64,000 nucleotides of DNA from Qipengyuania proteolytica (lineage in GTDB: Bacteria > Pseudomonadota > Alphaproteobacteria > Sphingomonadales > Sphingomonadaceae), in the NCBI RefSeq assembly GCF_019711565.1, contig NZ_JAIGNN010000003.1:124001-188000 (forward strand), in the 5' to 3' direction. The notes beneath the pieces were generated by a model, which saw only the letters and a program-made list of their open reading frames with translations, had not been told where the DNA came from and did no database searches. The position numbers were made by a program, and so were the translations under genes. Positions 1-64,000 of this stretch are shown here, one piece after another. Positions within the stretch are counted from its first letter, which is position 1. Each line of letters begins with the position of its first letter.

Positions 1-54
1 AATTGTGCCCGCAAGAAAGTGCGGAATTCTGCGACCTTTCGGGAGGGAGGAGAG

Positions 55-130
55 TGGTGAGCCCTGCTGGGTTCGAACCAGCGACCTACTGATTAAAAGT
101 CAGTTGCTCTACCGACTGAGCTAAGGGCCC
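55..130 (-). tRNA. tRNA-Lys (anticodon TTT)
   Basis: On the minus strand the sequence folds into a full cloverleaf. The 7-bp acceptor stem (GGGCCCT with AGGGCTC) contains one G-U pair. The D-loop reads AGCTCAGTCGGTAGAGC, the anticodon loop is CTTTTAA with anticodon TTT (Lys), and the T-arm carries the GGTTCGAACC motif. The 3' CCA is encoded at 55-57, so the body is 58-130. The gene stands alone beside the divergently read acetyltransferase at 258. Confidence 0.97.
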
Positions 131-257
131 TGACCAGGGAGTGCCGTGGCACGGTTGCGCACCTAGGCACGCGATCGGGGGCGGTCAAGCGGTGATGGTT
201 GTTCGGCGCCCTGCAGCGGGTTACCAGCGGGCAGTCTTTCACGCTGGACGGGAACCG

Positions 258-833
258 ATGGACCAACCGCTCGATGCACAGGCCGCGCGCAGCCGCACCG
301 GCGGGCCGTCGTTCTCGCTCGCCAATCGGCTGACGCGGGCCCTCTGGCAGGCGTGCTGGCTGCTTTTGGCGCGGTGGACGCCGCCGGTCCTGCACGCCTG
401 GCGGGCGCTGCTCTTGCGGCTGTTCGGAGCGCGTCTCGGGCGCGGGTGCCGCGTCCACGCGAGCGCCCGCATCTGGCTGCCCGGCAATCTCGAGCTGGGT
501 GACAATGTGCTGATCGGGCCCGGCGCGGTGCTGTACAATCAGGGCCGGATCACCATCGGCAGCGACAGCGTGGTGTCGCAGCGCGCGCATCTGTGCGCGA
601 GTTCGCACGATGTCGACGATCCGCATTTCCAGCTGGTGCTGCGCCCGGTCACGCTGGGGCGCAATTGCTGGGTCGCGGCCGAAGCATTCGTCGGTCCGGG
701 AGTCACGATGGCGGACGGGTCCGTGCTGGCCGCCCGCGGCGCGCTGTTCGCGGACGCCGAGACCGGGACGATCTATCGCGGCAATCCCGCCGTGCCGCTC
801 AGGAAACGCGCGCAGCGAGCTGGCGAAGCGTAA
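258..833 (+). CDS. WcaF-like hexapeptide-repeat acetyltransferase
   Basis: Predicted 191-aa acyltransferase of the left-handed beta-helix (hexapeptide) superfamily, of the type annotated as putative colanic acid biosynthesis acetyltransferase (WcaF). It probably O-acetylates a sugar of an exopolysaccharide or lipopolysaccharide from acetyl-CoA. The N-terminal third is a hydrophobic/basic helical segment; from about residue 60 imperfect hexapeptide turns follow (VHASARIWLPGN, LIGPGAV, ITIGSDSVVSQ). The SSHDVDDPHF segment supplies the expected catalytic His, and the C-terminus has the usual YRGNPAVPL ending. I chose the ATG at 258 over the upstream frame-open ATG at 141 because GGACGGGAA lies just before it and family members start near LTRALWQ. 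Its 3' end overlaps convergent folK by 35 bp. No polysaccharide cluster is visible nearby, so the substrate is open. Confidence 0.85.
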   Translation: MDQPLDAQAARSRTGGPSFSLANRLTRALWQACWLLLARWTPPVLHAWRALLLRLFGARLGRGCRVHASARIWLPGNLELGDNVLIGPGAVLYNQGRITIGSDSVVSQRAHLCASSHDVDDPHFQLVLRPVTLGRNCWVAAEAFVGPGVTMADGSVLAARGALFADAETGTIYRGNPAVPLRKRAQRAGEA

Positions 834-1284
834 GACTGCTCGCCGGGTCGCGCCAGTTCGGGGCGACCTGTGCCGCCGGCACCAGGACGAAGGGCCGCTC
901 GCGAAAACGCGGGTGCGGGACGGTGAGGCCGGAGCCGAGCCAGAAGCCGCCGCTCCACAAGACGATGTCGAGATCGAGCTGCCGCGCGCGCCAGGGTGCG
1001 CCTTGTCGCTTGCGACCGAAGGCGTGCTCGATAGCCTGCAGCACGCCGAGCAGAGCGGGCGGATCGCGCAGCGTCTCGACCACGACCGCCGCATTGGCAT
1101 AGCGCCGCCGCGAAGGGCCGACGGGGGCGCTGTCGATCACGGGCGAAGCGGCGAGGACATCAAGGCTCTCTGTGGCGAGCGCAGCCACCGCTGCCTCGAC
1201 CACATGCCGGGGCCCACCTATGCCGGGCACGCGCATATTGGACCCCACAGCGATCAAATAGCGTTGCTTGCTTGCCTCGGTCAT
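799..1284 (-). CDS. folK: HPPK, 6-hydroxymethyl-7,8-dihydropterin pyrophosphokinase
   Basis: Folate pathway enzyme transferring pyrophosphate from ATP to 6-hydroxymethyl-7,8-dihydropterin, a cytosolic step before dihydropteroate synthase. The 161-aa protein has family length. Visible motifs are the N-terminal YLIAVGSN and the HPPK signature APWRARQLDLDIV, which carries the Asp pair that binds magnesium, followed by VPHPRFRERPFVLVP. The stop lies inside the 3' end of the convergent acetyltransferase gene (35-bp overlap). The 48-bp gap to the divergent M20 peptidase must hold promoters for both genes. No other fol gene is present in the window. Confidence 0.95.
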   Translation of the reverse strand: MTEASKQRYLIAVGSNMRVPGIGGPRHVVEAAVAALATESLDVLAASPVIDSAPVGPSRRRYANAAVVVETLRDPPALLGVLQAIEHAFGRKRQGAPWRARQLDLDIVLWSGGFWLGSGLTVPHPRFRERPFVLVPAAQVAPNWRDPASSLTLRQLAARVS

Positions 1285-1332
1285 TGCCCAGCCCTAGCGT
1301 CCGCACCGCACAAGGCAAACGGGAGACGAAGG

Positions 1333-2754
1333 ATGCGAGGCAAGCTGCTGGTACTGGCGGGAGCGCTGGCGATGGCGGGACAGGCAGCGGCCGAGGATGC
1401 CGCGCCGCGCGAACTGACCGCGCACGAGCAGCGCATGCGCGCGCTCTATGCCGATATCATCTCTTTCCGCACCGCCCGCGGCCACGGGCAGGTCGACGAT
1501 CTGGTAGCCTACCTGTCCGGCAAGCTGCGCGAGGCCGGCTTCGCCGACGGCGACATCATGGTCACCGATTACGACAGTGACGGCGTCCCGACGCAGGGCC
1601 TGATCGTGCGCTATCCCGGGGACGGCAGCTCGGGCAAGAAACCCATCGTGCTGCTCGCGCACATGGACGTCGTCGATGCCCTGCCCGAAGACTGGGAGCG
1701 CGATCCGTTCACGCTGACCGAGGAGGACGGCTATTTCTACGCGCGCGGTACGCAGGACAACAAATACGGCGTCGCCAACCTCACCGGCACCTTCCTGCGC
1801 CTGAAGGAAGAGGGCTGGACGCCGACGCGCGATCTCTACCTCGTCTTCTCGGGCGACGAGGAGACCGGGATGATCTCGACCCGCGCGCAGGCGAAATGGG
1901 TCGCGGAGAATGTCGACCCGGCCTACGTCCTCAATTCGGACGCCGGGGGCATCGCGCTGGCCGACGATTTCGCGCCGCGCGCGCAGCAGGTCCAGATGGC
2001 GGAGAAGACCTTCGTCACCTACGAGCTGACTGTGACCAATCCCGGCGGCCATTCCTCCATGCCGCGCAGCGACAACGCGATCTACGAACTTGCCGACGCG
2101 CTGACGAAGATTTCGCATCATCGCTTCCCGGTGCGCGAATCCGAGCTGACCCGCACCTATTTCGGCATGCTCGGCCAGACCATCCCCGGCCCGCTGGGCG
2201 AAGCGATGCAGCGTTTTTCCGCCGACCCGAGCGATGCGGAGGCGATCGAGACGATCAGCGCGGTGCCGAGCTTCGTCGGCACGCTGAGGACCACCTGCGT
2301 CGCCACCATGCTGAAGGCCGGTCACGCCGAAAACGCCTTGCCGCAATCGGCGACCGCAACGGTCAATTGTCGCGTCTTCCCCGGCGAAGGGGTCGATTCG
2401 GTCAAGGCGACGCTCGCCGAGGTGGTGGGCAACGAGAATGTCGCCATCGTCCAGCTTAAGGAAGCGACCGAAAGCGGCATGAGCGCGTTTCCGGACGACG
2501 TCCGCGCCGCCCTGGCGAAATCGCTGGAGGCGCGCTTCGGCAAACCCATCCCGATGCTGCCGAACATGTCTTCGGGCGGGACCGACGGCATGCATTACCG
2601 GGCGCTAGGGTACGACACGGTCGCGATCGGTGCAGGGGCGAGCCGACCGCAGGACGTCTATGCGCACGGCCTCAACGAGCGGATGCGGGTCGACGCCTTC
2701 TACGACGGGCTCGACCACTGGTCGATCATCCTGAAGGAGCTGGCCGGCCGCTAG
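1333..2754 (+). CDS. Exported M20/M25/M40 family zinc metallopeptidase
   Basis: Predicted 473-aa secreted di-zinc hydrolase of the M20 peptidase family (aminoacylase/carboxypeptidase type). A signal peptide is evident (MRGKLLVLAGALAMAG, cleavage after QAAA). Metal-binding and catalytic landmarks occur in order: AHMDVVD, RGTQDNK, GDEETG (general base Glu), NSDAGG and the late GGTDGMHY. A dimerisation domain with the NPGGHSSMP segment lies in the middle. The start is the ATG directly before the signal peptide, though the frame is open upstream. It is likely a periplasmic di/tripeptidase that feeds amino-acid uptake; the exact substrate cannot be read. It is convergent with aguB, with a gap of 42 bp. 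Confidence 0.9.
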   Translation: MRGKLLVLAGALAMAGQAAAEDAAPRELTAHEQRMRALYADIISFRTARGHGQVDDLVAYLSGKLREAGFADGDIMVTDYDSDGVPTQGLIVRYPGDGSSGKKPIVLLAHMDVVDALPEDWERDPFTLTEEDGYFYARGTQDNKYGVANLTGTFLRLKEEGWTPTRDLYLVFSGDEETGMISTRAQAKWVAENVDPAYVLNSDAGGIALADDFAPRAQQVQMAEKTFVTYELTVTNPGGHSSMPRSDNAIYELADALTKISHHRFPVRESELTRTYFGMLGQTIPGPLGEAMQRFSADPSDAEAIETISAVPSFVGTLRTTCVATMLKAGHAENALPQSATATVNCRVFPGEGVDSVKATLAEVVGNENVAIVQLKEATESGMSAFPDDVRAALAKSLEARFGKPIPMLPNMSSGGTDGMHYRALGYDTVAIGAGASRPQDVYAHGLNERMRVDAFYDGLDHWSIILKELAGR

Positions 2755-2796
2755 GCCAAGGAGCCGGACGCGACGGTCCCTGCGGCCACGCCCGCG

Positions 2797-3648
2797 TCAG
2801 ATATCCTCGCAGATCCGCCCGTAGAGCTGCGGGCGGCGGTCGCGGAAAAAACCCATCCCGGCCCGGTGCGTCGCCGCCTGGTCGAGGTCGAGGGTGGCCA
2901 CCAGCACGCCCTCTTCCTCGCGGCCGAACTCCACCAGCTTGTCGCCCCATTCGTTGGTGATGAAGCTGTGGCCGTAGAAATCCGCCTCGCCTTCCCTGCC
3001 GATGCGGTTCGCGGCGATCACAGGCATGCAGTTCGAAACCGAATGGCCCTGCATCGCGCGCTGCCACATGCGGCTGGTGTCGAATTCGGCGTCATAGGGT
3101 TCGGAGCCGATCGCGGTCGGGTAGAACAAGAGCTCGGCGCCCATCAGCGCCATCACGCGCGCGCATTCGGGATACCACTGGTCCCAGCACACGCCCACGC
3201 CGATGCGGGTGCCCATCACGTCCCACACCTTGAAGCCGTCGTTACCGGGGCGAAAATAGTATTTCTCCTCGTAGCCCGGTCCGTCGGGGATGTGGCTCTT
3301 GCGATAGGTGCCCATCACCTCGCCATCGGGCCCGATCATCGCGAGCGTGTTGTAATAGTGATGCCCGTCGCGCTCGAAGAAGCTGGTCGGGATGGCGACC
3401 TTCAGCTTTGCCGCCAGCTTGCGCATGGCGACGACCGAGGGATGCTCGAGCGTCGGGCGGGCAAGCGCAAACAGGGCCTCGTCCTCGACCTGGCAGAAAT
3501 AGGGTCCGGAAAAGAGCTCGGGCGGCAGGACGATTTCGCCCCCGCGCGCGGCGGCCTGTTCGACCAGTTCGCCCACGGCGGCGATGTTCTCGGCCTCGTC
3601 GTCGCTGCCGAGCGGCAGCTGGAGGGCGGCGACGGTAATGTCTCTCAT
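2797..3648 (-). CDS. aguB: N-carbamoylputrescine amidase
   Basis: Nitrilase-superfamily enzyme of 283 aa that hydrolyses N-carbamoylputrescine to putrescine, CO2 and ammonia in the arginine-decarboxylase polyamine route. The Glu-Lys-Cys triad is visible: the Glu in LPPELFSGPYFCQ, the Lys in YRKSHIPDGPGYEEKYYFRPG, and the Cys in GVGVCWDQWYPE. The C-terminus GFFRDRRPQLYG is typical of AguB. I chose the ATG at 3648 (MRDITVAALQLP) because homologues begin at this beta-strand; the upstream open frame overlaps the SIMPL gene. The agmatine deiminase partner AguA is not in the window. The gene sits 10 bp downstream of the SIMPL lipoprotein gene and is likely co-transcribed with it. Confidence 0.92.
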   Translation of the reverse strand: MRDITVAALQLPLGSDDEAENIAAVGELVEQAAARGGEIVLPPELFSGPYFCQVEDEALFALARPTLEHPSVVAMRKLAAKLKVAIPTSFFERDGHHYYNTLAMIGPDGEVMGTYRKSHIPDGPGYEEKYYFRPGNDGFKVWDVMGTRIGVGVCWDQWYPECARVMALMGAELLFYPTAIGSEPYDAEFDTSRMWQRAMQGHSVSNCMPVIAANRIGREGEADFYGHSFITNEWGDKLVEFGREEEGVLVATLDLDQAATHRAGMGFFRDRRPQLYGRICEDI

Positions 3649-3658
3649 GCCGCAGGGC

Positions 3659-4432
3659 CTATTTCTCCCGCAGCGCGAAGTCCACCTGGATATAGACATT
3701 GCTCTGCGTCGTGCCGACCATCATGCCGGGGGAGGCGTTGATCGGCGGGGGCGGTGCGACCGGCGGTGGCGGCGCGGCCTGTGTGCGCACGGCGGCGCTT
3801 TCGACCATCGCGTCCATCACCTCGGCCCCGCGCAGCCAGGTCTGGCCCTGCTGTCCGCCCGCATCTCGGATGTAGAGCACGCGGCTTACCTCCATCCCCG
3901 CTGCTTCGGCATAGGCTTCCGCCCGCTTGCGCGCGGCCTTGTAGGCATCGGCATAAGCAAGGTTAGCGGTTGATTCGGGATCGGTCATCGACAGGTTCGG
4001 GCCGGACACGATATTGGCCCCGGCCGAAGTTACCGCCGTGACCGCGTCACCTGCGCGGTCGGGATTGTCCATCGTCACCTCGACCACGTTGGAGGCCTGG
4101 AACTGGCCCTTGCGGTCGCCCCAGTCGATCCGCTGGACGCTGACCGAGCGGGTCTGGATGTCCTCGTCCGCGACGCCCAGTTCCTTGAGCGCCGCGACGA
4201 TCTCGGCGATCTTCTCGGCATTGGCCGCGCTCGCATCCTTGGCCGAGCGCGCCCAGGTCTCGATCCCTGCCTGGAACTGCGCGCGGTCGGGGCGGCTTTC
4301 GGCCTGCCCGCTGGCGCTGACCGAGAGCAGGGTCTCGCCATGGTCGACACCGCGCGCGTCGTCGGCGCGGTCGCCGCAGGCGGCAAGGGCGAGCGGTGCG
4401 GCCGCAAGGGCCAGGTAACGAACGCGAATCAT
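3659..4432 (-). CDS. SIMPL (DUF541) domain lipoprotein
   Basis: 257-aa lipoprotein with a type II signal peptide (lipobox LAAC around residue 19) and a single SIMPL/DUF541 domain spanning roughly residues 33-215: ETLLSVSASGQAESRPDRAQF, then IQTRSVSVQRI, VVEVTMDN and YKAARKRAEAYAEAAGM. A proline-rich stretch (PPPPVAPPPP) precedes the C-terminal beta-strand. SIMPL proteins are periplasmic and outer-membrane proteins linked to oxidative-stress tolerance and, in eukaryotes, to IRAK signalling; the molecular activity is not known. The gene is upstream of aguB with a 10-bp gap. Just upstream, 4441-4470 contains the inverted repeat TCCCTCCATGTGA / TCACATGGAGGGA, a likely transcription element for this gene or a terminator for the methyltransferase gene. 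Confidence 0.88.
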   Translation of the reverse strand: MIRVRYLALAAAPLALAACGDRADDARGVDHGETLLSVSASGQAESRPDRAQFQAGIETWARSAKDASAANAEKIAEIVAALKELGVADEDIQTRSVSVQRIDWGDRKGQFQASNVVEVTMDNPDRAGDAVTAVTSAGANIVSGPNLSMTDPESTANLAYADAYKAARKRAEAYAEAAGMEVSRVLYIRDAGGQQGQTWLRGAEVMDAMVESAAVRTQAAPPPPVAPPPPINASPGMMVGTTQSNVYIQVDFALREK

Positions 4433-4506
4433 GGGACAATCCCTCCATGTGATACTGTCACATGGAGGGATTGCAGGCTTTCGATGAACGCTGGCTTACA
4501 GGACGC

Positions 4507-5400
4507 TCAAGGCCGCTTGCGGAACAGCAGCGTCATGCGGTCGCTCTCGCCCAAGTCCTTGAGCTCTTCCTTCTTGGTCGCCCAGACCGGCGGCATTTCC
4601 CACACGCCGCGCTCGTGATTGGCCGGGTCCTTGGCATTGGCATTGACCTCGCTGCTGCCGACGAACTCGAAGCCGAGCGCTTCGACCAAGCCGACGACAT
4701 CGTCCTGCCGCACATAGCCCTTGCTGCCGTTCGCATAGTCCGAGGTCGCGCCTTCGGGCGCACGGTGCTGGACGATGCCGAGCATGCCGCCGGGCTTGAG
4801 CAGGCCGCGCATCTTCTTGATCTCGCTGTCGGCGATGTTCCAGCGCATGAGGTTGTGCATCATCCGGATGACGAGGATACGGTCGAAGCTTTCCGCCTCG
4901 CCTTCGGGAATTGCGTCGAGCGTGAAGGCCGAGAAATGGTCCGCCGGCAGGCCGGTGAAGCCGGCGGCCTCGTCCGCGAACTTCGCCGCACCGTCGCGGA
5001 TCCCCTGCTGCGCCTTTTCGTCGAAGGCGCCGCTGGTCGGGTCGAAGAACAGGCCGACGAGCTGGCCATCGCCGCCGACATAGTGGCCGAGCAGGCGCGT
5101 GTACCAGCCGCCACCGGGCGCATATTCACCCACCTTCATGTTCGGCATGACGTGGAAGAAGGCGAGCGTTTCGGCAGGGTGGCGATACTGGTCGCGGGCG
5201 CGGTCTTCGGCGCGGGTGGGATGGTTGATCGCCCCGGACAGCGCCTCGCCATGATGCTGCATGAACATGGCAGGATCGTGCTTTTCGTGAGCAGCTTGGT
5301 CCGCCATCGCGTGATGATCGGCGTGCTCTCCATGCTCGTGATGATCGGCGGCGGCCGGTGCGGCGATTGCCAGCGCGGCGGTGGCGAGAAGGTAACGCAT
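4507..5400 (-). CDS. Exported, His-rich class I SAM-dependent methyltransferase-like protein
   Basis: 297-aa protein with a clear signal peptide (MRYLLATAALAIAAPAAA). A histidine-rich linker follows at about residues 19-45 (DHHEHGEHADHHAMADQAAH), then a methyltransferase-like Rossmann domain: VGEYAPGGGWYTRLLG as motif I, FDRILVIRMMHNLM, and LLKPGGMLGIVQHR. The ATG at 5400 is preceded by GGGAG at good spacing. The canonical GxGxG loop is altered to APGGG. Exported methyltransferase folds of this kind occur in sphingomonads with unknown substrate; SAM is not expected in the periplasm, so the fold may be repurposed. It is divergent from msrA, with about 100 bp of shared upstream DNA. Confidence 0.82.
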   Translation of the reverse strand: MRYLLATAALAIAAPAAADHHEHGEHADHHAMADQAAHEKHDPAMFMQHHGEALSGAINHPTRAEDRARDQYRHPAETLAFFHVMPNMKVGEYAPGGGWYTRLLGHYVGGDGQLVGLFFDPTSGAFDEKAQQGIRDGAAKFADEAAGFTGLPADHFSAFTLDAIPEGEAESFDRILVIRMMHNLMRWNIADSEIKKMRGLLKPGGMLGIVQHRAPEGATSDYANGSKGYVRQDDVVGLVEALGFEFVGSSEVNANAKDPANHERGVWEMPPVWATKKEELKDLGESDRMTLLFRKRP

Positions 5401-5501
5401 GCAGTCTCTCCCTCGAATGAGTGGCTGGAGTAATGGAGGTGCGCGGCGATGATGACAAGACGATGGCGCGTTCCTATCTGCCACAGGCAAAGGAGACACG
5501 A

Positions 5502-6044
5502 ATGAGCAACATGCAACAGGCGATCGTGGCAGGCGGCTGCTTCTGGTGCACCGAGGCGGTGATGAAGGACGTCATCGGCGTGCACGAGGTCGAAAGCGGC
5601 TACATCGGCGGGGACAAGCCCGATCCGACCTACAAGGAGGTGTGCAGCGGAACGACCGGCCATGCCGAGGGCGTGCGCGTCACCTTCGATGCCGACCAGA
5701 TCAGCCTTGCCGACCTGCTCGACGTCTTCATGGGCACGCATGACCCGACCCAGTTGAACCGCCAGGGCAACGACGTCGGCACGCAATACCGCAGCGCCTT
5801 CTTCCCGCTCGACGATGCACAGCGCGCGGCGGCCGAGGCGGCGATCGCCCGCTGGAACGCGGAGCACGCGGGCCAGAGCGCAGTCACCACGATCGAGACC
5901 GGCGAATGGTATCCGGCCGAGGATTACCACCAGGAATACTGGGAAGGCGAAGGCCAGCGGAACCCCTATTGCCTCGCGGTGATCCCGCCCAAGCTGATGA
6001 AGCTTCGCAAGAGCTTCCAGAAATACCTCAAGGCCGACGCCTGA
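5502..6044 (+). CDS. msrA: Peptide-methionine (S)-S-oxide reductase MsrA
   Basis: Repairs methionine-S-sulfoxide in proteins using thioredoxin. The 180-aa protein carries the GGCFWCTEA active-site motif near residue 13, the [15 protein letters not shown] motif, YRSAFF, and the C-terminal YHQEYW segment typical of cytosolic MsrA. No signal peptide is seen. The start ATG at 5502 follows AAAGGAGACACG, an excellent ribosome binding site, which rules out the upstream in-frame ATGs at 5421 and 5433. The complementary R-specific enzyme msrB is also in this window (20264). The unknown gene at 6057 follows by 12 bp and may be co-transcribed. Confidence 0.97.
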
Positions 6045-6056
6045 TCGGCGGGTGCC

Positions 6057-6878
6057 ATGCCGGGAGCGCATGACGGGGCCTTCACCAGCGAGCATGCCGT
6101 CACCGAGGACGGCAGCGTCACCTTCGCCTGCTCGCAGGACTTCGCACAGTGGCCGTGGGCGGCGCTCCACCCGCACCATCCGGGCCCGATCCAGTCGCTG
6201 AGCTATTGGGCGAGCGTCGAATGCGCGATGGCGCTGGGTACGTGGGACCCGGACAAGTGGTCGGCGCTCACCTGGACCCGCTGGGCCTGCGGCGAGCCGC
6301 AGGTCGGCAGCTATGCCAGCGGCACCTACCGCCGCACGGTGATCGAAGGGAAGGAGAGCTTCTCGATCGATTTCGCGGATGCAAAGGGCCGCCACATCTG
6401 CCGCCTCGACGGGCGCGGCGTCATCTTCCGCACGCGCGACTTCGAGACATGGCGGAGCGGCGGCAAGGACGCCGCGCCGAAGTCGGGCTCCGACAGCTTT
6501 ATCTTCGCCGACGATGTGCTGCTCGACCTCGCGAAGGGCGAGCGCCCCTTCCTCGCCCCGCTATCGGGCGAGCGCACGACCGGCCTGATCGACGCCGCCA
6601 ACGGCATGCCGCCCGGCCATCCATGGCTCGACGGTTCGGGCGACCACGTGAACTCGGCCCACCTGGCCGAAGCCGCGAGGCAGTTCGCGAGCCTGGTGCG
6701 GAGCGGCGAGCCGTTCAGGGTGACGGGCGCTGAGATGACCTTCCGGCACTATGTCGAACTGGGCAGCCCGTTCGAGGTCGAGCGCACCGATACCGGCGAA
6801 GGCGATGCGGTCGGCATGGTCGTACGCCAGTCGGGGCGTGACTGCACGAGCGTTACCTACAGCGTTGCGCCGCTTTAG
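6057..6878 (+). CDS. Conserved hypothetical protein
   Basis: 273-aa soluble protein without signal peptide or membrane span that I do not recognise. It is rich in Trp near the N-terminus (FAQWPWAALHPHHPGP, SLSYWASVE, TWDPDKWSALTWTRWACG). Its C-terminal part has a segment (MTFRHYVELGSPFEVERTD) that could belong to a hotdog-like or beta-rich fold. Codon use matches the neighbours, which supports a real gene. It starts 12 bp after msrA, and its stop codon TAG interlocks with the TAA of the convergent rRNA methyltransferase gene (4-bp overlap). A role in the msrA transcription unit is possible but not shown. Confidence 0.7.
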   Translation: MPGAHDGAFTSEHAVTEDGSVTFACSQDFAQWPWAALHPHHPGPIQSLSYWASVECAMALGTWDPDKWSALTWTRWACGEPQVGSYASGTYRRTVIEGKESFSIDFADAKGRHICRLDGRGVIFRTRDFETWRSGGKDAAPKSGSDSFIFADDVLLDLAKGERPFLAPLSGERTTGLIDAANGMPPGHPWLDGSGDHVNSAHLAEAARQFASLVRSGEPFRVTGAEMTFRHYVELGSPFEVERTDTGEGDAVGMVVRQSGRDCTSVTYSVAPL

Positions 6879-8110
6879 GCCGCCTGCCACCGCGCCACGA
6901 AGAAGCCGTCGAGCCCGCCCGCTTCTGGGAGTTGGCCGGGGTGGGTTCGCAGCCAGCCTTTGGCGGTCGGCGTCAGGTCCGCGGGTAGCTCGTCGGGTCG
7001 GATCGGCATGGGGGCGAGCGCGACCTTGCTCGCCTGCGCTTCGCCTTCCTCGTGCTCGAGCGAGCAGGTGGCGTAGACCAGCGTTCCGCCGGGCTTGAGC
7101 CAGCTTTGCGCTTTCTCGAGCAAGGCGGCCTGCAACTCGGCCATCTCCTCGATCTGGCGGGGGCCGATGCGATGGAGGACGTCGGGATGGCGGCGCGCCG
7201 TCCCCGTCGCGGTACAGGGTGCATCGAGCAGGATGGCGTCGAAGCTGTGTTTCGGCTCCCACTTGAGCGCATCTGCGCGGACGATCCCGGCCTTGAGGCC
7301 CGTGCGCTTGAGGTTCTCGCGCAGCAGTTCGAGGCGGCGTTTGGAGATGTCGAGCGCGGTCACCTGCCAGCCCTGCGCCGCCAGTTGCAGGCTCTTGCCG
7401 CCGGGCGCGGCGCAGAGGTCGAGCACGTGACGCCCTTCACCTTTGCCCAGCAGGTGAGCGGCCAGCGAGGCGGCGAGGTCCTGCACCCACCATGCCCCGT
7501 CCGCAAAGCCGGGCAGCTTCTCGACATTCGCCCCGCGCGGCAGGCGGAGGTGGCCGGGCATGAGGCTGTCGGCGGAGAGCTGGAGCTTCCACGTCTCCGT
7601 TTCGGCGGGATCGCACAGCGTCAGGTCGAGCGGCGGCGGCTCGGCGAGACCGGCGGCAATCGCCGGCGCGCGCTCGCCCCAGCGCGCTGCGACATCGGCG
7701 GGGAGCGTCGGCACCTCCGGCAGGGTCGCTTCCTGCCTGGTGAGCGTCGAGAAAACGCCATGCGCCAGCCGCCGCGGCCCGCCTGCGAGCAGGTCCAGCC
7801 CGGTCGCCACGACCGCATGCGGGGGCGTGTCGAGCCTGAGCCACTGCGCGAGCATCAGGCGCAGCACCATGCGCGCCTTGGCATCGTCGGGCAGCGGTTT
7901 CTTCGTGGCGCTGTCGATCAGCGCGTCGAGATCGGTCAGCCAGCGCAGCACCTCGCTCGCGATGGCGCGGGCGAGCGCGCGGTCCTCGAACTTGCGCACG
8001 TCCTTGGTCGCACCGGCGAAGGCCACGTCGAGCGTGTCGCCCCGGCGCAGGACTGCATCGAGCAGGCGAAGCGCGGCGCGGCGCGCGTGGATACCGGTGG
8101 GCTGGGGCAT
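6875..8110 (-). CDS. RsmB/NOP-family RNA (cytosine-5) methyltransferase
   Basis: 411-aa enzyme predicted to methylate cytosine-5 of 16S rRNA (RsmB type). It has an N-terminal NusB-like helical domain (ARRAALRLLDAVLRRG, VLRWLTDLDALIDSA) and a C-terminal Rossmann methyltransferase domain. Motif I is LDLCAAPGGKSLQLA, motif IV is LLDAPCTATGTARRHPD with the PC catalytic dipeptide, and motif VI is LVYATCSLEHEEGE with the second TC cysteine. The start is uncertain: I prefer ATG at 8110, as GTG at 8131 would add seven residues and neither has a good ribosome binding site. The 5' end is divergent to the SDHAF4-like gene. Confidence 0.9.
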   Translation of the reverse strand: MPQPTGIHARRAALRLLDAVLRRGDTLDVAFAGATKDVRKFEDRALARAIASEVLRWLTDLDALIDSATKKPLPDDAKARMVLRLMLAQWLRLDTPPHAVVATGLDLLAGGPRRLAHGVFSTLTRQEATLPEVPTLPADVAARWGERAPAIAAGLAEPPPLDLTLCDPAETETWKLQLSADSLMPGHLRLPRGANVEKLPGFADGAWWVQDLAASLAAHLLGKGEGRHVLDLCAAPGGKSLQLAAQGWQVTALDISKRRLELLRENLKRTGLKAGIVRADALKWEPKHSFDAILLDAPCTATGTARRHPDVLHRIGPRQIEEMAELQAALLEKAQSWLKPGGTLVYATCSLEHEEGEAQASKVALAPMPIRPDELPADLTPTAKGWLRTHPGQLPEAGGLDGFFVARWQAA

Positions 8111-8166
8111 TGCGTGGGCCACTACCCGCACTTGAAACCAAGCGCCAGTGGGCGCATTTCGCTCTT

Positions 8167-8349
8167 ATGACCCCTTCGACAAGCTCAGGACAAACCAAGC
8201 GCGCAACCAAGCGGCCCGAGGGTTTCGAGAAGCCCGCCCACTGGAGCAACGATCCCCCGCCCGAGCCGGAGAAAGTGAAGGACGAGGAAGACCTCAGCCC
8301 CACCCGCTATGGCGACTGGGTCAAGGACGGCATCGCGATCGACTTCTAA
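8167..8349 (+). CDS. DUF1674 / SDHAF4-like succinate dehydrogenase assembly factor
   Basis: 60-aa protein ending in the DUF1674 signature: LSPTRYGDWVKDGIAIDF preceded by a Pro/Glu/Lys-rich linker. In eukaryotes the homologous SDHAF4 binds flavinylated succinate dehydrogenase subunit A and promotes assembly of the complex. The first ten residues (MTPSTSSGQT) are encoded by a copy of a short dispersed repeat (8171-8195), so the present start has been built from, or disrupted by, that repeat. The conserved part begins around residue 17 (PEGFEKPAHWSNDPP). No sdh genes are in the window. Confidence 0.8.
   Translation: MTPSTSSGQTKRATKRPEGFEKPAHWSNDPPPEPEKVKDEEDLSPTRYGDWVKDGIAIDF
8171..8195. repeat. 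Short dispersed repeat unit (TTCGACAAGCTCAGG type)
   Basis: The sequence CCTTCGACAAGCTCAGGAC matches a short repeat that I know to be frequent in many sphingomonad and other proteobacterial genomes, often translating as PFDKLRTN on one strand and SPELVEG on the other. Only one copy is present here, and it lies inside the 5' end of the SDHAF4-like gene. The identification is from memory and needs a genome-wide count. Confidence 0.6.
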
Positions 8350-8355
8350 TCCGAA

Positions 8356-8432
8356 GTCATTGCGAGGAGCCGCAGGCGAGGCGGCAATCCAGAACGCGCT
8401 GGACTGGATTGCTTCGCTACGCTCGCAATGAC
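8356..8432. repeat. REP-like inverted-repeat element, copy 1
   Basis: A 77-bp element bounded by inverted ends GTCATTGCGAG and CTCGCAATGAC, with internal CGGCAATCCAG and CTGGATTGC arms, so that the whole can fold into one long hairpin. A second copy lies at 29563-29644; the two share an identical right end of about 32 bp running through CTGGATTGCTTCGCTACGC to TGACTGT. Copy 1 fills the gap between the convergent SDHAF4-like and P450 genes. Similar ATTGCGAG...CTCGCAATGAC elements are widespread intergenic repeats in bacteria and are thought to be mobilised or maintained in trans. Confidence 0.8.
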
Positions 8433-8434
8433 TG

Positions 8435-9829
8435 TCAGAGAGCTTCCAGCCTGATCTGCAGCCCGTCCTTGGGCTTGGGGATCGGCCAGGCCTGCCATTC
8501 GGGATCGCCTCCAACCAGTTCGATCCGGTAGCGCGGCAGCAGCTGCGCCATCAGGATCTTCACCTGCATATAGGCGAAGTGCAGGCCGAGGCACATGTGC
8601 GCGCCGCCGCCGAAGGGAACCCAGGCATATTTGTGCCGCGCCTTCACCTTGTCGGGCGTGAAATGCAGCGGGTCGAAGCTCCAGGGATTGTCCCAGTGCT
8701 CTTCCTCGTGATGGACGAAGTGCGCGTTGATCCCGACATGCGTGCCGGCCGGGATGCGATAACCGCCATATTCGAATTCGCGCAGCGCGCGGCGCGGGGT
8801 CGAGGGCACGGGCGGGATCATCCGCAGCGCTTCCTTGAACGCCATCTCGGTCAATTCGAGCTTACCGAGGTCTTCGTAGGCAAGGTCGCGCGGCTTGCCG
8901 TTCGCGTCCGGCCCGCCGGTCACCGCCTCGACTTCCTGCCGCAGCTTTTCCTGCCATTCGGGATGCTTGGCGAGCAGCCAAACCAGCGAGGTCGCTGACG
9001 AGGTGATCGTGTCGTGCGCGGCCATCATCAGGAAGTTCATGTGGTCGACCACTTCGTCGACCGGCATCAGCGAACCGTCCTCATGCGTGGCGGTGGCGAA
9101 CTGGCTGAACATGTCCTGCCCGCCGCCTTCGGCGCGGCGCCGATGCGTTTCCCTGGTGAAATATTCGACCAGGAATTTGCGCCCGTCGACACCGCGCTTC
9201 ATCTGCGTGAAGGGCAGCGGGTGGCGCACCGGCGCGACGGCGGCCTGCACCATGTCGATGAAGGCGCGGTTGATCTTGTCGGCTTCCGGCCCCCATTCGA
9301 TGCCGATGAAGCTGTCCGCTGCAAGGTCGAGCGTCAGTTCCTTGATCGACGGGTAGAAGCGCATGTCGCCGGTACCCCATGCCTCGACCTGGCGGGCGAT
9401 CCCGCGGTTGAGGCTGCCCGAATAATGCCGCATCGGTTCGGGCTTGAAAGCGATCGAGAGCGCGCGGCGATCGGCGCGATGATGGTCGAAATCCATCAGC
9501 ATCAGCCCGCGCGGGAACAGCTTGTCGAGGATCGGACCCCAGCCCTGTTCGGAAGAGAAGTTCTTGCCCCGGTCGAACAGCAGAAGTTCGTTCGCGTCGG
9601 CCCCGATCAGCGCGACCTGCCAGCCGCCGAAGGCCTTGGTCTTGTAGACCCGGCCATAGGTGTCGACCATGCGGCGGGTGAAGGCATGCGGGTCGGCCAG
9701 CATGCGGAAGGTGTTGCCGACCACCGGCCATCCGCCCTCGCCGGGAATGTGCGCGAGATCGGCATCGTCGATGCGGTGGTCCGACCAGTGGGTGAACTCT
9801 GCGGGCTGGTGCGGGGCGAGGGTGGCCAT
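8435..9829 (-). CDS. Cytochrome P450
   Basis: 464-aa soluble bacterial P450. The heme-binding loop FGGGAHMCLG with the proximal Cys lies near residue 412, the ExxR motif is in KEALRMIP, and the I-helix oxygen-activation motif is MMAAHDTITS (AAHDT in place of AGxDT). The N-terminal IPGEGGWPVVGNTFRML proline-rich region lacks a membrane anchor. By overall look it belongs to the CYP51/CYP26/CYP120 branch rather than CYP101-type camphor hydroxylases, hinting at an isoprenoid, retinoid or sterol-like substrate. A strong ribosome binding site (AGGAG) precedes ATG 9829. hemH lies 38 bp upstream on the same strand. No ferredoxin or reductase is adjacent. Confidence 0.93.
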   Translation of the reverse strand: MATLAPHQPAEFTHWSDHRIDDADLAHIPGEGGWPVVGNTFRMLADPHAFTRRMVDTYGRVYKTKAFGGWQVALIGADANELLLFDRGKNFSSEQGWGPILDKLFPRGLMLMDFDHHRADRRALSIAFKPEPMRHYSGSLNRGIARQVEAWGTGDMRFYPSIKELTLDLAADSFIGIEWGPEADKINRAFIDMVQAAVAPVRHPLPFTQMKRGVDGRKFLVEYFTRETHRRRAEGGGQDMFSQFATATHEDGSLMPVDEVVDHMNFLMMAAHDTITSSATSLVWLLAKHPEWQEKLRQEVEAVTGGPDANGKPRDLAYEDLGKLELTEMAFKEALRMIPPVPSTPRRALREFEYGGYRIPAGTHVGINAHFVHHEEEHWDNPWSFDPLHFTPDKVKARHKYAWVPFGGGAHMCLGLHFAYMQVKILMAQLLPRYRIELVGGDPEWQAWPIPKPKDGLQIRLEAL

Positions 9830-9867
9830 AGGTAGCTCCTGACAACTTACCGCAGTGTAAGTAATTC

Positions 9868-10896
9868 CTATTCGTTAATCCACCCCGACAGTTCGCGGCG
9901 GAGCATTTTCTCCAGCATCGCGAGCCCTGCAGCCGAGGTGTTGAGGCATGCGAGCGCGGCGAAATGCTCGCCGCCGGCCTCGAGGAATTCGTCGCGCCCT
10001 TCCATCGCCACTTCCTCGAGCGTTTCGAGGCAGTTGGCGGAGAAGCCGGGGCAGGCGACGACCAGTCGCTTGGTGCCCTTTTCAGCCTCGGCGACGAGCG
10101 TATCGTCGGTCGCCGGCTCGAGCCATTTGGCCCGCCCGAAGCGCGACTGGAAGGTGGTGACGAAGCGCAGGTTCGGCCGCGCCATCGCCGCTTCGAGCAG
10201 GCGCGCGGTCTTGCGGCACTGGCAGTGGTAGGGATCGCCGAGGTGCAGCGTGCGCTCGGGCATGCCGTGGAAGCTCAGCAGCAGCACCTCGGGCTCGAAA
10301 TCGAGCTGGTCGAGCTGGCGGCTGAGGTCCGACGAGAGCGCCGCGATGTGTTCGGGATCGTCGTAATAGGGCGGCAGCGTGCGTAGCGCGGGCTGCCAGC
10401 GCATGCCTTTGAGCGTGTCGCCGACCTTGTCGACCACCGTCGCCGTCGTCGCGCCGCTGTATTGCGGGTAGAGCGGCGCGAGCAGGACGCGGTCGCAGCC
10501 CGCGTCCATCATCGCCTGCAGCCGGTCGGGCAGCGCGGGCTTGCCGTAGCGCATTGCCCAGTCGACCAGCACGCCCTCGCCCAGCCGCGCCTGCATCGCC
10601 TCGGCCTGCTGGCGGGTGATGACCGCGAGCGGCGAGCCTTCCTCGGTCCACACCTTCCGGTAGGCCGCCGCGCTCTTCTTCGGCCGCGTCGTCAGGATCA
10701 GGCCGCGCAGGATCGGCTGCCACACGAGGTCGGGGATTTCGACCACGCGCTTGTCGGACAGGAATTCGGCGAGGTAGCGCTTGACCGAGCCGACGTCGGG
10801 CGCGTCGGGCGTGCCGAGGTTGACGAGCAGCACGCCCACGCGGCCCGAGCGCACGCTCGGGTGGTCAGCGGGCAGGTTTTGCTCGCGCCAGGTCAC
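9868..10896 (-). CDS. hemH: Ferrochelatase
   Basis: Final enzyme of protoheme synthesis, inserting ferrous iron into protoporphyrin IX. Its 342 aa match the family length. Landmarks are LLVNLGTPDAP near the N-terminus, LAEFLSDKRVVEIP, LYPQYSGATTATV, LLLSFHGMPERT (catalytic His), PYHCQCRKT, and VVACPGFSANCLETLEEVAMEGRDEF (metal-relay Glu residues). It is the second gene of a minus-strand series, 12 bp after the molybdoenzyme gene and followed by the P450 gene, which needs heme; a functional link through heme supply is an inference. Confidence 0.97.
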   Translation of the reverse strand: MTWREQNLPADHPSVRSGRVGVLLVNLGTPDAPDVGSVKRYLAEFLSDKRVVEIPDLVWQPILRGLILTTRPKKSAAAYRKVWTEEGSPLAVITRQQAEAMQARLGEGVLVDWAMRYGKPALPDRLQAMMDAGCDRVLLAPLYPQYSGATTATVVDKVGDTLKGMRWQPALRTLPPYYDDPEHIAALSSDLSRQLDQLDFEPEVLLLSFHGMPERTLHLGDPYHCQCRKTARLLEAAMARPNLRFVTTFQSRFGRAKWLEPATDDTLVAEAEKGTKRLVVACPGFSANCLETLEEVAMEGRDEFLEAGGEHFAALACLNTSAAGLAMLEKMLRRELSGWINE

Positions 10897-10908
10897 GCGG
10901 TTCTCCTC

Positions 10909-13218
10909 TTAGAGCCCTTCCGACAGCAGCGGCAGGCGACGGAAGCGCATGCCGGTAGCAGAATACAGCGCATTGGCAATCGCGGGCGCCGCGACTGCCA
11001 CCCCAAGCTCGCCGGGGTCGAAAGGTTCCGCCTCGCTGGCGACGAACTCGATCGTGATCTCCGGACTGTCGGCCAGTGTCGGCAGGCCCAGCGCGGCGAG
11101 GCGGTTGGGAACCGGCTTGCCCTCCTCGAAAGCGACGCTCGATCCATTGGCCAGCGAGAGGCCGAACAGCAGCCCGCCCTCGATCTGCTGGCGCGCGATG
11201 TCGAGATTGACGATCCGGCCGATATCGACCGCGGCGTGCAGGCGCGTGACGCGCACCCCGCCCTGCGCGAGCGAGGCCTGCGCGACGCAGGCGATCCGCC
11301 CGCCGCCATCCACATCGCCCGCAATGCCGTCCATCCGCACCATCGCAAGACCCTGTCCGGTCCCGCGTCGCCCGCCGTCCCAGTTCGCCATGCGCGTCGC
11401 GCGGCGCAGCACATCGGCCATCCGCGCCGACTGGCCGAGCATTTCCATCCGGTACAGGAAGGGATCGCGTCCCGCCTTCTCCGCCAGCTCGTCGACGAAG
11501 CATTCGGTGAAGAAGGCGGTGTAGGCGGGCGCATTGCCGCGCAGCCGGCCGGTCGGCAGGTCGATCGGCACGGGCAGATGCTCGACCGACACATGCTCGA
11601 TCGCATAGGGCGGATAGGCGCCCTCGCAGGCCATGGCGTCGCTCTCGTCCGCGGCTCCGCGGATCGCGGCCTCGGGCGTCATATTGGCGAACAGGCGATG
11701 ACCGAATTCGCGGTTCGTCGCAGGGCTCGCAATGCGGGCGCGCCAAGCGGCGACCCGGCCACCGGTGGCCGGATGAAACGCGGCTTCGAGCTCCGCCACC
11801 ACCGGCGTGCGCGGCGGGACCGCCTGCAAGTCCTGCACGCGCGGCCAAGTGAGCTGGACCGGCCGGCCGATCTGCTGCGCGATCTGGGCGACCTCGATGG
11901 CATGGAGCTTTTCCAGCCGCGCATCGAAACTGCCGCCCGCGGCCGTCGGGTAGAGCACCACGTCGCGCTCCGACAGGCCGATCGCCTTCGCCGCGGCCCG
12001 GCGGGTCAGTTCGGGTGCCTGCGCGGCGATCCACAGCTCGAGCTTGCCGTCTTCCAGCCGCGCGGTCGCGGTCGCGGTTTCGATTGCCGCATGCACCGCG
12101 GGGGCGATGGAATAGCGCTGCGCATGATCGGGCCGCGCCATCAGCGCGCCCGCATCGCCCAGCGCCTGAACCGGCTGCGGTTCGACCTTGCCGAACGCCT
12201 GTTCGAGCGCCGCTTCGGCTGCCGCGCTTTCGACCGGCGGCGGCCCGCTGAACACCGGGCGCAGGCGCTTCAGTGCCTGTTCCGCGATCCACCAGCTCTC
12301 TCCCACCGCAGCGAGCCAGCGCTTCGAGCGCACCACGCCGACCAGGCCGCGCATGCCGGCGACCGCATCGGCATCGAACTGGGTCAGCTCGGCGGAGCCC
12401 CAGGGCTTGTGTCGGATCGAGGCGTAGACGAGGCCGGGCAGGCGAATATCGCCCGCGAACAGGAAGCTGCCGTCGACCTTGGCCGGCAGGTCGAGGCGCG
12501 GGAAGGCCGGCGCGAGCTCCGCTTCGCCCGCCACGGGCTGCTCGGCGGCAGGCTCGACGCGCAGCGGCGGCGGATCGGGCGGATCGAATTCGGCTGCCTC
12601 GAACACCAGCTCGCCAAAACTCGCGCGCTTGTCCCCGCTGGAAACGATCCCGTTCGCGACTTCGCACTCTTCCCAGGCCACGTCCCACCGGTCGGCGGCG
12701 GCCATCGCGAGCATCGCGCGGGCGGAGGCTGCCGCTTCGCGCAGCGGCGCTTCGAAGGCGGCGAGCGAGGTGCCGTCGGCGGTGGCGATGAAGCGGTTGT
12801 CGCGCGCGAACCTCTCCGCCAGACGGCTGTCCGGCTCGCCCGCAAAGGAGGGCAGGCGCGACCACATTCCGGCCCACTTCGCCGCCAGGGGGACATTGGC
12901 ATAAAGTCCGCTCGGCGGCACGGGTTCGACCCCGACCTGCCGCCAGTCCGCCCCGAGCTCGACAGCGACGATCTGCGCAAGGATCGTGGTGACGCCCTGT
13001 CCCATTTCGAGCTGGGGGACGGCCACGGCCACCACCCCGTCGTTACCGATGGTGATCCAGCCGCCGAAAGCACGCTCGTTTGCGCCGGGCGAGAGCGGGC
13101 TCGCATAGTGCCGCGGCCAGAGCCACCAGGCAACGGCAAGCCCGCCGCCCACGGCAGCTCCGGCGACGAGCTGGCGCCGGGTGACCGGGAGGCCGCTCAG
13201 CGTGTCGCGCCAAGCCAT
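10909..13218 (-). CDS. Isoquinoline 1-oxidoreductase beta-type molybdopterin-binding subunit
   Basis: 769-aa protein of the xanthine dehydrogenase/aldehyde oxidase family, closest in layout to the large subunit (IorB) of isoquinoline 1-oxidoreductase. A Tat-like N-terminus (PVTRRQLVAGAAVGGGLAV) suggests export of the folded cofactor-loaded protein. Two molybdopterin-binding halves follow (PQLEMGQGVTTILAQIVAVELG; later QARMADVLRR). The C-terminal GELGVAVAAPAIANAL segment contains the expected catalytic Glu. The [2Fe-2S] small subunit that normally accompanies IorB is not adjacent, so it must be elsewhere or absent. The first 22 bp overlap the 3' end of apbC/mrp, indicating coupled expression. 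The substrate is unknown; aldehydes or N-heterocycles are typical. Confidence 0.85.
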   Translation of the reverse strand: MAWRDTLSGLPVTRRQLVAGAAVGGGLAVAWWLWPRHYASPLSPGANERAFGGWITIGNDGVVAVAVPQLEMGQGVTTILAQIVAVELGADWRQVGVEPVPPSGLYANVPLAAKWAGMWSRLPSFAGEPDSRLAERFARDNRFIATADGTSLAAFEAPLREAAASARAMLAMAAADRWDVAWEECEVANGIVSSGDKRASFGELVFEAAEFDPPDPPPLRVEPAAEQPVAGEAELAPAFPRLDLPAKVDGSFLFAGDIRLPGLVYASIRHKPWGSAELTQFDADAVAGMRGLVGVVRSKRWLAAVGESWWIAEQALKRLRPVFSGPPPVESAAAEAALEQAFGKVEPQPVQALGDAGALMARPDHAQRYSIAPAVHAAIETATATARLEDGKLELWIAAQAPELTRRAAAKAIGLSERDVVLYPTAAGGSFDARLEKLHAIEVAQIAQQIGRPVQLTWPRVQDLQAVPPRTPVVAELEAAFHPATGGRVAAWRARIASPATNREFGHRLFANMTPEAAIRGAADESDAMACEGAYPPYAIEHVSVEHLPVPIDLPTGRLRGNAPAYTAFFTECFVDELAEKAGRDPFLYRMEMLGQSARMADVLRRATRMANWDGGRRGTGQGLAMVRMDGIAGDVDGGGRIACVAQASLAQGGVRVTRLHAAVDIGRIVNLDIARQQIEGGLLFGLSLANGSSVAFEEGKPVPNRLAALGLPTLADSPEITIEFVASEAEPFDPGELGVAVAAPAIANALYSATGMRFRRLPLLSEGL

Positions 13219-14159
13219 GCGTCGAGTTTTTCGGCGATGGAATTGAAGGGTTCGGCCATAGGGCCATCACTCGCGGCAGGCGGATCGCCGCTGTCGCCGC
13301 CCTGCCGGATCGCCATATCGAGCGGGATGCGCCCGAGGAACGGCAGTTCGAGCCGGCCCGCCGCCTGCTCCACCCCGCCCTTGCCGAAGGGGTCGGACAC
13401 TTCACCGCAATGCGGGCAGGCATAGCCCGCCATGTTCTCGACCAGCCCGATCACCGGTACGCCCGCCTGGTCGAACAGCTGGCCCGCGCGCGCGGCGTCG
13501 ATCAGCGCGAGGTCCTGCGGGGTCGAGACGATCACCGCGCCCGCGGGCTTGAACTTCTGCAGCATGGTCAGCTGGACGTCGCCCGTGCCCGGCGGAAGGT
13601 CGACCAGCAGCAGCTCGGCATCGCCCCAATGCGCGTCGACCAGCTGGGTCAGCGCCCCGCCCGCCATCGGCCCGCGCCAGGCGATCGCGCGACCCGGTTC
13701 GACTAGGTGGCCCATCGAAAGCACCGGAACGCCGAAGCGGCTCGGCACCGGCTCGAGCTTCTCCTCGCGCGCAACCGGCTTGGCGCCCTGGTTGCCGAGG
13801 ATGACCGGCTGCGAGGGGCCGTAGATATCGGCATCGACCAGCCCGACCTTGCGGCCCCGGCGCGCGAGCGCGATGGCGAGATTGGCGGTCAGCGTGGACT
13901 TGCCCACCCCGCCCTTGCCGCTGCCGATGGCAATCAGCCTGCGCGCCTTGCGCTCCGCCGTCATCGCCACGCGCACTTCGTGTACATCGTCGCGTGCGGA
14001 GAGCACGTGGCGGATCTGCGCCTCGAGCGCGGTGCGCGCTTCGTCGCCGAGCCCGCCGGCGTCGACCACGGCAATGGCCCGCCCCTTGGCAATGGTTACG
14101 GCGGTGATACGGTCCGCGATCTCGGCGGGAAACAGCGCTTTGGGGTCGGTCGAGCTCAT
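13197..14159 (-). CDS. apbC: Mrp/ApbC/NBP35-type P-loop iron-sulfur carrier ATPase
   Basis: 320-aa cytosolic ATPase that carries and delivers Fe-S clusters to apoproteins. It has a short N-terminal DUF59/MIP18-like remnant (about residues 1-70) followed by the deviant Walker A motif GSGKGGVGKSTLTAN. LVDADIYGPSQP follows, then LLVDLPPGTGDVQL, and near the C-terminus the CPHC pair (ENMAGYACPHCGE) that bridges a cluster in the dimer. It reads divergently from hflK across about 75 bp, and its 3' end overlaps the molybdoenzyme gene by 22 bp. Confidence 0.95.
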   Translation of the reverse strand: MSSTDPKALFPAEIADRITAVTIAKGRAIAVVDAGGLGDEARTALEAQIRHVLSARDDVHEVRVAMTAERKARRLIAIGSGKGGVGKSTLTANLAIALARRGRKVGLVDADIYGPSQPVILGNQGAKPVAREEKLEPVPSRFGVPVLSMGHLVEPGRAIAWRGPMAGGALTQLVDAHWGDAELLLVDLPPGTGDVQLTMLQKFKPAGAVIVSTPQDLALIDAARAGQLFDQAGVPVIGLVENMAGYACPHCGEVSDPFGKGGVEQAAGRLELPFLGRIPLDMAIRQGGDSGDPPAASDGPMAEPFNSIAEKLDAWLGATR

Positions 14160-14234
14160 GGACAGCGCTGCTGTATCATCAAAAAGCGCCGTTCAACCCT
14201 GTTTTTCCGGCAAACCACACCTATAAAGAATGCC

Positions 14235-15392
14235 ATGAGAACGATGGACGGGTTCGGACAGAGGATCAGGCTGGCAATGGCCGGTAAGAAAAGCCCCTGG
14301 GGCAAAGGCTCGGGCAGTGGCTCGGAAGAGCCGACGGGAGAGAGCGACGGCGACAGCGGGGACAAGACCCGTGGCCCGCGCAACCCCTGGCTGCCGCCGG
14401 GTTCGGGCGGCGACGGGCGCCGGACGCCCAATATCGAGGACATCTTCAAGAACCGCGGCCCCGAAGGTCCGCGCCGCAGCGGCGGTGGCGGTGGCGGCCC
14501 GGGTTTCCGCTTCCCCGAGCGGCCCGGCGGCAAGAGCTGGTTCCCGGTCGCCGTGGCCGGCATCATCGCGGTTGGCGTACTCGCCACCAGCGTCCACCTG
14601 ATCGGCCCGCAGCAGCAGGCCGTGGTGAAGACCCTGGGCGACTACACGCGCACGATGGATCCGGGCCTCAATTTCTCGCTGCCTTTCCCGATCGAGACGG
14701 TCGATGTCGAGGACGTGCAAGGCGTGCGCCCGGTGCGCATCCCGGGCAGCAACAATGCGGTCAAGCTGATCCTGACGGGCGACCAGAACCTCGTCGACCT
14801 CAGCTATATCGTGCGCTGGAACATCAAGGACCTCGAGGACTTCAAGTTCCGCCTCGTCGCGCCGGAGGAAACGGTGAACGAGGTGGCCGAAGCCGCGATG
14901 CGCGCCTCCGTTGCCGAGAAGAACCTCGACGAGACCTTCTCCGGCCAGGGCCGCGCCTCGATCGAACAGGACGTGCGCGAGCGCATGCAGCGCACGCTCG
15001 ACGCCTATCAGGCGGGCATCCGCGTACTCGGCGTCGAAATCGAGAAGGCCGACCCGCCGAGCCAGGTGGTCGACGCCTTCCGCGACGTGCAGGTCGCCGA
15101 ACAGCAGGCCGACGCGCTGCGCAACCAGGCGCAGGGCTATGCCCAGCAGGAACTCGCCCGCGCCGAGGGTGAGGCGGACGCCTTCAACAAGGTCTACGAG
15201 GAATATCGCCTCGCGCCGCAGGTCACCCGCCAACGCCTCTATTACGAAACCATGGAGCGCATCCTGAGCGAAACCGACAAGACCGTGGTCGAGACGAACG
15301 GCGTGCAGACCTATCTCCCGCTCCCCGAAATCCGCAAGCGCGCGCAGGGGGCTGAGCCCACTACCACCGTCACCGCACCGGGAGGACAGTAA
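14235..15392 (+). CDS. hflK: HflK, FtsH protease activity modulator
   Basis: Membrane-anchored SPFH/band-7 protein of 385 aa which with HflC forms a large cage around FtsH and limits its access to membrane substrates. The N-terminus is a Gly/Ser/Pro-rich cytosolic tail (roughly residues 15-100: KSPWGKGSGSG, RSGGGGGGPGF). One transmembrane helix follows (SWFPVAVAGIIAVGVLATSVHLIG), then the band-7 domain with the family signature region (DVRERMQRTLDAYQAGIRVLGVEIEKADPP). The start may be ATG 14235 or ATG 14277 (MAGKKSPWGKG); neither ribosome binding site is decisive. hflC follows after 1 bp. The target protease ftsH is also in this window. Confidence 0.95.
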   Translation: MRTMDGFGQRIRLAMAGKKSPWGKGSGSGSEEPTGESDGDSGDKTRGPRNPWLPPGSGGDGRRTPNIEDIFKNRGPEGPRRSGGGGGGPGFRFPERPGGKSWFPVAVAGIIAVGVLATSVHLIGPQQQAVVKTLGDYTRTMDPGLNFSLPFPIETVDVEDVQGVRPVRIPGSNNAVKLILTGDQNLVDLSYIVRWNIKDLEDFKFRLVAPEETVNEVAEAAMRASVAEKNLDETFSGQGRASIEQDVRERMQRTLDAYQAGIRVLGVEIEKADPPSQVVDAFRDVQVAEQQADALRNQAQGYAQQELARAEGEADAFNKVYEEYRLAPQVTRQRLYYETMERILSETDKTVVETNGVQTYLPLPEIRKRAQGAEPTTTVTAPGGQ

Positions 15393-15393
15393 G

Positions 15394-16239
15394 ATGGGCC
15401 GTCTGTGGGAAGATCATCGCCTGACCATCATGGCCGTCGGCGCGCTCCTGGTGGGCCTGCTGATGAGCGTCTATGTCGTTCCCGAAGAGGAACAGGTCGT
15501 CATCGTCCGAACCGGTGAACCGGTCGGCACGGTCAATACGCCAGGCGGCACCAAGGGCCCGGGCCTCTATCTGCGGGCACCCTTCATCGACAAGGTGGTG
15601 CGCATCGAGCGCCGCCTGCTCGACCTCGAGATGAACGACGAGGAAGTGCTGTCGAACGACCAGCAGCGCCTGCTGGTCAACGCCTTCGCGCGTTTCCGCA
15701 TTTCCGATCCGGTCCGCATGGTCGAACGCGCCGGTTCGACCGAGGGCGTGCGCAGTGCGCTCGAGCCGATCCTCAACTCGGTGCTCCGCCAGGAACTCGG
15801 CCGCCGGACCTTCCAGGCCATGCTGACCGCCGAGCGCGGGTCGGCACTGGCCAATGTCCGCGCCAATCTCGACCGTCAGGCGCGTCAGTATGGCGCCGAA
15901 GTGGTCGACGTGAAGATCATGCGCACCGACCTGCCCGACGCGCCGCTGCAATCGGCCTTCCGCCGGATGGAATCGGACCGCGAGCGTGAAGCCCGGGCGA
16001 TCCGCGCACAGGGCGGCCGCGATGCCCGCATCATCCGCGCCGAAGCCGATGCCGAGGCGGCCAGCATCTATGCCGACGCTTTCGGCAAGGACGCCGAATT
16101 CTACGACTTCTACCGCGCCATGCAGAGCTACGACACCACGTTCGGCCCGGCCCGCGAGGGCGAGGCACCGAAAGGCGAGAGCAGCATCATCCTGTCACCG
16201 GACAATGAATACCTGCGGCAGTTCCGCGGGCGGCGTTGA
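15394..16239 (+). CDS. hflC: HflC, FtsH protease activity modulator
   Basis: 281-aa partner of HflK, with one N-terminal transmembrane helix (LTIMAVGALLVGLLMSVYVVP, residues about 9-29) and a periplasmic SPFH domain (EQVVIVRTGEPVG, GLYLRAPFIDKVVRIERRLLDLE, INFARFRI-like NAFARFRISDPV). A long charged helix follows (RRMESDREREARAIRAQGGRDARIIRAEADAEA), typical of the coiled-coil region. It begins 1 bp after the hflK stop, so the two are translationally coupled. A 143-bp gap with its own promoter candidate separates it from degP. Confidence 0.96.
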   Translation: MGRLWEDHRLTIMAVGALLVGLLMSVYVVPEEEQVVIVRTGEPVGTVNTPGGTKGPGLYLRAPFIDKVVRIERRLLDLEMNDEEVLSNDQQRLLVNAFARFRISDPVRMVERAGSTEGVRSALEPILNSVLRQELGRRTFQAMLTAERGSALANVRANLDRQARQYGAEVVDVKIMRTDLPDAPLQSAFRRMESDREREARAIRAQGGRDARIIRAEADAEAASIYADAFGKDAEFYDFYRAMQSYDTTFGPAREGEAPKGESSIILSPDNEYLRQFRGRR

Positions 16240-16305
16240 CCGTTCGTCGAGCGCAAGGCGCGCCGTTCAAACGGCGTTCAGCGCCGCGGCGCAGTCTGGC
16301 GCGGA

Positions 16306-16334
16306 GGAACTTGCGGTACGAAGCGCGGTAGACT
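16306..16334 (+). promoter_or_regulatory. Candidate extracytoplasmic-function sigma promoter for degP
   Basis: GGAACTT at 16306-16312 is followed, after 16 bp, by TAGAC at 16329-16333. The first box equals the -35 element of sigma-E-type and EcfG-type promoters (GGAAC); the second is a poor match to either -10 box. It lies about 50 bp before the degP start, and degP is a classical envelope-stress gene. This is a pattern match only. Confidence 0.35.
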
Positions 16335-16382
16335 GACTGCGCGGTTTCGTGCCGCCACTGGTTTGAAGAAAACGAGAAGGAC

Positions 16383-17930
16383 GTGAAGCCTGTGCGATAT
16401 GCATATTCCGTGACGAGTGCGCTCCTGGTCGGGGGCGCGGCGATTTCGCTGGCGACCGGCTATCCCGCCGGCGCGCAGGTGGCGCAGAACGACGATTCCC
16501 ACATGGCCCGCGTGGTCCCGCGCGCAGGCGCGCCCGAAAGCTTCGCCGACCTGACCGCACAGCTCCAGCCGGCCGTGGTCAACATCTCGACCCGCCAGCG
16601 GATCGAGGTGCAGCAGAACGCCAACCCCTTCGCCGGCACGCCGTTCGAAGGGCTGTTCGGCCGTCGCGGCCAGCAGGGGCAGCAGCAGGAGCCGCAATAT
16701 CGCGAGGGCCAGTCGCTCGGCTCGGGCTTCATCATCTCGGCCGACGGTTACGTCGTGACCAACAATCACGTCGTCAGCCCCACTGGCCGCGGCACGGTCG
16801 AGGAAATCACCGTCACCATGCCCGACGGTACCGAATACGAAGCAGACCTGGTGGGCACCGATGCGCAATCGGACCTCGCAGTTCTCAAGATCAGCCGCCG
16901 CGAGGCCTTTCCCTTCGTCACCTTCGGCGACAGCGCACAGGCGCGCCCCGGGGACTGGGTGGTCGCGATCGGCAACCCCTTCGGGCTCGGCGGGACCGTG
17001 ACCAGCGGGATCGTTTCGGCGATCCAGCGCAACACCGGTTCGGGCGGCGCCTACGATCGCTACATCCAGACCGACGCCGCGATCAATCGCGGCAATTCGG
17101 GCGGTCCGCTGTTCGACATGCAGGGCAATGTCATCGGCATCAACAACGCGATCTTCTCGCCCTCGGGCGGCAGCGTGGGCATCGGTTTCGCGATCCCGGC
17201 AGAGATCGCCGCGCCGATCGTGCAGCAGTTGCGCGACGGGGTGGAAATCCAGCGCGGGTATCTCGGCGTGAACATCCAGCCGGTCACCGAGGATCTCGCC
17301 GATTCGCTCGGCATCGACCGCAATCGCGGCGAGTTCATCCAGTCGGTCCAGGCGGGCGAAGCAGCAGACAAGGCGGGCATCCAGCCGGGCGATATCGTAC
17401 TGCGGGTCAACAATCGCGACGTCACGCCCGAACAGACGCTGTCCTTCCTGGTCGCGAACATCCGTCCCGGTACGACCATCCCGGTCGAACTGATCCGCGA
17501 CGGCGAACGTCGCCGCGTGAACGTGACCGTCGGCAAGCGTCCGAGCGAGGAGGAACTGCGGCAGCAGCAGATGTTCGATCCCGAAGGCGACGACGGGGAA
17601 GAGCAGATGCAGCCGGGCGACAGCTCCGCGATCGAGGAAAAGCTCGGCCTGCAGGCACTGCCGATCACGCCGCAGATCGCCCGGCAGCTGGGCGTCGATA
17701 CGGGCCTGCGCGGTCTTGCCATCGCCGGCGTTGATCCGAATTCGGACGCCGCGCGCAAGGGCCTCCAGCGCCGCGACATCATCCTCACCGCTAACTATCG
17801 CGCGGTGACCAGCCTCGAAGATCTCGAGGCCGTGATCCGCACCGCCGAAAGCGAGAACCGCGAGGCTGTGCTGCTCCGCGTGCAGCGCAGCGGAATCGCC
17901 CCGCGCTACATCGCGGTCCGGCTACGCTAG
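16383..17930 (+). CDS. degP: DegP/HtrA (Do) family periplasmic serine endopeptidase
   Basis: 515-aa periplasmic protease/chaperone for misfolded envelope proteins. The GTG start at 16383 follows GAGAAGGA and begins a signal peptide (YSVTSALLVGGAAISLATGYPAGAQ). The chymotrypsin-like domain shows the catalytic triad: His near 128 (VVTNNHVV), Asp near 164 (QSDLAVLKI) and Ser near 239 (NRGNSGGPLF). Two PDZ domains follow (RGYLGVNIQPV; LRGLAIAGVDPNSDAARKGLQRRDI). A Gln-rich LA-loop segment (GRRGQQGQQQEPQY) is present at about residues 95-110. It lies downstream of hflKC, is followed by a strong bidirectional terminator, and probably has its own stress promoter. Confidence 0.96.
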   Translation: MKPVRYAYSVTSALLVGGAAISLATGYPAGAQVAQNDDSHMARVVPRAGAPESFADLTAQLQPAVVNISTRQRIEVQQNANPFAGTPFEGLFGRRGQQGQQQEPQYREGQSLGSGFIISADGYVVTNNHVVSPTGRGTVEEITVTMPDGTEYEADLVGTDAQSDLAVLKISRREAFPFVTFGDSAQARPGDWVVAIGNPFGLGGTVTSGIVSAIQRNTGSGGAYDRYIQTDAAINRGNSGGPLFDMQGNVIGINNAIFSPSGGSVGIGFAIPAEIAAPIVQQLRDGVEIQRGYLGVNIQPVTEDLADSLGIDRNRGEFIQSVQAGEAADKAGIQPGDIVLRVNNRDVTPEQTLSFLVANIRPGTTIPVELIRDGERRRVNVTVGKRPSEEELRQQQMFDPEGDDGEEQMQPGDSSAIEEKLGLQALPITPQIARQLGVDTGLRGLAIAGVDPNSDAARKGLQRRDIILTANYRAVTSLEDLEAVIRTAESENREAVLLRVQRSGIAPRYIAVRLR

Positions 17931-17950
17931 GCGCCAGGCCAGTCCGAATG

Positions 17951-17990
17951 AAAAGGGCCCCTCGCCACGCGGCGGGGGGCCCTTTCTCTT
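17951..17990. terminator. Bidirectional rho-independent terminator
   Basis: A 15-bp GC-rich stem (AAAGGGCCCCTCGCC paired with GGCGGGGGGCCCTTT, one G-T pair) with loop ACGC is flanked by A-rich sequence on the left and TTTCTCTT on the right. It can terminate degP on the plus strand and the penicillin-binding protein gene on the minus strand. Confidence 0.9.
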
Positions 17991-18006
17991 TGCGCCAAGA
18001 TCGCGG

Positions 18007-20178
18007 TCACTGCGGGCGGATCACCCGCACCGTCGGGCTCGGCGTCGGCCGCGGCTGGCGGCGCGCGCCGGTCGCCTCATCGAGGAAGTCGTCGCCGACC
18101 GCCTGCGGCGCCCCGTCGGCACCGCGCGGTGGCTGCTGCGGCGCACGCGGTTCGCGCGTCCGGTCACCCTCGCCCGGGCCCGGAAATGCCTCGCCGAAGG
18201 GGTCGCGCTGCTCGCGCTCGGCATCGCTCAGCCCGGGTTCGATCAGATTGCCCTGCTCGTCGATGAAGTAATAGTCGTCGGGGTCGCCGAGGAGATATTC
18301 GTCGTCCGGTTCCAGCTGCCATTCGGGCAGCTTGAGGTCGGTGTCGAACTCCTCCACCGGGCGGTCCTTCACCGCATAGCGCATGTAGGCGGCAAAGGCC
18401 TTGGCCGGCGCCGTGCCGCCCTGCAGCCCGCCGACGCGGCCATTGTCGTCGCGGCCCATCCACACGCCCGTGGTGATCCCGCTGGAGAAGCCCACGAAAT
18501 AGCCGTCCTTGTTCGAACTCGTCGTGCCCGTCTTGCCAGCGACCGGTCGGCCGATCTGCGCCGCGCGGCCGGTGCCGGTGTTGACCGCGGTCTGCAGCAA
18601 GTCGGTGATCCCGGCGGCGACATAGTCCGGCACCAGCTGGCTCTGCCGCTTGCGCTGGTGTTCGTAGAGCAGCTCGCCGGCGGCGGTGGTGACCTTCACG
18701 ATCCCGTAGGGCTCGACTGAGGCGCCCTTAGCCGAGATCGCGGCAAAGGCGCGCGTCATGTCGAGCAGGCGGACCTCGTTGGATCCCAGGACCATCGAGG
18801 GATAAGTGTTGATCGGGGTCGACACCCCGAAGCGCCGCGCCATCGAAGCGACGGTGCCGAAGCCGACCTCGTTGCCGAGCTGCGCCGCAACGGTGTTGAT
18901 CGAATAGGCGAAGGCGGTCCGCACATCGATCTCGCCGACATTGCGCCCGCTCGAATTGCGCGGGCTCCAGCCATCGATCGTCACCGGCGTATCGACGACG
19001 CGGTCATCGGGCGTGTAGCCCGCTTCCAGCGCGGCGAGATAGACGAACAGCTTCCAGCTCGATCCCGGCTGGCGCAGCGCGTCGGTCGCGCGGTTGAAGC
19101 TCGTCTCGACATAGTCGGTGCCGCCGACCAGCGCGAGCACCGCACCGTCGCGGTCGAGGCTGACGAGGGCGCCCTGCGCCCCGCCCGGCGTGTTCGACTT
19201 GATCGCCGCGGTCGCGGCCCGCTGCATCCCGACATCGATTGTGGTCCAGACCTCGATCGGCTCGAACGTCTCGGGCAGCAGCAGGTCGAGCTGCGGCAGC
19301 GCCCAGTCGGTGAAGTAGCGGACCGAATTCTGGCTCTTCTCTTCCTTGAGGTTCACTGCCGAAGGATCGACCGTGACATCGGCGGGAATCCGTCCCTGCT
19401 CCTTCATGAGTTGCAGCACCACGCTGGCGCGGGCGACGGCAGCATCGACGTCGGCGGTCGGCGAATAGCGGCTGGGCGCCTTCACCAGCCCGGCGATGAT
19501 CGCCGCCTCTGCGGTCGACAGTTCGGTGGCCGGATGGCTGAAGAACTTCCGGCTGGCGGAATCGATGCCATAGGCGCCGCCGCCGAAATAGACCTTGTTG
19601 AGATAAAGCTCGAGGATCTGTTCCTTGGAGAACTTCCATTCCAGAGCCATCGCGAGGATCATCTCGCGCGCCTTGCGGTCGAGCGAGCGGTTGTTGTTGA
19701 GAAAGACGTTGCGTGCGAGCTGCTGGGTGATCGTCGAGGTCGCGGAAATGCGCTCGTCGCCCGTCACCGCCTCGTAGACCGCGCGGCCGAGACCGTAGGG
19801 GTCGATGCCGGGATGCGAATAATAGCGCCGGTCCTCGACCGAGATCATCGCATCCTTCATCACCTGCGGGATCTCGTCGGCGGTCAGCCATTTGCCGAAG
19901 CTGGGCCCCAGTTCGACGATCTCGGTACCGTCACGCGCACGCACGACGATCGTCTGCGCGGTTTGCGTGGCCTTGAGCTGGTAATAGCTGGGCATGGAGC
20001 GCGCGGCGAAGGCCACGGCTAGGCCGAGGAACAGCGCACCGAGCAGCGCGAGCGCGCCGCCCCAGACGAACGCGCGGCGGATCCACAGCTTGAAGCGGCC
20101 TTCCGGCTGGTCGGCTTCGGCGCGACGGGCCCTCTCGCTGCGCGCCGCCTTGGCGCGGCGGCTACCTCTTTTTTCCAT
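18007..20178 (-). CDS. Class A penicillin-binding protein (PBP1A family)
   Basis: Bifunctional peptidoglycan glycosyltransferase/transpeptidase of 723 aa. A basic cytosolic N-terminus precedes a transmembrane helix (residues about 33-58). The GT51 domain shows VEDRRYYSHPGIDPYGLGRA (catalytic Glu), TITQQLARNVFL and KEQILELYLNKVYFGGGAYGI. The transpeptidase domain shows SSWK (nucleophile Ser near residue 372, in RQPGSSWKLF), SIN (AFAYSINTVAAQ) and KTGTTSS near 547. The C-terminal 130 residues are an acidic, Pro-rich tail. It is convergent with degP across a bidirectional terminator. msrB lies 85 bp upstream on the same strand. Confidence 0.95.
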   Translation of the reverse strand: MEKRGSRRAKAARSERARRAEADQPEGRFKLWIRRAFVWGGALALLGALFLGLAVAFAARSMPSYYQLKATQTAQTIVVRARDGTEIVELGPSFGKWLTADEIPQVMKDAMISVEDRRYYSHPGIDPYGLGRAVYEAVTGDERISATSTITQQLARNVFLNNNRSLDRKAREMILAMALEWKFSKEQILELYLNKVYFGGGAYGIDSASRKFFSHPATELSTAEAAIIAGLVKAPSRYSPTADVDAAVARASVVLQLMKEQGRIPADVTVDPSAVNLKEEKSQNSVRYFTDWALPQLDLLLPETFEPIEVWTTIDVGMQRAATAAIKSNTPGGAQGALVSLDRDGAVLALVGGTDYVETSFNRATDALRQPGSSWKLFVYLAALEAGYTPDDRVVDTPVTIDGWSPRNSSGRNVGEIDVRTAFAYSINTVAAQLGNEVGFGTVASMARRFGVSTPINTYPSMVLGSNEVRLLDMTRAFAAISAKGASVEPYGIVKVTTAAGELLYEHQRKRQSQLVPDYVAAGITDLLQTAVNTGTGRAAQIGRPVAGKTGTTSSNKDGYFVGFSSGITTGVWMGRDDNGRVGGLQGGTAPAKAFAAYMRYAVKDRPVEEFDTDLKLPEWQLEPDDEYLLGDPDDYYFIDEQGNLIEPGLSDAEREQRDPFGEAFPGPGEGDRTREPRAPQQPPRGADGAPQAVGDDFLDEATGARRQPRPTPSPTVRVIRPQ

Positions 20179-20263
20179 ATCCCGCGGGAAATCCCTTAGC
20201 TGCTCGCCGCCCTATATCGGCCACAATCCAGCATGGCGAGGGGTAACCCCCGCTGAACGGGGA

Positions 20264-20674
20264 TCAATCGCCCTTCTCTTCGGGTTCGAACTCCAGCGCC
20301 GCGCTGTTGATGCAATAGCGCAGACCGCCCTGGTCCGGCGGGCCGTCGGGAAAGACATGGCCGAGGTGCCCGTCGCAATTGGAACAGGTGACTTCGGTTC
20401 GGATCATGCCGTGCGAGGTGTCGCGGTGCTCCTCGACCGCTTCGCCCTCCGCCGGCTTGGTGAAAGCGGGCCAGCCGCAGCCGCTGTTGTACTTGGCATC
20501 GCTTGCGAACAGCTTCTGGCCGCAACCGGCGCAGTAATACTCGCCGACATCGTAATGCTTGTCGTACTTGCCGGTGAAGGCACGTTCGGTCCCCGCCTGC
20601 CGCAGTACGGCATATTGTTCGGGGGTCAGCTGTTCGCGCCATTCGGCATCGCTTCGGGTGGTCTTTTCGGTCAC
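20264..20674 (-). CDS. msrB: Peptide-methionine (R)-S-oxide reductase MsrB
   Basis: 136-aa zinc-containing reductase for methionine-R-sulfoxide. Zinc ligands are in [11 protein letters not shown] and [12 protein letters not shown]; the catalytic Cys is in [11 protein letters not shown]; the SGCGWPAF motif is intact. I chose GTG 20674 ([12 protein letters not shown]), preceded by AAGGGAA, because homologues start just before this segment; an open frame continues to 20764. Together with msrA at 5502 the window encodes both stereospecific methionine repair enzymes, though far apart. Confidence 0.95.
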
Positions 20675-20888
20675 GCGCGGGTTCCCTTTGCTCGTCGGCT
20701 TCCTATGTAGGCAATCGGCCGGGACATTCCACCGTTCCGCGCCAGCGCGAGGGGATCGCCACATTTGCTTGACGATTCGCAGACCCGCCGCTAAGTGCGC
20801 CGCTTTCCGGCGGCCCAGGGGCTGCCCTTTCGCAACGCCCAGACGAGATTATCGCCGCGCATGTCAGTGCGGCCTGACGAGGACAGAT

Positions 20889-21149
20889 ATGGCCAATACG
20901 CCGCAAGCCAAGAAGCGCATCCGCCGCAACGAACGTCGTGCCGAAGTCAACGGCGCCCGCATGAGCCGCATCCGCAACTTCATCAAGAAGGTGGAAGTGG
21001 CGATCGAAGGCGGCGACAAGGATGCCGCCAAGACCGCACTGCAGACCATGCAGCCCGAACTCGCGCGCGGCGTTGCGCGCGGCGTGGTTCACAAGAACAC
21101 CGCGGCCCGCAAGATGAGCCGTCTCAGCAAGCGCGTCGCCGCTCTCTGA
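20889..21149 (+). CDS. rpsT: 30S ribosomal protein S20
   Basis: 86-aa basic primary 16S rRNA-binding protein. It starts [21 protein letters not shown] and ends with [18 protein letters not shown], both highly typical. The ATG at 20889 begins after GAGGACAGAT. Location next to dnaA is a conserved alphaproteobacterial arrangement. A hairpin 70-100 bp downstream probably terminates it before the dnaA leader. Confidence 0.98.
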
Positions 21150-21684
21150 TTCGCCGGCCCGGATCCTGCAGCGGCCGATCCGGCGGCGCTGCCGGACCGA
21201 TTCCAGGACAGTTTCGCAAGGGGCTCCCGCCTTTGGCCGGGGCCCCTTGTCGTGTCTGGCGCGGCTTTGCTCTCGCAGGGGCAACCGGCATGCAGCCAAA
21301 CCCCAGCGTTTCCCACGATTCGCACCCTCCTCGGGGCATAAATCATCGATTTCCAGTGACTTGAACGGCGGTCTGCGGGCTTGACCCGAGTCAACAAGTT
21401 TATTTCGGATTTATTGCAGTTATCCCCCTTGCGACTCATTCGGCCGCCTGCCTAAACATGGCTCATCGGCACGGGACGGGACAGCCTGGGCCTCACATTC
21501 GAACTGTTCAGGGGGGACCTCCGGGGGGCATCGATTCCGGAGCCGGGCGACGCTTTGCCCGCAGACCTTGCACAGTGATTATCTGGATCGGACGCCGTGG
21601 GAAGCGTCGGCTTGGGGGACTTGAATACCGATGGGCAAGAATATCGACGCTGCAAATGCAAAACAGAAAACGCGGGACGATTTC
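21148..21684 (+). promoter_or_regulatory. dnaA upstream region with clustered GANTC sites and palindrome
   Basis: This 0.5-kb region between rpsT and dnaA holds no gene. It contains GANTC sites at 21148, 21199, 21317, 21388, 21433 and 21533; GANTC is the target of the alphaproteobacterial cell-cycle methylase CcrM. Around 21381-21394 is a perfect TTGAC-CCGA-GTCAA inverted repeat overlapping one GANTC, followed by the most AT-rich stretch (21395-21420, tttatttcggatttatt). I found no exact TTATCCACA DnaA box, so I do not call an origin here. It is the likely dnaA promoter and leader. Confidence 0.55.
21218..21248 (+). terminator. Probable rpsT terminator hairpin
   Basis: AAGGGGC at 21218-21224 and GCCCCTT at 21242-21248 pair, with CCCGCC/GGCCGGG extending the stem inside. 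The 3' tail is only weakly T-rich (GTCGTGTCTGG), so termination may be partial. Confidence 0.5.
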
Positions 21685-23094
21685 ATGGAAGATAGCGAAG
21701 CTGTAAACCTGGCGGCCGACTGGTCGGACATCAGCCAGGGCCTGCGCAAGGATCTCGGGCACCAGCTTCACAGCCAGTGGATCAAGCCGATCCAGGTGGG
21801 CGGCATCAACAAGGACACCGGCACGCTCGACCTGTTCCTGCCGACCGAATTCAGCGCCAACTGGGTCAAGGACCGCTTTGCCGACCGGCTGAGCCTCGCG
21901 TGGAAGATCGCGCGCAGCGAAGTGCGCCACGTCAATATCCAGGTTCACCCTGGCCGCCGCCAGGTTGCCGACCTGCGCCTCCATTCCGACGGCCGCCGTC
22001 CGGCGAACGACGGCGATCATTCGATGATGGCGATCAGCGCCGACACGCTGGGCGATGCGGGCTTCACCTCGAGCGTCGGGCTCGACGCTTCGCTGACCTT
22101 TGCCGCCTTCATCACCGGTGAAGCCAATGTGCTGGCCTTCAACGCGGCGCAGCGCATGGCCGCGACCGAGAAGCCGCAGTTCAGCCCGCTCTACCTCAAG
22201 GCCGCGACCGGCCAGGGCAAGACGCACCTGCTTCACGCCATCGGCCACAGCTTCCTTCAGGCGCATCCGCGCAGCCGCATCTTCTACTGCAGCGCCGAAC
22301 GCTTCATGGTCGAATTCGTCCAGGCGCTGAAAGCCAACCAGATGCTGGAATTCAAGGCCCGCCTGCGCAGCTTCGACCTGCTGCTGGTGGACGACATCCA
22401 ATTCATCATCGGCAAGGCGAGCGCGCAGGAAGAGCTGCTCTACACGATCGATGCGCTGCTGGCCGAGGGCAAGCGGCTGGTCTTCGCCGCCGACCGCGCG
22501 CCGCAGGCGCTCGACGGGGTCGAGCCGCGCCTGCTCTCGCGCCTGAGCATGGGCCTCGTCGCCGACATTCAGGCGGCGGACATCGAGCTGCGCAAGAAAA
22601 TCCTGCACTCCAAGCTCACCAAGTTCGCCCCGCTGCAGGTGCCCGAGGACGTGCTCGACTTCCTCGCCCGCACCATCACCCGCAATGTGCGCGAGCTGGT
22701 CGGCGGCCTCAACAAGCTGATCGCCTATGCCCAGCTGACGGGTCAGGAAGTCTCGCTCCAGCTCGCCGAAGAGCAGCTGACCGACATCCTTTCGGCCAAC
22801 CGCCGCCGGATCACGATCGACGAGATCCAGCGCACCGTGTGCCAGTTCTACCGCATCGACCGCTCGGAAATGAGCAGCAAGCGCCGCGCGCGCGCCGTGG
22901 TCCGTCCGCGGCAGGTGGCGATGTACCTGTCCAAGGTGCTGACCCCGCGCAGCTACCCCGAAATCGGGCGCAAGTTCGGCGGGCGCGACCACTCCACGGT
23001 GATCCACGCAGTGCGCCTGATCGAAGACCTGCGCCAGCGCGATGCCGATATGGACGGCGATGTGCGCAGCCTGCTGCGGCAACTGGAAAGCTGA
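21685..23094 (+). CDS. dnaA: Chromosomal replication initiator protein DnaA
   Basis: AAA+ initiator that binds origin DnaA boxes, melts DNA and loads DnaB (also encoded here at 55783). Domain I spans about residues 1-80 (ADWSDISQGLRKDLGHQLHSQWIKPIQ). A short linker with a His/Asp-rich stretch follows, then domain III with Walker A ATGQGKTHLLHA, Walker B LLLVDDIQFI and sensor II. Domain IV ends with the signature GGRDHSTVIHAVRLIEDL. The proposed start ATG 21685 (MEDSEAVNLAADW) is by homology; ATG 21631 is in frame and would add 18 residues of atypical, AT-rich composition. From 21685 it is 469 aa. Confidence 0.96.
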   Translation: MEDSEAVNLAADWSDISQGLRKDLGHQLHSQWIKPIQVGGINKDTGTLDLFLPTEFSANWVKDRFADRLSLAWKIARSEVRHVNIQVHPGRRQVADLRLHSDGRRPANDGDHSMMAISADTLGDAGFTSSVGLDASLTFAAFITGEANVLAFNAAQRMAATEKPQFSPLYLKAATGQGKTHLLHAIGHSFLQAHPRSRIFYCSAERFMVEFVQALKANQMLEFKARLRSFDLLLVDDIQFIIGKASAQEELLYTIDALLAEGKRLVFAADRAPQALDGVEPRLLSRLSMGLVADIQAADIELRKKILHSKLTKFAPLQVPEDVLDFLARTITRNVRELVGGLNKLIAYAQLTGQEVSLQLAEEQLTDILSANRRRITIDEIQRTVCQFYRIDRSEMSSKRRARAVVRPRQVAMYLSKVLTPRSYPEIGRKFGGRDHSTVIHAVRLIEDLRQRDADMDGDVRSLLRQLES

Positions 23095-23143
23095 GAGAAT
23101 AAGCCCTGGACGGCTTGGGGGAAGCTCCCGGGCCGTTCGGTTC

Positions 23144-23242
23144 GCATCCACACGCCACACACCGCATGTCGACAGCCTTGTTCACAGGGCTGTCGACAGG
23201 CGTTCCACAGCCTGCCAACAGGCTTTCCATGGTCGATCCACA
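23144..23242. promoter_or_regulatory. Cluster of DnaA-box-like 9-mers with an 11-bp inverted repeat
   Basis: Four same-strand 9-mers resembling DnaA boxes start at 23144 (GCATCCACA), 23178 (TTGTTCACA), 23201 (CGTTCCACA) and 23234 (CGATCCACA). The second sits exactly between inverted arms TGTCGACAGCC (23167-23177) and GGCTGTCGACA (23188-23198). The cluster spans the dnaA-DUF983 gap and the DUF983 start. The local sequence is GC-rich, so it lacks an unwinding element; it may be a DnaA-binding regulatory site, a dnaA terminator, or neither. Confidence 0.35.
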
Positions 23243-23639
23243 GAGCAAGCCCCTGCCCGCCACGGTCTGGCAAGCCATGCTGCGCGGCGCACTGGGCCGC
23301 TGCCCACGCTGCGCCGAGGGGCGGCTGTTCCGCAAATGGCTCAAGCCAATCGATACCTGCGCGACGTGCGGCCTCGACATTTCCGGACAGCGCGCGGACG
23401 ACCTGCCCGCCTACATCGGTATCTTCGTCACCGGTCACTTGCTCGCCCCGGTCATCATCGCGCTCGTCACCGGCTTCGCCCTGTCGGCATGGGCGCTGCT
23501 CGCGATCATCATCCCGCTCGCGGTCGTAATGCTCATCGGCCTGCTCCAGCCATCCAAGGGCGCGGTGATCGGCCTGCAATGGTGGAACGGCATGCACGGC
23601 TTTCGCAAGGAACGCAGGCCAGAGGAAACCGACGCGTGA
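23229..23639 (+). CDS. DUF983 family membrane protein with zinc ribbon
   Basis: 136-aa protein with an N-terminal CPRC / CATC four-Cys zinc-ribbon-like motif (GRCPRCAEGRLFRKWLKPIDTCATCGLD), then ISGQRADDLPAYIGIFVTGH leading into two transmembrane helices (residues about 65-110) and the WWNGMHGFRKER end; this is the DUF983 layout. The function is unknown, though the family is broadly conserved in alphaproteobacteria. The ATG at 23229 is chosen because upstream residues are low-complexity and overlap a palindromic element. Its stop overlaps the GTG start of moeB (GTGA), so both are translated together. Confidence 0.85.
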   Translation: MVDPQSKPLPATVWQAMLRGALGRCPRCAEGRLFRKWLKPIDTCATCGLDISGQRADDLPAYIGIFVTGHLLAPVIIALVTGFALSAWALLAIIIPLAVVMLIGLLQPSKGAVIGLQWWNGMHGFRKERRPEETDA

Positions 23640-24400
23640 GCCTTTCCGAAGACCGGCTCGACCGCTTCGCCCGCCATATCGTCCTGCCCGAGATCGGCGG
23701 CGCAGGGCAGGTCGCGCTGGCGGGCAAGCACCTCGTGCTGGTCGGCCTCGGCGGGATCGGCTCGCCCGCGCTGCAATATCTCGCCGCGGCGGGAATCGGC
23801 AAGCTGACGCTGGTCGACGACGACAAGGTCGAGGCCTCCAATCTCCAGCGCCAGACCCTGTTCAATACGCGCGATATCGGTCATGGCAAGGCGGTCATCG
23901 CCAAGCGCTGGGTGACCGGTTTCGACCCCGCGCTCGACGTTACGATCAGCGACCGGCGGATCACGGCCGAGAACGCGCACCAGCTGGTGATCGGCGCCGA
24001 CCTCGTGCTCGACGGGACCGACAATTTCGCCACCCGCCTCGCCGTCTCGGACGCCTGTGTCGCCGAACGCGTTCCGCTGCTCTCCGCTGCCGTCGGGCGC
24101 TTCCAGGGCCAGGTCGGCGCCTTCGCCGGGCACCTGCCGGGCGAGGCCTGCTATCGTTGCTTCGTGGGCGATGCCTTCGATGCCGAGGATTGCGACACCT
24201 GCGCCGAAGACGGCATGCTCGGCGCGATGGCCGGCTGGGTCGCCACCTTCGCCGCGATGCAGGCGGTGCGCGTGCTGCTGGCAGGCGTGGGCAATATGGG
24301 CGACCCCGAGTGGGGCAAGGTGCACCTGCTCGACGGGCTCAAGCCCGCAATGCGCAGCTTCAGCATTGCGAAGGACCCTGCCTGCAGGGGCTGCGGCTAG
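23636..24400 (+). CDS. moeB: ThiF/MoeB/HesA-family adenylyltransferase
   Basis: 254-aa E1-like enzyme that adenylates the C-terminal Gly-Gly of a ThiS/MoaD-type sulfur carrier for molybdopterin or thiamine synthesis. It has the N-terminal RFARHIVLPEIGGAGQ signature, nucleotide loop VLVGLGGIGSPALQYLAAAG, VDDDKVEASNLQRQ, and the two zinc-binding pairs CYRC (near residue 178) and CRGC (C-terminus). There is no C-terminal rhodanese domain, so it is the short form. The GTG start overlaps the DUF983 stop by 4 bp. MoeB rather than ThiF is likely given the molybdoenzyme in this window, but this is an inference. Confidence 0.88.
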   Translation: MSLSEDRLDRFARHIVLPEIGGAGQVALAGKHLVLVGLGGIGSPALQYLAAAGIGKLTLVDDDKVEASNLQRQTLFNTRDIGHGKAVIAKRWVTGFDPALDVTISDRRITAENAHQLVIGADLVLDGTDNFATRLAVSDACVAERVPLLSAAVGRFQGQVGAFAGHLPGEACYRCFVGDAFDAEDCDTCAEDGMLGAMAGWVATFAAMQAVRVLLAGVGNMGDPEWGKVHLLDGLKPAMRSFSIAKDPACRGCG

Positions 24401-24864
24401 TTTGCCGCATCCTCCCGGCGCTGAGCGTTGAGCCGGTCCAGAAGGTCGGTCTTGCGTTCCGGATCGGGTCTGCAGGTGCCGCTGCCGCCGCCCGGGTTCT
24501 CCTCGCAAATCCTCCCTAGCCGGTCGCGACCCGGCTCCGGCTCGCTCAGGAACAGGTTATAGATCGCGTAGGCGGCAAGCGCGGCGGGAATGAAGATCGC
24601 GAGCGAAATCCAGGTCGACGCGGCGCCGCGGACCGTTTGTCCGGCCCGGCGCTCCTGAAGGCCGCCGCGGGCCGTGCGCACCCCTCCCACCAGACCGCCG
24701 AACGCGAAGGCTGCGAGGATGAACGGGAGCGCCAGCGCGAGACCGAGGGCGTAGAGCCAGTCGTTTCCGGTCAGTACGCAGGTGTCGCAATAGAGGAACC
24801 TGTAGATCAGGTAGAAATAGGGGGCGCTGACCAGCGCGACGATGACGGCCATCCTGCGCGACAT
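24397..24864 (-). CDS. Small hypothetical membrane protein
   Basis: 155-aa protein with about three predicted transmembrane helices (MAVIVALVSAPYFYLIYRFLY; LYALGLALALPFILAAFAFGGLVGG; ISLAIFIPAALAAYAIYNLFL) and a soluble, charged C-terminal tail with two cysteines (RICEENPGGGSGTCRPDPERK). It resembles no family I know. Codon use is like its neighbours. Its TAG stop interlocks with the moeB stop (4-bp convergent overlap). Confidence 0.65.
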   Translation of the reverse strand: MSRRMAVIVALVSAPYFYLIYRFLYCDTCVLTGNDWLYALGLALALPFILAAFAFGGLVGGVRTARGGLQERRAGQTVRGAASTWISLAIFIPAALAAYAIYNLFLSEPEPGRDRLGRICEENPGGGSGTCRPDPERKTDLLDRLNAQRREDAAN

Positions 24865-24928
24865 GGCCCGATCCTAGCGAAAGCCTACGGCAATTCCAGC
24901 CACGCGGCCCCTCCACCCCACAGGCGCG

Positions 24929-25627
24929 CTAGGACAATACCTGCCCGACCCACGCCGGCACCAGCTCGCTCGCGCGGCCGAGCCGCGTTTCGTGGAAGCG
25001 GTGCGAGCCCTCGCTGCGTTCGAGATTGAGTTCGAGCGTCTGCACGCCAAGGTTGCGCGCGTCGCGCACGAAGCCCGCCGCCGGATAAACCGCGCCCGAA
25101 GTGCCGATGCTGACAAACAGGTCCGCCCGCCGGATCGCGGCGTAGATGCGCTCCATCTCGTAGGGCATTTCGCCGAACCACACGACATCGGGCCGCAACG
25201 CGCTCTCCCCGCAGCAGGGGCATGGCGGGCGGTCGATCAGCGGCCCGGTCCAGGGCGTGCGGACGTCGCAGGCGGTGCACCAGGCGTTGAGGTGCGTGCC
25301 GTGCATGTGGAGCACGCGCTTGGCCCCCGCCCGTTCGTGGAGGTCGTCGACGTTCTGAGTGACGATCAGCAACTCGCCGTCCCATTCGGCATCGAGCCGC
25401 GCGAGCGCCTCATGCGCCGGATTGGGCAGCTTGGTCTGGATCGCCTCGCGCCGCATGTCGTAGAAGCGCAGCACTAGGTCGGGATCGCGCGCGAAACCTT
25501 CGGGCGTGGCGACGTCCTCCACCCGGTGCTGTTCCCACAATCCGCCTTCGCTGCGGAAGGTATCGATCCCGCTTTCGGCCGATATCCCCGCACCGGTCAG
25601 GATCACGATGTTGCGCAAGTCCGCCAT
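24929..25627 (-). CDS. cobB: NAD-dependent protein deacylase (sirtuin, SIRT5-like)
   Basis: 232-aa sirtuin removing acyl groups from lysines with NAD. Motifs: ILTGAGISAESGIDTFR (NAD loop), LIVTQNVDDLHERAGA, LHMHGTHLNAWCTAC (catalytic His and first zinc Cys pair), CPCCGESALRPDVVWFGE (second zinc pair), and SIGTSGAVYPAAGF. The YxxR motif in LRFYDMRREAI is the hallmark of desuccinylase/demalonylase sirtuins. Start choice is open between ATG 25627 and ATG 25636; neither has a good ribosome binding site. It is divergent from dapB with only about 30 bp between the genes. Confidence 0.93.
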   Translation of the reverse strand: MADLRNIVILTGAGISAESGIDTFRSEGGLWEQHRVEDVATPEGFARDPDLVLRFYDMRREAIQTKLPNPAHEALARLDAEWDGELLIVTQNVDDLHERAGAKRVLHMHGTHLNAWCTACDVRTPWTGPLIDRPPCPCCGESALRPDVVWFGEMPYEMERIYAAIRRADLFVSIGTSGAVYPAAGFVRDARNLGVQTLELNLERSEGSHRFHETRLGRASELVPAWVGQVLS

Positions 25628-25662
25628 GAGGGCCATGAACCACAAGCACCAAGGGAGTGGCA

Positions 25663-26391
25663 ATGGCGCGTATCGGAATAATCGGCAGCGAAGGGGCGAT
25701 GGGTCACGCCCTCGCCTCGGTGATCGAGGCCAGCGGGCATGAATTCGCCGGCGGGATCGACAAAGGCGGCGATCCGGCGCGGCTGGCGGATCATAGCGAC
25801 GTGCTGGTCGATTTCTCCGCCCCCGGCGCGTTGCAGAACAACCTTCACGCCGCGATCGGTGCGGGCATCCCCATGGTCATCGGCACCACTGGGCTCGAGG
25901 CGCATCATCACGATGCGATCGACAATGCCGCACGCGCGGTGGCGATCCTGCAGACCGGCAATACTTCGCTCGGCGTCACCCTGCTCGCGCATCTCGTGCG
26001 CGAGGCGGCGGGCCGGCTCGGGCCGGACTGGGACATCGAGATCGTCGAGATGCACCATCGCCGCAAGGTCGACGCGCCGAGCGGTACGGCCCTGCTCCTC
26101 GGCGAGGCGGCTGCTGCGGGTCGCGGGATCGATCTCGCCAGCAATCGCGAAAGCGGGCGCGACGGGCACACCGGCGCGCGCAAGGAAGGCGCGATCGGCT
26201 TTGCGGCGCTGCGGGGCGGCACGGTCGCGGGCGAGCACAGCGTGATCCTCGCGGGCGAGCAGGAGCGGCTCACGCTCTCGCATAGCGCGGAAAACCGTGC
26301 CATCTTCGCGCGCGGGGCGGTGAAGGCGGCCGAATGGCTGATCGGCAAGGCCCCGGGTCGCTACCGTATGGAGGACGTGCTCGAACTTTGA
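25663..26391 (+). CDS. dapB: 4-hydroxy-tetrahydrodipicolinate reductase
   Basis: 242-aa NAD(P)H-dependent reductase in the lysine/meso-diaminopimelate pathway. The Rossmann loop is RIGIIGSEGAMGHAL. The catalytic/substrate segment is EIVEMHHRRKVDAPSGTAL (E-H-H-x3-K-x-D-x-P-S-G-T-A), followed by ARKEGAIGFAALRGGTVAGEH. AAGGGAG lies 5 bp before the chosen ATG. The pathway partner dapE is 4 kb away. The downstream ion channel gene begins 17 bp later and is probably in the same transcript. Confidence 0.97.
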   Translation: MARIGIIGSEGAMGHALASVIEASGHEFAGGIDKGGDPARLADHSDVLVDFSAPGALQNNLHAAIGAGIPMVIGTTGLEAHHHDAIDNAARAVAILQTGNTSLGVTLLAHLVREAAGRLGPDWDIEIVEMHHRRKVDAPSGTALLLGEAAAAGRGIDLASNRESGRDGHTGARKEGAIGFAALRGGTVAGEHSVILAGEQERLTLSHSAENRAIFARGAVKAAEWLIGKAPGRYRMEDVLEL

Positions 26392-26407
26392 AGGGGAGGC
26401 GAAGGCG

Positions 26408-27271
26408 GTGACGGGCGGCTTGCGATCATTCCTGCACGAGCAGCTCTTCGTCGGCGCGCATCCCGACGGGCGGCTGACGGTGCTCAACCGCCTGGTCATC
26501 GTCACCATCCTGCTGGCCGTGGCGGCCGCGGCGCTCTCGACCGAGCGCAGCATTCCGGAAGACGGCCATCGCGCGCTGGTGATTGCCGAGCTGGTCTTCG
26601 GCGTAATCTTCCTCATCGAATACTGCGCCCGGATCTACGCCGCCGCGGAAGAGCCCGGCACCGGCGGCCCCTGGGCGCGGCGCTGGCGCTTCATCCGTTC
26701 GCCGCTCGGCCTGATCGACCTGTTCGTCGTCCTCGTGGCGCTGGCCCCACTGGTGACGGCGGACGCGGCGGTGCTGCGCACCTTCCGCCTGCTGCGCGTC
26801 TTCGCCGTCGCCAAATTCGGGCGCTTTTCCTATGCGGTCAGCGAGTTGTGGGCCGCGATCGTCGATCGCGTGGACGACCTGATCATCACTGCCGCCGTCG
26901 CCTTCGTGCTGGTGCTGTTCGGCGCGACCGCGCTCTATCTGGTGGAGGGGCCGATCCAGCCCGAGGCGTTCGGCTCGATCCCGCGCGCGCTCTACTGGGC
27001 GACGATCACGCTGACCACGGTGGGCTATGGCGACGTCACGCCGATCACGCCGCTGGGCAAATTCTTCGCGGCGGGCCTCGCCATGACCGGGATCGCCTTC
27101 GTCGCCATGCCGACCGGGATCATCGTCGCGGCCTTCTCCGACGCGATGCAGCGCCGCCGCGATCACCTGATCGAGGACATGCGCAAGCACCTTCAGGACC
27201 TCGAGATCGAGGACGAGAAGATCGAAGCCAAGATCGCCGCGCTCGAACGCGGACGGGGGCCGCGCCGCTGA
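26408..27271 (+). CDS. Voltage-gated-type potassium channel (ion transporter)
   Basis: 287-aa six-transmembrane channel subunit. S1-S4 cover roughly residues 25-150, with an Arg-bearing S4-like helix (LRTFRLLRVFAVAKFGRFS). The pore has the selectivity filter TTVGYGDVTP near residue 205, followed by S6 (FFAAGLAMTGIAFVAMPTGIIVAAF) and a C-terminal coiled coil rich in charged residues (LIEDMRKHLQDLEIEDEKIEAKIAALER) that likely drives tetramerisation. GTG start. The spacing to dapB (17 bp) and nth (4 bp) suggests an operon. Confidence 0.92.
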   Translation: MTGGLRSFLHEQLFVGAHPDGRLTVLNRLVIVTILLAVAAAALSTERSIPEDGHRALVIAELVFGVIFLIEYCARIYAAAEEPGTGGPWARRWRFIRSPLGLIDLFVVLVALAPLVTADAAVLRTFRLLRVFAVAKFGRFSYAVSELWAAIVDRVDDLIITAAVAFVLVLFGATALYLVEGPIQPEAFGSIPRALYWATITLTTVGYGDVTPITPLGKFFAAGLAMTGIAFVAMPTGIIVAAFSDAMQRRRDHLIEDMRKHLQDLEIEDEKIEAKIAALERGRGPRR

Positions 27272-27275
27272 CGCC

Positions 27276-27926
27276 ATGACCAAGGACCAGATCTTCGAAT
27301 TCTTCCGCCGGCTGGCGGAGGACAATCCTTCGCCCGAGACCGAGCTGGAATATGGCAATTGCTACCAGCTGGTGGTGGCGGTGGCGCTCTCCGCGCAGGC
27401 GACCGACGTGGGCGTAAACAAGGCTACGCGCGCGCTGTTTCGCGAGGTCGAGACACCGCAGCAGATGCTCGCGCTGGGCGAAGATGGGCTGAAGGAGCAC
27501 ATCAAGACCATCGGCCTGTTCAACTCCAAGGCGAAGAACGTGATCCTGCTCTCGCAGTTGCTGGTCGACGATTACGGCGGCGAGGTGCCCGACACGCGCG
27601 AGGACCTCGTGCGGCTGCCCGGCGTGGGCCGCAAGACCGCCAATGTCGTGCTCAACTGCTGGTTCGGGCAGGAAACCTTCGCGGTCGACACGCATATCCT
27701 GCGCGTTGGCAACCGCACCGGCCTCGCCAAGGGCAAGACGCCCGAACAGGTCGAAGCGAAACTCGAAAGGCGCGTGCCCCAACCCTTCCGCCTCGGCGCG
27801 CATCACTGGCTGATCCTGCACGGCCGCTATGTCTGCAAGGCGCGCACGCCCGAGTGCTGGCGATGTCCGGTGGTGGATTTGTGCAGCTACCGGAAGAAGG
27901 TTCGGGAGAAGCCAAAGGGGCGCTGA
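27276..27926 (+). CDS. nth: Endonuclease III
   Basis: 216-aa DNA glycosylase/AP lyase for oxidised pyrimidines. The helix-hairpin-helix LPGVGRKTANVVLNCWFG carries the catalytic Lys, VDTHILRVGNRTGLA the catalytic Asp, and the C-terminal [4Fe-4S] cluster ligands follow the C-x6-C-x2-C-x5-C spacing (in VCKARTPECWRCPVVDLCS). The length matches the family. The stop overlaps the start of the following unknown gene (ATGA). Confidence 0.97.
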   Translation: MTKDQIFEFFRRLAEDNPSPETELEYGNCYQLVVAVALSAQATDVGVNKATRALFREVETPQQMLALGEDGLKEHIKTIGLFNSKAKNVILLSQLLVDDYGGEVPDTREDLVRLPGVGRKTANVVLNCWFGQETFAVDTHILRVGNRTGLAKGKTPEQVEAKLERRVPQPFRLGAHHWLILHGRYVCKARTPECWRCPVVDLCSYRKKVREKPKGR

Positions 27927-28306
27927 TGACTAGACTGAACGCGGATAGCCTTGTCACCGAGATCGATGCCGGAGCTCAGTTTGGCGGTTCAAACGCAGTG
28001 GCCGGCTCTCTGTGCGCGCGAGCGGCACCCAAAGATGAGGTTTGGAATAAGGCTGTCGGCGCGGTGAGAGACGATCTGCTCACTGCGGGCCACCGCGAAC
28101 ACCTGATAAACCAATTTCGCAATACCTTCTTGGCGATGCCAAATGGCAAGCAGGGGCCATGGCGGTTGGCATGGCTCATGCTGCGGGAAGCTCAAGATAT
28201 CGACTGGGAGTTGGCCGAGTATTTGATCCTATGGTCTCGGGAAATGGGACTGAGTGACGATCAAATTATCGACGCGTTCCGCGAGAACCAGTTAAGCCAA
28301 GCCTAA
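27926..28306 (+). CDS. Hypothetical protein, atypical composition
   Basis: 126-aa soluble protein with no family I recognise. It is helical in look, with the segment GPWRLAWLMLREAQDIDWELAEYLILWSREMGLSDDQIIDAFRENQL at the C-terminus. The ATG overlaps the nth stop (ATGA), so it is translated by coupling. Base composition is visibly lower in GC (about 55 % by eye) and codon choice differs from neighbours (for example GTTTGGAATAAG, TTTGATCCTA), suggesting recent acquisition. It meets the convergent symporter gene with a 4-bp overlap. Confidence 0.6.
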   Translation: MTRLNADSLVTEIDAGAQFGGSNAVAGSLCARAAPKDEVWNKAVGAVRDDLLTAGHREHLINQFRNTFLAMPNGKQGPWRLAWLMLREAQDIDWELAEYLILWSREMGLSDDQIIDAFRENQLSQA

Positions 28307-29541
28307 ACATCATCCGCCGAGACCATCTCGCCCCGGTCGATCTCGCCCGTCATCACCGCCACCGTCGTCGCCACGGCCGCATCGCCGCTGACGTTGGTGG
28401 TGGTGCGCATCATGTCCATGATCCGGTCCACCCCGGCGACGAAGGCGATCGTCTCCAACGGAACGCCGACCGCGCCGAAGACCAGCGCCATCATGATGAG
28501 GCCCGCGCCCGGGATGCCCGCGGCGCCGACCGCGCCGAGCGTCGCGAGGATCGAGATGAGGAAATAGTCGCCCATCGTCAGGTCGACGCCGAAGATCTGC
28601 GCGCCGAACAGCGTCGCGAGGCCGAGATACATCGCGGTGCCATTCATGTTGATCGTCGCGCCCAGCGAAATCACGAAGCTCGCCACCGAGTTCGACACGC
28701 CGAGGTTGCGCTCGGCACAGCGCAGCGTGACCGGCAGCGTCGCGTTCGACGAAGCCGTCGAATAGCTGACCGCCATCGCGTCGATGATGCCGCGAAAGAA
28801 ATCGCGCACCGGCAGCTTGGCGAGGAACTTGATCATCGCCGAATACATCACGAAAATGATCAGCAGGCAGCCGAGATAGTTGAGCGCCACCAGCTTCGAC
28901 AACGCGATCAGCGCGTCCATGCCCAGCGTGCCCGCCACCCAGGCCATCAGCGCGAAGACGCCGAAGGGGGTCAGCTCCATTACGATCATGGTGACCTTCT
29001 GCATCACCACCGAACCGCTATCGAAGATCTTCTGGACCGGCTCGCCATCCTTGCCTGCCATCAGGATGCCGATGCCGATCAGCATGGAGAAGACGATCAG
29101 CGGCAGAACCGCGACGTCCGCCATCACCTGCACCGGGCTTTCGGGCACGATCGAGAGGATCATGTCGACCGCCGTGGTCGGATTGGGCTCCGGCGTCGCG
29201 CCCTTGGCGATGGCCGAGGTGTCCACGCCCGCCCCCGGCTGCGCGAAGGTGCCGAGCGCGAGGCCGAGCCACACCGCGATCTGGCCGGTGACGACGAACA
29301 GCAGCATCGCCCTGCCCCCGACCGCGCCGAGCTTGCGCAAGTCGCCGATCGCCGCGACGCCGGAGACGAGGCTGAAGAAGATCAGCGGGACGACCAGCAT
29401 CTTGATCGACTTGATGAAGAAGTCGCCGATCCACTTGATCGTTTCCGCTTCCGGACCCCAGGCCCAGCCGGTGAGGACACCGAGGATGAGCGCGGTCAGC
29501 ACGCGCTGCCACAGCGGAATTTCGAACCAGGTCTTCAGCAT
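28303..29541 (-). CDS. Dicarboxylate/amino acid:cation symporter (DAACS family)
   Basis: 412-aa glutamate/C4-dicarboxylate transporter of the GltP/DctA type with eight transmembrane helices and two hairpins. Diagnostic motifs are the HP1 serine-rich tip (YSTASSNATLPVTL), the TM7 sodium-site NMNGTAMY, and the TM8 substrate motif DRIMDMMRTTTNVSGD with the conserved Asp/Arg. An arginine in this TM8 segment favours acidic amino acids or dicarboxylates. A REP-like element lies about 20 bp upstream of the start, so any promoter overlaps or precedes that repeat. Confidence 0.94.
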   Translation of the reverse strand: MLKTWFEIPLWQRVLTALILGVLTGWAWGPEAETIKWIGDFFIKSIKMLVVPLIFFSLVSGVAAIGDLRKLGAVGGRAMLLFVVTGQIAVWLGLALGTFAQPGAGVDTSAIAKGATPEPNPTTAVDMILSIVPESPVQVMADVAVLPLIVFSMLIGIGILMAGKDGEPVQKIFDSGSVVMQKVTMIVMELTPFGVFALMAWVAGTLGMDALIALSKLVALNYLGCLLIIFVMYSAMIKFLAKLPVRDFFRGIIDAMAVSYSTASSNATLPVTLRCAERNLGVSNSVASFVISLGATINMNGTAMYLGLATLFGAQIFGVDLTMGDYFLISILATLGAVGAAGIPGAGLIMMALVFGAVGVPLETIAFVAGVDRIMDMMRTTTNVSGDAAVATTVAVMTGEIDRGEMVSADDV

Positions 29542-29562
29542 GCGGCCCTACCCCTCTTGTCG

Positions 29563-29644
29563 GTCATTGCGAGCGGCGAGGCCGCGCGGCAATCCAGAGC
29601 GCCGAGCGCCCCTCCCTGGATTGCTTCGCTACGCTCGCAATGAC
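29563..29644. repeat. REP-like inverted-repeat element, copy 2
   Basis: An 82-bp element with ends GTCATTGCGAGC and GCTCGCAATGAC and internal CGGCAATCCAG / CTGGATTGC arms. Its right 32 bp are identical to copy 1 at 8356-8432. It occupies most of the gap between dapE (3' end) and the symporter (5' end), both on the minus strand, where the hairpin could act as an insulator or terminator for dapE. Confidence 0.8.
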
Positions 29645-29656
29645 TGTTTGAAAAGA

Positions 29657-30793
29657 TCACGCTCCAAGCGCGTCCGTCGCGATGCGCGCGTAGATGCGGG
29701 TTAGCGTCGAAAGGTCCTCGATGGCCACAGCTTCGTCGCGCTTGTGCATGGTCGCGTTGCACAGGCCGAATTCGATCACCGGGCACACGGCGCGCAGGAA
29801 ACGGGCGTCGGACGTGCCGCCAGTGGTCGAAGGCTCGGGATCGATCCCCGTTTCCGCCTGCACCGCGCGGGCGATGATGTCCGAGAATTCGCCCGGCGGG
29901 GTGAGGAAGGGCTCGCCGGAGATGACCGGCAGCGCCGTGCCACCGTGCTTCTCGGCAATCGCGCCGACTTTTTCGGACAGCGAGGCGCCCGAGTGCGTGT
30001 CGTTGAAGCGGATCGAGATCCGCGCCTTGGCCTTGGCCGGGATGACGTTGTGCGCGTGGTTCGGAATGTCGATCTCGGTGATCTCGAGATTGCTCGGCTG
30101 GAACCAGTCGGTCCCTTCGTCGAGCACCAGCGCATCGAGTTCGGCAAGCATCGCGACGAGCTTGGGGATCGGATTGTCGGCGAGGTGCGGGTAGGCGACG
30201 TGGCCCTGCGTGCCCTCGACCTCGAGCCAGATATTGACCGATCCGCGCCGCCCGATCTTCATCATGTCGCCGAGGCGGTTGACGGAGGTCGGTTCGCCGA
30301 CGAGGCACAAATCGGGCTGGATTCCCTCTGCGCGCATGTAATCGATCAGCGCGCGCGTGCCGTGGAGCGCGGGCCCCTCCTCGTCGCCGGTGATGATGAA
30401 GCTGATCGTCCCCGCATCGGCGGGCACATTGGCCACGGCATCGACCATGCAGGCGATCGAGCCCTTCATGTCCACCGCGCCGCGCCCGTAGAGCAGTTCG
30501 CCGCGCTCCTCGGGCTCGAACGCGCCCGAGGTCCAGCCCTCGCCCGGCGGCACCACGTCGAGGTGGCCGGCAAAGGCGAAATGCTTCGAGCCTTTAGGCC
30601 CGCGGCGGATCGCGAATAGGTTCTCGACCGCTTCCTCGGGCGTACCCGCCTCGCCCTCGCCGCGCGTGAAGCGCGTCACTTCGAAGCCGAGCGGCGCGAG
30701 CATCGCCTCCATCTCGTCGAACACCGGCCCGCGCGCGGGGGTGACGCTGGGCGCGGCCATCAGCGCCTTGGCGAGATCGAGAACGTGGGTCAT
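29657..30793 (-). CDS. dapE: Succinyl-diaminopimelate desuccinylase
   Basis: 378-aa di-zinc M20-family enzyme making LL-diaminopimelate plus succinate in lysine and peptidoglycan synthesis. Metal ligands occur in FAGHLDVVPPGEGW, GRGAVDMKGSIACM, the catalytic GDEEGPALHGT, LVGEPTS and NATMHKRDEAVA. The substrate signature TTGGTSDARF is present. Start ATG 30793 overlaps the stop of the S1/P1 nuclease gene (ATGA). dapB lies nearby on the other strand, so two dap genes share this neighbourhood without forming an operon. Confidence 0.96.
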   Translation of the reverse strand: MTHVLDLAKALMAAPSVTPARGPVFDEMEAMLAPLGFEVTRFTRGEGEAGTPEEAVENLFAIRRGPKGSKHFAFAGHLDVVPPGEGWTSGAFEPEERGELLYGRGAVDMKGSIACMVDAVANVPADAGTISFIITGDEEGPALHGTRALIDYMRAEGIQPDLCLVGEPTSVNRLGDMMKIGRRGSVNIWLEVEGTQGHVAYPHLADNPIPKLVAMLAELDALVLDEGTDWFQPSNLEITEIDIPNHAHNVIPAKAKARISIRFNDTHSGASLSEKVGAIAEKHGGTALPVISGEPFLTPPGEFSDIIARAVQAETGIDPEPSTTGGTSDARFLRAVCPVIEFGLCNATMHKRDEAVAIEDLSTLTRIYARIATDALGA

Positions 30794-31671
30794 GGCGCGC
30801 GCTCCTCCTGCGGCAGCGGTCCGGGCGCGAAGGCGGCGTCGAGATACTCGGCCATGCGGATGCCCGCCTGCGTCACGCGGCTGCGCGCGATGGGGATGGC
30901 GCGCTCGATATCCTCCTGCGTCAGGGCGGTTTCCTCCGGCAGGTCCGCGCCCTCGCACGGGGGGCGGTCGAAAGCATTGGGATAGACGATGTCGCGGCTC
31001 GTCTCCCAGCTCTCGCGGCCCCAGTCGGCGGGCGTGCCCCCGCCCAGCGCGGCGCGTTCCTCGGCGCTGTACCGGCGCACCAGCGGCGTGGGCGAAGAGG
31101 TGATCGCGCGCTCGGCCAGCGGGCCGTCCCAGATCCAGTGGAGGTTCAGCCCCGGCGCGATGCCGTAGGCGGTCTCGATATCGTTGCCGCCGCGATCGTC
31201 GTGGTCGCCCGAGTGGAGCGGCATGTGCACGTCGCCGATGAAGTGGACGAGGAAGGCAAGCGCCTCCAGCCGGACGCTGTCGGGCAGGCTTTCGTCGGCG
31301 AGGATGCGCTGGTTGCGTTCGATCTGGGCGAGGATGCAATTGCCGCCCGAACAGTTCGCGCGCGGATTATACGACTCGCACACCGGCGTCGTGCGATAAT
31401 GCCAGGCGAAGGTATAGCCCCAGCGCCAGCCTTCGCCGCGCAGGCAATCGGGCCAGACCGCGGCGTCTTCCAGCGTGCGCAGGCGGCAATCGGGCGTCCC
31501 CAGCTGCGGTGCGGCGCGCAGCAGGCGGGTGATCTTCGCGCGCGTATCGGGGCGGACATTCTCCAGCGCGATGTCGGCGGTGACGGTGTGCGCGTAGAAG
31601 CCCCAGGCCAGCGCCTGCGCAGGCAGCATCAGCGCGAGGAGCGCGGCGACCCATCCGGCAAGCCGCCTCAT
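30790..31671 (-). CDS. Exported S1/P1-family nuclease
   Basis: 293-aa tri-zinc single-strand nuclease/3'-nucleotidase-like protein. A signal peptide (RRLAGWVAALLALMLPAQALA) is cleaved so that the mature chain begins with Trp (WGFYAHTVTADIA), the residue whose amino group binds zinc in this family. Other zinc ligands appear in ALEDAAVWPD-like LEDAAVWPD, TFAWHY, VHFIGDVHMPLHSGDHDDRGGN and LNLHWIWD. Likely periplasmic nucleic-acid scavenging. It is embedded in an overlapping GST - nuclease - dapE series (ATGA on both sides). Confidence 0.92.
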   Translation of the reverse strand: MRRLAGWVAALLALMLPAQALAWGFYAHTVTADIALENVRPDTRAKITRLLRAAPQLGTPDCRLRTLEDAAVWPDCLRGEGWRWGYTFAWHYRTTPVCESYNPRANCSGGNCILAQIERNQRILADESLPDSVRLEALAFLVHFIGDVHMPLHSGDHDDRGGNDIETAYGIAPGLNLHWIWDGPLAERAITSSPTPLVRRYSAEERAALGGGTPADWGRESWETSRDIVYPNAFDRPPCEGADLPEETALTQEDIERAIPIARSRVTQAGIRMAEYLDAAFAPGPLPQEERAP

Positions 31672-32327
31672 GCGATGGTTTCGTACTGCTCGATCACCCA
31701 TTCCTCGTCTTCCGAGGCGGCGACCCAGGCCTGCATCCACTCGTGCTCCCACAGCGCCTGCATATAGGCGGCGGCGAAGCCCGGGACGGCGATCTGGTAG
31801 CTGATGAAGCGGCTGACGACCGGCGCGAAGAATACGTCCGCTGCGCCGAAGGTGCCGAACAGGAAGGGTCCGCCACTGCCGAAGCGGCTGCGCGCTTCCG
31901 CCCACAGGGTGAGGATGCGCAGGATATCCGCGCGGCAAGCCTCCGATGGTTCGAACCCGTCGAAGCGCTTGCGCACGTTCATCGGGCATTCGCTGCGCAG
32001 TGCCTGGAAGCTCGAGTGCATTTCGGCGACCATCGAGCGGGCCATGCCGCGCGCGACCTCGTCCTTGGACCAGAAGCGGTCGCGCCCGACCTTGTCGGCG
32101 AGGTATTCGAGGATCGCGAGGCTGTCCCACACCACCGCTTCGCCGTCCCACAGCAGCGGTACCTTGCCGCTCGACGGCATGATTTCCCCGCTCTGGCGAT
32201 CGGCTTCCCAGTTCTCGCCGAACAGCGGGACCACGATCTCTTCGAACGCGAGCCCGGATTGCTTGGCGGCGAGCCAGCCGCGCAGGCTCCAGCTCGAATA
32301 GTTCTTGTTGCCGATGATCAGCTTCAT
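31668..32327 (-). CDS. Glutathione S-transferase family protein
   Basis: 219-aa GST. The N-terminal thioredoxin-like domain starts KLIIGNKNYSSWSLRGWLAAK, where NYSSWSLR places the catalytic Ser as in a group of bacterial GSTs (often annotated YfcF-like/ maleylacetoacetate-type neighbours). PSSGKVPLLWDGEAVVWDSLAILEYLA gives the cis-Pro and the glutathione-binding D-S motif. The C-terminal helical domain includes FLFGTFGAADVFFAPVVSRF. It is the first gene of the minus-strand unit; its start faces the VOC gene across a 287-bp gap. Confidence 0.92.
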   Translation of the reverse strand: MKLIIGNKNYSSWSLRGWLAAKQSGLAFEEIVVPLFGENWEADRQSGEIMPSSGKVPLLWDGEAVVWDSLAILEYLADKVGRDRFWSKDEVARGMARSMVAEMHSSFQALRSECPMNVRKRFDGFEPSEACRADILRILTLWAEARSRFGSGGPFLFGTFGAADVFFAPVVSRFISYQIAVPGFAAAYMQALWEHEWMQAWVAASEDEEWVIEQYETIA

Positions 32328-32614
32328 GCAAGGCCCCGTTTGCTTCGACTCGCCACCTAGGCGTTCATCGCGGCGCTGTCGATGCTGAACGGGGGAGGCG
32401 ACAGTTCGGCGACATAGGCGACAGGGTGTCGCCCGGCCGATCCTTCACCATACTCGTTATTTTTCCGCCATTTAGAACCGGTTCGATACTGTCGTCGTTC
32501 GGGCCTGCCCCCCGCCCCCCTGGTTCCGCCGAGCCGGACCCGACGCACAGTGGCAGGTCCGAGCACTGTAGGAAAATGGTTCTCGCGGCCCGCGATCCGG
32601 CGTAGGACCCGGGC

Positions 32615-33034
32615 ATGAGCCTGCGCCCGTTCCACCTCGCCTTTCCCGTCGACGACCTTGCCGAAGCGCGCCGCTTCTACGGCGAGACCATGGGCTGCGC
32701 GGAAGGGCGCAGCAGCGACGAGTGGATCGACTTCGACTTCTACGGCCACCAGATCGTGGCGCATCTCGCCAAGGGCCAGGCGGGCGACCGCGCGAGCAAC
32801 CATGTCGACGGCCACGGCGTGCCGGTGCCGCATTTCGGCATCGTGCTCAGGATGGAGGACTGGCAGGCGCTGGCCGAACGGCTTCAGGCGGCAGGCGTGG
32901 ATTTCGCGATCGCGCCGACGATCCGCTTCAAGGGCCAGCCCGGCGAACAGGCGACGATGTTCTTCCGCGACCCCAGCGGCAATGCGTTGGAGATGAAGGC
33001 TTTCGCCGACGACGCGATGCTGTTTGCGACCTAG
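32615..33034 (+). CDS. VOC (glyoxalase/bleomycin-resistance) family protein
   Basis: 139-aa vicinal oxygen chelate protein with two beta-alpha-beta-beta-beta halves. Candidate metal ligands are [10 protein letters not shown] (His), [10 protein letters not shown] (His) and [12 protein letters not shown] (Glu). The layout resembles dioxygenase-type VOC proteins of unknown substrate (PFAM glyoxalase). The 287 bp upstream carries a C-rich tract (GCCTGCCCCCCGCCCCCC) and must hold divergent promoters for this gene and the GST gene; I see no other feature in that gap. Confidence 0.88.
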
Positions 33035-33041
33035 CCCGCGC

Positions 33042-33734
33042 TCAACACACAGGCGCGGCGTAATCCAGCAAGCGTTCGTCCGTTATCGAAATCGGCTTCT
33101 TGGTCGTCACGACCGCGAAGAAAACTGTCTGTCCGACTGCGACTTCCACCTTTTCTGGCTTAGCCTTGCCATCGGCGATCATGACCACGGACCCTTCGGC
33201 TAGCTGCCTGCGCCATTTGTGGACGTCGGCCTCGCATTTGCACTGCGGATCGACAACCTTGATAACGCCCGACAACTTGCTGCCATAGGCATCCTTCCAG
33301 TGATATTCCCCCGGTGCCCCGAAGGCATGGCTGTAGCCGCACTCATTCGTCAGGCGAGCACTGTCGAAGAAATCCTGATCGCCGACGACCGCGAAGGGTG
33401 ACGACTTCGCGCCAGGGCCGTTCCACAGGACCAGGTCGCCGACCGCTATGGTCAGTTTCCGTTCGTCGGGGACAAATCGTGCGCCGGTTCCTTTGACGAT
33501 CACATTGTGCTGCACCATCTCCGGCTTGCGCCCGGATTTCTTCTGGCCCTTCTCGCCATCCTTCCCGCCGCCTTCGACCACGATCATGAATGGCCGGTCG
33601 TCGTTGAACGCAGCAGCGTGCGAGGGAAGGATGTTATAGGAATACCGCCCTGGACGCATGAAACGCTGGGCATAGCAATCCGTCCGGCCGAGGGCGCGGC
33701 TGTCGAGCATGTTGTCGTTCATTGTCATGGTCAT
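33042..33734 (-). CDS. Cupredoxin-like protein, last gene of the unknown four-gene operon
   Basis: 230-aa protein, no signal peptide. Two beta-rich halves are visible. The first has a cupredoxin-like pattern (IAVGDLVLWNGPGAKSSPFAVVG ... HAFGAPGEYHWKDAYGSKLSGVIKVVD), as in plastocyanin-type domains where the last strands follow an F-x-x-PGEY motif. The second (VAVGQTVFFAVVTTKKPISITD) may be a shorter repeat. The usual Cys-His-Met copper cluster is not evident, though ECGYSHAF provides Cys and His; CKCEADVHKW lies between the halves. AAGGAA precedes a GTGATG start pair (33737/33734). It is 19 bp downstream of the Cys-periodic protein gene and convergent with the VOC gene. Function unknown. Confidence 0.65.
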   Translation of the reverse strand: MTMTMNDNMLDSRALGRTDCYAQRFMRPGRYSYNILPSHAAAFNDDRPFMIVVEGGGKDGEKGQKKSGRKPEMVQHNVIVKGTGARFVPDERKLTIAVGDLVLWNGPGAKSSPFAVVGDQDFFDSARLTNECGYSHAFGAPGEYHWKDAYGSKLSGVIKVVDPQCKCEADVHKWRRQLAEGSVVMIADGKAKPEKVEVAVGQTVFFAVVTTKKPISITDERLLDYAAPVC

Positions 33735-33753
33735 CACCTGGTTCCTTTTGCGG

Positions 33754-34557
33754 TCAGGCCGAAATGTCGGCGGTGAGCACCAGCTCGTCCTCACCATCGC
33801 TGTTGGCTACGGATGCGGCGATCGCATCAATGAGTATATCGACCTGCGGATCGACAGCGCCTTGCGCCGGCAGCACCGGGAAGACACGCGGCTGGTCGTA
33901 GATCGGGATCTGCATCCCGCTGATGAAGGGGGTCAGTATCGGTCCCAGCAGGCCCGTCAGACCGGCGATGCCGATCGCCGCCAGGATGGTGTTTGCAGCG
34001 ATCGCCAGAAACGGCCCGATGAACGGGATCGCCAGCAAGATCGGCGTCAGCGCCAGACCGATCGCGGCAAGCAGTGCCGCGGTGGTCAGCCCGAACTGCA
34101 GGTTCGGCACGCCCACGATGATCGCGCGGGCCTCCCAATTTCCGGAGACGAGGCTGGTCTGGAGCCGGAAGTCGGCATCGGCCTTCACGAAGTCCGAAAA
34201 CGAGACCGGGACGGTGATCGTCGGCCAGTCGATGCAGATGCGCGGCGTACAGACCCGCCCGACGCAGGGAATGTTGACGCAGACCTGCGGCAGGCAGAAA
34301 TCGGGCAGAATATCGCTCAGGTCGATGCCGATACTCAGGCTGAGACTCCAGTTAAGGCGTAGTTCCTCGAGCCTGATGATGTCCGGCGGGATGAGATCGA
34401 CATCGCCGTTCACCAGCGAAGCGGTGACCGAATAGCTTGCCAGGAATGGCCCGAGATTGTCGGACCCGCTCGCCGATTGCGGGGGGATGAGGGCGATGAC
34501 CGTGTCGAGGAGCTTGTTGGCTCCGGTCTCGTCGATTGCCGCAGTGATCTCTGCCAT
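33754..34557 (-). CDS. Hypothetical protein with period-5 cysteine ladder and long hydrophobic domain
   Basis: 267-aa protein I do not recognise. Residues 1-25 form an amphipathic helix (ITAAIDETGANKLLDTVIALI). A beta-rich segment follows (SYSVTASLVNGDVDLIPPDI, LRLNWSLSLSIGIDLSDIL). Then five Cys at 88, 93, 98, 103 and 108 are spaced exactly five residues apart (F-C-L-P-Q, V-C-V-N-I, P-C-V-G-R, V-C-T-P-R, I-C-I-D-W). Residues about 157-213 are almost wholly hydrophobic, Gly/Ala/Ile/Pro-rich, resembling a membrane hairpin. The end is acidic (DGEDELVLTADISA). No signal peptide. AAGGAGA precedes ATG. It is the third gene of the operon. Confidence 0.7.
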   Translation of the reverse strand: MAEITAAIDETGANKLLDTVIALIPPQSASGSDNLGPFLASYSVTASLVNGDVDLIPPDIIRLEELRLNWSLSLSIGIDLSDILPDFCLPQVCVNIPCVGRVCTPRICIDWPTITVPVSFSDFVKADADFRLQTSLVSGNWEARAIIVGVPNLQFGLTTAALLAAIGLALTPILLAIPFIGPFLAIAANTILAAIGIAGLTGLLGPILTPFISGMQIPIYDQPRVFPVLPAQGAVDPQVDILIDAIAASVANSDGEDELVLTADISA

Positions 34558-34579
34558 GGTTGGTCTCCTTGCCGAGGGG

Positions 34580-35305
34580 TTAGACGTTTCCGCGCATCTT
34601 GATCTGGTCGTCCTCGATCAGCGGGCCGACGACGGGGATGAGCTGGAAGGCGCCCGCGCGCAGGGCCCGCAGCGGCAGGCGAATCTCGGCCAGCGCCGCC
34701 TGAAGGACCATGAAGAGCAGGCATTCCAGGAAGGATTCGAGCCCGTCCGGCTCGATGTCGACGATCTCCACCTGGTCGACGACGAGCGCGACGGCATCTT
34801 CTCCGCCCATGGCGATTACACGCTGGAGGTGGCCAAGCAGGAACACGCGCAGCTTGAAGCAGGTCAGCTCGCTGAGCGGATGATCGCGCTCGTCACGGTC
34901 CGGGTCCCTCGGCCGGTCGTCACTCGGCTTGTGACCACGGCGGGGGTCGAAGGGGCGCGGGTCCTTCGGATCGATCTGCAACCTGCGGCAGTCGATGCAC
35001 AGCTCGACTTCGATCTGCCCGCTGAACTGCCCGGGTCCCATCGAGAGTTCGGGCGGCAGCGCATTGTCCTGATCGAACAGGTCGATTTGCGGGATGCCCA
35101 GGACGATCCGCCAGTTGATGCCGCCAGGAACGCCGGGAAAGGGAATTGCGGGAATGGCCGTCGCCGAGACGGTGGTCACTGGCACGAAGCTCGGCGATCC
35201 GTAGACAAGGTAGCGCGGGCGATCGGTACAGAATGCCGTAATCAGATCGTTAAGCGCGTCCTCGTGGACACTCGCGAAAACCTCCTGGGCTTCGGTGAGA
35301 CTCAT
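34580..35305 (-). CDS. Hypothetical protein, possible TULIP/BPI-like fold
   Basis: 241-aa protein without signal peptide. An N-terminal helix (EAQEVFASVHEDALNDLITAF) precedes beta-rich sequence (INWRIVLGIPQIDLF, FSGQIEVELCIDC). A charged, Pro/Arg/Asp-rich loop lies near residues 111-145, then more strands (LTCFKLRVFLLGHLQRVIAM, AVALVVDQVEIVDI). A C-terminal helix and LPL-turn-strand run as LESFLECLLFMVLQAALAEI, RLPL, GPLIEDDQIKMRGNV. A helix followed by IxLPL and a final D-D-x-I-x-M-x-G strand recalls TULIP lipid-binding proteins; this is inference from pattern, not homology. Very strong ribosome binding site AAGGAGGAA. ATGA overlap with the upstream 62-aa gene. Confidence 0.7.
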   Translation of the reverse strand: MSLTEAQEVFASVHEDALNDLITAFCTDRPRYLVYGSPSFVPVTTVSATAIPAIPFPGVPGGINWRIVLGIPQIDLFDQDNALPPELSMGPGQFSGQIEVELCIDCRRLQIDPKDPRPFDPRRGHKPSDDRPRDPDRDERDHPLSELTCFKLRVFLLGHLQRVIAMGGEDAVALVVDQVEIVDIEPDGLESFLECLLFMVLQAALAEIRLPLRALRAGAFQLIPVVGPLIEDDQIKMRGNV

Positions 35306-35490
35306 GGCTTTCCTCCTTCGACGAGATGCGGACGACGGATCGAGGGATGGTGGCCGGTGCCTGCCGCTTGCCGGGCCGGGCCGCGATCACGGCGCGGAAA
35401 GGATGCCGGGTGGGCACGATGTCGGCGGCGGACTTCGCTGCGTGGGAGTAGCGCCGCCAGAATAGCCAAACAAATTGCCAAGAAGGTCAT
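35302..35490 (-). CDS. Small single-span membrane protein, first gene of the operon
   Basis: 62-aa peptide beginning MTFLAICLAILAALL, one hydrophobic helix of about 14-16 residues, then a strongly basic Arg/His/Pro-rich tail (PRSEVRRRHRAHPASFPRRDRGPARQ). GGAGG sits 7 bp before ATG 35490, which decides this start over ATG 35523. Its stop overlaps the next start (ATGA), so it is translationally coupled to the 241-aa protein. It may be a membrane anchor or merely a leader peptide; the frame has the right start signals but no recognisable family. Confidence 0.5.
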   Translation of the reverse strand: MTFLAICLAILAALLPRSEVRRRHRAHPASFPRRDRGPARQAAGTGHHPSIRRPHLVEGGKP

Positions 35491-35760
35491 CGATACCTCC
35501 AGCCTGTGTAAATGTATTTTCACACGCCAGAGGTCATTTAAGCGGGGCGTGCGCGTCTTCTTGCCGATCTCCTATTGAGAAACGACAATAATAAGGTTCG
35601 CCAAGCGCCCGATATTTTATCGCGAAAGGGGCAGTTTTACGCCTTAGTACTGGCGACTCGCCCGATTCATCTGCGGAAATGTGTACACTGATTGGTTAAC
35701 AAATCGTAAATAAAATTGGTTAACGCAATGATAACGGACCGGGTCGTTGCTTTTCAGCGG
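35491..35760 (-). promoter_or_regulatory. AT-rich leader of the unknown operon with direct and inverted repeats
   Basis: This gene-free stretch (35491-35833) is the most AT-rich part of the window. It contains the imperfect inverted repeat TGTGTAAA-TGTA-TTTTCACAC at 35505-35525, next to the ribosome binding site of the first operon gene. Further upstream are the palindrome GTGTACAC at 35681-35688 and two copies of ATTGGTTAAC at 35691-35700 and 35715-35724, 24 bp apart. The last part (35760-35833), downstream of yihA, shows nothing notable. The repeats look like operator sites; the regulator is unknown. Confidence 0.5.
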
Positions 35761-35833
35761 TGAGCCGTGAAGCGAGCAGAAGTGCTGCGAAGGGTGTTAG
35801 CCCTGATGGGTCGACGAGTCTCACGTGCTTGGG

Positions 35834-36478
35834 TCAGACCCCCGCGTCCGCCAGCACCGCCGCCCTCAGCGCGCCGATGCCCATGCCCTTTTCCGCGCTG
35901 GTGACGTGGACTTCGGGATAGGCGGCGACGTGCTTGCGCGCCTCGGCTTCGGTCGCGGCGACGACCTTTTCGAGCTCGCTCGCCTTGATCTTGTCCGCCT
36001 TGGTGAGGACGACGCGGTAGCCAACGGCCGCCTCGTCGAGCATCTTCATCATCTCGCGGTCGACATCCTTCGGGCCATGGCGGGCATCGACCAGCACCAG
36101 CGTGCGCGCCAGCACCGGGCGGCCGCGCAGATAGGTCTTCACCAGCGCCTTCCACTTTTCGACCACCTTCACCGGCGCCTTGGCAAAGCCGTAGCCCGGC
36201 ATGTCGACGAGGCGGAACAGCGTCGGATCGCCGACCTCGAAGAAGTTAAGCTCCTGCGTGCGGCCCGGCGTCACCGAGGCGCGGGCGATCGCCTTGCGCC
36301 CGGTGATCGCGTTCAGCAGCGTGCTCTTGCCCACGTTCGAGCGTCCGCACAGCGCCACTTCGGGTACCGTCGGTTCGGGCAGGAACTTGAGCTGCGGGGC
36401 CGAGAGGAGGAATTCCACCCGGCCCGAAAACAGCTTGTTCGCGCGCCTTTCCAGCGTGGCGAGTTCGGCCTCGTCCAT
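35834..36478 (-). CDS. yihA: Ribosome biogenesis GTP-binding protein YihA/EngB
   Basis: 214-aa essential-type GTPase acting in 50S subunit assembly. G1 is CGRSNVGKSTLLNAITG, the G2 region TPGRTQELNFF, G3 VDMPGYGFAK, G4 TKADK, G5 TSAEKGMG. The N-terminal LEFLLSAPQLKFLP-type segment is also characteristic of the family. Its ATG shares one base with the yidC stop (TGATG), so it is coupled to yidC as the last gene of the rpmH-rnpA-yidD-yidC-yihA series. Confidence 0.96.
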   Translation of the reverse strand: MDEAELATLERRANKLFSGRVEFLLSAPQLKFLPEPTVPEVALCGRSNVGKSTLLNAITGRKAIARASVTPGRTQELNFFEVGDPTLFRLVDMPGYGFAKAPVKVVEKWKALVKTYLRGRPVLARTLVLVDARHGPKDVDREMMKMLDEAAVGYRVVLTKADKIKASELEKVVAATEAEARKHVAAYPEVHVTSAEKGMGIGALRAAVLADAGV

Positions 36479-38244
36479 CAGCCGGCCTTGGCCGCCTCGG
36501 CCGCCTTGCGCTTCTTCTCTTCCTCGATCATCGCGCGCATCTGCGGATGCTTGGAATAGAGATACTTCTGCTGCGCCAGCGTCAGGATGTTGGAGGTGAC
36601 CCAGTAGAGCAGCAGGCCTGCGGCAAACGGCGCCATCACGAACATCAGCACCCAGGGCATGATGTCGAAGATCTTCTGCTGCATCGGGTCCATCGCGCTT
36701 GGGTTGAGCTTGAAGGTCAGCCACATGGTGAAGCCGAGCAGCACGCCGAGCACGCCGAGCCCGAAGATGATCATCAGCCAGCCGGGCACCTGGATGCCGA
36801 CAAGACCCAGCGCAGCGGCGAGGTTGGCCGGATCCGGCGCGGAAAGGTCATCGATCCAGGCGAACTTCTCGTGGCGCATCTCGACCGCCAGGATCAGCAC
36901 CTTGTAGAGCGCGAAGAACACCGGGATCTGGAGCAGCATCGGCAGGCAGCCGGCGAGCGGATTGACCTTCTCGCGCTTGTAGAGCTCCATGATCTCCTGC
37001 TGCTGCTTGGGCTTGTCGTCCTTATACTTCTCCTGGATTTCCTTCATCTTGGGCTGGATGGCCTTCATCGCGGCCATGCTGGCGAAGCCCTTCTGCGCGA
37101 TGGGGAACATCAGGCCGCGCACGATGACGGTCAGGATTATGATGGCGACGCCGAAATTGCCGACCGCGTCGAACAGCGTGCGCAGCAGCCACAGGATCGG
37201 CTTTTCGAACCAGCGGAACCAGCCCCAGTCGATCGCGAAGCCGAACTTCTCGATGCCCGCATCCTGGTAGTTGTCGAGCACCACGCTTTCCTTGGCCCCA
37301 GCATAGAGGCGTGAGCTAGTGGTGTATTTGCGGCCCGCCGGGACGGTGACGGGCTCGTAGATCACGTCGGTGCGATAGGTTTCGCCGCCCAGCGCGCGGA
37401 AGGTCGTCCCGGGGGCGCTGCCGTCCTGCGGGACGATCGCCGAAAGCCAGTAGATATCGGTGAAGCCTGCCCAGCGCGTGCGGCCTTCGGGCGTGACCAC
37501 TCCGGCTTCGTCGACGTCATCGTAATTGACGTCGTAATCGGCCGTCTCGCCGAACACGCCCATCGGGCCAGAATGCGCGTTCCAGATGTCCTGGCTGGCG
37601 GTCTTGCCGGTACGGTTGATCAGGCCGAAGGGCTGCACCACCACCGGATTGCCCGAGGTGTTGCTGACCGACTGTTCGGCGGTGATCATGTAATTGTCGT
37701 CGATGCTGTAGCGCACGGCGAAGGTCAGCCCTTCGCCATTGTTCCACGTGAGCGTCACCGGCGTATCGGCGGTCAGGCGCGCGCCGTCCGCCTGCCACAG
37801 CGTCTGGGCGCTCGGCACCTTGAGGTTCGATCCGACCCAGCCGAACTGCGCGAAATACTGCGCGGGCGTGCCATTGGGCGAGAACAGGCGGACCGGGCCG
37901 CTGTCCTTCTTCGTGGTCTCGGTGTGGTCCTTGAGGACGATATCGTCGATCTGGCCGCCGCGCAGGTTGATCGATCCCGCTACGCGCGGCGCATCGATCG
38001 GCAGGCGCTCCGCCGAAGCGAGCGCTTTGGCCACGTCGACCTCTTCCTGCTCCTGCATCGCCGGATCGACCAGCCCGCCGGTGCGCGCATGCTGGGTCGC
38101 GGCCTGCTCTGCCGGCGTATCGGCCTTGTCTTCCACCAGCGCCTGGTCGGGCTGCGGGTAGAAATACTGCATCCCGTAATCCCAGCCGATGAGCAGCAGG
38201 AAGGAGAGCGTGATCGCGAGGATCAAATTGCGCTGGTTTTGCAA
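36478..38244 (-). CDS. yidC: Membrane protein insertase YidC
   Basis: 588-aa inner-membrane insertase/chaperone working alone or with Sec. TM1 is at the N-terminus (LILAITLSFLLLIGWDYGMQYF). A large periplasmic P1 domain spans about residues 60-350. The conserved five-TM core begins near residue 365 (FGVAIIILTVIVRGLMFPIAQKGF, with the Arg in the hydrophilic groove). The coiled-coil loop MKAIQPKMKEIQEKYKDDKPKQQQEIMELYKREKVNPLAGCLPMLLQIPVFFALYKVL follows, and the chain ends with a Lys-rich tail. It is 70 bp downstream of yidD and overlaps yihA. Confidence 0.97.
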   Translation of the reverse strand: MQNQRNLILAITLSFLLLIGWDYGMQYFYPQPDQALVEDKADTPAEQAATQHARTGGLVDPAMQEQEEVDVAKALASAERLPIDAPRVAGSINLRGGQIDDIVLKDHTETTKKDSGPVRLFSPNGTPAQYFAQFGWVGSNLKVPSAQTLWQADGARLTADTPVTLTWNNGEGLTFAVRYSIDDNYMITAEQSVSNTSGNPVVVQPFGLINRTGKTASQDIWNAHSGPMGVFGETADYDVNYDDVDEAGVVTPEGRTRWAGFTDIYWLSAIVPQDGSAPGTTFRALGGETYRTDVIYEPVTVPAGRKYTTSSRLYAGAKESVVLDNYQDAGIEKFGFAIDWGWFRWFEKPILWLLRTLFDAVGNFGVAIIILTVIVRGLMFPIAQKGFASMAAMKAIQPKMKEIQEKYKDDKPKQQQEIMELYKREKVNPLAGCLPMLLQIPVFFALYKVLILAVEMRHEKFAWIDDLSAPDPANLAAALGLVGIQVPGWLMIIFGLGVLGVLLGFTMWLTFKLNPSAMDPMQQKIFDIMPWVLMFVMAPFAAGLLLYWVTSNILTLAQQKYLYSKHPQMRAMIEEEKKRKAAEAAKAG

Positions 38245-38314
38245 GGTCGGTCCCGTCGTATTCTATCGTCAGTCGGTATGTGGGGAGGTGTATTAGGTAT
38301 TCAAGACAGTGCCG

Positions 38315-38524
38315 CTACGGCACCGGATCGTATCCATGCCCGCCCCAAGGGTGGCAGCGCAGTATACGCTTCGTCGCCAGCCATCCACCCTTGATCGCAC
38401 CATATTTGCCGAGCGCCTGCACGGCATATTCGCTGCACGAAGGGGCATAGCGGCAGGTCGGCGGCAGGATCCGGCTCGGCCCCCATTGCCACAGGCGCGC
38501 GATGAAGATGAGGACATGCTTCAT
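38315..38524 (-). CDS. yidD: Membrane protein insertion efficiency factor YidD
   Basis: 69-aa protein with an amphipathic N-terminus and the conserved core [28 protein letters not shown] followed by [10 protein letters not shown]-like [19 protein letters not shown]; all three family cysteines are present. It assists YidC-dependent insertion at the inner membrane. Its start overlaps the rnpA stop by 4 bp. Confidence 0.97.
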
Positions 38525-38904
38525 GCGCGGCGGCTACGGTGGCGATGCGGGCCGCGTGCGGGGTCGCCCTTGCCCGCCGCGGCGCGCGAGAGTGCGGCGG
38601 CCAGTTCCTCGCGCAGCGCCGCGAAGTCGCGCTCCACCCCGCCTTCGCGGCCGATCAGGATATGGTCGTGATCGGCGAGGCCGCTCTCCGGCAGCGCATC
38701 CCACAGCAATTCGCGGAAGCGCCGCTTCATGCGGTTGCGGACCACGGCATTGCCGATCTTCTTCGTCACCGTGATGCCGTACCGCTTGCCCTGCCCGTCA
38801 TTGGGCCGCGCGAGCAGCACGAAGCCTGGCCGCGCGACACGCAGTCCCCGATTCGCGGCGAGGAAGTCGCTGCGCTTGCGGATGACGGAGAGGCTCGGGT
38901 GCAT
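38521..38904 (-). CDS. rnpA: Ribonuclease P protein component
   Basis: 127-aa basic protein subunit of RNase P, which assists the catalytic RNA in tRNA 5' processing. The core [27 protein letters not shown]-type signature (here [25 protein letters not shown]) contains the conserved RNR motif. I chose the ATG at 38904 ([18 protein letters not shown]), the typical N-terminus. rpmH is 86 bp upstream, yidD overlaps at the 3' end. The RNase P RNA gene is not in this window as far as I can see. Confidence 0.96.
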
Positions 38905-38990
38905 GGGCACTCCATACGCAAAACGGGCCCCCAACGGGAGCCCGCTTGCATTCGCTTGATGATCGCCGCGCATCCGCGCAGCGAATCACA

Positions 38991-39125
38991 TCACGCGCAG
39001 AGGTTCTTGCGACCGCGGGCGCGGCGGGCGCGGAGCACCTTGCGGCCGCCCGGGGTGGCCTTGCGCGCGAAGAAGCCGTGGCGACGGGCGCGCACGAGGT
39101 TCGAGGGCTGGAAAGTCCGCTTCAT
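38991..39125 (-). CDS. rpmH: 50S ribosomal protein L34
   Basis: 44-aa ribosomal protein: [20 protein letters not shown], then [22 protein letters not shown] and a CA end. It is too short for automatic listing but unmistakable. It heads the rpmH-rnpA-yidD-yidC-yihA series, with AAGGACACTTCCG before the ATG. A rho-independent terminator for the preceding gene lies just upstream, so rpmH has its own promoter in 39126-39193. Confidence 0.98.
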
Positions 39126-39193
39126 CGGAAGTGTCCTTCAAAAATCTTCTGGTTCCGGTGGCGACCGAATCATGCGACCGGAACGCCACCAAC

Positions 39194-39220
39194 AAAAAGG
39201 GCCACCCGGGCGGGGTGACC
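39194..39220 (-). terminator. Rho-independent terminator (minus strand)
   Basis: Read on the minus strand, GGTCACCC pairs with GGGTGGCC (one G-T pair) around a CGCCC loop and is followed by CTTTTTG. It ends the transcript of the gene at 39260-40213 before rpmH. Confidence 0.8.
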
Positions 39221-39259
39221 GCTTGAATGGCGCGCGCATACGCACACGCCGCGCCGCCG

Positions 39260-40213
39260 TCAAGAGAAAGTCATGTCGGCATAGGCGAGTTTGGGGGCGG
39301 GTTTCGCGGTCGCCTCGCGCACGGGCTGGCGCGGCGGTGCGGGGCGTTCCGCAGTCTGCTGAACCGCCCCCTGCCTCTGCCCCGGGCGCGCCCAGCGGCG
39401 CATGTCGCCCGCGGTCAGCCAGCGCGCCGAGGCGTGCGGCACCGAATTGGTAAAATCGTAGAAGGCGCGCGCCAGGCCCGCGTCCATCCCCATTTCGCGG
39501 TAATAGTCGAGATAGCGGCGATTCTCCGGCGCGTCGGCGGCATAGTCGCCCGCCTCGCGGCCGTGGATGTCCAGCCAGCTGTGCACGGCGAACTCCGCCC
39601 CGTCGGCGATGTCGCGGTCGATCCCGGCGAGGAAAAGCTCGACCGCGCCCGAGCGCACCGATCCGGTCGCCGGGACATGCGTCACCAGCCGCGCGGCGCG
39701 GATCATCCGGCCCAGCTTCATGTTGGCGATGTCGTCGCGCGTGCCGGGACATTCGACCATGTCGATCTGGCGCAAGCCCGGATAGTCGCGCAGCATGGCG
39801 GCAAAGGCGGCGGGCGAGGCGCGATCGGTCTCGCCGACCAGCGCGACGCGGCGCTCGTCGAGCACCATGAAGGGGCCGTAAGTGGCAATCCCGCGGCGAT
39901 AGTTGCGCAGCGCCCGGTCGATTGCCGGAGGCGCCTGCCACGCGGGCGATGCCGCCACCGCCATCGCCTGCTGCGGGCGCACGCCGACGAAATCCGCGCC
40001 GTGGTCCATGCGCGGCAAGACCGGTCGCGCCGAGGGCTGCAGCACCCGCTGGCCTTCCCGGGGCGCAAGCACCTTGGTGCCCTCGAGCGGCTGGACGACG
40101 GGCTTCGCCACATAGATCACCGGCATCGCGACGAGGCCGAGCGACTGCGCTACGGCCGGAAGCGGCAGCGCGAGGCCGGCGAGCGTGAGCAACGAGGCGA
40201 TGATGCGAAGCAT
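39260..40213 (-). CDS. Exported protein with ClpP/crotonase-like C-terminal domain
   Basis: 317-aa protein with a signal peptide (MLRIIASLLTLAGLALPLPAVAQ), a Pro-rich region to about residue 90, and a C-terminal domain from about residue 95. The latter reads IATYGPFMVLDERRVALVGETD, IDMVECPGTRDDIANMKLGRMIR, THVPATGSVRSGAVELFLAG, IADGAEFAVHSW, YLDYYREMGMD, FTNSVPHASARWLTAGDM. The order beta-strand, helix, SGAVELFLAG, then VHSW resembles periplasmic COG3904 proteins with a ClpP-like fold, where the Ser in SGA and His in VHSW could be catalytic. The assignment is by pattern. It is followed by a terminator. Confidence 0.65.
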   Translation of the reverse strand: MLRIIASLLTLAGLALPLPAVAQSLGLVAMPVIYVAKPVVQPLEGTKVLAPREGQRVLQPSARPVLPRMDHGADFVGVRPQQAMAVAASPAWQAPPAIDRALRNYRRGIATYGPFMVLDERRVALVGETDRASPAAFAAMLRDYPGLRQIDMVECPGTRDDIANMKLGRMIRAARLVTHVPATGSVRSGAVELFLAGIDRDIADGAEFAVHSWLDIHGREAGDYAADAPENRRYLDYYREMGMDAGLARAFYDFTNSVPHASARWLTAGDMRRWARPGQRQGAVQQTAERPAPPRQPVREATAKPAPKLAYADMTFS

Positions 40214-40370
40214 GACACCCGCCTTGCGCCTCCAGCCCTTGCCGCTTTGCCAAGGCACTTGGTGAAACAGAGGTTAAGCGCGCAGGTTTTCTCACCGGAT
40301 CGGAGCGGGTTTCCTCTCGACATTTCAGCTTCTTGGCCCCATCCCTGCGCGGAGACACGAGGGGTTAACA

Positions 40371-41879
40371 CTGGTCGCACTGGTAAGGACGGTCGCCTAT
40401 CTGGGGCTGGAAGCGCGCGCGGTCGAAGTGCAGTGCTCGGTCGCGCCCGGTCTCCCCAAGTTCAACATCGTCGGCCTCGCGGACAAGGCCGTGGGCGAGA
40501 GCAAGGAGCGCGTCCGCGCCGCGCTCGCCGGGATGGGCCTCGCGCTGCCGCCCAAGCGGATCACGATCAACCTCTCGCCGGCCGACCTGCCCAAGGAAGG
40601 CTCGCATTACGACTTGCCGATCGCGCTGGCGTTGCTCGCGGCGATGGGCGTGACCGATGCCGAGCAGCTGGCCGAGTGGATCGCGGTGGGCGAGCTGGCG
40701 CTCGACGCGCGCATCGTGCCATCGCCCGGCGTCCTGCTGGCGGCGCTCCACGCGAGTGAACAGGAATGCGGGCTGATCTGCCCCAGGGCACAGGGTTCGG
40801 AAGCGCGCTGGGCGAGCGAGGTGCCGGTCTGCGCCGCACCCGACCTGGCGAGCCTGCTCAACCATCTGAAGGGTACGCAGACCCTGCCGCCGCCCGAGGC
40901 GGGCGAGGTGGAGGAGCCGGGGCGCGGGCCGGACCTCAAACAGGTCAAGGGACAGGAAACCGCCAAGCGCGCGCTCGAGATCGCGGCGGCGGGCGGGCAC
41001 AACCTGCTGATGATCGGGCCGCCGGGTGCCGGCAAGTCGCTGCTGGCGAGCTGCCTGCCGGGGATCCTGCCGCCGCTCTCGCCCGCCGAGGCGCTCGAGG
41101 TGAGCATGGTGCAATCGGTCGCCGGCACGCTCGAGGAAGGGCGCATCAGCCGCGCCCGCCCGTTCCGCGCCCCGCACCATTCGGCGAGCATGGCGGCGCT
41201 CACCGGCGGCGGCCTGCGCGTGAAGCCCGGCGAGGTCAGCCTCGCGCATCTCGGCGTGCTGTTTCTCGACGAGCTGCCGGAATTCCAGCGCGCGGTGCTC
41301 GATTCGCTGCGCCAGCCCTTGGAGACCGGCAAGGTCGACGTGGCGCGCGCCAATGCCCACGTCAGCTTCCCCGCCAATGTCCAGCTGGTCGCGGCGATGA
41401 ACCCGTGCCGCTGCGGGCATCTCGGCGATGCCGCGCTCGCCTGCAGCCGCGCCCCGCGCTGCGCCGCCGATTACCAGAGCAAGGTCTCCGGCCCGATGCT
41501 CGACCGCATCGATCTGCATGTGGAGGTCGATCCCGTCAGCGCCGCCGATCTCGCCCTGCCCCCGCCTGCCGAAGGCAGCGAGGAGGTCGCCGCCCGCGTG
41601 ATGGCTGCCCGAAACCGCCAGACCGCCCGCAAGGGCGAGACCGGCGTGCGCAGCAATGCCGAACTCGACGGCGAGGCGCTCGAAACCTTCGCGACGCCCG
41701 ACGAACCGGGCCGCCAGCTCCTGCTTCAAGCCGCCACCGCCATGCGCCTCTCGGCCCGCAGCTACACCCGCATGCTCCGCGTGGCGCGCACGATCGCGGA
41801 TCTCTCGGGATCGGAAACGGTCGGCCGCATCCATGTGGCCGAAGCGCTGAGTTACCGCAGGCAGGCGCCGCGGGCGTGA
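40371..41879 (+). CDS. YifB/ComM-family Mg-chelatase-like AAA ATPase (CTG start)
   Basis: 502-aa AAA+ protein of the YifB/ComM family; ComM is a branch-migration helicase that aids recombination of transformed DNA. It has an N-terminal ChlI/Lon-like domain (RTVAYLGLEARAVEVQCSVAPGLPKFNIVGL ... SHYDLPIALALL), Walker A IGPPGAGKSLLA, FRAPHHSASMAALTGGG, Walker B VLFLDELPEF, AAMNPCRCGHLGD and MLDRIDLHVEV. The conserved LVALVRTVAYLGLEA N-terminus is present upstream of the first GTG (40428) but has no ATG, GTG or TTG. CTG 40371 follows GAGGGG at 6-bp spacing and is the best start; GTG 40428 would remove 19 conserved residues. Confidence 0.9.
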   Translation: MVALVRTVAYLGLEARAVEVQCSVAPGLPKFNIVGLADKAVGESKERVRAALAGMGLALPPKRITINLSPADLPKEGSHYDLPIALALLAAMGVTDAEQLAEWIAVGELALDARIVPSPGVLLAALHASEQECGLICPRAQGSEARWASEVPVCAAPDLASLLNHLKGTQTLPPPEAGEVEEPGRGPDLKQVKGQETAKRALEIAAAGGHNLLMIGPPGAGKSLLASCLPGILPPLSPAEALEVSMVQSVAGTLEEGRISRARPFRAPHHSASMAALTGGGLRVKPGEVSLAHLGVLFLDELPEFQRAVLDSLRQPLETGKVDVARANAHVSFPANVQLVAAMNPCRCGHLGDAALACSRAPRCAADYQSKVSGPMLDRIDLHVEVDPVSAADLALPPPAEGSEEVAARVMAARNRQTARKGETGVRSNAELDGEALETFATPDEPGRQLLLQAATAMRLSARSYTRMLRVARTIADLSGSETVGRIHVAEALSYRRQAPRA

Positions 41880-41909
41880 ACCGAAGCGCCGTCAAGGCGT
41901 TGCGGCATA

Positions 41910-43169
41910 ATGAGAACCTTGTCCGGCTGCCTTGCCACCCTCGCCCTGTTCGCCTGCGCCCCGGTCGACCGGCCCGACGGGGTGCCTGCTGCTCCCGACG
42001 CGATGGCCCCCGCTCTCGGGGTCAGCGAGGGGTCCATGGCACTTTTCGCCAAGCTCGATGAAAAGGCGGGCGCCGAGGAGAACGTCTTCTTCTCACCGGT
42101 CAGTGTCGAGCAGGCGTTCGGCCTCCTTCATGCCGGCGCTGCGGGAGAAACGCGAAGCCAGATAGAAGGCTTCTTCGGCTGGCCTGCAGGGACTGCCGCC
42201 GACGAGGCCTTGCTGGCACAGCGCCGCAACCTGCTGGCGCATGGCACACCCGCCGACATCCGGCTCGCCAATGCCCTGTGGCTCTCCCGCGAATGGCAAT
42301 TCGGGACCGGCTACGTCGCCACGGCGAGGTCGTACTACGACGCACGGGTCGAGGCGCTCGACTTCAGCCCGGGGCGACCGTCGGAAGATTCGGCCAGGAT
42401 CATCAATGGCTGGGCGGCGGAGAAGACCGATAATTTGATCAGCGAGATCATCACCCCGCAACAACTCGCCGATGCGACCGCCGCGGTGCTGACCAATGCG
42501 CTCTATTTCGATGCCGGCTGGAAGACCGAACTGTCCGGCGGGCCGACGCAGGATTTCCTGTTCGGCGACGGCAGCGACCGGCCATTCTATTTCATGCAGG
42601 AGCAGGACAATTTCGTCACGACCAGCGAAGACGAGTGGCGCGCCATCCGCCTGCCCTATGCCGGCGACCGCTTCGCGATGGACGTCGTGATGCCGGAGCG
42701 CCGCCGCGTGGTCGCAACGGCACCCCCGGCGGCGCTGCTGGCCAGGCTCGACGCCGAGCTGACGGCCGGCGAGCCCGGCTACACCGATCTGCAACTGCCG
42801 CGCTTCGAGGTGGACTACGATAGTTCGGTGGCCCAGCCCCTCATCGCGCTCGGCCTCGGCCTGCCGTTCGATCCCGACGCAGCCGATCTGTCGGTAATGA
42901 CCGACGGCAAGCCCAACGACCTCTATGTCGGCGAGGCGTACCAGATCACCAAATTGCAGGTTTACGAACAGGGCACCCGTGCTGCGGCTGTCACTGTCCT
43001 GCGGATCGTCCCGGTCAGTGGCCTCACTATCCATCGGAAGCCGGAAAAGTTCATCGTCGACCGGCCGTTCACGGTCGTCATCCGCGATCTTCAAACAGGG
43101 GCAATCCTGTTCCTGGGGCGGATCGCCGATCCGCAGCCGTTCGAGCCCGAAACGCGCGAGGACTACTGA
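41910..43169 (+). CDS. Serpin-family protease inhibitor, lipoprotein
   Basis: 419-aa serpin with a lipoprotein signal (lipobox LFAC, near residue 16), hence anchored to a membrane facing the periplasm or outside. Serpin landmarks: NVFFSPVSVEQAFGLLHAGAAGETRSQI, LTNALYFDAGWKTEL, and the C-terminal FIVDRPFTVVIRDLQTGAILFLGRI. The reactive-centre loop hinge is E353-Q-G355-T-R-A-A-A-V-T, giving predicted P15 G355 and, counting the standard 15 residues, P1 Val369 and P1' Ser370 in VPV-S. The small-residue hinge predicts a working inhibitor; P1 Val after Pro suggests elastase-like targets. The hypothetical gene at 43177 is convergent. Confidence 0.93.
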   Translation: MRTLSGCLATLALFACAPVDRPDGVPAAPDAMAPALGVSEGSMALFAKLDEKAGAEENVFFSPVSVEQAFGLLHAGAAGETRSQIEGFFGWPAGTAADEALLAQRRNLLAHGTPADIRLANALWLSREWQFGTGYVATARSYYDARVEALDFSPGRPSEDSARIINGWAAEKTDNLISEIITPQQLADATAAVLTNALYFDAGWKTELSGGPTQDFLFGDGSDRPFYFMQEQDNFVTTSEDEWRAIRLPYAGDRFAMDVVMPERRRVVATAPPAALLARLDAELTAGEPGYTDLQLPRFEVDYDSSVAQPLIALGLGLPFDPDAADLSVMTDGKPNDLYVGEAYQITKLQVYEQGTRAAAVTVLRIVPVSGLTIHRKPEKFIVDRPFTVVIRDLQTGAILFLGRIADPQPFEPETREDY

Positions 43170-43176
43170 ACCTTCC

Positions 43177-43524
43177 TCAATCCTCGGTCATGTCGAGGTT
43201 GAGCTTTACGGGCTGGTGTTCGCGGTCGCCTTCGAACTTGCGCAGGAAGTCCTCGATCGGGACCTGCTGGGTCTTGTCGACCATCGGGTTGGACTTCGCC
43301 ATTTCCACCGCTTTCAGCTCGTCCGGCGTCATGCGGACGTGGATGTAGGGCACCCAGAAGGCGCCGATCTCGGCCTGCTGGTACCACACGTCGAGGACGT
43401 CGTAGGACGCCCACTGCCCGTTCGGCTCCTTCAGGCGGATGCCCTCGCCGATGCGCGGCACGGTGACTGCCTTGATGGTGAAGACGGTCTGGTGCGTCTC
43501 GTTCTGGATTTCGATATCGATCAC
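43177..43524 (-). CDS. Conserved hypothetical protein
   Basis: 115-aa soluble protein, no signal peptide, mixed alpha/beta look. Segments: MIDIEIQNETHQTVFTIKAV, GEGIRLKEPNGQWASYDVLDVWYQQAEIGAFWVPYIHVRM, TPDELKAVEMAKSNPMVDKT, EDFLRKFEG. The middle has a beta-barrel-like pattern (IGEGIRLK ... YDVLDVWY). I do not recognise a named family. It lies 7 bp from the serpin stop on the opposite strand and is divergent from the TonB-like gene. Confidence 0.7.
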   Translation of the reverse strand: MIDIEIQNETHQTVFTIKAVTVPRIGEGIRLKEPNGQWASYDVLDVWYQQAEIGAFWVPYIHVRMTPDELKAVEMAKSNPMVDKTQQVPIEDFLRKFEGDREHQPVKLNLDMTED

Positions 43525-43657
43525 TGGTGCCGGCTCGGTTATGCAGATTCGCGAATAGACAACGGCGTTACGGGCCGGATGTTGAGATCACTTTAACGAT
43601 GACGTCACGCAGCCAGTTGCGCGGTGACGTCACACTGCCGGGCTGACCCAGACGCGC

Positions 43658-44473
43658 ATGCACCCTTTTGCCTCCGAGGATTCCGTCGCGCGGCCGACGG
43701 CGCGGCTGCGGGCGGAGTGGCGCGGACTAGACCCGGAGCGGCGGCGCAAGGCCATCGGCCTTGCGCTGGCGATCGCGATCGAAGGGGTGCTGGTGCTCCT
43801 GCTGCTGTCGCTCGGCATCGTCGAGCGCGAGCCGGTGCCGATGCGCGACGCGGTGTCGACCTTCGATGTGAGCGATTCGCGGGAAGACGCCGACGAGCCG
43901 GCGGCAGAGCCCGCGCCGCAGCCGGACCCGCGCACGGCCGCGACTGCCCCGCAGATCGTGCGACCCGAGCCCCTTCCCGATACGCCGGCACCGCAGCCAT
44001 CGCCGCCACCGGCCCTGTTGCGCACCGCGCCCGCTGCGTCGCCAAGTTTCGACCTGGCGCGACAACCGCAGGCGAAGACCCGGCAGAGCGCAGGCCCCGT
44101 CGGCCCGGCCTTCACGCCGCGCCCCGGCGATTCGCAGCGGATCGCGGGGAGCGGGCCCAACGGCGAGCCGCTCTATGCCGCGCGCTGGTATCGAGAGCCG
44201 ACCAACGACGAGTTGCGGGGCTATCTCTCGACCGCCTCGGGTCCCGGATGGGGGCTGATCAATTGCCGGACCGCGCCGCAATTCCGGGTCGAGAACTGCG
44301 TGCTGGTCGACGAATGGCCGAAGGGTTCGAACATCGGGCGATCGGTGCTGGCGGCGGCGTGGCAGTTCAAGGTGCGCCCGCCCCAGATCGGGGGGCGCCC
44401 GCAGGTCGGTGAATGGGTGCGGATCAGGATCGATTACGAGATTCGCCAGGGTGCACCGGCCGATCCCGACTGA
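43658..44473 (+). CDS. TonB-like energy transducer / TonB C-terminal domain protein
   Basis: 271-aa protein with TonB architecture: cytosolic N-terminus (ERRRKAIGLALAIAIEG), one transmembrane helix (residues about 33-53, GLALAIAIEGVLVLLLLSLGI), and a Pro/Ala-rich periplasmic spacer of some 90 residues (PAAEPAPQPDPR, PDTPAPQPSPPP). The C-terminal domain (KGSNIGRSVLAAAWQFKVRPPQIGGRPQVGEWVRIRIDYEI) matches the TonB strand-helix-strand pattern. It lacks adjacent exbB/exbD, so it may share them with another system. The stop codon lies inside the convergent gene at 44434 (40-bp overlap). Confidence 0.8.
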   Translation: MHPFASEDSVARPTARLRAEWRGLDPERRRKAIGLALAIAIEGVLVLLLLSLGIVEREPVPMRDAVSTFDVSDSREDADEPAAEPAPQPDPRTAATAPQIVRPEPLPDTPAPQPSPPPALLRTAPAASPSFDLARQPQAKTRQSAGPVGPAFTPRPGDSQRIAGSGPNGEPLYAARWYREPTNDELRGYLSTASGPGWGLINCRTAPQFRVENCVLVDEWPKGSNIGRSVLAAAWQFKVRPPQIGGRPQVGEWVRIRIDYEIRQGAPADPD

Positions 44474-44670
44474 TCATTCTCCAGCGCATCGGCATAGGGT
44501 GTGTTGCGGAGCAGGTGGCGGTTGTAGTCGGGTGCCCCGTCGTCCCACCAGACCGGACCGCGTTCGCCCAGCGCAACCTTCGCCGCGTGAACGCGCGCTC
44601 GCGCCTGTCGTTCATCCTCAGAATCTTGCGCGCGTTTCGCCGCCGCGACGGCACGGCGGGCGTTCATCAA
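44434..44670 (-). CDS. Small conserved protein with apparently missing start codon
   Basis: 78 aa from TTG 44670: MMNARRAVAAAKRA, DERQARARVHAAKVALGERG, PVWWDDGAPDYNRHLLRNTPYADAL. The same frame stays open and protein-like upstream to 44769, encoding LTPDGRYLIVRGRLWRASN and PALAEAERQRLVDE, but contains no ATG, GTG or TTG until 44670. I recall proteins with this LTPDGRY-VRGRLWR start, sometimes labelled biopolymer transporter Tol. The true start is either a non-standard codon (ATT or CTG), translation coupled to the HxlR stop just upstream, or lost by mutation. Function unknown. Confidence 0.65.
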   Translation of the reverse strand: MMNARRAVAAAKRAQDSEDERQARARVHAAKVALGERGPVWWDDGAPDYNRHLLRNTPYADALENDQSGSAGAPWRIS

Positions 44671-44770
44671 CTCATCGACGAGGCGCTGACGCTCCGCTTC
44701 GGCGAGCGCCGGATTGCTCGCGCGCCACAGCCGCCCGCGGACAATGAGGTAGCGGCCGTCGGGCGTGAGT

Positions 44771-45325
44771 TCAGGCGGCGTTTTTGGCGCGGCGCAGGCT
44801 TTCGATGGCGATCACGTCGCCGAGGCCCAGCTCGCTCGCGGGCTGCGCGCGCGAGCCGTCGGCACGGATGCCCAGATTGCCACGCTCGACCAGCGCGAGG
44901 TCGGCAGGGCCGAGAATCCGGCCGTCGTGGCTGAGGATCGAGGTCGGGCCGATCGGCAGGCGGTCGCGTTCGTCGACCAGCACCGGATTTTCCACCACCT
45001 CCGCGCCGTATTTCTGACCCCACTGGCGCAGCGCCACCATGGTGGGCAGCAGGTCGAAGCCCTTGTCGGTCAGGCGGTATTCGATCTTGCGGCGATCGTC
45101 CGCGCAAGGATCGCGGCGCAGGATCCCGTGTTCGACCAGCTTGGCGAGGCGGTTGGAAAGGATGTTGCGGGCGATCCCCAGCTCGCTGAGGAATTCCTCG
45201 AAGTGGTGCAGGCCGTTGAAGCTGGCGCGCAGGATCATGAACGACCAGCGTTCACCCATGACCTCGAGCGCCTGAGGCAGGCCGCATTCGGTCAGTTCGC
45301 GCAGCGGTTCGCGGATGTCACCCAT
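44771..45325 (-). CDS. HxlR-family winged-helix transcriptional regulator
   Basis: 184-aa regulator. The HxlR domain (about residues 10-105) has CGLPQALEVMGERWSFMILRASFNGLHHFEEFLSELGIARNILSNRLAKLVEHGILRR and the wing RRKIEYRLTDKGFDLLPTMVAL. A C-terminal 75-residue extension (ENPVLVDERDRLPIGPTSILSHDGRILGP) of unknown role follows. It is divergent from the CC_3452-type gene across a 186-bp AT-rich region with a GCAAC-GG-GTTGC palindrome, and could control that gene and itself. The stop overlaps the frame of the small gene downstream. Confidence 0.93.
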   Translation of the reverse strand: MGDIREPLRELTECGLPQALEVMGERWSFMILRASFNGLHHFEEFLSELGIARNILSNRLAKLVEHGILRRDPCADDRRKIEYRLTDKGFDLLPTMVALRQWGQKYGAEVVENPVLVDERDRLPIGPTSILSHDGRILGPADLALVERGNLGIRADGSRAQPASELGLGDVIAIESLRRAKNAA

Positions 45326-45331
45326 AAATTC

Positions 45332-45511
45332 AGTCCCCTTCCTGCAACCTATCTAACCCGAAAATCAGGATTGCGAAAGTTTTTCAAAAATTGGGTTGCC
45401 AAACGAAACCTAAAGTCATAGGTAGCGATTCGCAACGGGTTGCTATTTGAAACTCAATTGCATGAAAAGCAAGCCCTGTTGAACAAATTGCAAGTCAGGA
45501 AGGACCTCCCC
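45332..45511. promoter_or_regulatory. Divergent promoter region with GGTTGC repeats, candidate HxlR operator
   Basis: AT-rich intergenic DNA between the HxlR gene and the small exported protein gene. It holds the 12-bp perfect palindrome GCAAC-GG-GTTGC at 45432-45443, plus single GCAACC (45343 area) and GGGTTGC (45390 area) half-sites. Recurrent half-sites in a divergent regulator/target gap are typical of autoregulated HxlR-type systems; no binding has been shown. Confidence 0.4.
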
Positions 45512-45853
45512 ATGAACCTCTCTCTCCCCCGCTCGCTCAATGTCGGCGTCTTCGCAGCCGCGATCGCCTGGACCACGCTCAGCTTCGGCGCCGCGGTAAC
45601 CCCCAGCCCGGCATCGGCTGCCGGTAACACCCCCTTCTACACCGCCGAACTGGCGCAGCCTGTCGAAGGCGGCACCGTGGTCGCCGGCGGCGTGGCCTGG
45701 AACTGCAAGGGCACGACCTGCGTCGCGCCGAAGGGCACCTCGCGCCCGCTGCGCGTCTGCCGCGAACTGCAGAAGGAACACGGCGAGATCGCCGGCTTCA
45801 CCGCCAAGGGCGAAGCGCTGGCCGAAGACAAGCTGGCCAAGTGCAACGGCTGA
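45512..45853 (+). CDS. CC_3452-type small exported protein
   Basis: 113-aa protein with a signal peptide (residues about 1-36, FAAAIAWTTLSFGAAVTPSPASAA) and a mature domain with four cysteines in two pairs (NCKGTTCVAPKG and RVCRELQKEHG ... KCNG), likely two disulfides. The FYTAELAQPVEGGTVVAGGVAWNC segment matches what I know as the CC_3452 family of alphaproteobacteria; its function is unknown. AGGAAGGAC precedes ATG 45512. It is followed by a strong terminator, so it is monocistronic, and it is divergent from the HxlR regulator. Confidence 0.85.
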   Translation: MNLSLPRSLNVGVFAAAIAWTTLSFGAAVTPSPASAAGNTPFYTAELAQPVEGGTVVAGGVAWNCKGTTCVAPKGTSRPLRVCRELQKEHGEIAGFTAKGEALAEDKLAKCNG

Positions 45854-45896
45854 CCTGAACTTCCCCCACCCCTCTCCATCAGGTGGGATACCTCAA

Positions 45897-45929
45897 GGGC
45901 TCCGGCACGCATTCGCCGGGGCCCTTTTT
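45897..45929 (+). terminator. Rho-independent terminator
   Basis: GGGCTCCGGC pairs with GCCGGGGCCC (one T-G pair) around a short loop, followed by TTTTT at 45925-45929. It ends the CC_3452-type gene and abuts the HAD hydrolase stop on the other strand. Confidence 0.85.
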
Positions 45930-46541
45930 CTATGGGCGGATAAGTCCGCGCGAGACGAGGTCCGCCTCCAGCGTCGGGGCATCGGCGAAATGGTGGACCT
46001 GCCAGCCGCACTCGCTCGCCGCCGCGACATTGGCGGCATTGTCGTCGATGAAGAGCATGGCTGCGGCGGGCAGGCCGAAGCGCCGCTCGGCGAGCCGGAA
46101 GATCGCGGGATCGGGCTTGGCGAGTGTCTCCTCACCGGAGACCACGATGTCGCGGAAGCGGTCGAAGATGGGGGCAGTGGGGCGGAACCCCGCCCAGAAC
46201 TCAGCACCGAAATTGGTGATCGCGAACAGCGGGACGCCGGCTTCGTCGAGCCGCTCGACCAGCGACAGGCTACCCGGCACCGGGCCGGGGATGGTGTCGT
46301 TGAAGCGCGTCGCATAGGCGCGGATCTCGGGTTCGAACTCGGGATAGCGCGCGATCCGTTCGGGCACCATGTCGGCCAGCGTCCGGCCGCGATCATGCTC
46401 GAAATGCCATTCCTCGGTCACGACTTCAGTGAGCAGCGTCTCGAGCCGCACCGGGTCGTCGACGATGCGTTCGAACAGATGGGACAGCTGCCACTGGTAG
46501 AGCACCCGCCCGACATCGAACACGACGGCTTCTATCGCCAT
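45930..46541 (-). CDS. HAD-superfamily (HAD-IA) hydrolase
   Basis: 203-aa hydrolase of the haloacid dehalogenase superfamily. Motif I is VVFDVGRVL (nucleophile Asp; the second Asp is replaced by Gly as in many HAD-IA members), motif II FAITNFGAEF, motif III LAKPDPAIFRLAE, motif IV MLFIDDNAANV, with an alpha-helical cap between residues 15 and 85. A phosphatase or dehalogenase role cannot be distinguished; lack of the DxD general acid makes a dehalogenase-like or epoxide-hydrolase-N-terminal-like subgroup possible. Start ATG 46541 is preferred over the upstream GTG/ATG frame. Confidence 0.9.
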   Translation of the reverse strand: MAIEAVVFDVGRVLYQWQLSHLFERIVDDPVRLETLLTEVVTEEWHFEHDRGRTLADMVPERIARYPEFEPEIRAYATRFNDTIPGPVPGSLSLVERLDEAGVPLFAITNFGAEFWAGFRPTAPIFDRFRDIVVSGEETLAKPDPAIFRLAERRFGLPAAAMLFIDDNAANVAAASECGWQVHHFADAPTLEADLVSRGLIRP

Positions 46542-46562
46542 TTGCGGATCCCCAAACACCAA

Positions 46563-46591
46563 CGGCCCGCACCCCTTTCGGGGCCGGGCCG
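46563..46591 (-). terminator. Probable rpmJ terminator hairpin (minus strand)
   Basis: Read on the minus strand, CGGCCCG pairs with CGGGCCG and GCCCC with GGGGT around a GAAA loop. The 3' tail (TTGGTGTTTGG) is moderately T-rich. It lies 40 bp after the rpmJ stop. Confidence 0.5.
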
Positions 46592-46631
46592 GTCGTGCAA
46601 GACTACGCCACCCATCGGGCAGCGCGCCGAA

Positions 46632-46757
46632 TCAGCCCTGGCGGGCCTTGAAGCGGCGGTTGGTCTTGTTGATGACGTAGGTGCGCCCGCGGCGACGGAT
46701 CACGCGGCAATCCCGGTGACGGTCCTTGAGCGACTTGAGGCTGTTGCGGATCTTCAT
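46632..46757 (-). CDS. rpmJ: 50S ribosomal protein L36
   Basis: 41-aa L36: [20 protein letters not shown], then [21 protein letters not shown]. It is the zinc-independent (C-minus) form, as the usual four zinc ligands CxxC...CxxxxH are missing and only one Cys remains. The start at 46757 follows AGACCTATC; an open frame upstream has no ribosomal similarity. It stands alone, as in many alphaproteobacteria. Confidence 0.97.
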
Positions 46758-46845
46758 GATAGGTCTCGTCAAATAAATACGCGCCGGAGATAGGCCCCGA
46801 CGCGCCGAATTCAAGCGCGCCCGTTAACGGCGGGGAGGGATTCGG

Positions 46846-47859
46846 TCAAGTGTCCTGACGGATTTCGGACAGGCGCCGTTCCCATTGCAGCGCGTGGGTC
46901 ACGATGGTGTCGAGGTCCGCATACTTGGGCTCCCACGGCAGGGTCGCGCGAATTCGGGAGGGGTCGGAGACCAGCTTGCCCGGATCGCCCGCGCGGCGCG
47001 GCTGCATCTCGCGCACGATCGTCTGGTTGGTCACGCGGTCCACCGCGTCGAGTACTTCGAGCACAGAGAAGCCGCGCCCGTAGCCGCAATTCATGGTCAG
47101 CGAGCGGTCCGGCTGTTCGATCAGCGCCTCGAGTGCCAGCACATGCGCATTGGCGAGATCGCTGACGTGGATGTAGTCGCGCACGCCGGTGCCGTCGGGC
47201 GTGTCGAAATCGGTCCCGAACACGCCGACATGGTTGCGCTTGCCCGTCGCCGCCTCGCACGCCACCTTGATCAGGTGCGTCGCCCCCGCGGTCGACTGGC
47301 CGGTGCGCGCATCGGGATCGGCACCCGCGACATTGAAGTAGCGCAGCGCGCAGAAGTTGAAGCCATGCGCCGCGCTTGCATCGGCGAGCATCTGCTCGGT
47401 CATCAGCTTCGACCAGCCGTAGGGATTGATCGGCTGCTTTGGCGTGTCTTCGGTAAGCTGCTCGACATCGGGCATGCCATAGGTCGCTGCGGTCGAGCTG
47501 AAGATGAAGTGTTCCACCCCACACTCGACCGCGGCTTCGATCAGCGCGCGGCTCTTCACCGTGTTGTTCTCGTAATATTTGAGCGGGTTCTCAACCGATT
47601 CGGGCACGATGATCGAGCCGGCGAAATGCATGATCGCCTTGATCCCCTGCTCTTCGAAAATCTGTGCCAGCAGGACGCCGTCGGCGATGTCCCCGCGGTA
47701 AAGCGGAACGTCTTCCGGCACGGCGAAGGCAAAGCCGGTCGAGAGATTGTCGATCACCGCGACCGGCCAGCCCGCATCGCGCAGGGCAAGCACGGCGTGG
47801 CTGCCGATATAGCCGGCACCGCCGGTGACGAGGACGGGCACTTTCTGGTCGCTGCTCAT
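46846..47859 (-). CDS. galE: UDP-glucose 4-epimerase
   Basis: 337-aa short-chain dehydrogenase/reductase-type epimerase interconverting UDP-glucose and UDP-galactose with bound NAD. Nucleotide loop VLVTGGAGYIGSHAVLAL, VIDNLSTGF, HFAGSIIVPESVENPLKYYENN, FSSTAATYG (catalytic Ser/Thr), INPYGWSKLMTE (YxxxK), RYFNVAGADP and GTGVRDYIHVSDLA. ATG 47859 is followed directly by this loop; the upstream open frame is not conserved-looking. No polysaccharide genes are adjacent. Confidence 0.96.
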   Translation of the reverse strand: MSSDQKVPVLVTGGAGYIGSHAVLALRDAGWPVAVIDNLSTGFAFAVPEDVPLYRGDIADGVLLAQIFEEQGIKAIMHFAGSIIVPESVENPLKYYENNTVKSRALIEAAVECGVEHFIFSSTAATYGMPDVEQLTEDTPKQPINPYGWSKLMTEQMLADASAAHGFNFCALRYFNVAGADPDARTGQSTAGATHLIKVACEAATGKRNHVGVFGTDFDTPDGTGVRDYIHVSDLANAHVLALEALIEQPDRSLTMNCGYGRGFSVLEVLDAVDRVTNQTIVREMQPRRAGDPGKLVSDPSRIRATLPWEPKYADLDTIVTHALQWERRLSEIRQDT

Positions 47860-47993
47860 GGGGCCGCGCCGTAGCATACGATTTGGTAACGGCAAGCCGT
47901 CTAGGGGCCCGCCCGAGGCGTCCCGGAGCGGATTGCGGTAGCTGTGCGTTGTGCAGGTGTCGCGCCGCGACAAGAGAGACGTGAAAGGATCGC

Positions 47994-48599
47994 ATGATGA
48001 AACCCCTCCTCCCGCTTGCCGGCCTCGTGGCCACCATCGCCCTCGGCGGCTGCGCGACGCCGCCCGGCCCGGTCGAAGTGACCCGTTTCGTCGCGGTCGA
48101 CCAGACGAGCCGTCTCGGCCAGGGGACGATCTTCATCGAGACGATGGAAGGCACCGATGGCGATAGCCTGGAGCTCGCCCCCTACAAGGCGGCCGTAGCC
48201 GCCGAGCTGACCGCGCTGGGCTATGTCGAAAGCGACCGAGCTTCGGCCGGCCAGATCGCACAGGTCGGCGTGGGCAAGTATTTCCGCGAGGCGGGCGACC
48301 GGCGCGGCCCGGTCAGCGTCGGCGTTGGTGGTGGCACGGGCGGATACCGTTCCGGCGTGGGTGTCGGCCTCGGCATCAATCTCGGCGGCGACAAGGACCG
48401 CCTCGGCACCGAACTGTCGGTGCGCATCACCGATGCGGCCAGCGGCACGAGCCTGTGGGAAGGCCGCGCCGATTTCAGTCCGCCCGAGAATTCCCCCCTT
48501 GCACGCGGTACGGCGAACGCCCAGACGGTCGCCTCCGCGCTGTTCCGGGAGTTTCCCGGCAACAATGGCGAAACGATAGAAGTGAAGGTTAGCGAGTGA
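47994..48599 (+). CDS. DUF4136 domain lipoprotein
   Basis: 201-aa lipoprotein with lipobox LGGC at about residue 20. The mature domain has two repeats of strand-rich sequence ([35 protein letters not shown]) and a Gly-rich loop ([27 protein letters not shown]), then [23 protein letters not shown]. The layout is that of DUF4136, a periplasmic domain of unknown role. Its stop overlaps the GTG start of the carboxypeptidase gene (GTGA), implying coupled expression. Confidence 0.85.
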
Positions 48600-49732
48600 G
48601 CGATATCAGGATCGATTGCGGGTTCGACAGCGGCAATATCGAGGTGCTGTCGATCGAAGGGGCGACGGCGAAACTGGCGATCCGCAAGGATCACATGAGC
48701 GAATTCGCCCAGTGGTATCACTTCCGCGTCAGTGGCGCCGAAGGGCGCGAGCTCGAATTGAACATCACCGGCCTCAACGATAGCGCCTATCCCGGCGGCT
48801 GGCCGGGCTATGACAGCTGCGTTTCCGAAGATCGCGATTACTGGGGCCGCGCCTCGTCGAGCTGGGACAAGGACGCCGATGGCGGAACGCTGACGATCCG
48901 CTACGCGCCCGCGAGCGACATTGCGTATTTCGCCTATTTCGCGCCCTATTCGATGGAGCGGCACCACGATCTCGTCGCCGAAGCGGCGGCGTCCGAAGGC
49001 GTCGAGTACCGCCATCTCGGCACCACGCTGGACGGGCAGCCGATCGACTGCCTCTCGATGGGCGAAGGCAGCACGCAGGTCTGGCTCTATGCGCGCCAGC
49101 ATCCGGGCGAGACGCAGGCCGAATGGTGGATGGAAGGCGCGCTCGAAGTGCTGACCGACCCCAGCGACAGCGTGGGGCGCGAGCTGCGCCAGCGCTGCCG
49201 CATCCATGTCGTGCCGAATGCCAATCCCGACGGCTCGCGCCGCGGCCATTTGCGCACCAATGCGGTGGGCGTGAACCTCAACCGCGAATGGGAAAACCCG
49301 ACTGCCGAAAAGAGCCCCGAAGTGCTCGCCATCCGCAATGCGATGGACGAGACGGGCGTCGATTTCGCGATGGACGTGCATGGCGACGAGGCGATCCCGG
49401 TCGCCTTCCTCGCCGGATACGAGGGGATCCCGAGCTGGACCGACGAGCAGGGCGAGCGATATTATCGCTACGAACGCATCCTCGACCGCCGCACTCCCGA
49501 TTTCCAGACCGAGCACGGCTATACCAAGGCCGCGCCGGGCAAGGCCAATCTGGCAATGAGCACCAACCAGGTGGCCGAACGGTTCGGCGCCACGGCGATG
49601 ACGCTGGAAATGCCTTACAAGGACAATCCGGCCAAGCCCGAACCCGAGCAGGGTTGGAGCCCGGAACGCTGCAAGATGCTGGCGCGCGACTGCCTCGCGA
49701 GCCTGCTCGAGTGGCTCGACGGCGAAGGTTGA
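48596..49732 (+). CDS. M14-family (cytosolic carboxypeptidase-like) zinc metallocarboxypeptidase
   Basis: 378-aa protein, no signal peptide. An N-terminal beta-sandwich (residues 1-115, [23 protein letters not shown] ... QWYHFRVSG) precedes the M14 catalytic domain. Zinc ligands are [12 protein letters not shown] (H-x-x-E) and MDVHGDE (His); substrate-binding residues are [23 protein letters not shown]; the general-base Glu is in MTLEMPYKD. The N-domain plus short M14 core is typical of the CCP/AGBL subgroup, which removes Glu from protein tails in eukaryotes; bacterial substrates are unclear. It is coupled to the DUF4136 gene by a GTGA overlap. Confidence 0.9.
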
Positions 49733-49770
49733 GCGATACGATACGGGTCGCGGCGCAGCGACCCGTATCC

Positions 49771-49956
49771 TCAGCTGGCGGCGACGCCGTCGAGAATTTT
49801 CTGGGCGACTTCCTCGATCGAACCGGTGACCAGCAGCGGCTGGCCGCCGACCATGCCGACGTTGGTCTGGCCGTTCTCGGCAGTTCGCAACCAGGCGATA
49901 TTGCTGGCGACCACGAGATAATTGCCGCCGCGCGATTCCAGTTTCACGAATTTCAT
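49771..49956 (-). CDS. Small conserved protein, FlbD-like look
   Basis: 61-aa protein: MKFVKLESRGGNYLVVASNI, then AWLRTAENGQTNVGMVGGQP, LLVTGSIEEVAQKILDG. The pattern (strand, VNxxxIxxV-like turn, Gly-rich hairpin, then a helix) resembles FlbD-type or similar small beta-hairpin proteins, but no flagellar genes are present. AGGAG is 9 bp before the ATG. It is alone between two plus-strand genes. Confidence 0.7.
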   Translation of the reverse strand: MKFVKLESRGGNYLVVASNIAWLRTAENGQTNVGMVGGQPLLVTGSIEEVAQKILDGVAAS

Positions 49957-50056
49957 CGAATCATCTCCTGACGCGCCGTGGTTAGCGCGTCAGGCGGTTC
50001 GCAATGGTTAACGCCGGTCCAGCAAGTATTCAGTAAGGCCCTGCCAGAGCGGCGAC

Positions 50057-50413
50057 ATGCGCAGTCTCCTCGCAATCCCCGCTCTCGCTGCTGCTGTGGT
50101 CGCCGCGCCGGCTTCGGCGACAGGCGGTTTCCTCTGCAAGACCGCCTCGAAACCGGCGATCGAAGTGGCCGTCGGTTTTGGCCATGTGCCGGGCGCACCG
50201 CTGGTCGCCAAACGGCTGCGGGTCGACGGGAAAGAGGTGCCGGTTCTCGCGCCGCAATGGTGGCTCGATGGCAAGGAGATGCGCATCGAGTTCACCGACA
50301 CCGATGCCATGCAATCGCTGCTGGTCATGCGCACCACGTGGAACGAGCCGTATTACGACGGGCAGGTGACCTGGCGCGGCCAGACCCACTGGATCCGCTG
50401 CAAGGAGAACTGA
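50057..50413 (+). CDS. Small exported hypothetical protein
   Basis: 118-aa protein with a signal peptide (SLLAIPALAAAVVAAPASA) and a compact mature domain with two Cys (FLCKTASKP and HWIRCKEN), probably one disulfide. Segment IEVAVGFGHVPGAPLVAKRL and WLDGKEMRIEFTD indicate a beta-rich fold. I know no named family. It is convergent with the amidohydrolase pair (13-bp gap). Confidence 0.7.
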   Translation: MRSLLAIPALAAAVVAAPASATGGFLCKTASKPAIEVAVGFGHVPGAPLVAKRLRVDGKEVPVLAPQWWLDGKEMRIEFTDTDAMQSLLVMRTTWNEPYYDGQVTWRGQTHWIRCKEN

Positions 50414-50426
50414 GGCAGCCCTAGCC

Positions 50427-51638
50427 CTAGCGCACCTCGCGGCTCGCCACCCGCCCGTCGATCACCACGCCGGTGACGTGGCTGGTGTATTCGAGCGGGT
50501 CGCCGTCGAACAGCGCGACATCGCCGTCCTTGCCGACGCTGAGCGAGCCGAGCCGCTCGCCCATGCCGATGGCCTTGGCCGCGTCGATGGTAATGGCAGA
50601 CAAGGCATCTTCGGGCGCGAGGCCGTTGGCCGCCGCCCAGCCCGCTTCCCACAGGATCACGCGGGTCTTGGGCACATAGCCTTCATAGCCCGATTGCAGC
50701 GCGAAGGGGATGCCCGCCTCGCGCAGCTTGGCCGCGGTGGCGAAGCTGGCGTTCTCCATGTCGCCATAGTGGCGCGCCATGGTCGGGTGGAGGATCACCG
50801 TGACGCCCGCCGCCTTCAGCTCGTCGATCAGGCGATAGCTTTCCGCGCCGCCATCGATCACCATGTCGATGCCGAATTCCTCCTTCAGCCGCAGCGCGCT
50901 CATGATGTCCTGCGCGCGGTTGGCGGTAATCATCAGCGGCACGCGGCGGGCGAGCACGTCCTTCCACACCTGCATATCGAGCTTGTCCGGCGTGCCGGGT
51001 TTCTTGGGATCGGGCGCAGCGCCGCCCTTCGCCGCGGTCAGGGCAGCACGCAGCAGCGCGATCTGCTTCGGTCGTGTACCCGGGCCCTTCTCGCTGTCGA
51101 TAGCGTTCGGGCCGAGATTGGCCGCGATCATCGCGCGCGGCACGATGGCGGCGCCGTCGGCCGTCTTCGCCCAGGTCTTGGCGATCATCGTCTGGCCGGA
51201 GACGACCGTGCCGGGGCCGTGACCGGTGTGGATCGTCGTGACGCCGAGCGAGCGCAGCCAGTCGACCAGCACCTCGTCCGGATTGTAGCCGTCGATCGCG
51301 CGCAGTTGCGGCTGGAGCGCGGCGCCCGTGTCGAGCTGGTCCTGATCGTCGAACTGGTTGAGATAGCCCGCCAGGCCGACCACGGTGCGCGCATCGACAA
51401 GGCCGGGGGTGGCGACCTTGGTGGTCAGCACCTCGATGCCCTCGGGCACGCTGGTGGTGGCAGCCGGGCCGACCGCGACGATCTTGCCATCGCGGATCAC
51501 GACGATCCCTTCGCTGATGGCCGGGCCATCCATGGTGTGGAGCGTCTCCGCGCGGATGGCGATATCCTGCGCCGCCAGCTGGGCCGGAGCAAGTCCCACC
51601 GCCAGCGCGGCGAGCGGTCTTGCGAAACGCGCGATCAT
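50427..51638 (-). CDS. Amidohydrolase-like protein lacking metal ligands (pseudoenzyme candidate)
   Basis: 403-aa exported protein (signal ARPLAALAVGLAPAQLAAQ) with amidohydrolase fold and clear similarity to its upstream partner (DIAIRAETLHTMDGPAISEGIVVIRDGKIVAVG; the C-terminal GSLSVGKDGDVALFDGDPLEYTSHVTGVVIDG). The HxH metal motif after strand 1 is replaced: PGLVDARTVVG here against PGIVDTHSHIG in the partner. The HHHTHR-type segment is LMITANRAQDI. It therefore probably cannot bind the catalytic metal pair and may serve as a structural or regulatory partner. Start and stop overlap with the active paralogue (ATGA) shows co-translation. Confidence 0.85.
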   Translation of the reverse strand: MIARFARPLAALAVGLAPAQLAAQDIAIRAETLHTMDGPAISEGIVVIRDGKIVAVGPAATTSVPEGIEVLTTKVATPGLVDARTVVGLAGYLNQFDDQDQLDTGAALQPQLRAIDGYNPDEVLVDWLRSLGVTTIHTGHGPGTVVSGQTMIAKTWAKTADGAAIVPRAMIAANLGPNAIDSEKGPGTRPKQIALLRAALTAAKGGAAPDPKKPGTPDKLDMQVWKDVLARRVPLMITANRAQDIMSALRLKEEFGIDMVIDGGAESYRLIDELKAAGVTVILHPTMARHYGDMENASFATAAKLREAGIPFALQSGYEGYVPKTRVILWEAGWAAANGLAPEDALSAITIDAAKAIGMGERLGSLSVGKDGDVALFDGDPLEYTSHVTGVVIDGRVASREVR

Positions 51639-52939
51639 TGGCCTGCCTCCGCTTCCGCTGCTTCCCAGTGGTGATGGGCGAGCTCCATCGGACTGCCCGC
51701 GCCGTAGCCGCCTTCGGCCATCAGCCGGCCCTCCTCCGTCGTGCGATCGAACAGCTTCTCGCCCTCGATCCAGGTCTCCATAACATGGCTGTAGACCGAC
51801 AACGGATCGCCCGAGAGGACGATGAAGTCCGCATCCTTGCCTGGTTCGAGGCTGCCGACCTTATCGTCGAGCCCGAGCTGCTTCGCGCCGTTGATCGTCA
51901 GCGCGCGCAGCGCCCCGTCGCGGCTCATCCCGCCGCGCACCGCCATCCCCGCCTCGCGGAACAGGAGGCGCGAATCGATGATCCCGTCGTCCGAATGGAG
52001 CGAGGTCAGAATGCCTGCCCGCTCGAGAATCCCCGCCGTCTCCAGCCGCGATCCTTGCGCCTCCAGCTTCCCGCCGGGACTGTCGACGAGGATGTTGGAA
52101 ACGGGAACGCCCGCTGCGGCAAGCTCGTCCGCCACCTTCCATGCTTCCATGCCGTGCTGGATCAGGACCTTGAAGCCGAATTCGCGCTGCAGCCGCAGCA
52201 CGGTCATGATGTCGTCGGCGCGGTGGGTGTGATGGTGGACCAGCCGCTTGCCGGACAGCACCTCGCACAGCACTTCCTTGCCGAGATCGACCGTCTTGCG
52301 ATCGCCCTTGCAATAGGCCTGCGCCTCGGTGAAGGCGGCGCGGACCAGGGCGGCAGACTTGGCGCGGGTGGTCGGGAAACCCGGGGTCTCGCGGATCGGG
52401 TTCGTGCCATTGGCCATCTTGAGGCCTCCCATCACCGACCCGTCGGGCCACAGCCAGGCGATGTCTTCCACAGTGTCGCCATCGCGCAGGCGCATGTAGA
52501 AGGTCTGGCCGCTCACCAGCCAGCCCGATCCGGGCATGACATTGGCGGTGGTCACGCCGCCCGCGCGCGCCTTGGCAATGCTCGAATCGCGCGGGTCGAT
52601 CGCGTCCATCGCGCGCACTTCGGGCTGGATCGGGGAGGAGCGGTCCGCGCCTGCGACCGAGCCGATATGCGAATGCGTGTCGACGATGCCGGGCATGATG
52701 ACCATGCCGCTCGCATCGCGCCGCTCGGCATTGGCGGGGATTGAGACATCGGTGCCGACTGCGCGGATCTTCCCGTCGGCGACGACAAGCGTCGCATTCT
52801 CGAGCGTCGGTCCGGCCATCGTGTGGATCGTCGCGCCTTCGAAGGCGATCGGGCGCTCCTGTGCCAGCACCGGCTGGGCCCAGGCAATGGCAGCGGCGCA
52901 GGCCAGCAGGCTCGCGCGGCGGACGGTTTGTCGCGGCAT
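51635..52939 (-). CDS. Exported amidohydrolase (metal-dependent, imidazolonepropionase-like)
   Basis: 434-aa amidohydrolase with signal peptide (RRASLLACAAAIAWAQPVLAQ). The N-terminal beta-sandwich part reads FEGATIHTMAGPTLENATLVVADGKIRAVG; metal site PGIVDTHSHIG (HxH), HHHTHRADDI, IQHGMEAWKV and LHSDDG (Asp); C-terminal VGSLEPGKDADFIVLSGDPLSVYSHVMETWIEG. Likely a periplasmic dipeptidase or amidase; the substrate is unclear. It precedes the ligand-less paralogue with an ATGA overlap, and the two together probably form one complex. Confidence 0.9.
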   Translation of the reverse strand: MPRQTVRRASLLACAAAIAWAQPVLAQERPIAFEGATIHTMAGPTLENATLVVADGKIRAVGTDVSIPANAERRDASGMVIMPGIVDTHSHIGSVAGADRSSPIQPEVRAMDAIDPRDSSIAKARAGGVTTANVMPGSGWLVSGQTFYMRLRDGDTVEDIAWLWPDGSVMGGLKMANGTNPIRETPGFPTTRAKSAALVRAAFTEAQAYCKGDRKTVDLGKEVLCEVLSGKRLVHHHTHRADDIMTVLRLQREFGFKVLIQHGMEAWKVADELAAAGVPVSNILVDSPGGKLEAQGSRLETAGILERAGILTSLHSDDGIIDSRLLFREAGMAVRGGMSRDGALRALTINGAKQLGLDDKVGSLEPGKDADFIVLSGDPLSVYSHVMETWIEGEKLFDRTTEEGRLMAEGGYGAGSPMELAHHHWEAAEAEAGQ

Positions 52940-52995
52940 GGAATTCTCCCCTTGGCCTGCCACCCTAGCGCCGGATGGCGGGCCCGCAAGCCCGA

Positions 52996-54015
52996 TCAGG
53001 CGACCAGCGGTTCGAGTAGGCGGAGCGTGCGCGCATCGGCGTCGAGCTCGACCCGGATGCCGTGCGGCAGGCTCAGCTGGTTGGTGATGTGGCCGATATT
53101 GGCGCCGGTGAAGACAGGCACGCCCAGCCCGCCGAGATGATGATCGAGGATCTGGTCGAGCGTCACGCTCGCCTGCTCCTGATCCTCGGCATCGCAGCGC
53201 GTGCACTGGCCGAAGACGACGCCCGCGACGCGATCGAGCACGCCGGCCAGCCGCAATTGCTGGAGCATCCGGTCCACGCGATAAACCGCCTCGTTCACGT
53301 CTTCGAGAAACAGGATCGCCCCGCCCATATCCGGGAGCCACGGCGTACCCATCAGCGTCGACAGGATGGTGAGGTTGCCGCCGAGCAATCGGCCCTGCGC
53401 GATCCCGCCGGCAATCGTGCGACCCGGCCTGCCGACCTCCCCCTCGGCCTCTGCCCCGCCGAGAACCGGCATCTCGCCGGTGAAGGCGAGCCGCCACAGG
53501 CTTTCCCAGCTCGCCTTCTCCCACCGGCTCGCGCCATTGGGGCCGTGGATTGTCGCGAAGCCCGCCCGCTGCGCGATGGCGAGATGCAGCGCGGTCGTGT
53601 CGCTATAGCCGATCAGCAGTTTCGGATTGGCGCGGATCGCCTGCCAGTCGAGCAGCGGCAGGATGCGCGCGCCGCCCCAACCCCCGCGCACGGCGAAGAT
53701 CGCGCGCACCTCCGCATCGGCGAACATGGCAGAGACGTCGGCCGCGCGATCGACATCCGCGCCCGCAAGATAGCCGTTCCGATCGTCCACATGCCGACCG
53801 AGTTTCGGGACCAGACCCATGCCCCTGATCCAGTGCTGAGCACGGTCGAGCTCATACGGCAGCGTCACCGCGCTGGCCGGGGCGACGAGGCCCACGGTGT
53901 CGCCGATCCGCAGACGAGGCGGCTTCGCCGGGGATGCGGCGAGAGCTGGAAAGGGCGAGGCAGCGGTCGCCATGGCCGCTCCCATCACGCCGAGCGCGGC
54001 CCGGCGGTCGATCAT
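52996..54015 (-). CDS. LD-carboxypeptidase (S66 family), exported
   Basis: 339-aa S66 serine peptidase, LdcA/MccF type, cleaving D-amino acids or small peptides from muropeptides or microcin-like adducts. The nucleophile Ser is in LLIGYSDTTALH, Glu in ILFLEDVNE, His in TGANIGHITNQ. Unlike cytosolic E. coli LdcA it has an N-terminal Tat-like or Sec signal (DRRAALGVMGAAMATAASPFPALAA). Start ATG 54015 directly before this signal overlaps the cdd stop by 4 bp. The neighbouring GH25-like gene is consistent with wall turnover. Confidence 0.9.
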   Translation of the reverse strand: MIDRRAALGVMGAAMATAASPFPALAASPAKPPRLRIGDTVGLVAPASAVTLPYELDRAQHWIRGMGLVPKLGRHVDDRNGYLAGADVDRAADVSAMFADAEVRAIFAVRGGWGGARILPLLDWQAIRANPKLLIGYSDTTALHLAIAQRAGFATIHGPNGASRWEKASWESLWRLAFTGEMPVLGGAEAEGEVGRPGRTIAGGIAQGRLLGGNLTILSTLMGTPWLPDMGGAILFLEDVNEAVYRVDRMLQQLRLAGVLDRVAGVVFGQCTRCDAEDQEQASVTLDQILDHHLGGLGVPVFTGANIGHITNQLSLPHGIRVELDADARTLRLLEPLVA

Positions 54016-54431
54016 GCGAGGCTGGCCGGGCCGAAGGCGTGGGGCAGCAGCTGCGACAGCTTCACCCGCGTCACGCTGTCCGGCCCGACGCACAGGATAT
54101 CCGGATCGGTTCCGCCCAGCTGCGCGAGCTCGTTGAGGACCTGGCGGCAACGACCGCAGGGCGTGATCGGATCGGTGCCGGGTCCGGTGACGGCCACCGC
54201 CTCCAGCCCGCCCCGCACACCATCGGCCATCGCTTTCGAGACCGCCACGGTTTCCGCGCACAGCGCAAGCCCGTAGCTCGCATTCTCGATATTGGTGCCG
54301 GTCACCACGCTGCCATCGGCAAAGCGCAAAGCCGCGCCGACCGCGAAGTTCGAATAGGGCGAATAGGAATTCGCCGCCGCTTCGCGCGCTGCTGCAATCA
54401 GGTCGTCATCGGTCATCCGGTCCTCATTCAT
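54012..54431 (-). CDS. cdd: Cytidine deaminase
   Basis: 139-aa pyrimidine salvage enzyme converting cytidine and deoxycytidine to uridine forms. Zinc site: LCAETVAVSKA (C-A-E with general base Glu) and TPCGRCRQ; substrate motif YSPYSNFAVGAAL and GTNIENASYGLALC are intact. It is a homotetrameric short-form CDA by length. Start options are ATG 54431 and ATG 54416. It overlaps the GH25-like gene by 8 bp upstream and the LD-carboxypeptidase gene downstream. Confidence 0.95.
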   Translation of the reverse strand: MNEDRMTDDDLIAAAREAAANSYSPYSNFAVGAALRFADGSVVTGTNIENASYGLALCAETVAVSKAMADGVRGGLEAVAVTGPGTDPITPCGRCRQVLNELAQLGGTDPDILCVGPDSVTRVKLSQLLPHAFGPASLA

Positions 54432-55146
54432 AGGGCCGCACCACGACCCAGCGCAGCGGCTGGTCGGCGGCTTCTGTCTTGTGCCAGCGGTTGGCGGTCC
54501 ACATCAGCCAGGGCCGCGCGGCGTAATCGGGTTCGAACCAGCTGCTGGTGAGCCACAGCTGGCGGTCGATCCGGCGCGAGATGCCGTAGGCCTCCTCGAA
54601 CGGCTCGTCGGGCGCAAGGATCACCGCCTTGCCCGCATGCGCCTCGATCTGGTTGACCAGCGTCATCAGCTCGCTCTGCACCGCCGCGTCCGAGACGCGG
54701 GATGGGCAGTCCTGCGCCGTGCCCTCCAGCAGGATTGCGGGAGGAAGCAGCCCCCGATCGCGTGGCACAATGGTGACGAAATTGGCCGATTGCCCGTCGG
54801 CCACGTCGCACAGGTCGAAGCGGTGGGCCGCGCCGACTTCCAGTCCGGCCGCTTTCGCCCGGGCGAAGTTCTGGGCGAAGGCGATGTCGCTCCCGCCGGC
54901 CCCATCGCTCGCTTCGAGATAGACGAATTTCGCGCCGAGCCCCGCCAGCGTATCGAAGGCCACCGGCCCGTCCGCCGCGCCGACCAGCGCACCCTGATCG
55001 GGCCATGCGGCTTCGTCGGGCTGCCAGTCGCGCCGCTCGTAGAAGCCATAGGCCGCGCCCATGCCGAGCACGAGCAACAGGACCAGCGCCGCCTTGGCCG
55101 CGCCCGACAGCCCGTGCCGGGCCCGTGTGCGTTTCCTGCGCGCCAA
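54424..55146 (-). CDS. GH25 lysozyme-like membrane-anchored protein with altered active site
   Basis: 240-aa protein: basic N-terminus, one transmembrane helix (AAKAALVLLLVLGMGAAYGFY), then a GH25-like TIM barrel (FDTLAGLGAKFVYLEASDG, FAQNFARAKAAGLEVGAAHRF, KAVILAPDEPFEEAYG, LMWTANRWHK). In active GH25 lysozymes the strand after this carries D-x-E; here it reads AILLEGT, so the Glu remains but the Asp is Leu. The first catalytic Asp region (DWQPDE) is also unclear. It may be a weak or inactive lysozyme homologue bound to the inner membrane. It precedes cdd with an 8-bp overlap. Confidence 0.75.
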   Translation of the reverse strand: MARRKRTRARHGLSGAAKAALVLLLVLGMGAAYGFYERRDWQPDEAAWPDQGALVGAADGPVAFDTLAGLGAKFVYLEASDGAGGSDIAFAQNFARAKAAGLEVGAAHRFDLCDVADGQSANFVTIVPRDRGLLPPAILLEGTAQDCPSRVSDAAVQSELMTLVNQIEAHAGKAVILAPDEPFEEAYGISRRIDRQLWLTSSWFEPDYAARPWLMWTANRWHKTEAADQPLRWVVVRPYE

Positions 55147-55150
55147 GCCC

Positions 55151-55654
55151 TCAGCCCTTGATGTGGAGCACGCAGATCAGCGTGAAGAGACGCCGCGCGG
55201 TGGCGAAATCGGTTTCCACCTTGCCTTCAAGCCGTTCCATCAGCAGTTCGGCGGCCCGGTTGTGGACGCCGCGCCGGGCCATGTCGATCGTCTCGATCTC
55301 CATCGGCGTCGCCTTGCGGATTGCCTGGTAATAGCTGTCGCAGATCGCGAAATATTCGCGGATCGGGCGGCGAAACCGGGCGAGACCCAGCAGCAATTCC
55401 TCGAGCAGCTGGTTGTCCGTGTCCGCGATTGTCATCAGCAACCGCCCGTCGCGCACCGCCAGCGTGAGGTGGTATGGCCCGTTCGCCCCGCGCTCGACCG
55501 CGCGGACCGGCTTGAACACGTTTTCCTCGATCAGGTCGAAGATCGCGATCCGCCGCTCCTGCTCGATATCGGCATTGCGCCAGATGATCGTCTGCTCGTC
55601 GAGCTCGATCTGCGCGATGCGATGGTCGCCACTTGAGATTGCGGAATCACTCAT
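55151..55654 (-). CDS. UPF0262 family protein
   Basis: 167-aa conserved alphaproteobacterial protein of unknown function. Recognisable segments: IAQIELDEQTIIWRNADIEQERRIAIFDLIEENVFKP, GPYHLTLAVRDGRLLMTI, LLLGLARFRRPIREYFAICDSYYQAIRKATPMEIETIDMARRGVHN and GKVETDFATARRLFTLICVLHIKG. ATG 55654 is the conserved start. It lies 4 bp upstream of the GH25-like gene and is divergent from dnaB. Confidence 0.9.
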   Translation of the reverse strand: MSDSAISSGDHRIAQIELDEQTIIWRNADIEQERRIAIFDLIEENVFKPVRAVERGANGPYHLTLAVRDGRLLMTIADTDNQLLEELLLGLARFRRPIREYFAICDSYYQAIRKATPMEIETIDMARRGVHNRAAELLMERLEGKVETDFATARRLFTLICVLHIKG

Positions 55655-55782
55655 GTCCGGGCCCGCTTTCGCAGGTTTATGCGGGCCGGGGCAAGTGCTT
55701 GCCGAATAGTCCCCGATATCCACAAGCGGCGTGGCCCCATTGCAACTTGCCAGTGCCCTGCCCCTCCCTCCATCAGGGACCC

Positions 55783-57303
55783 ATGGCCGATACCGATCTC
55801 CTCTTCCCCGCCGATGATTCGACTGCCGACAAGGCAGCCAAGGGCACGCAGCTCCCTTCCAACCTAGAGGCGGAGGCCGCCTTCCTGGGCGCGGTGCTGA
55901 TCGACAACAAGGTGATCGAGGAACTGACCACGCCGCTGGTCCCCGACCATTTCTACGAGCCGGTCCACCAGCGAATCTACGAGCGCGTGCTCAAGCTGCT
56001 CGACCGCAATTCGGTGGCGACACCGGTCACGCTGAAGCCCTATTTCGAGAGCGACGAGGCGCTGAAACAGCTCGGCGGGGTGACCTATCTCGCCCAGCTC
56101 ACCGCCGACGGGCAGGGCCTGCTGCACCCGCGCGAGCTGGCCGAGCAGATTTACGACCTCGCGCTGCTGCGCCAGCTGGTGAGCGTCGGGCGCAACCTCG
56201 TCGAAGGCGCGCTCGACACCTCGGACGAGGTCGAGCCGCTCCGCAAGATCGAGCAGGCCGAGGCGGATCTCTACCGCGTGGCGGAAGGCGCGAGCACGGG
56301 CAGCGAGGCGCAAAGCTTCCGCACTGCCGCCTTCGGCGCGCTGCAGGTCGTGCAGGCGGCGATGAATTCGGGCGGGCGCTTCTCGGGCAAGACCACCGGC
56401 CTCGACACGATCAACGACAAGACCAGCGGCCTCCACAATTCGGACCTCGTGATCCTCGCCGGCCGTCCGGCGATGGGCAAGACCTCGCTCGCGACCAACA
56501 TCGCCTTCAACGCCGCCTCGCGCCTGATGCGCGACCTGCGCGACGGGATCGAGCCGTCGGATTCGCCCGGCGCGGGCGTCGCCTTCTTCAGCCTCGAAAT
56601 GAGCGCCGACCAGCTCGCCACGCGTATCCTCGCCGAGCAGGCCGAGATTTCGAGCGAGAAGCTGCGGTCGGGCAAGCTAAGCCGCGAGGAATTCCAGCGT
56701 TTGAGCTTCGCCAGCCAGGAGCTGACCGACCTTCCACTCTATATCGACGACACGCCCGCGCTGACCATCGGCGCGCTGCGCACCCGCGCGCGGCGGCTGA
56801 AGCGACGGCACGATATCGGGCTGGTAGTGGTCGACTATCTCCAGCTGCTGCAGGGCTCGGGCCGCGCGAGCGACAACCGCGTCAACGAAATCTCCGAGAT
56901 CAGCCGCGGGCTCAAGACGCTGGCGAAGGAGCTGCATGTGCCGGTGATCGCGCTGTCGCAGCTCTCGCGTCAGGTGGAACAGCGCGAGGACAAGCGCCCG
57001 CAGCTCGCCGATTTGCGCGAATCCGGCTCGATCGAGCAGGACGCCGACATGGTGTGGTTCATCTTCCGCGCCGAATATTATCACAACGCCACCAAGCCCG
57101 ACACGCCGGACGAAACCTCTTCGGAAGAGGTGCGGATGAAATATGCCGAATGGGAAGCCCGCCACCTCGAACTGGTCAACAAGGCCACGCTGATCGTCGC
57201 CAAGCAGCGGCACGGCTCGACCGGCAACGTGCCCCTGCTTTTCCACAGCGAATTCACCAAGTTCTCCAGTCCCGACGTGCGAAACTACGAGGACTACGAA
57301 TAG
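55783..57303 (+). CDS. dnaB: Replicative DNA helicase DnaB
   Basis: 506-aa hexameric 5'-3' helicase of the replication fork. N-terminal collar domain (NLEAEAAFLGAVLIDNKVIEEL ... VYLAQLTADG-like region). The RecA-like domain has Walker A AGRPAMGKTSLATNIAFN, Walker B LVVVDYLQLLQG, and the DnaB signatures FSLEMSADQLATRIL and SQLSRQVEQREDKRPQLADLRESGSIEQDADMV. ATG 55783 is chosen as the start of the conserved N-terminal arm; the frame is open upstream to 55633. Convergent with the PLD gene with a 1-bp gap. Confidence 0.97.
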   Translation: MADTDLLFPADDSTADKAAKGTQLPSNLEAEAAFLGAVLIDNKVIEELTTPLVPDHFYEPVHQRIYERVLKLLDRNSVATPVTLKPYFESDEALKQLGGVTYLAQLTADGQGLLHPRELAEQIYDLALLRQLVSVGRNLVEGALDTSDEVEPLRKIEQAEADLYRVAEGASTGSEAQSFRTAAFGALQVVQAAMNSGGRFSGKTTGLDTINDKTSGLHNSDLVILAGRPAMGKTSLATNIAFNAASRLMRDLRDGIEPSDSPGAGVAFFSLEMSADQLATRILAEQAEISSEKLRSGKLSREEFQRLSFASQELTDLPLYIDDTPALTIGALRTRARRLKRRHDIGLVVVDYLQLLQGSGRASDNRVNEISEISRGLKTLAKELHVPVIALSQLSRQVEQREDKRPQLADLRESGSIEQDADMVWFIFRAEYYHNATKPDTPDETSSEEVRMKYAEWEARHLELVNKATLIVAKQRHGSTGNVPLLFHSEFTKFSSPDVRNYEDYE

Positions 57304-57304
57304 G

Positions 57305-58492
57305 TCAGATGCCGAGGTTCAGCCTGCGCGTGACCGTGTAGTCGAGCACCGAGACCAGCACCCAGCCCATCCACCAGCGCACCCGGTTGAACAGCGTCTT
57401 GCGCTGGCGGTGGAGTTCGGGGGTGATTTCCTCCGACGCCGCGATGTGGCGCGAGATGAAATCGTGCATCGCCTGCGCCAGTTCCTCGTCCTCGATCCGC
57501 AGCATGATCTCGAGATTGAGGTAGAGGCTGCGCATGTCGAAATTGGCGCTGCCGACATAGGTCGCATCGTCGAGCACGAGCATCTTGGTGTGCAGCTTGC
57601 AGGGGCTAAATTCCCAGATCTTCGCCCCGCGCTTGAGGAGGTAGGAATAGAGCGAGCGGGTCGCCCCCAGCGTCGCGCCATTGTCGCTCTTGGCGGCCAT
57701 CAGCAGGCGCGTTTTCCCCTTGCGCGCGACCCGCGCAATGCGCCTGAGCAGCGTATAGGGCGGTGAGAAATAGGCCATGAAGATGTCCAGCCGCTCGCCG
57801 TCCAAGAGATCGCGCGTCACGCAGCGTGCCCAGCTCGACAGCCCGCGGGTCGGCCCGCCGACCAGCCAGCGGACCTTGCCGTCCTCGCTCTTCCATTCCC
57901 ACTCCGCGACGGTCCGGCGGATCGCGCGGAAATGGGCGTCCTTGTCGTCGGTCCACGCGACGAGCTTGGCGAACCAGTCGGCCAGGCCTTCGACCGCGTC
58001 GCCTTCGAGAAGGATCGCGAGGTCGTTCCAGCCGTTCTCCTCCGGCGGGGCGAAATAGTCGTCGGCGATGTTGAACCCGCCGAACATGGCGTGCTTGCCG
58101 TCGGCGATGACCATCTTCTGGTGGTTGCGGATGAGGTAGCGGAAACCGAGCCGCGGGCTGAAACAGAAAAAGCGTCCGCCGGCGTCGACCAGCGGCTGGA
58201 GGAACAGGTCGGAAGCCGAGGCGCCGAAGCGGTCGATCACCAGCGTCACCGCGACGCCGCGCGCGGCCGCAGCGACCAGCGCATCGCGCAGCTCGGTGCT
58301 GATGCGGTCTTCCTCGAAGATGTAGAAACACACGTCGAGGGTCTCGCGGGCCCCTTCGACCAGCTCGATCAGGGCCGCCCGGCGGTCGGCGCCGCCCGGA
58401 TAGAAGGTCAGCGACTGGCCCTGCGCCCGATGCGAAAACGGGGCCGGGTCGCGATAGCCCACGGGGCTCGGGCAGGGTTCCTGCGCATTCAT
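57305..58492 (-). CDS. Cardiolipin synthase-like phospholipase D family protein
   Basis: 395-aa PLD-superfamily protein with two HKD motifs: RNHQKMVIADGKHAMFGGFNIAD and KLHTKMLVLDDATYVGSANFDMRS. ClsB-type length and layout: no N-terminal transmembrane helices, C-terminal amphipathic segment (RVRWWMGWVLVSVLDYTV) for membrane association. It probably makes cardiolipin from phosphatidylglycerol, though a nuclease or other transphosphatidylase role is possible. Divergent from rpoZ. Confidence 0.9.
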   Translation of the reverse strand: MNAQEPCPSPVGYRDPAPFSHRAQGQSLTFYPGGADRRAALIELVEGARETLDVCFYIFEEDRISTELRDALVAAAARGVAVTLVIDRFGASASDLFLQPLVDAGGRFFCFSPRLGFRYLIRNHQKMVIADGKHAMFGGFNIADDYFAPPEENGWNDLAILLEGDAVEGLADWFAKLVAWTDDKDAHFRAIRRTVAEWEWKSEDGKVRWLVGGPTRGLSSWARCVTRDLLDGERLDIFMAYFSPPYTLLRRIARVARKGKTRLLMAAKSDNGATLGATRSLYSYLLKRGAKIWEFSPCKLHTKMLVLDDATYVGSANFDMRSLYLNLEIMLRIEDEELAQAMHDFISRHIAASEEITPELHRQRKTLFNRVRWWMGWVLVSVLDYTVTRRLNLGI

Positions 58493-58601
58493 CGATCCGC
58501 AGCTTTAGCCATCCTGCGCGCCCGCGCAAATCCTTGACTATCCGCCCCTCACCACCTATCTGCCGCGCTTTCCAAGAATCACGAATGACCGGAGTGCCCG
58601 A

Positions 58602-58946
58602 ATGGCGCGCGTTACCGTTGAAGACTGCGTAGACAAGGTTCCCAACCGTTTCGACCTGGTGTTGCTGGCTGCCCAGCGCGCCCGCGAAATTTCGGGCGGT
58701 GCCGAACTGACCGTCGATCGCGACCGCGATAAGAACCCGGTTGTCGCCCTGCGCGAGATCGCGGAAACCACGATCAAGCCCAAGGAACTCCAGGAAGCCG
58801 CCATCACCAACCTGCAGAAGATCCTGCCGGACGACGATGACGAGATGGATGAAGTCGGCTCGCTGAGCCAGTCGGCGGAAGCGCTTCGGATCACCGCCTC
58901 TGCGCCGACCCGCTCGACCTCGATCGGCGGCGATTACGAAGGCTAA
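58602..58946 (+). CDS. rpoZ: RNA polymerase omega subunit
   Basis: 114-aa omega subunit that assists beta-prime folding and, in alphaproteobacteria, stringent response signalling. N-terminal core [30 protein letters not shown] is diagnostic, followed by [14 protein letters not shown] and an acidic tail ([11 protein letters not shown]). It ends in a strong terminator, so it is a separate unit here rather than part of a gmk-rpoZ-spoT operon. Confidence 0.97.
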
Positions 58947-58973
58947 GCCCTTCCGATCACGAACGAATAGTGG

Positions 58974-59000
58974 AAAGGCCGCCCATAGGGCGGCCTTTTT
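58974..59000 (+). terminator. Rho-independent terminator of rpoZ
   Basis: AAAGGCCGCCC pairs perfectly with GGGCGGCCTTT around the loop ATA, followed by further Ts (CCTTTTT). About 30 bp after the rpoZ stop. Confidence 0.92.
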
Positions 59001-59054
59001 GCATTGCAGCACGATCACCGCCCTCGCTATCCTGACGGCGCAACTGGAGGGTTC

Positions 59055-60143
59055 ATGAGCGATTTCGGCGAGGGTTTGGGCACGGCCGTGGAAGGGGGAC
59101 TGTTCGCCAGGGCGGTCGCCAAGGGCAGCACCGACCTGCCCGAAACCGCGCCGCTCGAAAAAGGACATTTCGCCGAAGGGGCCTGCCTCAATTGCGGCAC
59201 CGCACTGGTCGGCGCGCATTGCCACGCCTGCGGGCAGAAGGCGCATCTCCACCGCACTATGGGCGCGTTCATGCACGATCTGATGCACGGCGCGCTGCAC
59301 TTCGAAGGCAAGACCTGGAAGACGCTGCCCCTGCTGGCGTTCAAGCCCGGGCAGCTGACCCGCCGCTATGTCGACGGCGAGCGGGCGCGGTTCGTCAGCC
59401 CGATGGCGCTGTTCCTGTTCTCGATCTTCCTGATGTTCGCCGTCTTCCAGATGGTCGGGCTGACCGCGCCGACGGAGATAAGCTCGGCCGATGGCGTGCA
59501 GAGCGGGCTCAAGACCATGCTGGCCGATGCGGAGAAGGAACGGGACACGCTCTCGGCGACGCTCGCCGGGATGGAAAAGGGCACACCGGAATATGCCCAG
59601 ACCGAAAGGGCGCTGAAGGAAGCGCAGGAAACCGTTGCGGGGATCGAGGAAACCGGCAAGCTGGTGGTGCGCGGCGGCGGCTCACTCAAAGACGCCGAGC
59701 TCGGCTCCACCGGCTGGAATTTCCTCGACCACGCGATCGAGAAGTGGCGCACGAACCCGGGCCTCATGGTCTACAAACTGCAGACCAACAGCTACAAGTT
59801 CAGCTGGCTGCTGATCCCGCTCTCGGTGCCGTTCATGTGGCTGCTGTTCTTCTGGAAGCGCCGCTTCAGGGCTTATGATCACGCGATCTTCGTGACCTAC
59901 TCGATCGCCTTCATGTCGCTGCTGTTCATCGTGGTGTCGGTGCTGGTGAAGATCGGAGCGCCGGAATGGGCATGGGGGACGCTGATTGGGCTCGCTCCGC
60001 CGATCCATATCTACAAGCAGCTGCGCGGCGCCTATGGGCTTTCGCGTTTCAGCGCGTTCTGGCGGCTGTGCGTGCTCATGGTGTTCATCGGGATCGTGCT
60101 CAGCCTGTTCCTGCAGCTGTTGCTGGTGCTGGGCGCGTTCTGA
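59055..60143 (+). CDS. DUF3667 membrane protein with zinc ribbon
   Basis: 362-aa inner-membrane protein. A zinc-ribbon pair (ACLNCGTALVGAHCHACGQKAHLHRTM, C-x2-C ... C-x2-C) is followed by LMHGALHFEGKTWKTLPLLAFKPGQLTRRYVDGERARFVSPMALFLFSIFLMF, the DUF3667 signature. A soluble coiled-coil insertion covers about residues 145-230 (ADAEKERDTLSATLAGMEK), then three more transmembrane helices. GGAGGG precedes ATG. Function unknown; the family is common in alphaproteobacteria. Confidence 0.9.
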   Translation: MSDFGEGLGTAVEGGLFARAVAKGSTDLPETAPLEKGHFAEGACLNCGTALVGAHCHACGQKAHLHRTMGAFMHDLMHGALHFEGKTWKTLPLLAFKPGQLTRRYVDGERARFVSPMALFLFSIFLMFAVFQMVGLTAPTEISSADGVQSGLKTMLADAEKERDTLSATLAGMEKGTPEYAQTERALKEAQETVAGIEETGKLVVRGGGSLKDAELGSTGWNFLDHAIEKWRTNPGLMVYKLQTNSYKFSWLLIPLSVPFMWLLFFWKRRFRAYDHAIFVTYSIAFMSLLFIVVSVLVKIGAPEWAWGTLIGLAPPIHIYKQLRGAYGLSRFSAFWRLCVLMVFIGIVLSLFLQLLLVLGAF

Positions 60144-60156
60144 CGCCCTGAAACGG

Positions 60157-60183
60157 AAAGGGCGCCCCGATCGGGACGCCCTT
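60157..60183. terminator. Bidirectional terminator hairpin
   Basis: AAAGGGCGCCCC and GGGACGCCCTT pair around GATC with one mismatch. It lies between the convergent DUF3667 and ftsH genes; A and T runs on the two sides would support both directions, though the T-run is short. Confidence 0.65.
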
Positions 60184-60206
60184 CGTTCGCCAGATTGGTG
60201 TGAGGG

Positions 60207-62165
60207 TCAGGCGCCCTGCGGCGCGGTACCTCCACCGAACTTCTTGCCGGCCTTGGGCACCGCCGCACCGGCGACGGGTTTGGCCGCGATCGGGCCCTTG
60301 GGCTCGTCCGGGCGGTCGATCCGGCCATCCTTCATGAGCTGGTCGATCTCCTCGCCGGTCAGCGTCTCGTATTCGAGCAGCGCCTGCGCCAGCAGGTGGA
60401 GCTTGTCTTCCTGGCTGGTGAGAACTTCGGTGGCGCGCTTCAGGCCGCCCTCGACCAGGTCCTTGATCTCTGCGTCGATCAGCTTGTTGGTTTCCGCGCC
60501 GGCCATGGTCCGCTGGGTGGAACCCATGCCGAGATAACCGTCCTGGCTGGCTTCGTACTGCAGCGGGCCGAGCTTGTCGGACATGCCCCACTTGGTGACC
60601 ATGTTACGCGCAAGGTCGGTTGCATACTGGATGTCGCCCGAGGCTCCGCTCGAGACCTTGTCGTGGCCGAAGATGATTTCCTCTGCGACACGTCCACCCA
60701 TGGCGACGGCGAGGTTCGCATGCATCTTGTCGCGGTGGTACGAATAGCTATCGCGTTCCGGCAGGCGCATCACCATGCCCAGCGCGCGGCCGCGCGGGAT
60801 GATCGTCGCCTTGTGGATGGGATCGGATGCCGGCTCGTTGATCGAGACGAGCGCATGGCCGGCCTCGTGATAGGCGGTCATCTTCTTCTCGTCCTCGGTC
60901 ATGACCATGCTGCGGCGCTCCGCGCCCATCATGACCTTGTCCTTGGCATCCTCGAACTCCTGCATCGCGACGAGGCGCTTGTTGCGGCGCGCCGCCAGCA
61001 GCGCCGCCTCGTTGCACAGGTTGGCGAGATCGGCACCCGAGAAGCCAGGGGTGCCACGGGCAATCGTGCGCGGATTCACGTCCGGCGCCAGCGGCAGCTT
61101 CTTCATATGCACCGCGAGGATCTTCTCGCGTCCGTCGATATCGGGCACCGGCACCACGACCTGGCGGTCGAAGCGGCCCGGGCGCAGCAGCGCAGGGTCG
61201 AGCACGTCGGGGCGGTTGGTCGCCGCGATGATGATGATGCCCTCGTTCGCTTCGAAGCCGTCCATCTCGACCAGCAGCTGGTTCAGCGTCTGCTCGCGCT
61301 CGTCGTTCGAATTGCCGAGGCCGTGGCCGCGCGAACGGCCGACCGCATCGATTTCGTCGATGAACAGGATGCAGGGCGCGTTCTTCTTCGCCTGTTCGAA
61401 CATGTCGCGCACGCGGCTCGCGCCGACGCCGACGAACATTTCCACGAAGTCCGAGCCCGAGATGGTGAAGAAGGGGACGCCCGCCTCACCCGCGATCGCG
61501 CGGGCGAGCAGCGTCTTGCCGGTACCGGGCGAGCCGACGAGCAGCGCACCCTTGGGGATCTGGCCGCCGAGCTTTGAGAAACGCTGCGGATCGCGCAGGA
61601 ACTCGACGATTTCTTCCAGCTCTTCGCGCGCCTCGTCGATGCCGGCGACATCGGCAAAGGTCACCTTGCCCTGGCGTTCGGTCAGCAGCTTGGCCTTGGA
61701 CTTGCCGAAGCCCATCGCGCCGCCCGCGCCGCCGCCCTTCTGCACCTGTCGCAGTGCGAAGACCGCGATGCCAAGGATCAGCACGAAGGGCAGGATCTGG
61801 ATCAGCGCATAGAGGAGGATGTTCTGGTTGTCGGCTTCCTTGCCCGAATACTGGACGCCGTTGTCCTCCAGCAGCTGCGGGAGCGTTTCGTCCTTGGGGA
61901 TTGGGACAGTCGAGAAAGCCTCGCCGTTCTTGGTCTCGCCCACGATCAGCTTTTCGGAGATCTGGACCGACTTGATCGAGCCTTCGGCCACCTTGTCGCG
62001 GAAGTCCGAATAGAGGATCGAGGTGCCGTTGCCCTGCGCCCCGCCGCCGAAGACGGAAACCACCATCAGCAGGGCGAGGAAAATACCGCCCCAGATCATC
62101 AGGCTCTTCACCCAGGGGTTGGGGCCATTGCCCTCCGGTTCGGGCGGGGTGTTCTGCTCGCTCAT
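60207..62165 (-). CDS. ftsH: ATP-dependent zinc metalloprotease FtsH
   Basis: 652-aa AAA+ membrane protease degrading membrane and short-lived cytosolic proteins. Two transmembrane helices (residues about 21-40 and 117-138) bracket a periplasmic domain. Walker A is [12 protein letters not shown] at about 210-218, Walker [12 protein letters not shown] at about 266-276, [24 protein letters not shown], and the zinc site HEAGH at 433-437. Length and C-terminal coiled-coil are normal. HflK and HflC, its modulators, are in the same window (14235-16239) but not linked as in E. coli. Upstream is HupE/UreJ rather than the common tilS. Confidence 0.97.
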
Positions 62166-62246
62166 GCGCAGGAGTCCTTTCGTTGGCGATAATGTAGGAT
62201 CGCACGGGTGAATGGCAAGTTGACTGCGCTTGCGATATTTTCGCTC

Positions 62247-63212
62247 TCAGGCAGCGATCCGTTCGATCAGCCAGAAGGCTCCGGTGATGCCGATGGCATA
62301 GGTGGCGAGCTTGAGTGCGGGCGCTTCGGCCTTCGGGGCAATTCTGGCAATCGCCGCGCGGATCGCGAGGACAGCGGCGATCACGAGCAATTGCCCAGCT
62401 TCGACGCCGAGGTTGAAGCTGACGAGCGCCGCGGGCACCTCGCCCTCGGGCAGGCCGATTTCGCGCAGGGCACCGGCGAAGCCGAAGCCGTGGAGCAGGC
62501 CGAAGGCGAAGGCCACGATCCACGGCAGGCGGCGGGTGAAGGTGTCCCTGCCCTTGGCCAGCTCGACCGCGAGAAACACGATGCTGAGCGCGATCAATGC
62601 CTCGACCGGGCGCTGCGGCAGCCCGGTGACGCCGAGCGTCGTCGCCACCAGGATCATGGAATGGGCTACAGTGAAGGCAGTCGCGGCTTTGATGACCGGC
62701 CAGGGCCGCGCCACGAGCAACACCAGAGCAATGACGAACAGCAGGTGGTCCCACCCGCCGAGGATATGCCCGACCCCGATCGCGAAATAGCTGCGCCATA
62801 CCTGTGCCGCACCGGGCCGCACCGCGATGGTCGCGTCGGGGTGGTCGACGGTGAGGCGGTGGACCTGCACCGGTCGGCCGAGCGGGGCGACGCGCAGGAT
62901 CGCATCGCCCTGCCCCGCCAGCGTGGGCCAGCCAATTGTGCTGCCCGCCACGTCGCCCTTGCACCGCACCTTCGCGCTGCCGAGCAGGGCCAGCGCGGCG
63001 CTATCGCGGCGCGGCTCGCCATCGAGGGCGCAAGCGGCTGGCAGGGACGGGATCGTCAGGCGACTATCGGCAGGCCCGGCGACCGGCTGCTTCCAGGTCA
63101 GCACCCAAAGTGATTCATCCACTTGCTCGAACTGGATCGAGACGGGACGCAATTCGTCGGCCAGGACCGGCGAGCCGACCAGCAAGGCCAGAGCGGCGAG
63201 CAGCCACCTCAT
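62247..63212 (-). CDS. HupE/UreJ family membrane protein
   Basis: 321-aa protein with a signal peptide (RWLLAALALLVGSPVLA) and a periplasmic beta-rich domain (residues about 20-145), then six transmembrane helices with the HupE/UreJ_2 motif HILGGWDHLLFVIALVLL. Also present: AFTVAHSMILVATTL, HGFGFAGALREIGLP and FNLGVEAGQLLVIAAV. HupE/UreJ proteins are nickel or metal permease-like; the conserved His/Asp pattern HxxxxxDH is present. No urease or hydrogenase genes are nearby, so the substrate is open. It overlaps the PPIase gene (ATGA). Confidence 0.9.
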   Translation of the reverse strand: MRWLLAALALLVGSPVLADELRPVSIQFEQVDESLWVLTWKQPVAGPADSRLTIPSLPAACALDGEPRRDSAALALLGSAKVRCKGDVAGSTIGWPTLAGQGDAILRVAPLGRPVQVHRLTVDHPDATIAVRPGAAQVWRSYFAIGVGHILGGWDHLLFVIALVLLVARPWPVIKAATAFTVAHSMILVATTLGVTGLPQRPVEALIALSIVFLAVELAKGRDTFTRRLPWIVAFAFGLLHGFGFAGALREIGLPEGEVPAALVSFNLGVEAGQLLVIAAVLAIRAAIARIAPKAEAPALKLATYAIGITGAFWLIERIAA

Positions 63213-63994
63213 TCGCGCTCGACCCGATAGGCTTCGCGCAGGACCTCGTAGGCGCGCTCCCGCCGCTCGGCGATGGTCGCATTGCGCCAGTCGGCCTCGA
63301 CGAGATCGCGGATTTCGCCGAGCGGCGGCACCTTGCCGGGGGTCCGTTCGCGCAGGCGGACGAGGTGCCAGCCAAAGCCAGATGGGACCGGTCCCTGCCA
63401 TCTCTCGACCGGCTGCAGCACGGCAAGTTCCTGCACGAATTGCTGGCCGAAGGTTTCGCGTACCTCGCTGGTCGGCATCCGTGCCACCGATCGCGGCAGG
63501 CTGATGGGGTTGCCGCGCGGGTTGGGGGTGGCGAGCGCCCGTCTCGCCGTGTCCTCGCCGGCAAACCACGCCTGGTCGAAGCTCAGCGCCCCGCCACCGG
63601 CGAACCGTTCGGGATGCGCCGCGAGCCATTGCTCGAGCGTCTCCTCCGACACAGTCGCGGTTTCGGCGCTGGCGGTAGCCAGCTCGTCCATCTTGGTCGC
63701 CAACCTTCGGCGGACAACCGCGTCGTCCTCGTCCAGCCCGAGCCGCAAGGCCTCGCGATAGAGCACCTCCTCGCGCACCCAGCGATCGATCAGGCCGTCC
63801 ATCTCCGCATCGGTCGGCGGGCGGCCCATGATCCGCTCGAAACCGAGCGCGATTCCCGCCTGCCGCTCGCGCGTGATCGCGATCGTGCGGTCCGCCGGAT
63901 CGACCGGATTGCCCCACCAGCCCAGCGCCGCGTAGATCGCCGCGCCGGCGAGCAGGAAATGGACCAGCGGCTCGCGCAGCCAGCTGCGGATCAC
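63209..63994 (-). CDS. PpiC/parvulin-type peptidyl-prolyl isomerase
   Basis: 261-aa membrane-anchored PPIase. A short cytosolic N-terminus, then a transmembrane helix (LVHFLLAGAAIYAALGW), then a SurA_N-like helical domain (GIALGFERIMGRPPTDAEMDGLIDRWVREEVLYREALRLGL) and a parvulin domain (VSEETLEQWLAAHPERF ... GFGWHLVRLRERTPGKVPPL). GTG start at 63994, only 6 bp from the window edge. Its stop overlaps the HupE start. It is often paired with HupE/UreJ membrane proteins, suggesting a chaperone for that protein. Confidence 0.88.
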   Translation of the reverse strand: MIRSWLREPLVHFLLAGAAIYAALGWWGNPVDPADRTIAITRERQAGIALGFERIMGRPPTDAEMDGLIDRWVREEVLYREALRLGLDEDDAVVRRRLATKMDELATASAETATVSEETLEQWLAAHPERFAGGGALSFDQAWFAGEDTARRALATPNPRGNPISLPRSVARMPTSEVRETFGQQFVQELAVLQPVERWQGPVPSGFGWHLVRLRERTPGKVPPLGEIRDLVEADWRNATIAERRERAYEVLREAYRVERE

Positions 63995-64000
63995 GTCTTC

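What the first reader, a model, noticed from the sequence alone, without database searches (positions are those of the whole stretch)
33042..35760. Unrecognised four-gene operon with lower GC and a repeat-rich leader
Four minus-strand genes with strong ribosome binding sites (62-aa single-span basic peptide, 241-aa, 267-aa and 230-aa proteins) are tightly packed, GC-poorer than neighbours, and preceded by the most AT-rich DNA of the window. None of the three large products has a signal peptide or a family I can name; they combine a possible lipid-binding fold, a Cys-ladder/hydrophobic protein and a cupredoxin-like protein. Such a set does not match any known pathway that I know.
Basis: partly seen in the sequence, partly recalled or inferred. 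Interest (0 to 1): 0.75.

Follow-up and report, generated by a model that had tools for sequence, protein, structure and literature searches.

The report
Travelling three-gene lipid-binding protein cassette
Three unnamed bacterial genes, which together look like a lipid-handling protein set, seem to travel as one block between very distantly related bacteria, so they probably form a working unit.

Summary
The operon is real. B (241 aa), C (267 aa) and D (230 aa) match no Pfam or NCBIfam family. Searching with C alone gave 13 relatives, from Alpha- and Betaproteobacteria and the phyla of an Acidobacteria and an Anaerolineae MAG. All 13 keep B-C-D in order on one strand, and the genes diverge in step (12 compared). 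The cassette is rare in sampled genomes. In the window it fills an EngB-VOC gap whose content differs in each of eight genus relatives, so it was probably acquired horizontally.

C is predicted as a TULIP-like (BPI/LBP/P47-type) lipid-binding domain with invariant cysteines and an almost charge-free helical pair; structural scores are moderate. B is perhaps a second, divergent one (weak). D is a cupredoxin fold without copper ligands. The 62-aa ORF is not conserved and the leader is not repeat-rich. A large protein, E, adjoins 3 of 13.

Best reading: a cytoplasmic or membrane-docked lipid-binding complex, in form like a small orfX-p47 cluster but not a member by sequence. The function is inferred, not shown.

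The parts
34580..35305 (-). B, 241 aa: conserved first gene; possibly a divergent TULIP-like protein (weak)
   Evidence: Homologues directly before C in 13 of 13 relatives; AF2 model only pLDDT 57.6; best but insignificant structural rows are LBP, BPI and YceB; profile similarity to C insignificant, P 0.093 and 0.025
33754..34557 (-). C, 267 aa: predicted TULIP-like domain with four invariant Cys and an almost charge-free helical pair
   Evidence: AF2 pLDDT 84, pTM 0.67; Foldseek BPI E 8.5e-4 but TM-score only 0.28; VIA top ten rows all TULIP-protein entries, Z 7.2-5.1; Cys columns; hydropathy
33042..33734 (-). D, 230 aa: cupredoxin-fold protein without the type 1 copper ligands
   Evidence: Profile hits to amicyanin E 9.6e-5 and pseudoazurin 9.5e-5; ligand columns counted
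35302..35490 (-). A62: small ORF with one hydrophobic span, ATGA overlap with B; not conserved, status uncertain
   Evidence: Good SD (GGAGGT) but GC3 0.59; no tblastn hit in 9 relatives
35491..35833 (-). AT-rich leader (GC 0.50) with one promoter-like match (35757-35728) and a 10-nt direct repeat ATTGGTTAAC at 35691 and 35715
   Evidence: no such repeated pair was found in the 500 nt upstream of B in the 12 relatives checked

Best explanation
B, C and D are a three-gene unit that moves as a block (shown: order, spacing, correlated divergence, sporadic spread; horizontal transfer is the inference from these) and that makes a hydrophobic-ligand-binding protein complex (inferred). C is a TULIP-like domain: a curved beta-sheet around a helix, with a hydrophobic helical pair where BPI has its second helix (predicted structure; the comparison with BPI's helix order is recalled). 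I propose that this pair docks C on or in a membrane and that C takes up a lipid or another hydrophobic molecule (inferred). B, possibly a diverged TULIP-like partner, would pair with C to complete a tube (inferred, weakly supported), and D, a copper-free cupredoxin fold, would serve as binding adaptor or lid rather than as a redox protein (inferred from the lost ligands). None of the three shows an obvious signal peptide by eye, so the complex is expected on the inner face of the membrane or in the cytoplasm unless exported by another route.
For: Gene order in 9 of 9 loci and 4 of 4 further loci, all found through C only. Distance matrices of B, C and D correlate at 0.92-0.93 over 13 loci, window included and L028 left out (0 of 2000 permutations). 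Codon position 3 differs most in 36 of 36 window-relative comparisons. Fold of C. Hydrophobic pair: best 19-mer 2.33-2.65 Kyte-Doolittle in 10 of 10 of the close subfamily, without a charged residue in the best 19-mer of any of the 10 and with none in both best 19-mers of 8 of 10. D cupredoxin. Empty and variable site.
Against: VIA Z is under 8, which the tool says can mean only a common arrangement, with rmsd 5.1-8.1 A in the top ten rows; Foldseek TM-scores to BPI are only 0.28-0.33 (query-normalised) with rmsd 12-14 A. Only 10 sequences fed the model. B's model is poor and the B-C profile match is insignificant (hhalign probability 0.6% and 1.9%). No profile hit of B or C to any solved structure at E<=10. 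In the three divergent C proteins the helical region is less hydrophobic and carries charges. No ligand, localisation or complex is shown, and correlated distances are partly expected from relatedness alone.
Confidence: 0.5

Rival explanations
1. Membrane-active effector: the charge-free helical pair of C inserts into a target membrane (like the hydrophobic hairpin of a pore former), with B and D as carriers or chaperones, as orfX-p47 products accompany toxins.
For: Hydropathy of C; structural neighbours include P47 and OrfX complexes, whose genes occur with toxin genes (PMC7020563: title, start of abstract, passages and section 2.2); horizontal spread at a variable site.
Against: Apart from E, no flank ORF recurs among the nine loci and the window in the part I saw of an all-against-all comparison (ORFs of 70 aa or more, E<=1e-6, middle of the listing cut); no signal peptide seen by eye; the hydrophobic pair is weaker in the divergent subfamily.
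Confidence: 0.2
2. Anti-phage or other defence cassette at a gene-turnover site.
For: Sporadic distribution and variable site; a TIR-domain gene near L003.
Against: No PADLOC match at E<=1 for 8 proteins; no nuclease, NTPase or sensor family in the Pfam scans; the TIR gene is seen at one locus only.
Confidence: 0.08
3. Envelope or storage role inside the cell: the proteins coat or load hydrophobic inclusions (membrane vesicles, lipid or polymer granules) under stress.
For: No obvious signal peptides (by eye); hydrophobic C; hosts named are mostly environmental genera (recalled).
Against: No storage-polymer or lipid gene recognised by eye in the flanks printed (part was cut, and most flank ORFs were not run against a family library).
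Confidence: 0.17
4. Redox cassette: D is an electron carrier and the cysteine ladder of C is a metal or disulfide centre.
For: Cupredoxin profile match; four Cys columns invariant in 10 of 10 C proteins.
Against: Type 1 copper Cys, Met and first His are absent in 10 of 10 D proteins and the second His in 9 of 10; no redox partner recurs in the flanks compared (listing partly cut).
Confidence: 0.05

Closest known systems
orfX-p47 gene clusters (P47, OrfX1-3)
   Same: Small cluster, found across unrelated bacteria, coding for TULIP-type proteins of unknown role (PMC7020563, PMC6791001, passages read); P47 and OrfX entries are among the nearest structures of C
   Different: B and C match no Pfam model, so not the P47 family; 241 and 267 aa instead of two TULIP-like domains; cupredoxin-fold third member; no toxin gene recognised in the window's flanks
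BPI/LBP/CETP (eukaryotic TULIP proteins)
   Same: Predicted topology of C: strand, helix, long curved strands, helix, strand
   Different: No signal peptide seen, one domain per gene, Cys-rich insert, charge-free helical pair, no sequence match to solved structures
YceB (DUF1439) and other bacterial TULIPs (DUF2140, DUF2993, DUF4403; PMC6791001)
   Same: Bacterial TULIP fold; YceB aligns with Z 5.6 over 144 residues
   Different: YceB has an N-terminal lipid anchor (PMC6791001 passage); no Pfam hit of B or C to these families
Amicyanin, pseudoazurin, plastocyanin (cupredoxins)
   Same: Profile match over about 80 residues of D
   Different: Copper ligands lost; extra C-terminal segment; no signal peptide seen

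Membership tests
TULIP superfamily (protein C) | strand-helix-curved beta-meander-helix-strand fold | tested here: met
   AF2 pLDDT 84 with that order of elements; Foldseek BPI E 8.5e-4, prob 0.99, but TM-score 0.28; ten of the top ten VIA rows are TULIP-protein entries, Z 7.2-5.1, rmsd 5.1-8.1. Moderate only: predicted model, Z under 8
TULIP superfamily (protein B) | same fold | tested here: inconclusive
   pLDDT 57.6; best Z 4.5; Foldseek E 0.16 to LBP
TULIP superfamily | binds lipid or hydrophobic ligand | not testable with these tools
   needs purified protein
P47/OrfX2 family | sequence match to the Pfam model of P47 | tested here: not met
   no Pfam family at E<=10 for window B or C; for the divergent B and C proteins scanned (one B, three C) one unrelated weak row (HutF_N, E 0.036, L029 C). 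HMMER filters may hide very weak matches
orfX-p47 cluster | p47 and orfX genes, often beside toxin genes | tested here: not met
   no Pfam match to P47; window neighbours are EngB, YidC, VOC and GST; a toxin search of all flanks was not run
DUF1439/DUF2140/DUF2993/DUF4403 bacterial TULIPs | Pfam profile match | tested here: not met
Cupredoxins (protein D) | cupredoxin fold by profile | tested here: met
   amicyanin E 9.6e-5, pseudoazurin 9.5e-5; window D alone has no Pfam hit, and no structure of D was predicted
Type 1 copper proteins (protein D) | His-Cys-His-Met copper ligands | tested here: not met
   columns mapped from the HMM alignment onto A3 and counted: Cys column is Asp in 10 of 10, Met column Leu/Ile/Val in 10 of 10, no His in the first-His region in 10 of 10, second His column His only in L010 (Gly in 9). 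Ligand identities recalled
Known or candidate defence systems | PADLOC model match | tested here: not met
   0 families at E<=1 for 8 proteins

The most novel reading that the evidence does not exclude
B and C are the two halves of a split BPI-like lipid tube made as separate proteins, with D as a cupredoxin-derived lid, forming a mobile bacterial lipid-transfer machine anchored by the hydrophobic helical pair of C and sometimes extended by the large protein E.
Probability: 0.25. Interest if true: 0.8.

Novelty: new variant of a known kind. Interest (0 to 1): 0.6.

Why it matters
TULIP proteins carry lipids in eukaryotes, and the passages read in PMC6791001 name only a handful of bacterial families. 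A three-gene block that keeps its order across distant bacterial phyla while staying rare suggests a portable function under selection. It may also offer a toxin-free setting for asking what orfX-p47-like clusters do.

Tried and rejected
Phage or plasmid cargo: no tblastn match of C in 72,556 plasmid and 50,697 phage records, none confirmed in IMG/VR contigs, and only insignificant PHROGs rows (E 0.053 or worse). Defence system: no PADLOC match. A GroES-like hint for D (NCBIfam 0.01, PHROGs 0.23) falls on the C-terminal segment and is far below cut-off.

E as an obligatory fourth member: within the fetched flanks it lies beside the cassette in L003, L006 and L031 only. A search with the E of L003 found it in 2 of 10 genomes (G572 and G575) and not in G000 or the 7 other seed genomes. 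In six further loci it stands without B, C or D within the stretch fetched; one of these genomes, G684, does carry the cassette, on another contig (L029). A possible relict E before B in L005 is a weak match and was left open.

Shared regulatory repeat: the ATTGGTTAAC pair does not recur upstream of B in the 12 relatives checked. B-C homology by profile-profile comparison stayed insignificant. The structure of D could not be predicted because both prediction jobs went to B and C. L028 was left out of the distance comparison because its B gene is split by an in-frame stop. Only the window's own genome was searched with B, and no genome set with D. Papers: one search listed 8 papers, of which two were opened; one search returned none; one search returned only PMC7020563. 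None of the listed titles or passages seen describes this cassette.
Full report
What is there. The window carries, on the minus strand, B (34580-35305), C (33754-34557) and D (33042-33734), preceded by a 62-aa ORF, A62 (35302-35490). The genes are 22 and 19 nt apart. Their region holds the two 1-kb bins of lowest GC in the window, and their GC3 (0.818, 0.817, 0.74) is below that of all eight neighbour genes examined (0.824-0.925). None matches Pfam at E<=10; NCBIfam gives only a sub-threshold GroES row for D.

Recurrence. A scan of genome contigs with C alone returned 9 loci, from Sphingobium, a Proteobacteria MAG, Methylocapsa, Sphingomonas, Methylibium, Variovorax, an Acidobacteria MAG, an Anaerolineae MAG and a Rhodovulum MAG. 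All 9 carry B before and D after C on the same strand. Genome searches with a C profile added L027, L028 and L029 from the phylum of the Anaerolineae MAG and L031 from the phylum of the Acidobacteria MAG; all 4 again have B-C-D (in L028 B is split by an in-frame stop). So 13 of 13 relatives keep the order. A62 has no tblastn hit in the 9. The reverse test, searching sets of genomes with B or D, was not run.

Rarity. C was found in 1 of 196 genomes of the order (the window's own), 1 of 398 of the phylum (own), 4 of 301 of the phylum of G579, seed included, 2 of 297 of the phylum of G578, seed included, 2 of 140 of the family of G577, both known seeds, and 1 of 124 of the family of G574, the seed. 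The samples overlap in part, and all but the last two searches used a query or profile of the close subfamily only.

History. Identity of C to the window is 78% in Sphingobium, 76% in Methylocapsa (Hyphomicrobiales), 69% in the betaproteobacterium Methylibium, but only 48% in a Rhodovulum MAG. On that reading the order does not follow the hosts and points to horizontal transfer; ancient presence with many losses is less likely but not excluded. Over 13 loci (window plus 12, L028 dropped) the distance matrices of B, C and D correlate at 0.916-0.929, with 0 of 2000 permutations as high; relatedness inflates this figure, but it fits a common history. Third codon positions differ most in 36 of 36 window-relative comparisons, as expected for genes kept by selection, though the distant pairs are near saturation.

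Site. Of nine genus relatives fetched, none has a tblastn hit of A62, B, C or D in the stretch around EngB, and eight keep both EngB and VOC. In those eight the gap between EngB and VOC runs from 160 to 5031 bp, and no two of the nine gaps, window included, share similarity by blastn or by blastp of their ORFs at E<=1e-3. The gaps hold, for example, cold-shock-like, LysR-type, sensor-kinase-like or multicopper-oxidase-like ORFs (names by eye, not by family search). The cassette therefore sits at a place of gene turnover. Phage-type integrases (L006, L011) or a transposase (L008) lie within the fetched flanks of 3 of the 9 loci (other flank ORFs were not scanned systematically).

Proteins. C: AF2 model with mean pLDDT 84 and pTM 0.67. 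Foldseek's best match is BPI (E 8.5e-4, prob 0.99), but with a TM-score of only 0.28 and rmsd 14 A. The ten best VIA rows are LBP, BPI (two entries), P47, two BoNT-NTNH-OrfX2 complexes, YceB, two OrfX1-OrfX3 complexes and CETP, Z 7.2 to 5.1. The tool warns that Z under 8 may reflect a common arrangement, so I hold the TULIP call at about 0.75. Cys 88, 93, 103 and 108 are invariant in 10 of 10; with the divergent subfamily added, three of these columns are Cys in 9 of 9 and one in 8 of 9. The two best hydrophobic 19-mers of C are free of charge in 8 of 10 close members, with one charge in the other two, while the three divergent ones carry charges. B: the model is poor (57.6), so the TULIP reading of B rests on weak rows and on an insignificant profile match with C (P 0.025, probability 1.9%). 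D: cupredoxin by profile in both the close set and the enlarged set. With the amicyanin ligands mapped onto the alignment, the Cys, Met and first His are missing in 10 of 10 and the second His in 9 of 10. I saw no signal peptide at the start of B, C or D; no dedicated predictor was run.

Partner E. A protein of 760-780 aa without a Pfam or NCBIfam family lies before B in L003 and L006 and after D in L031. It was not found in G000. Relatives of E also occur in six loci without B, C or D in the stretch fetched; one of those genomes (G684) has the cassette on another contig. E is an occasional companion.

Leader. At 300-400 bp resolution the stretch upstream of B is the most AT-rich of the window. 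It has one promoter-like match (1 found in 32900-36000, 0.5 expected in shuffles) and one exact 10-nt direct repeat. It is not rich in repeats.

Mechanism. Shown: a conserved three-gene unit with correlated divergence at a variable site. Predicted: TULIP-like C and cupredoxin-fold D. Inferred: horizontal mobility, a lipid-binding complex at a membrane, B as partner of C and D as a non-redox adaptor. The closest described thing is the orfX-p47 cluster. PMC7020563 (start of abstract, passages and section 2.2 seen) describes it in Gram-positive and Gram-negative bacteria and says that OrfX1, OrfX2 and P47 attach to lipids in vitro while the biological roles are unknown. PMC6791001 (passages seen, one of them from the abstract) treats P47/OrfX2, YceB, DUF4403, DUF2140 and DUF2993 as bacterial TULIPs. 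B and C match none of these by Pfam, so I file this as a new variant of a known kind, not a member. Literature searches showed no description of the cassette; they cover open-licence papers only.

Noticed in passing
window 33035-35833 and L048-L052, L054-L056: The EngB-VOC interval is a gene-turnover site: it holds unrelated content in each of eight genus relatives, from 160 bp (nearly empty) to 5 kb with a multicopper-oxidase-like and an acyltransferase-like ORF (names by eye).
   Followed up: partly
L003:2899-5181, L006:2921-5242, L031:1294-3636: E, a Cys- and Trp-containing protein of 760-780 aa with FNPQPxPP-like motifs (repeated in L006 and L031) and no family, beside the cassette in three loci and without it in L068-L073.
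   Followed up: partly
window 35691-35724: Two exact copies of ATTGGTTAAC 24 nt apart just downstream of a promoter-like match: a possible operator, not seen in relatives.
   Followed up: partly
L028:8116-9102: The B gene of this relative is interrupted by an in-frame stop.
   Followed up: no
window 45300-45500: Second strongly AT-rich stretch of the window (GC 0.40-0.46 at 150-200 bp).
   Followed up: no
L003:10553-12400: TIR-domain protein (615 aa) next to a 183-aa ORF, about 3 kb beyond the cassette.
   Followed up: no
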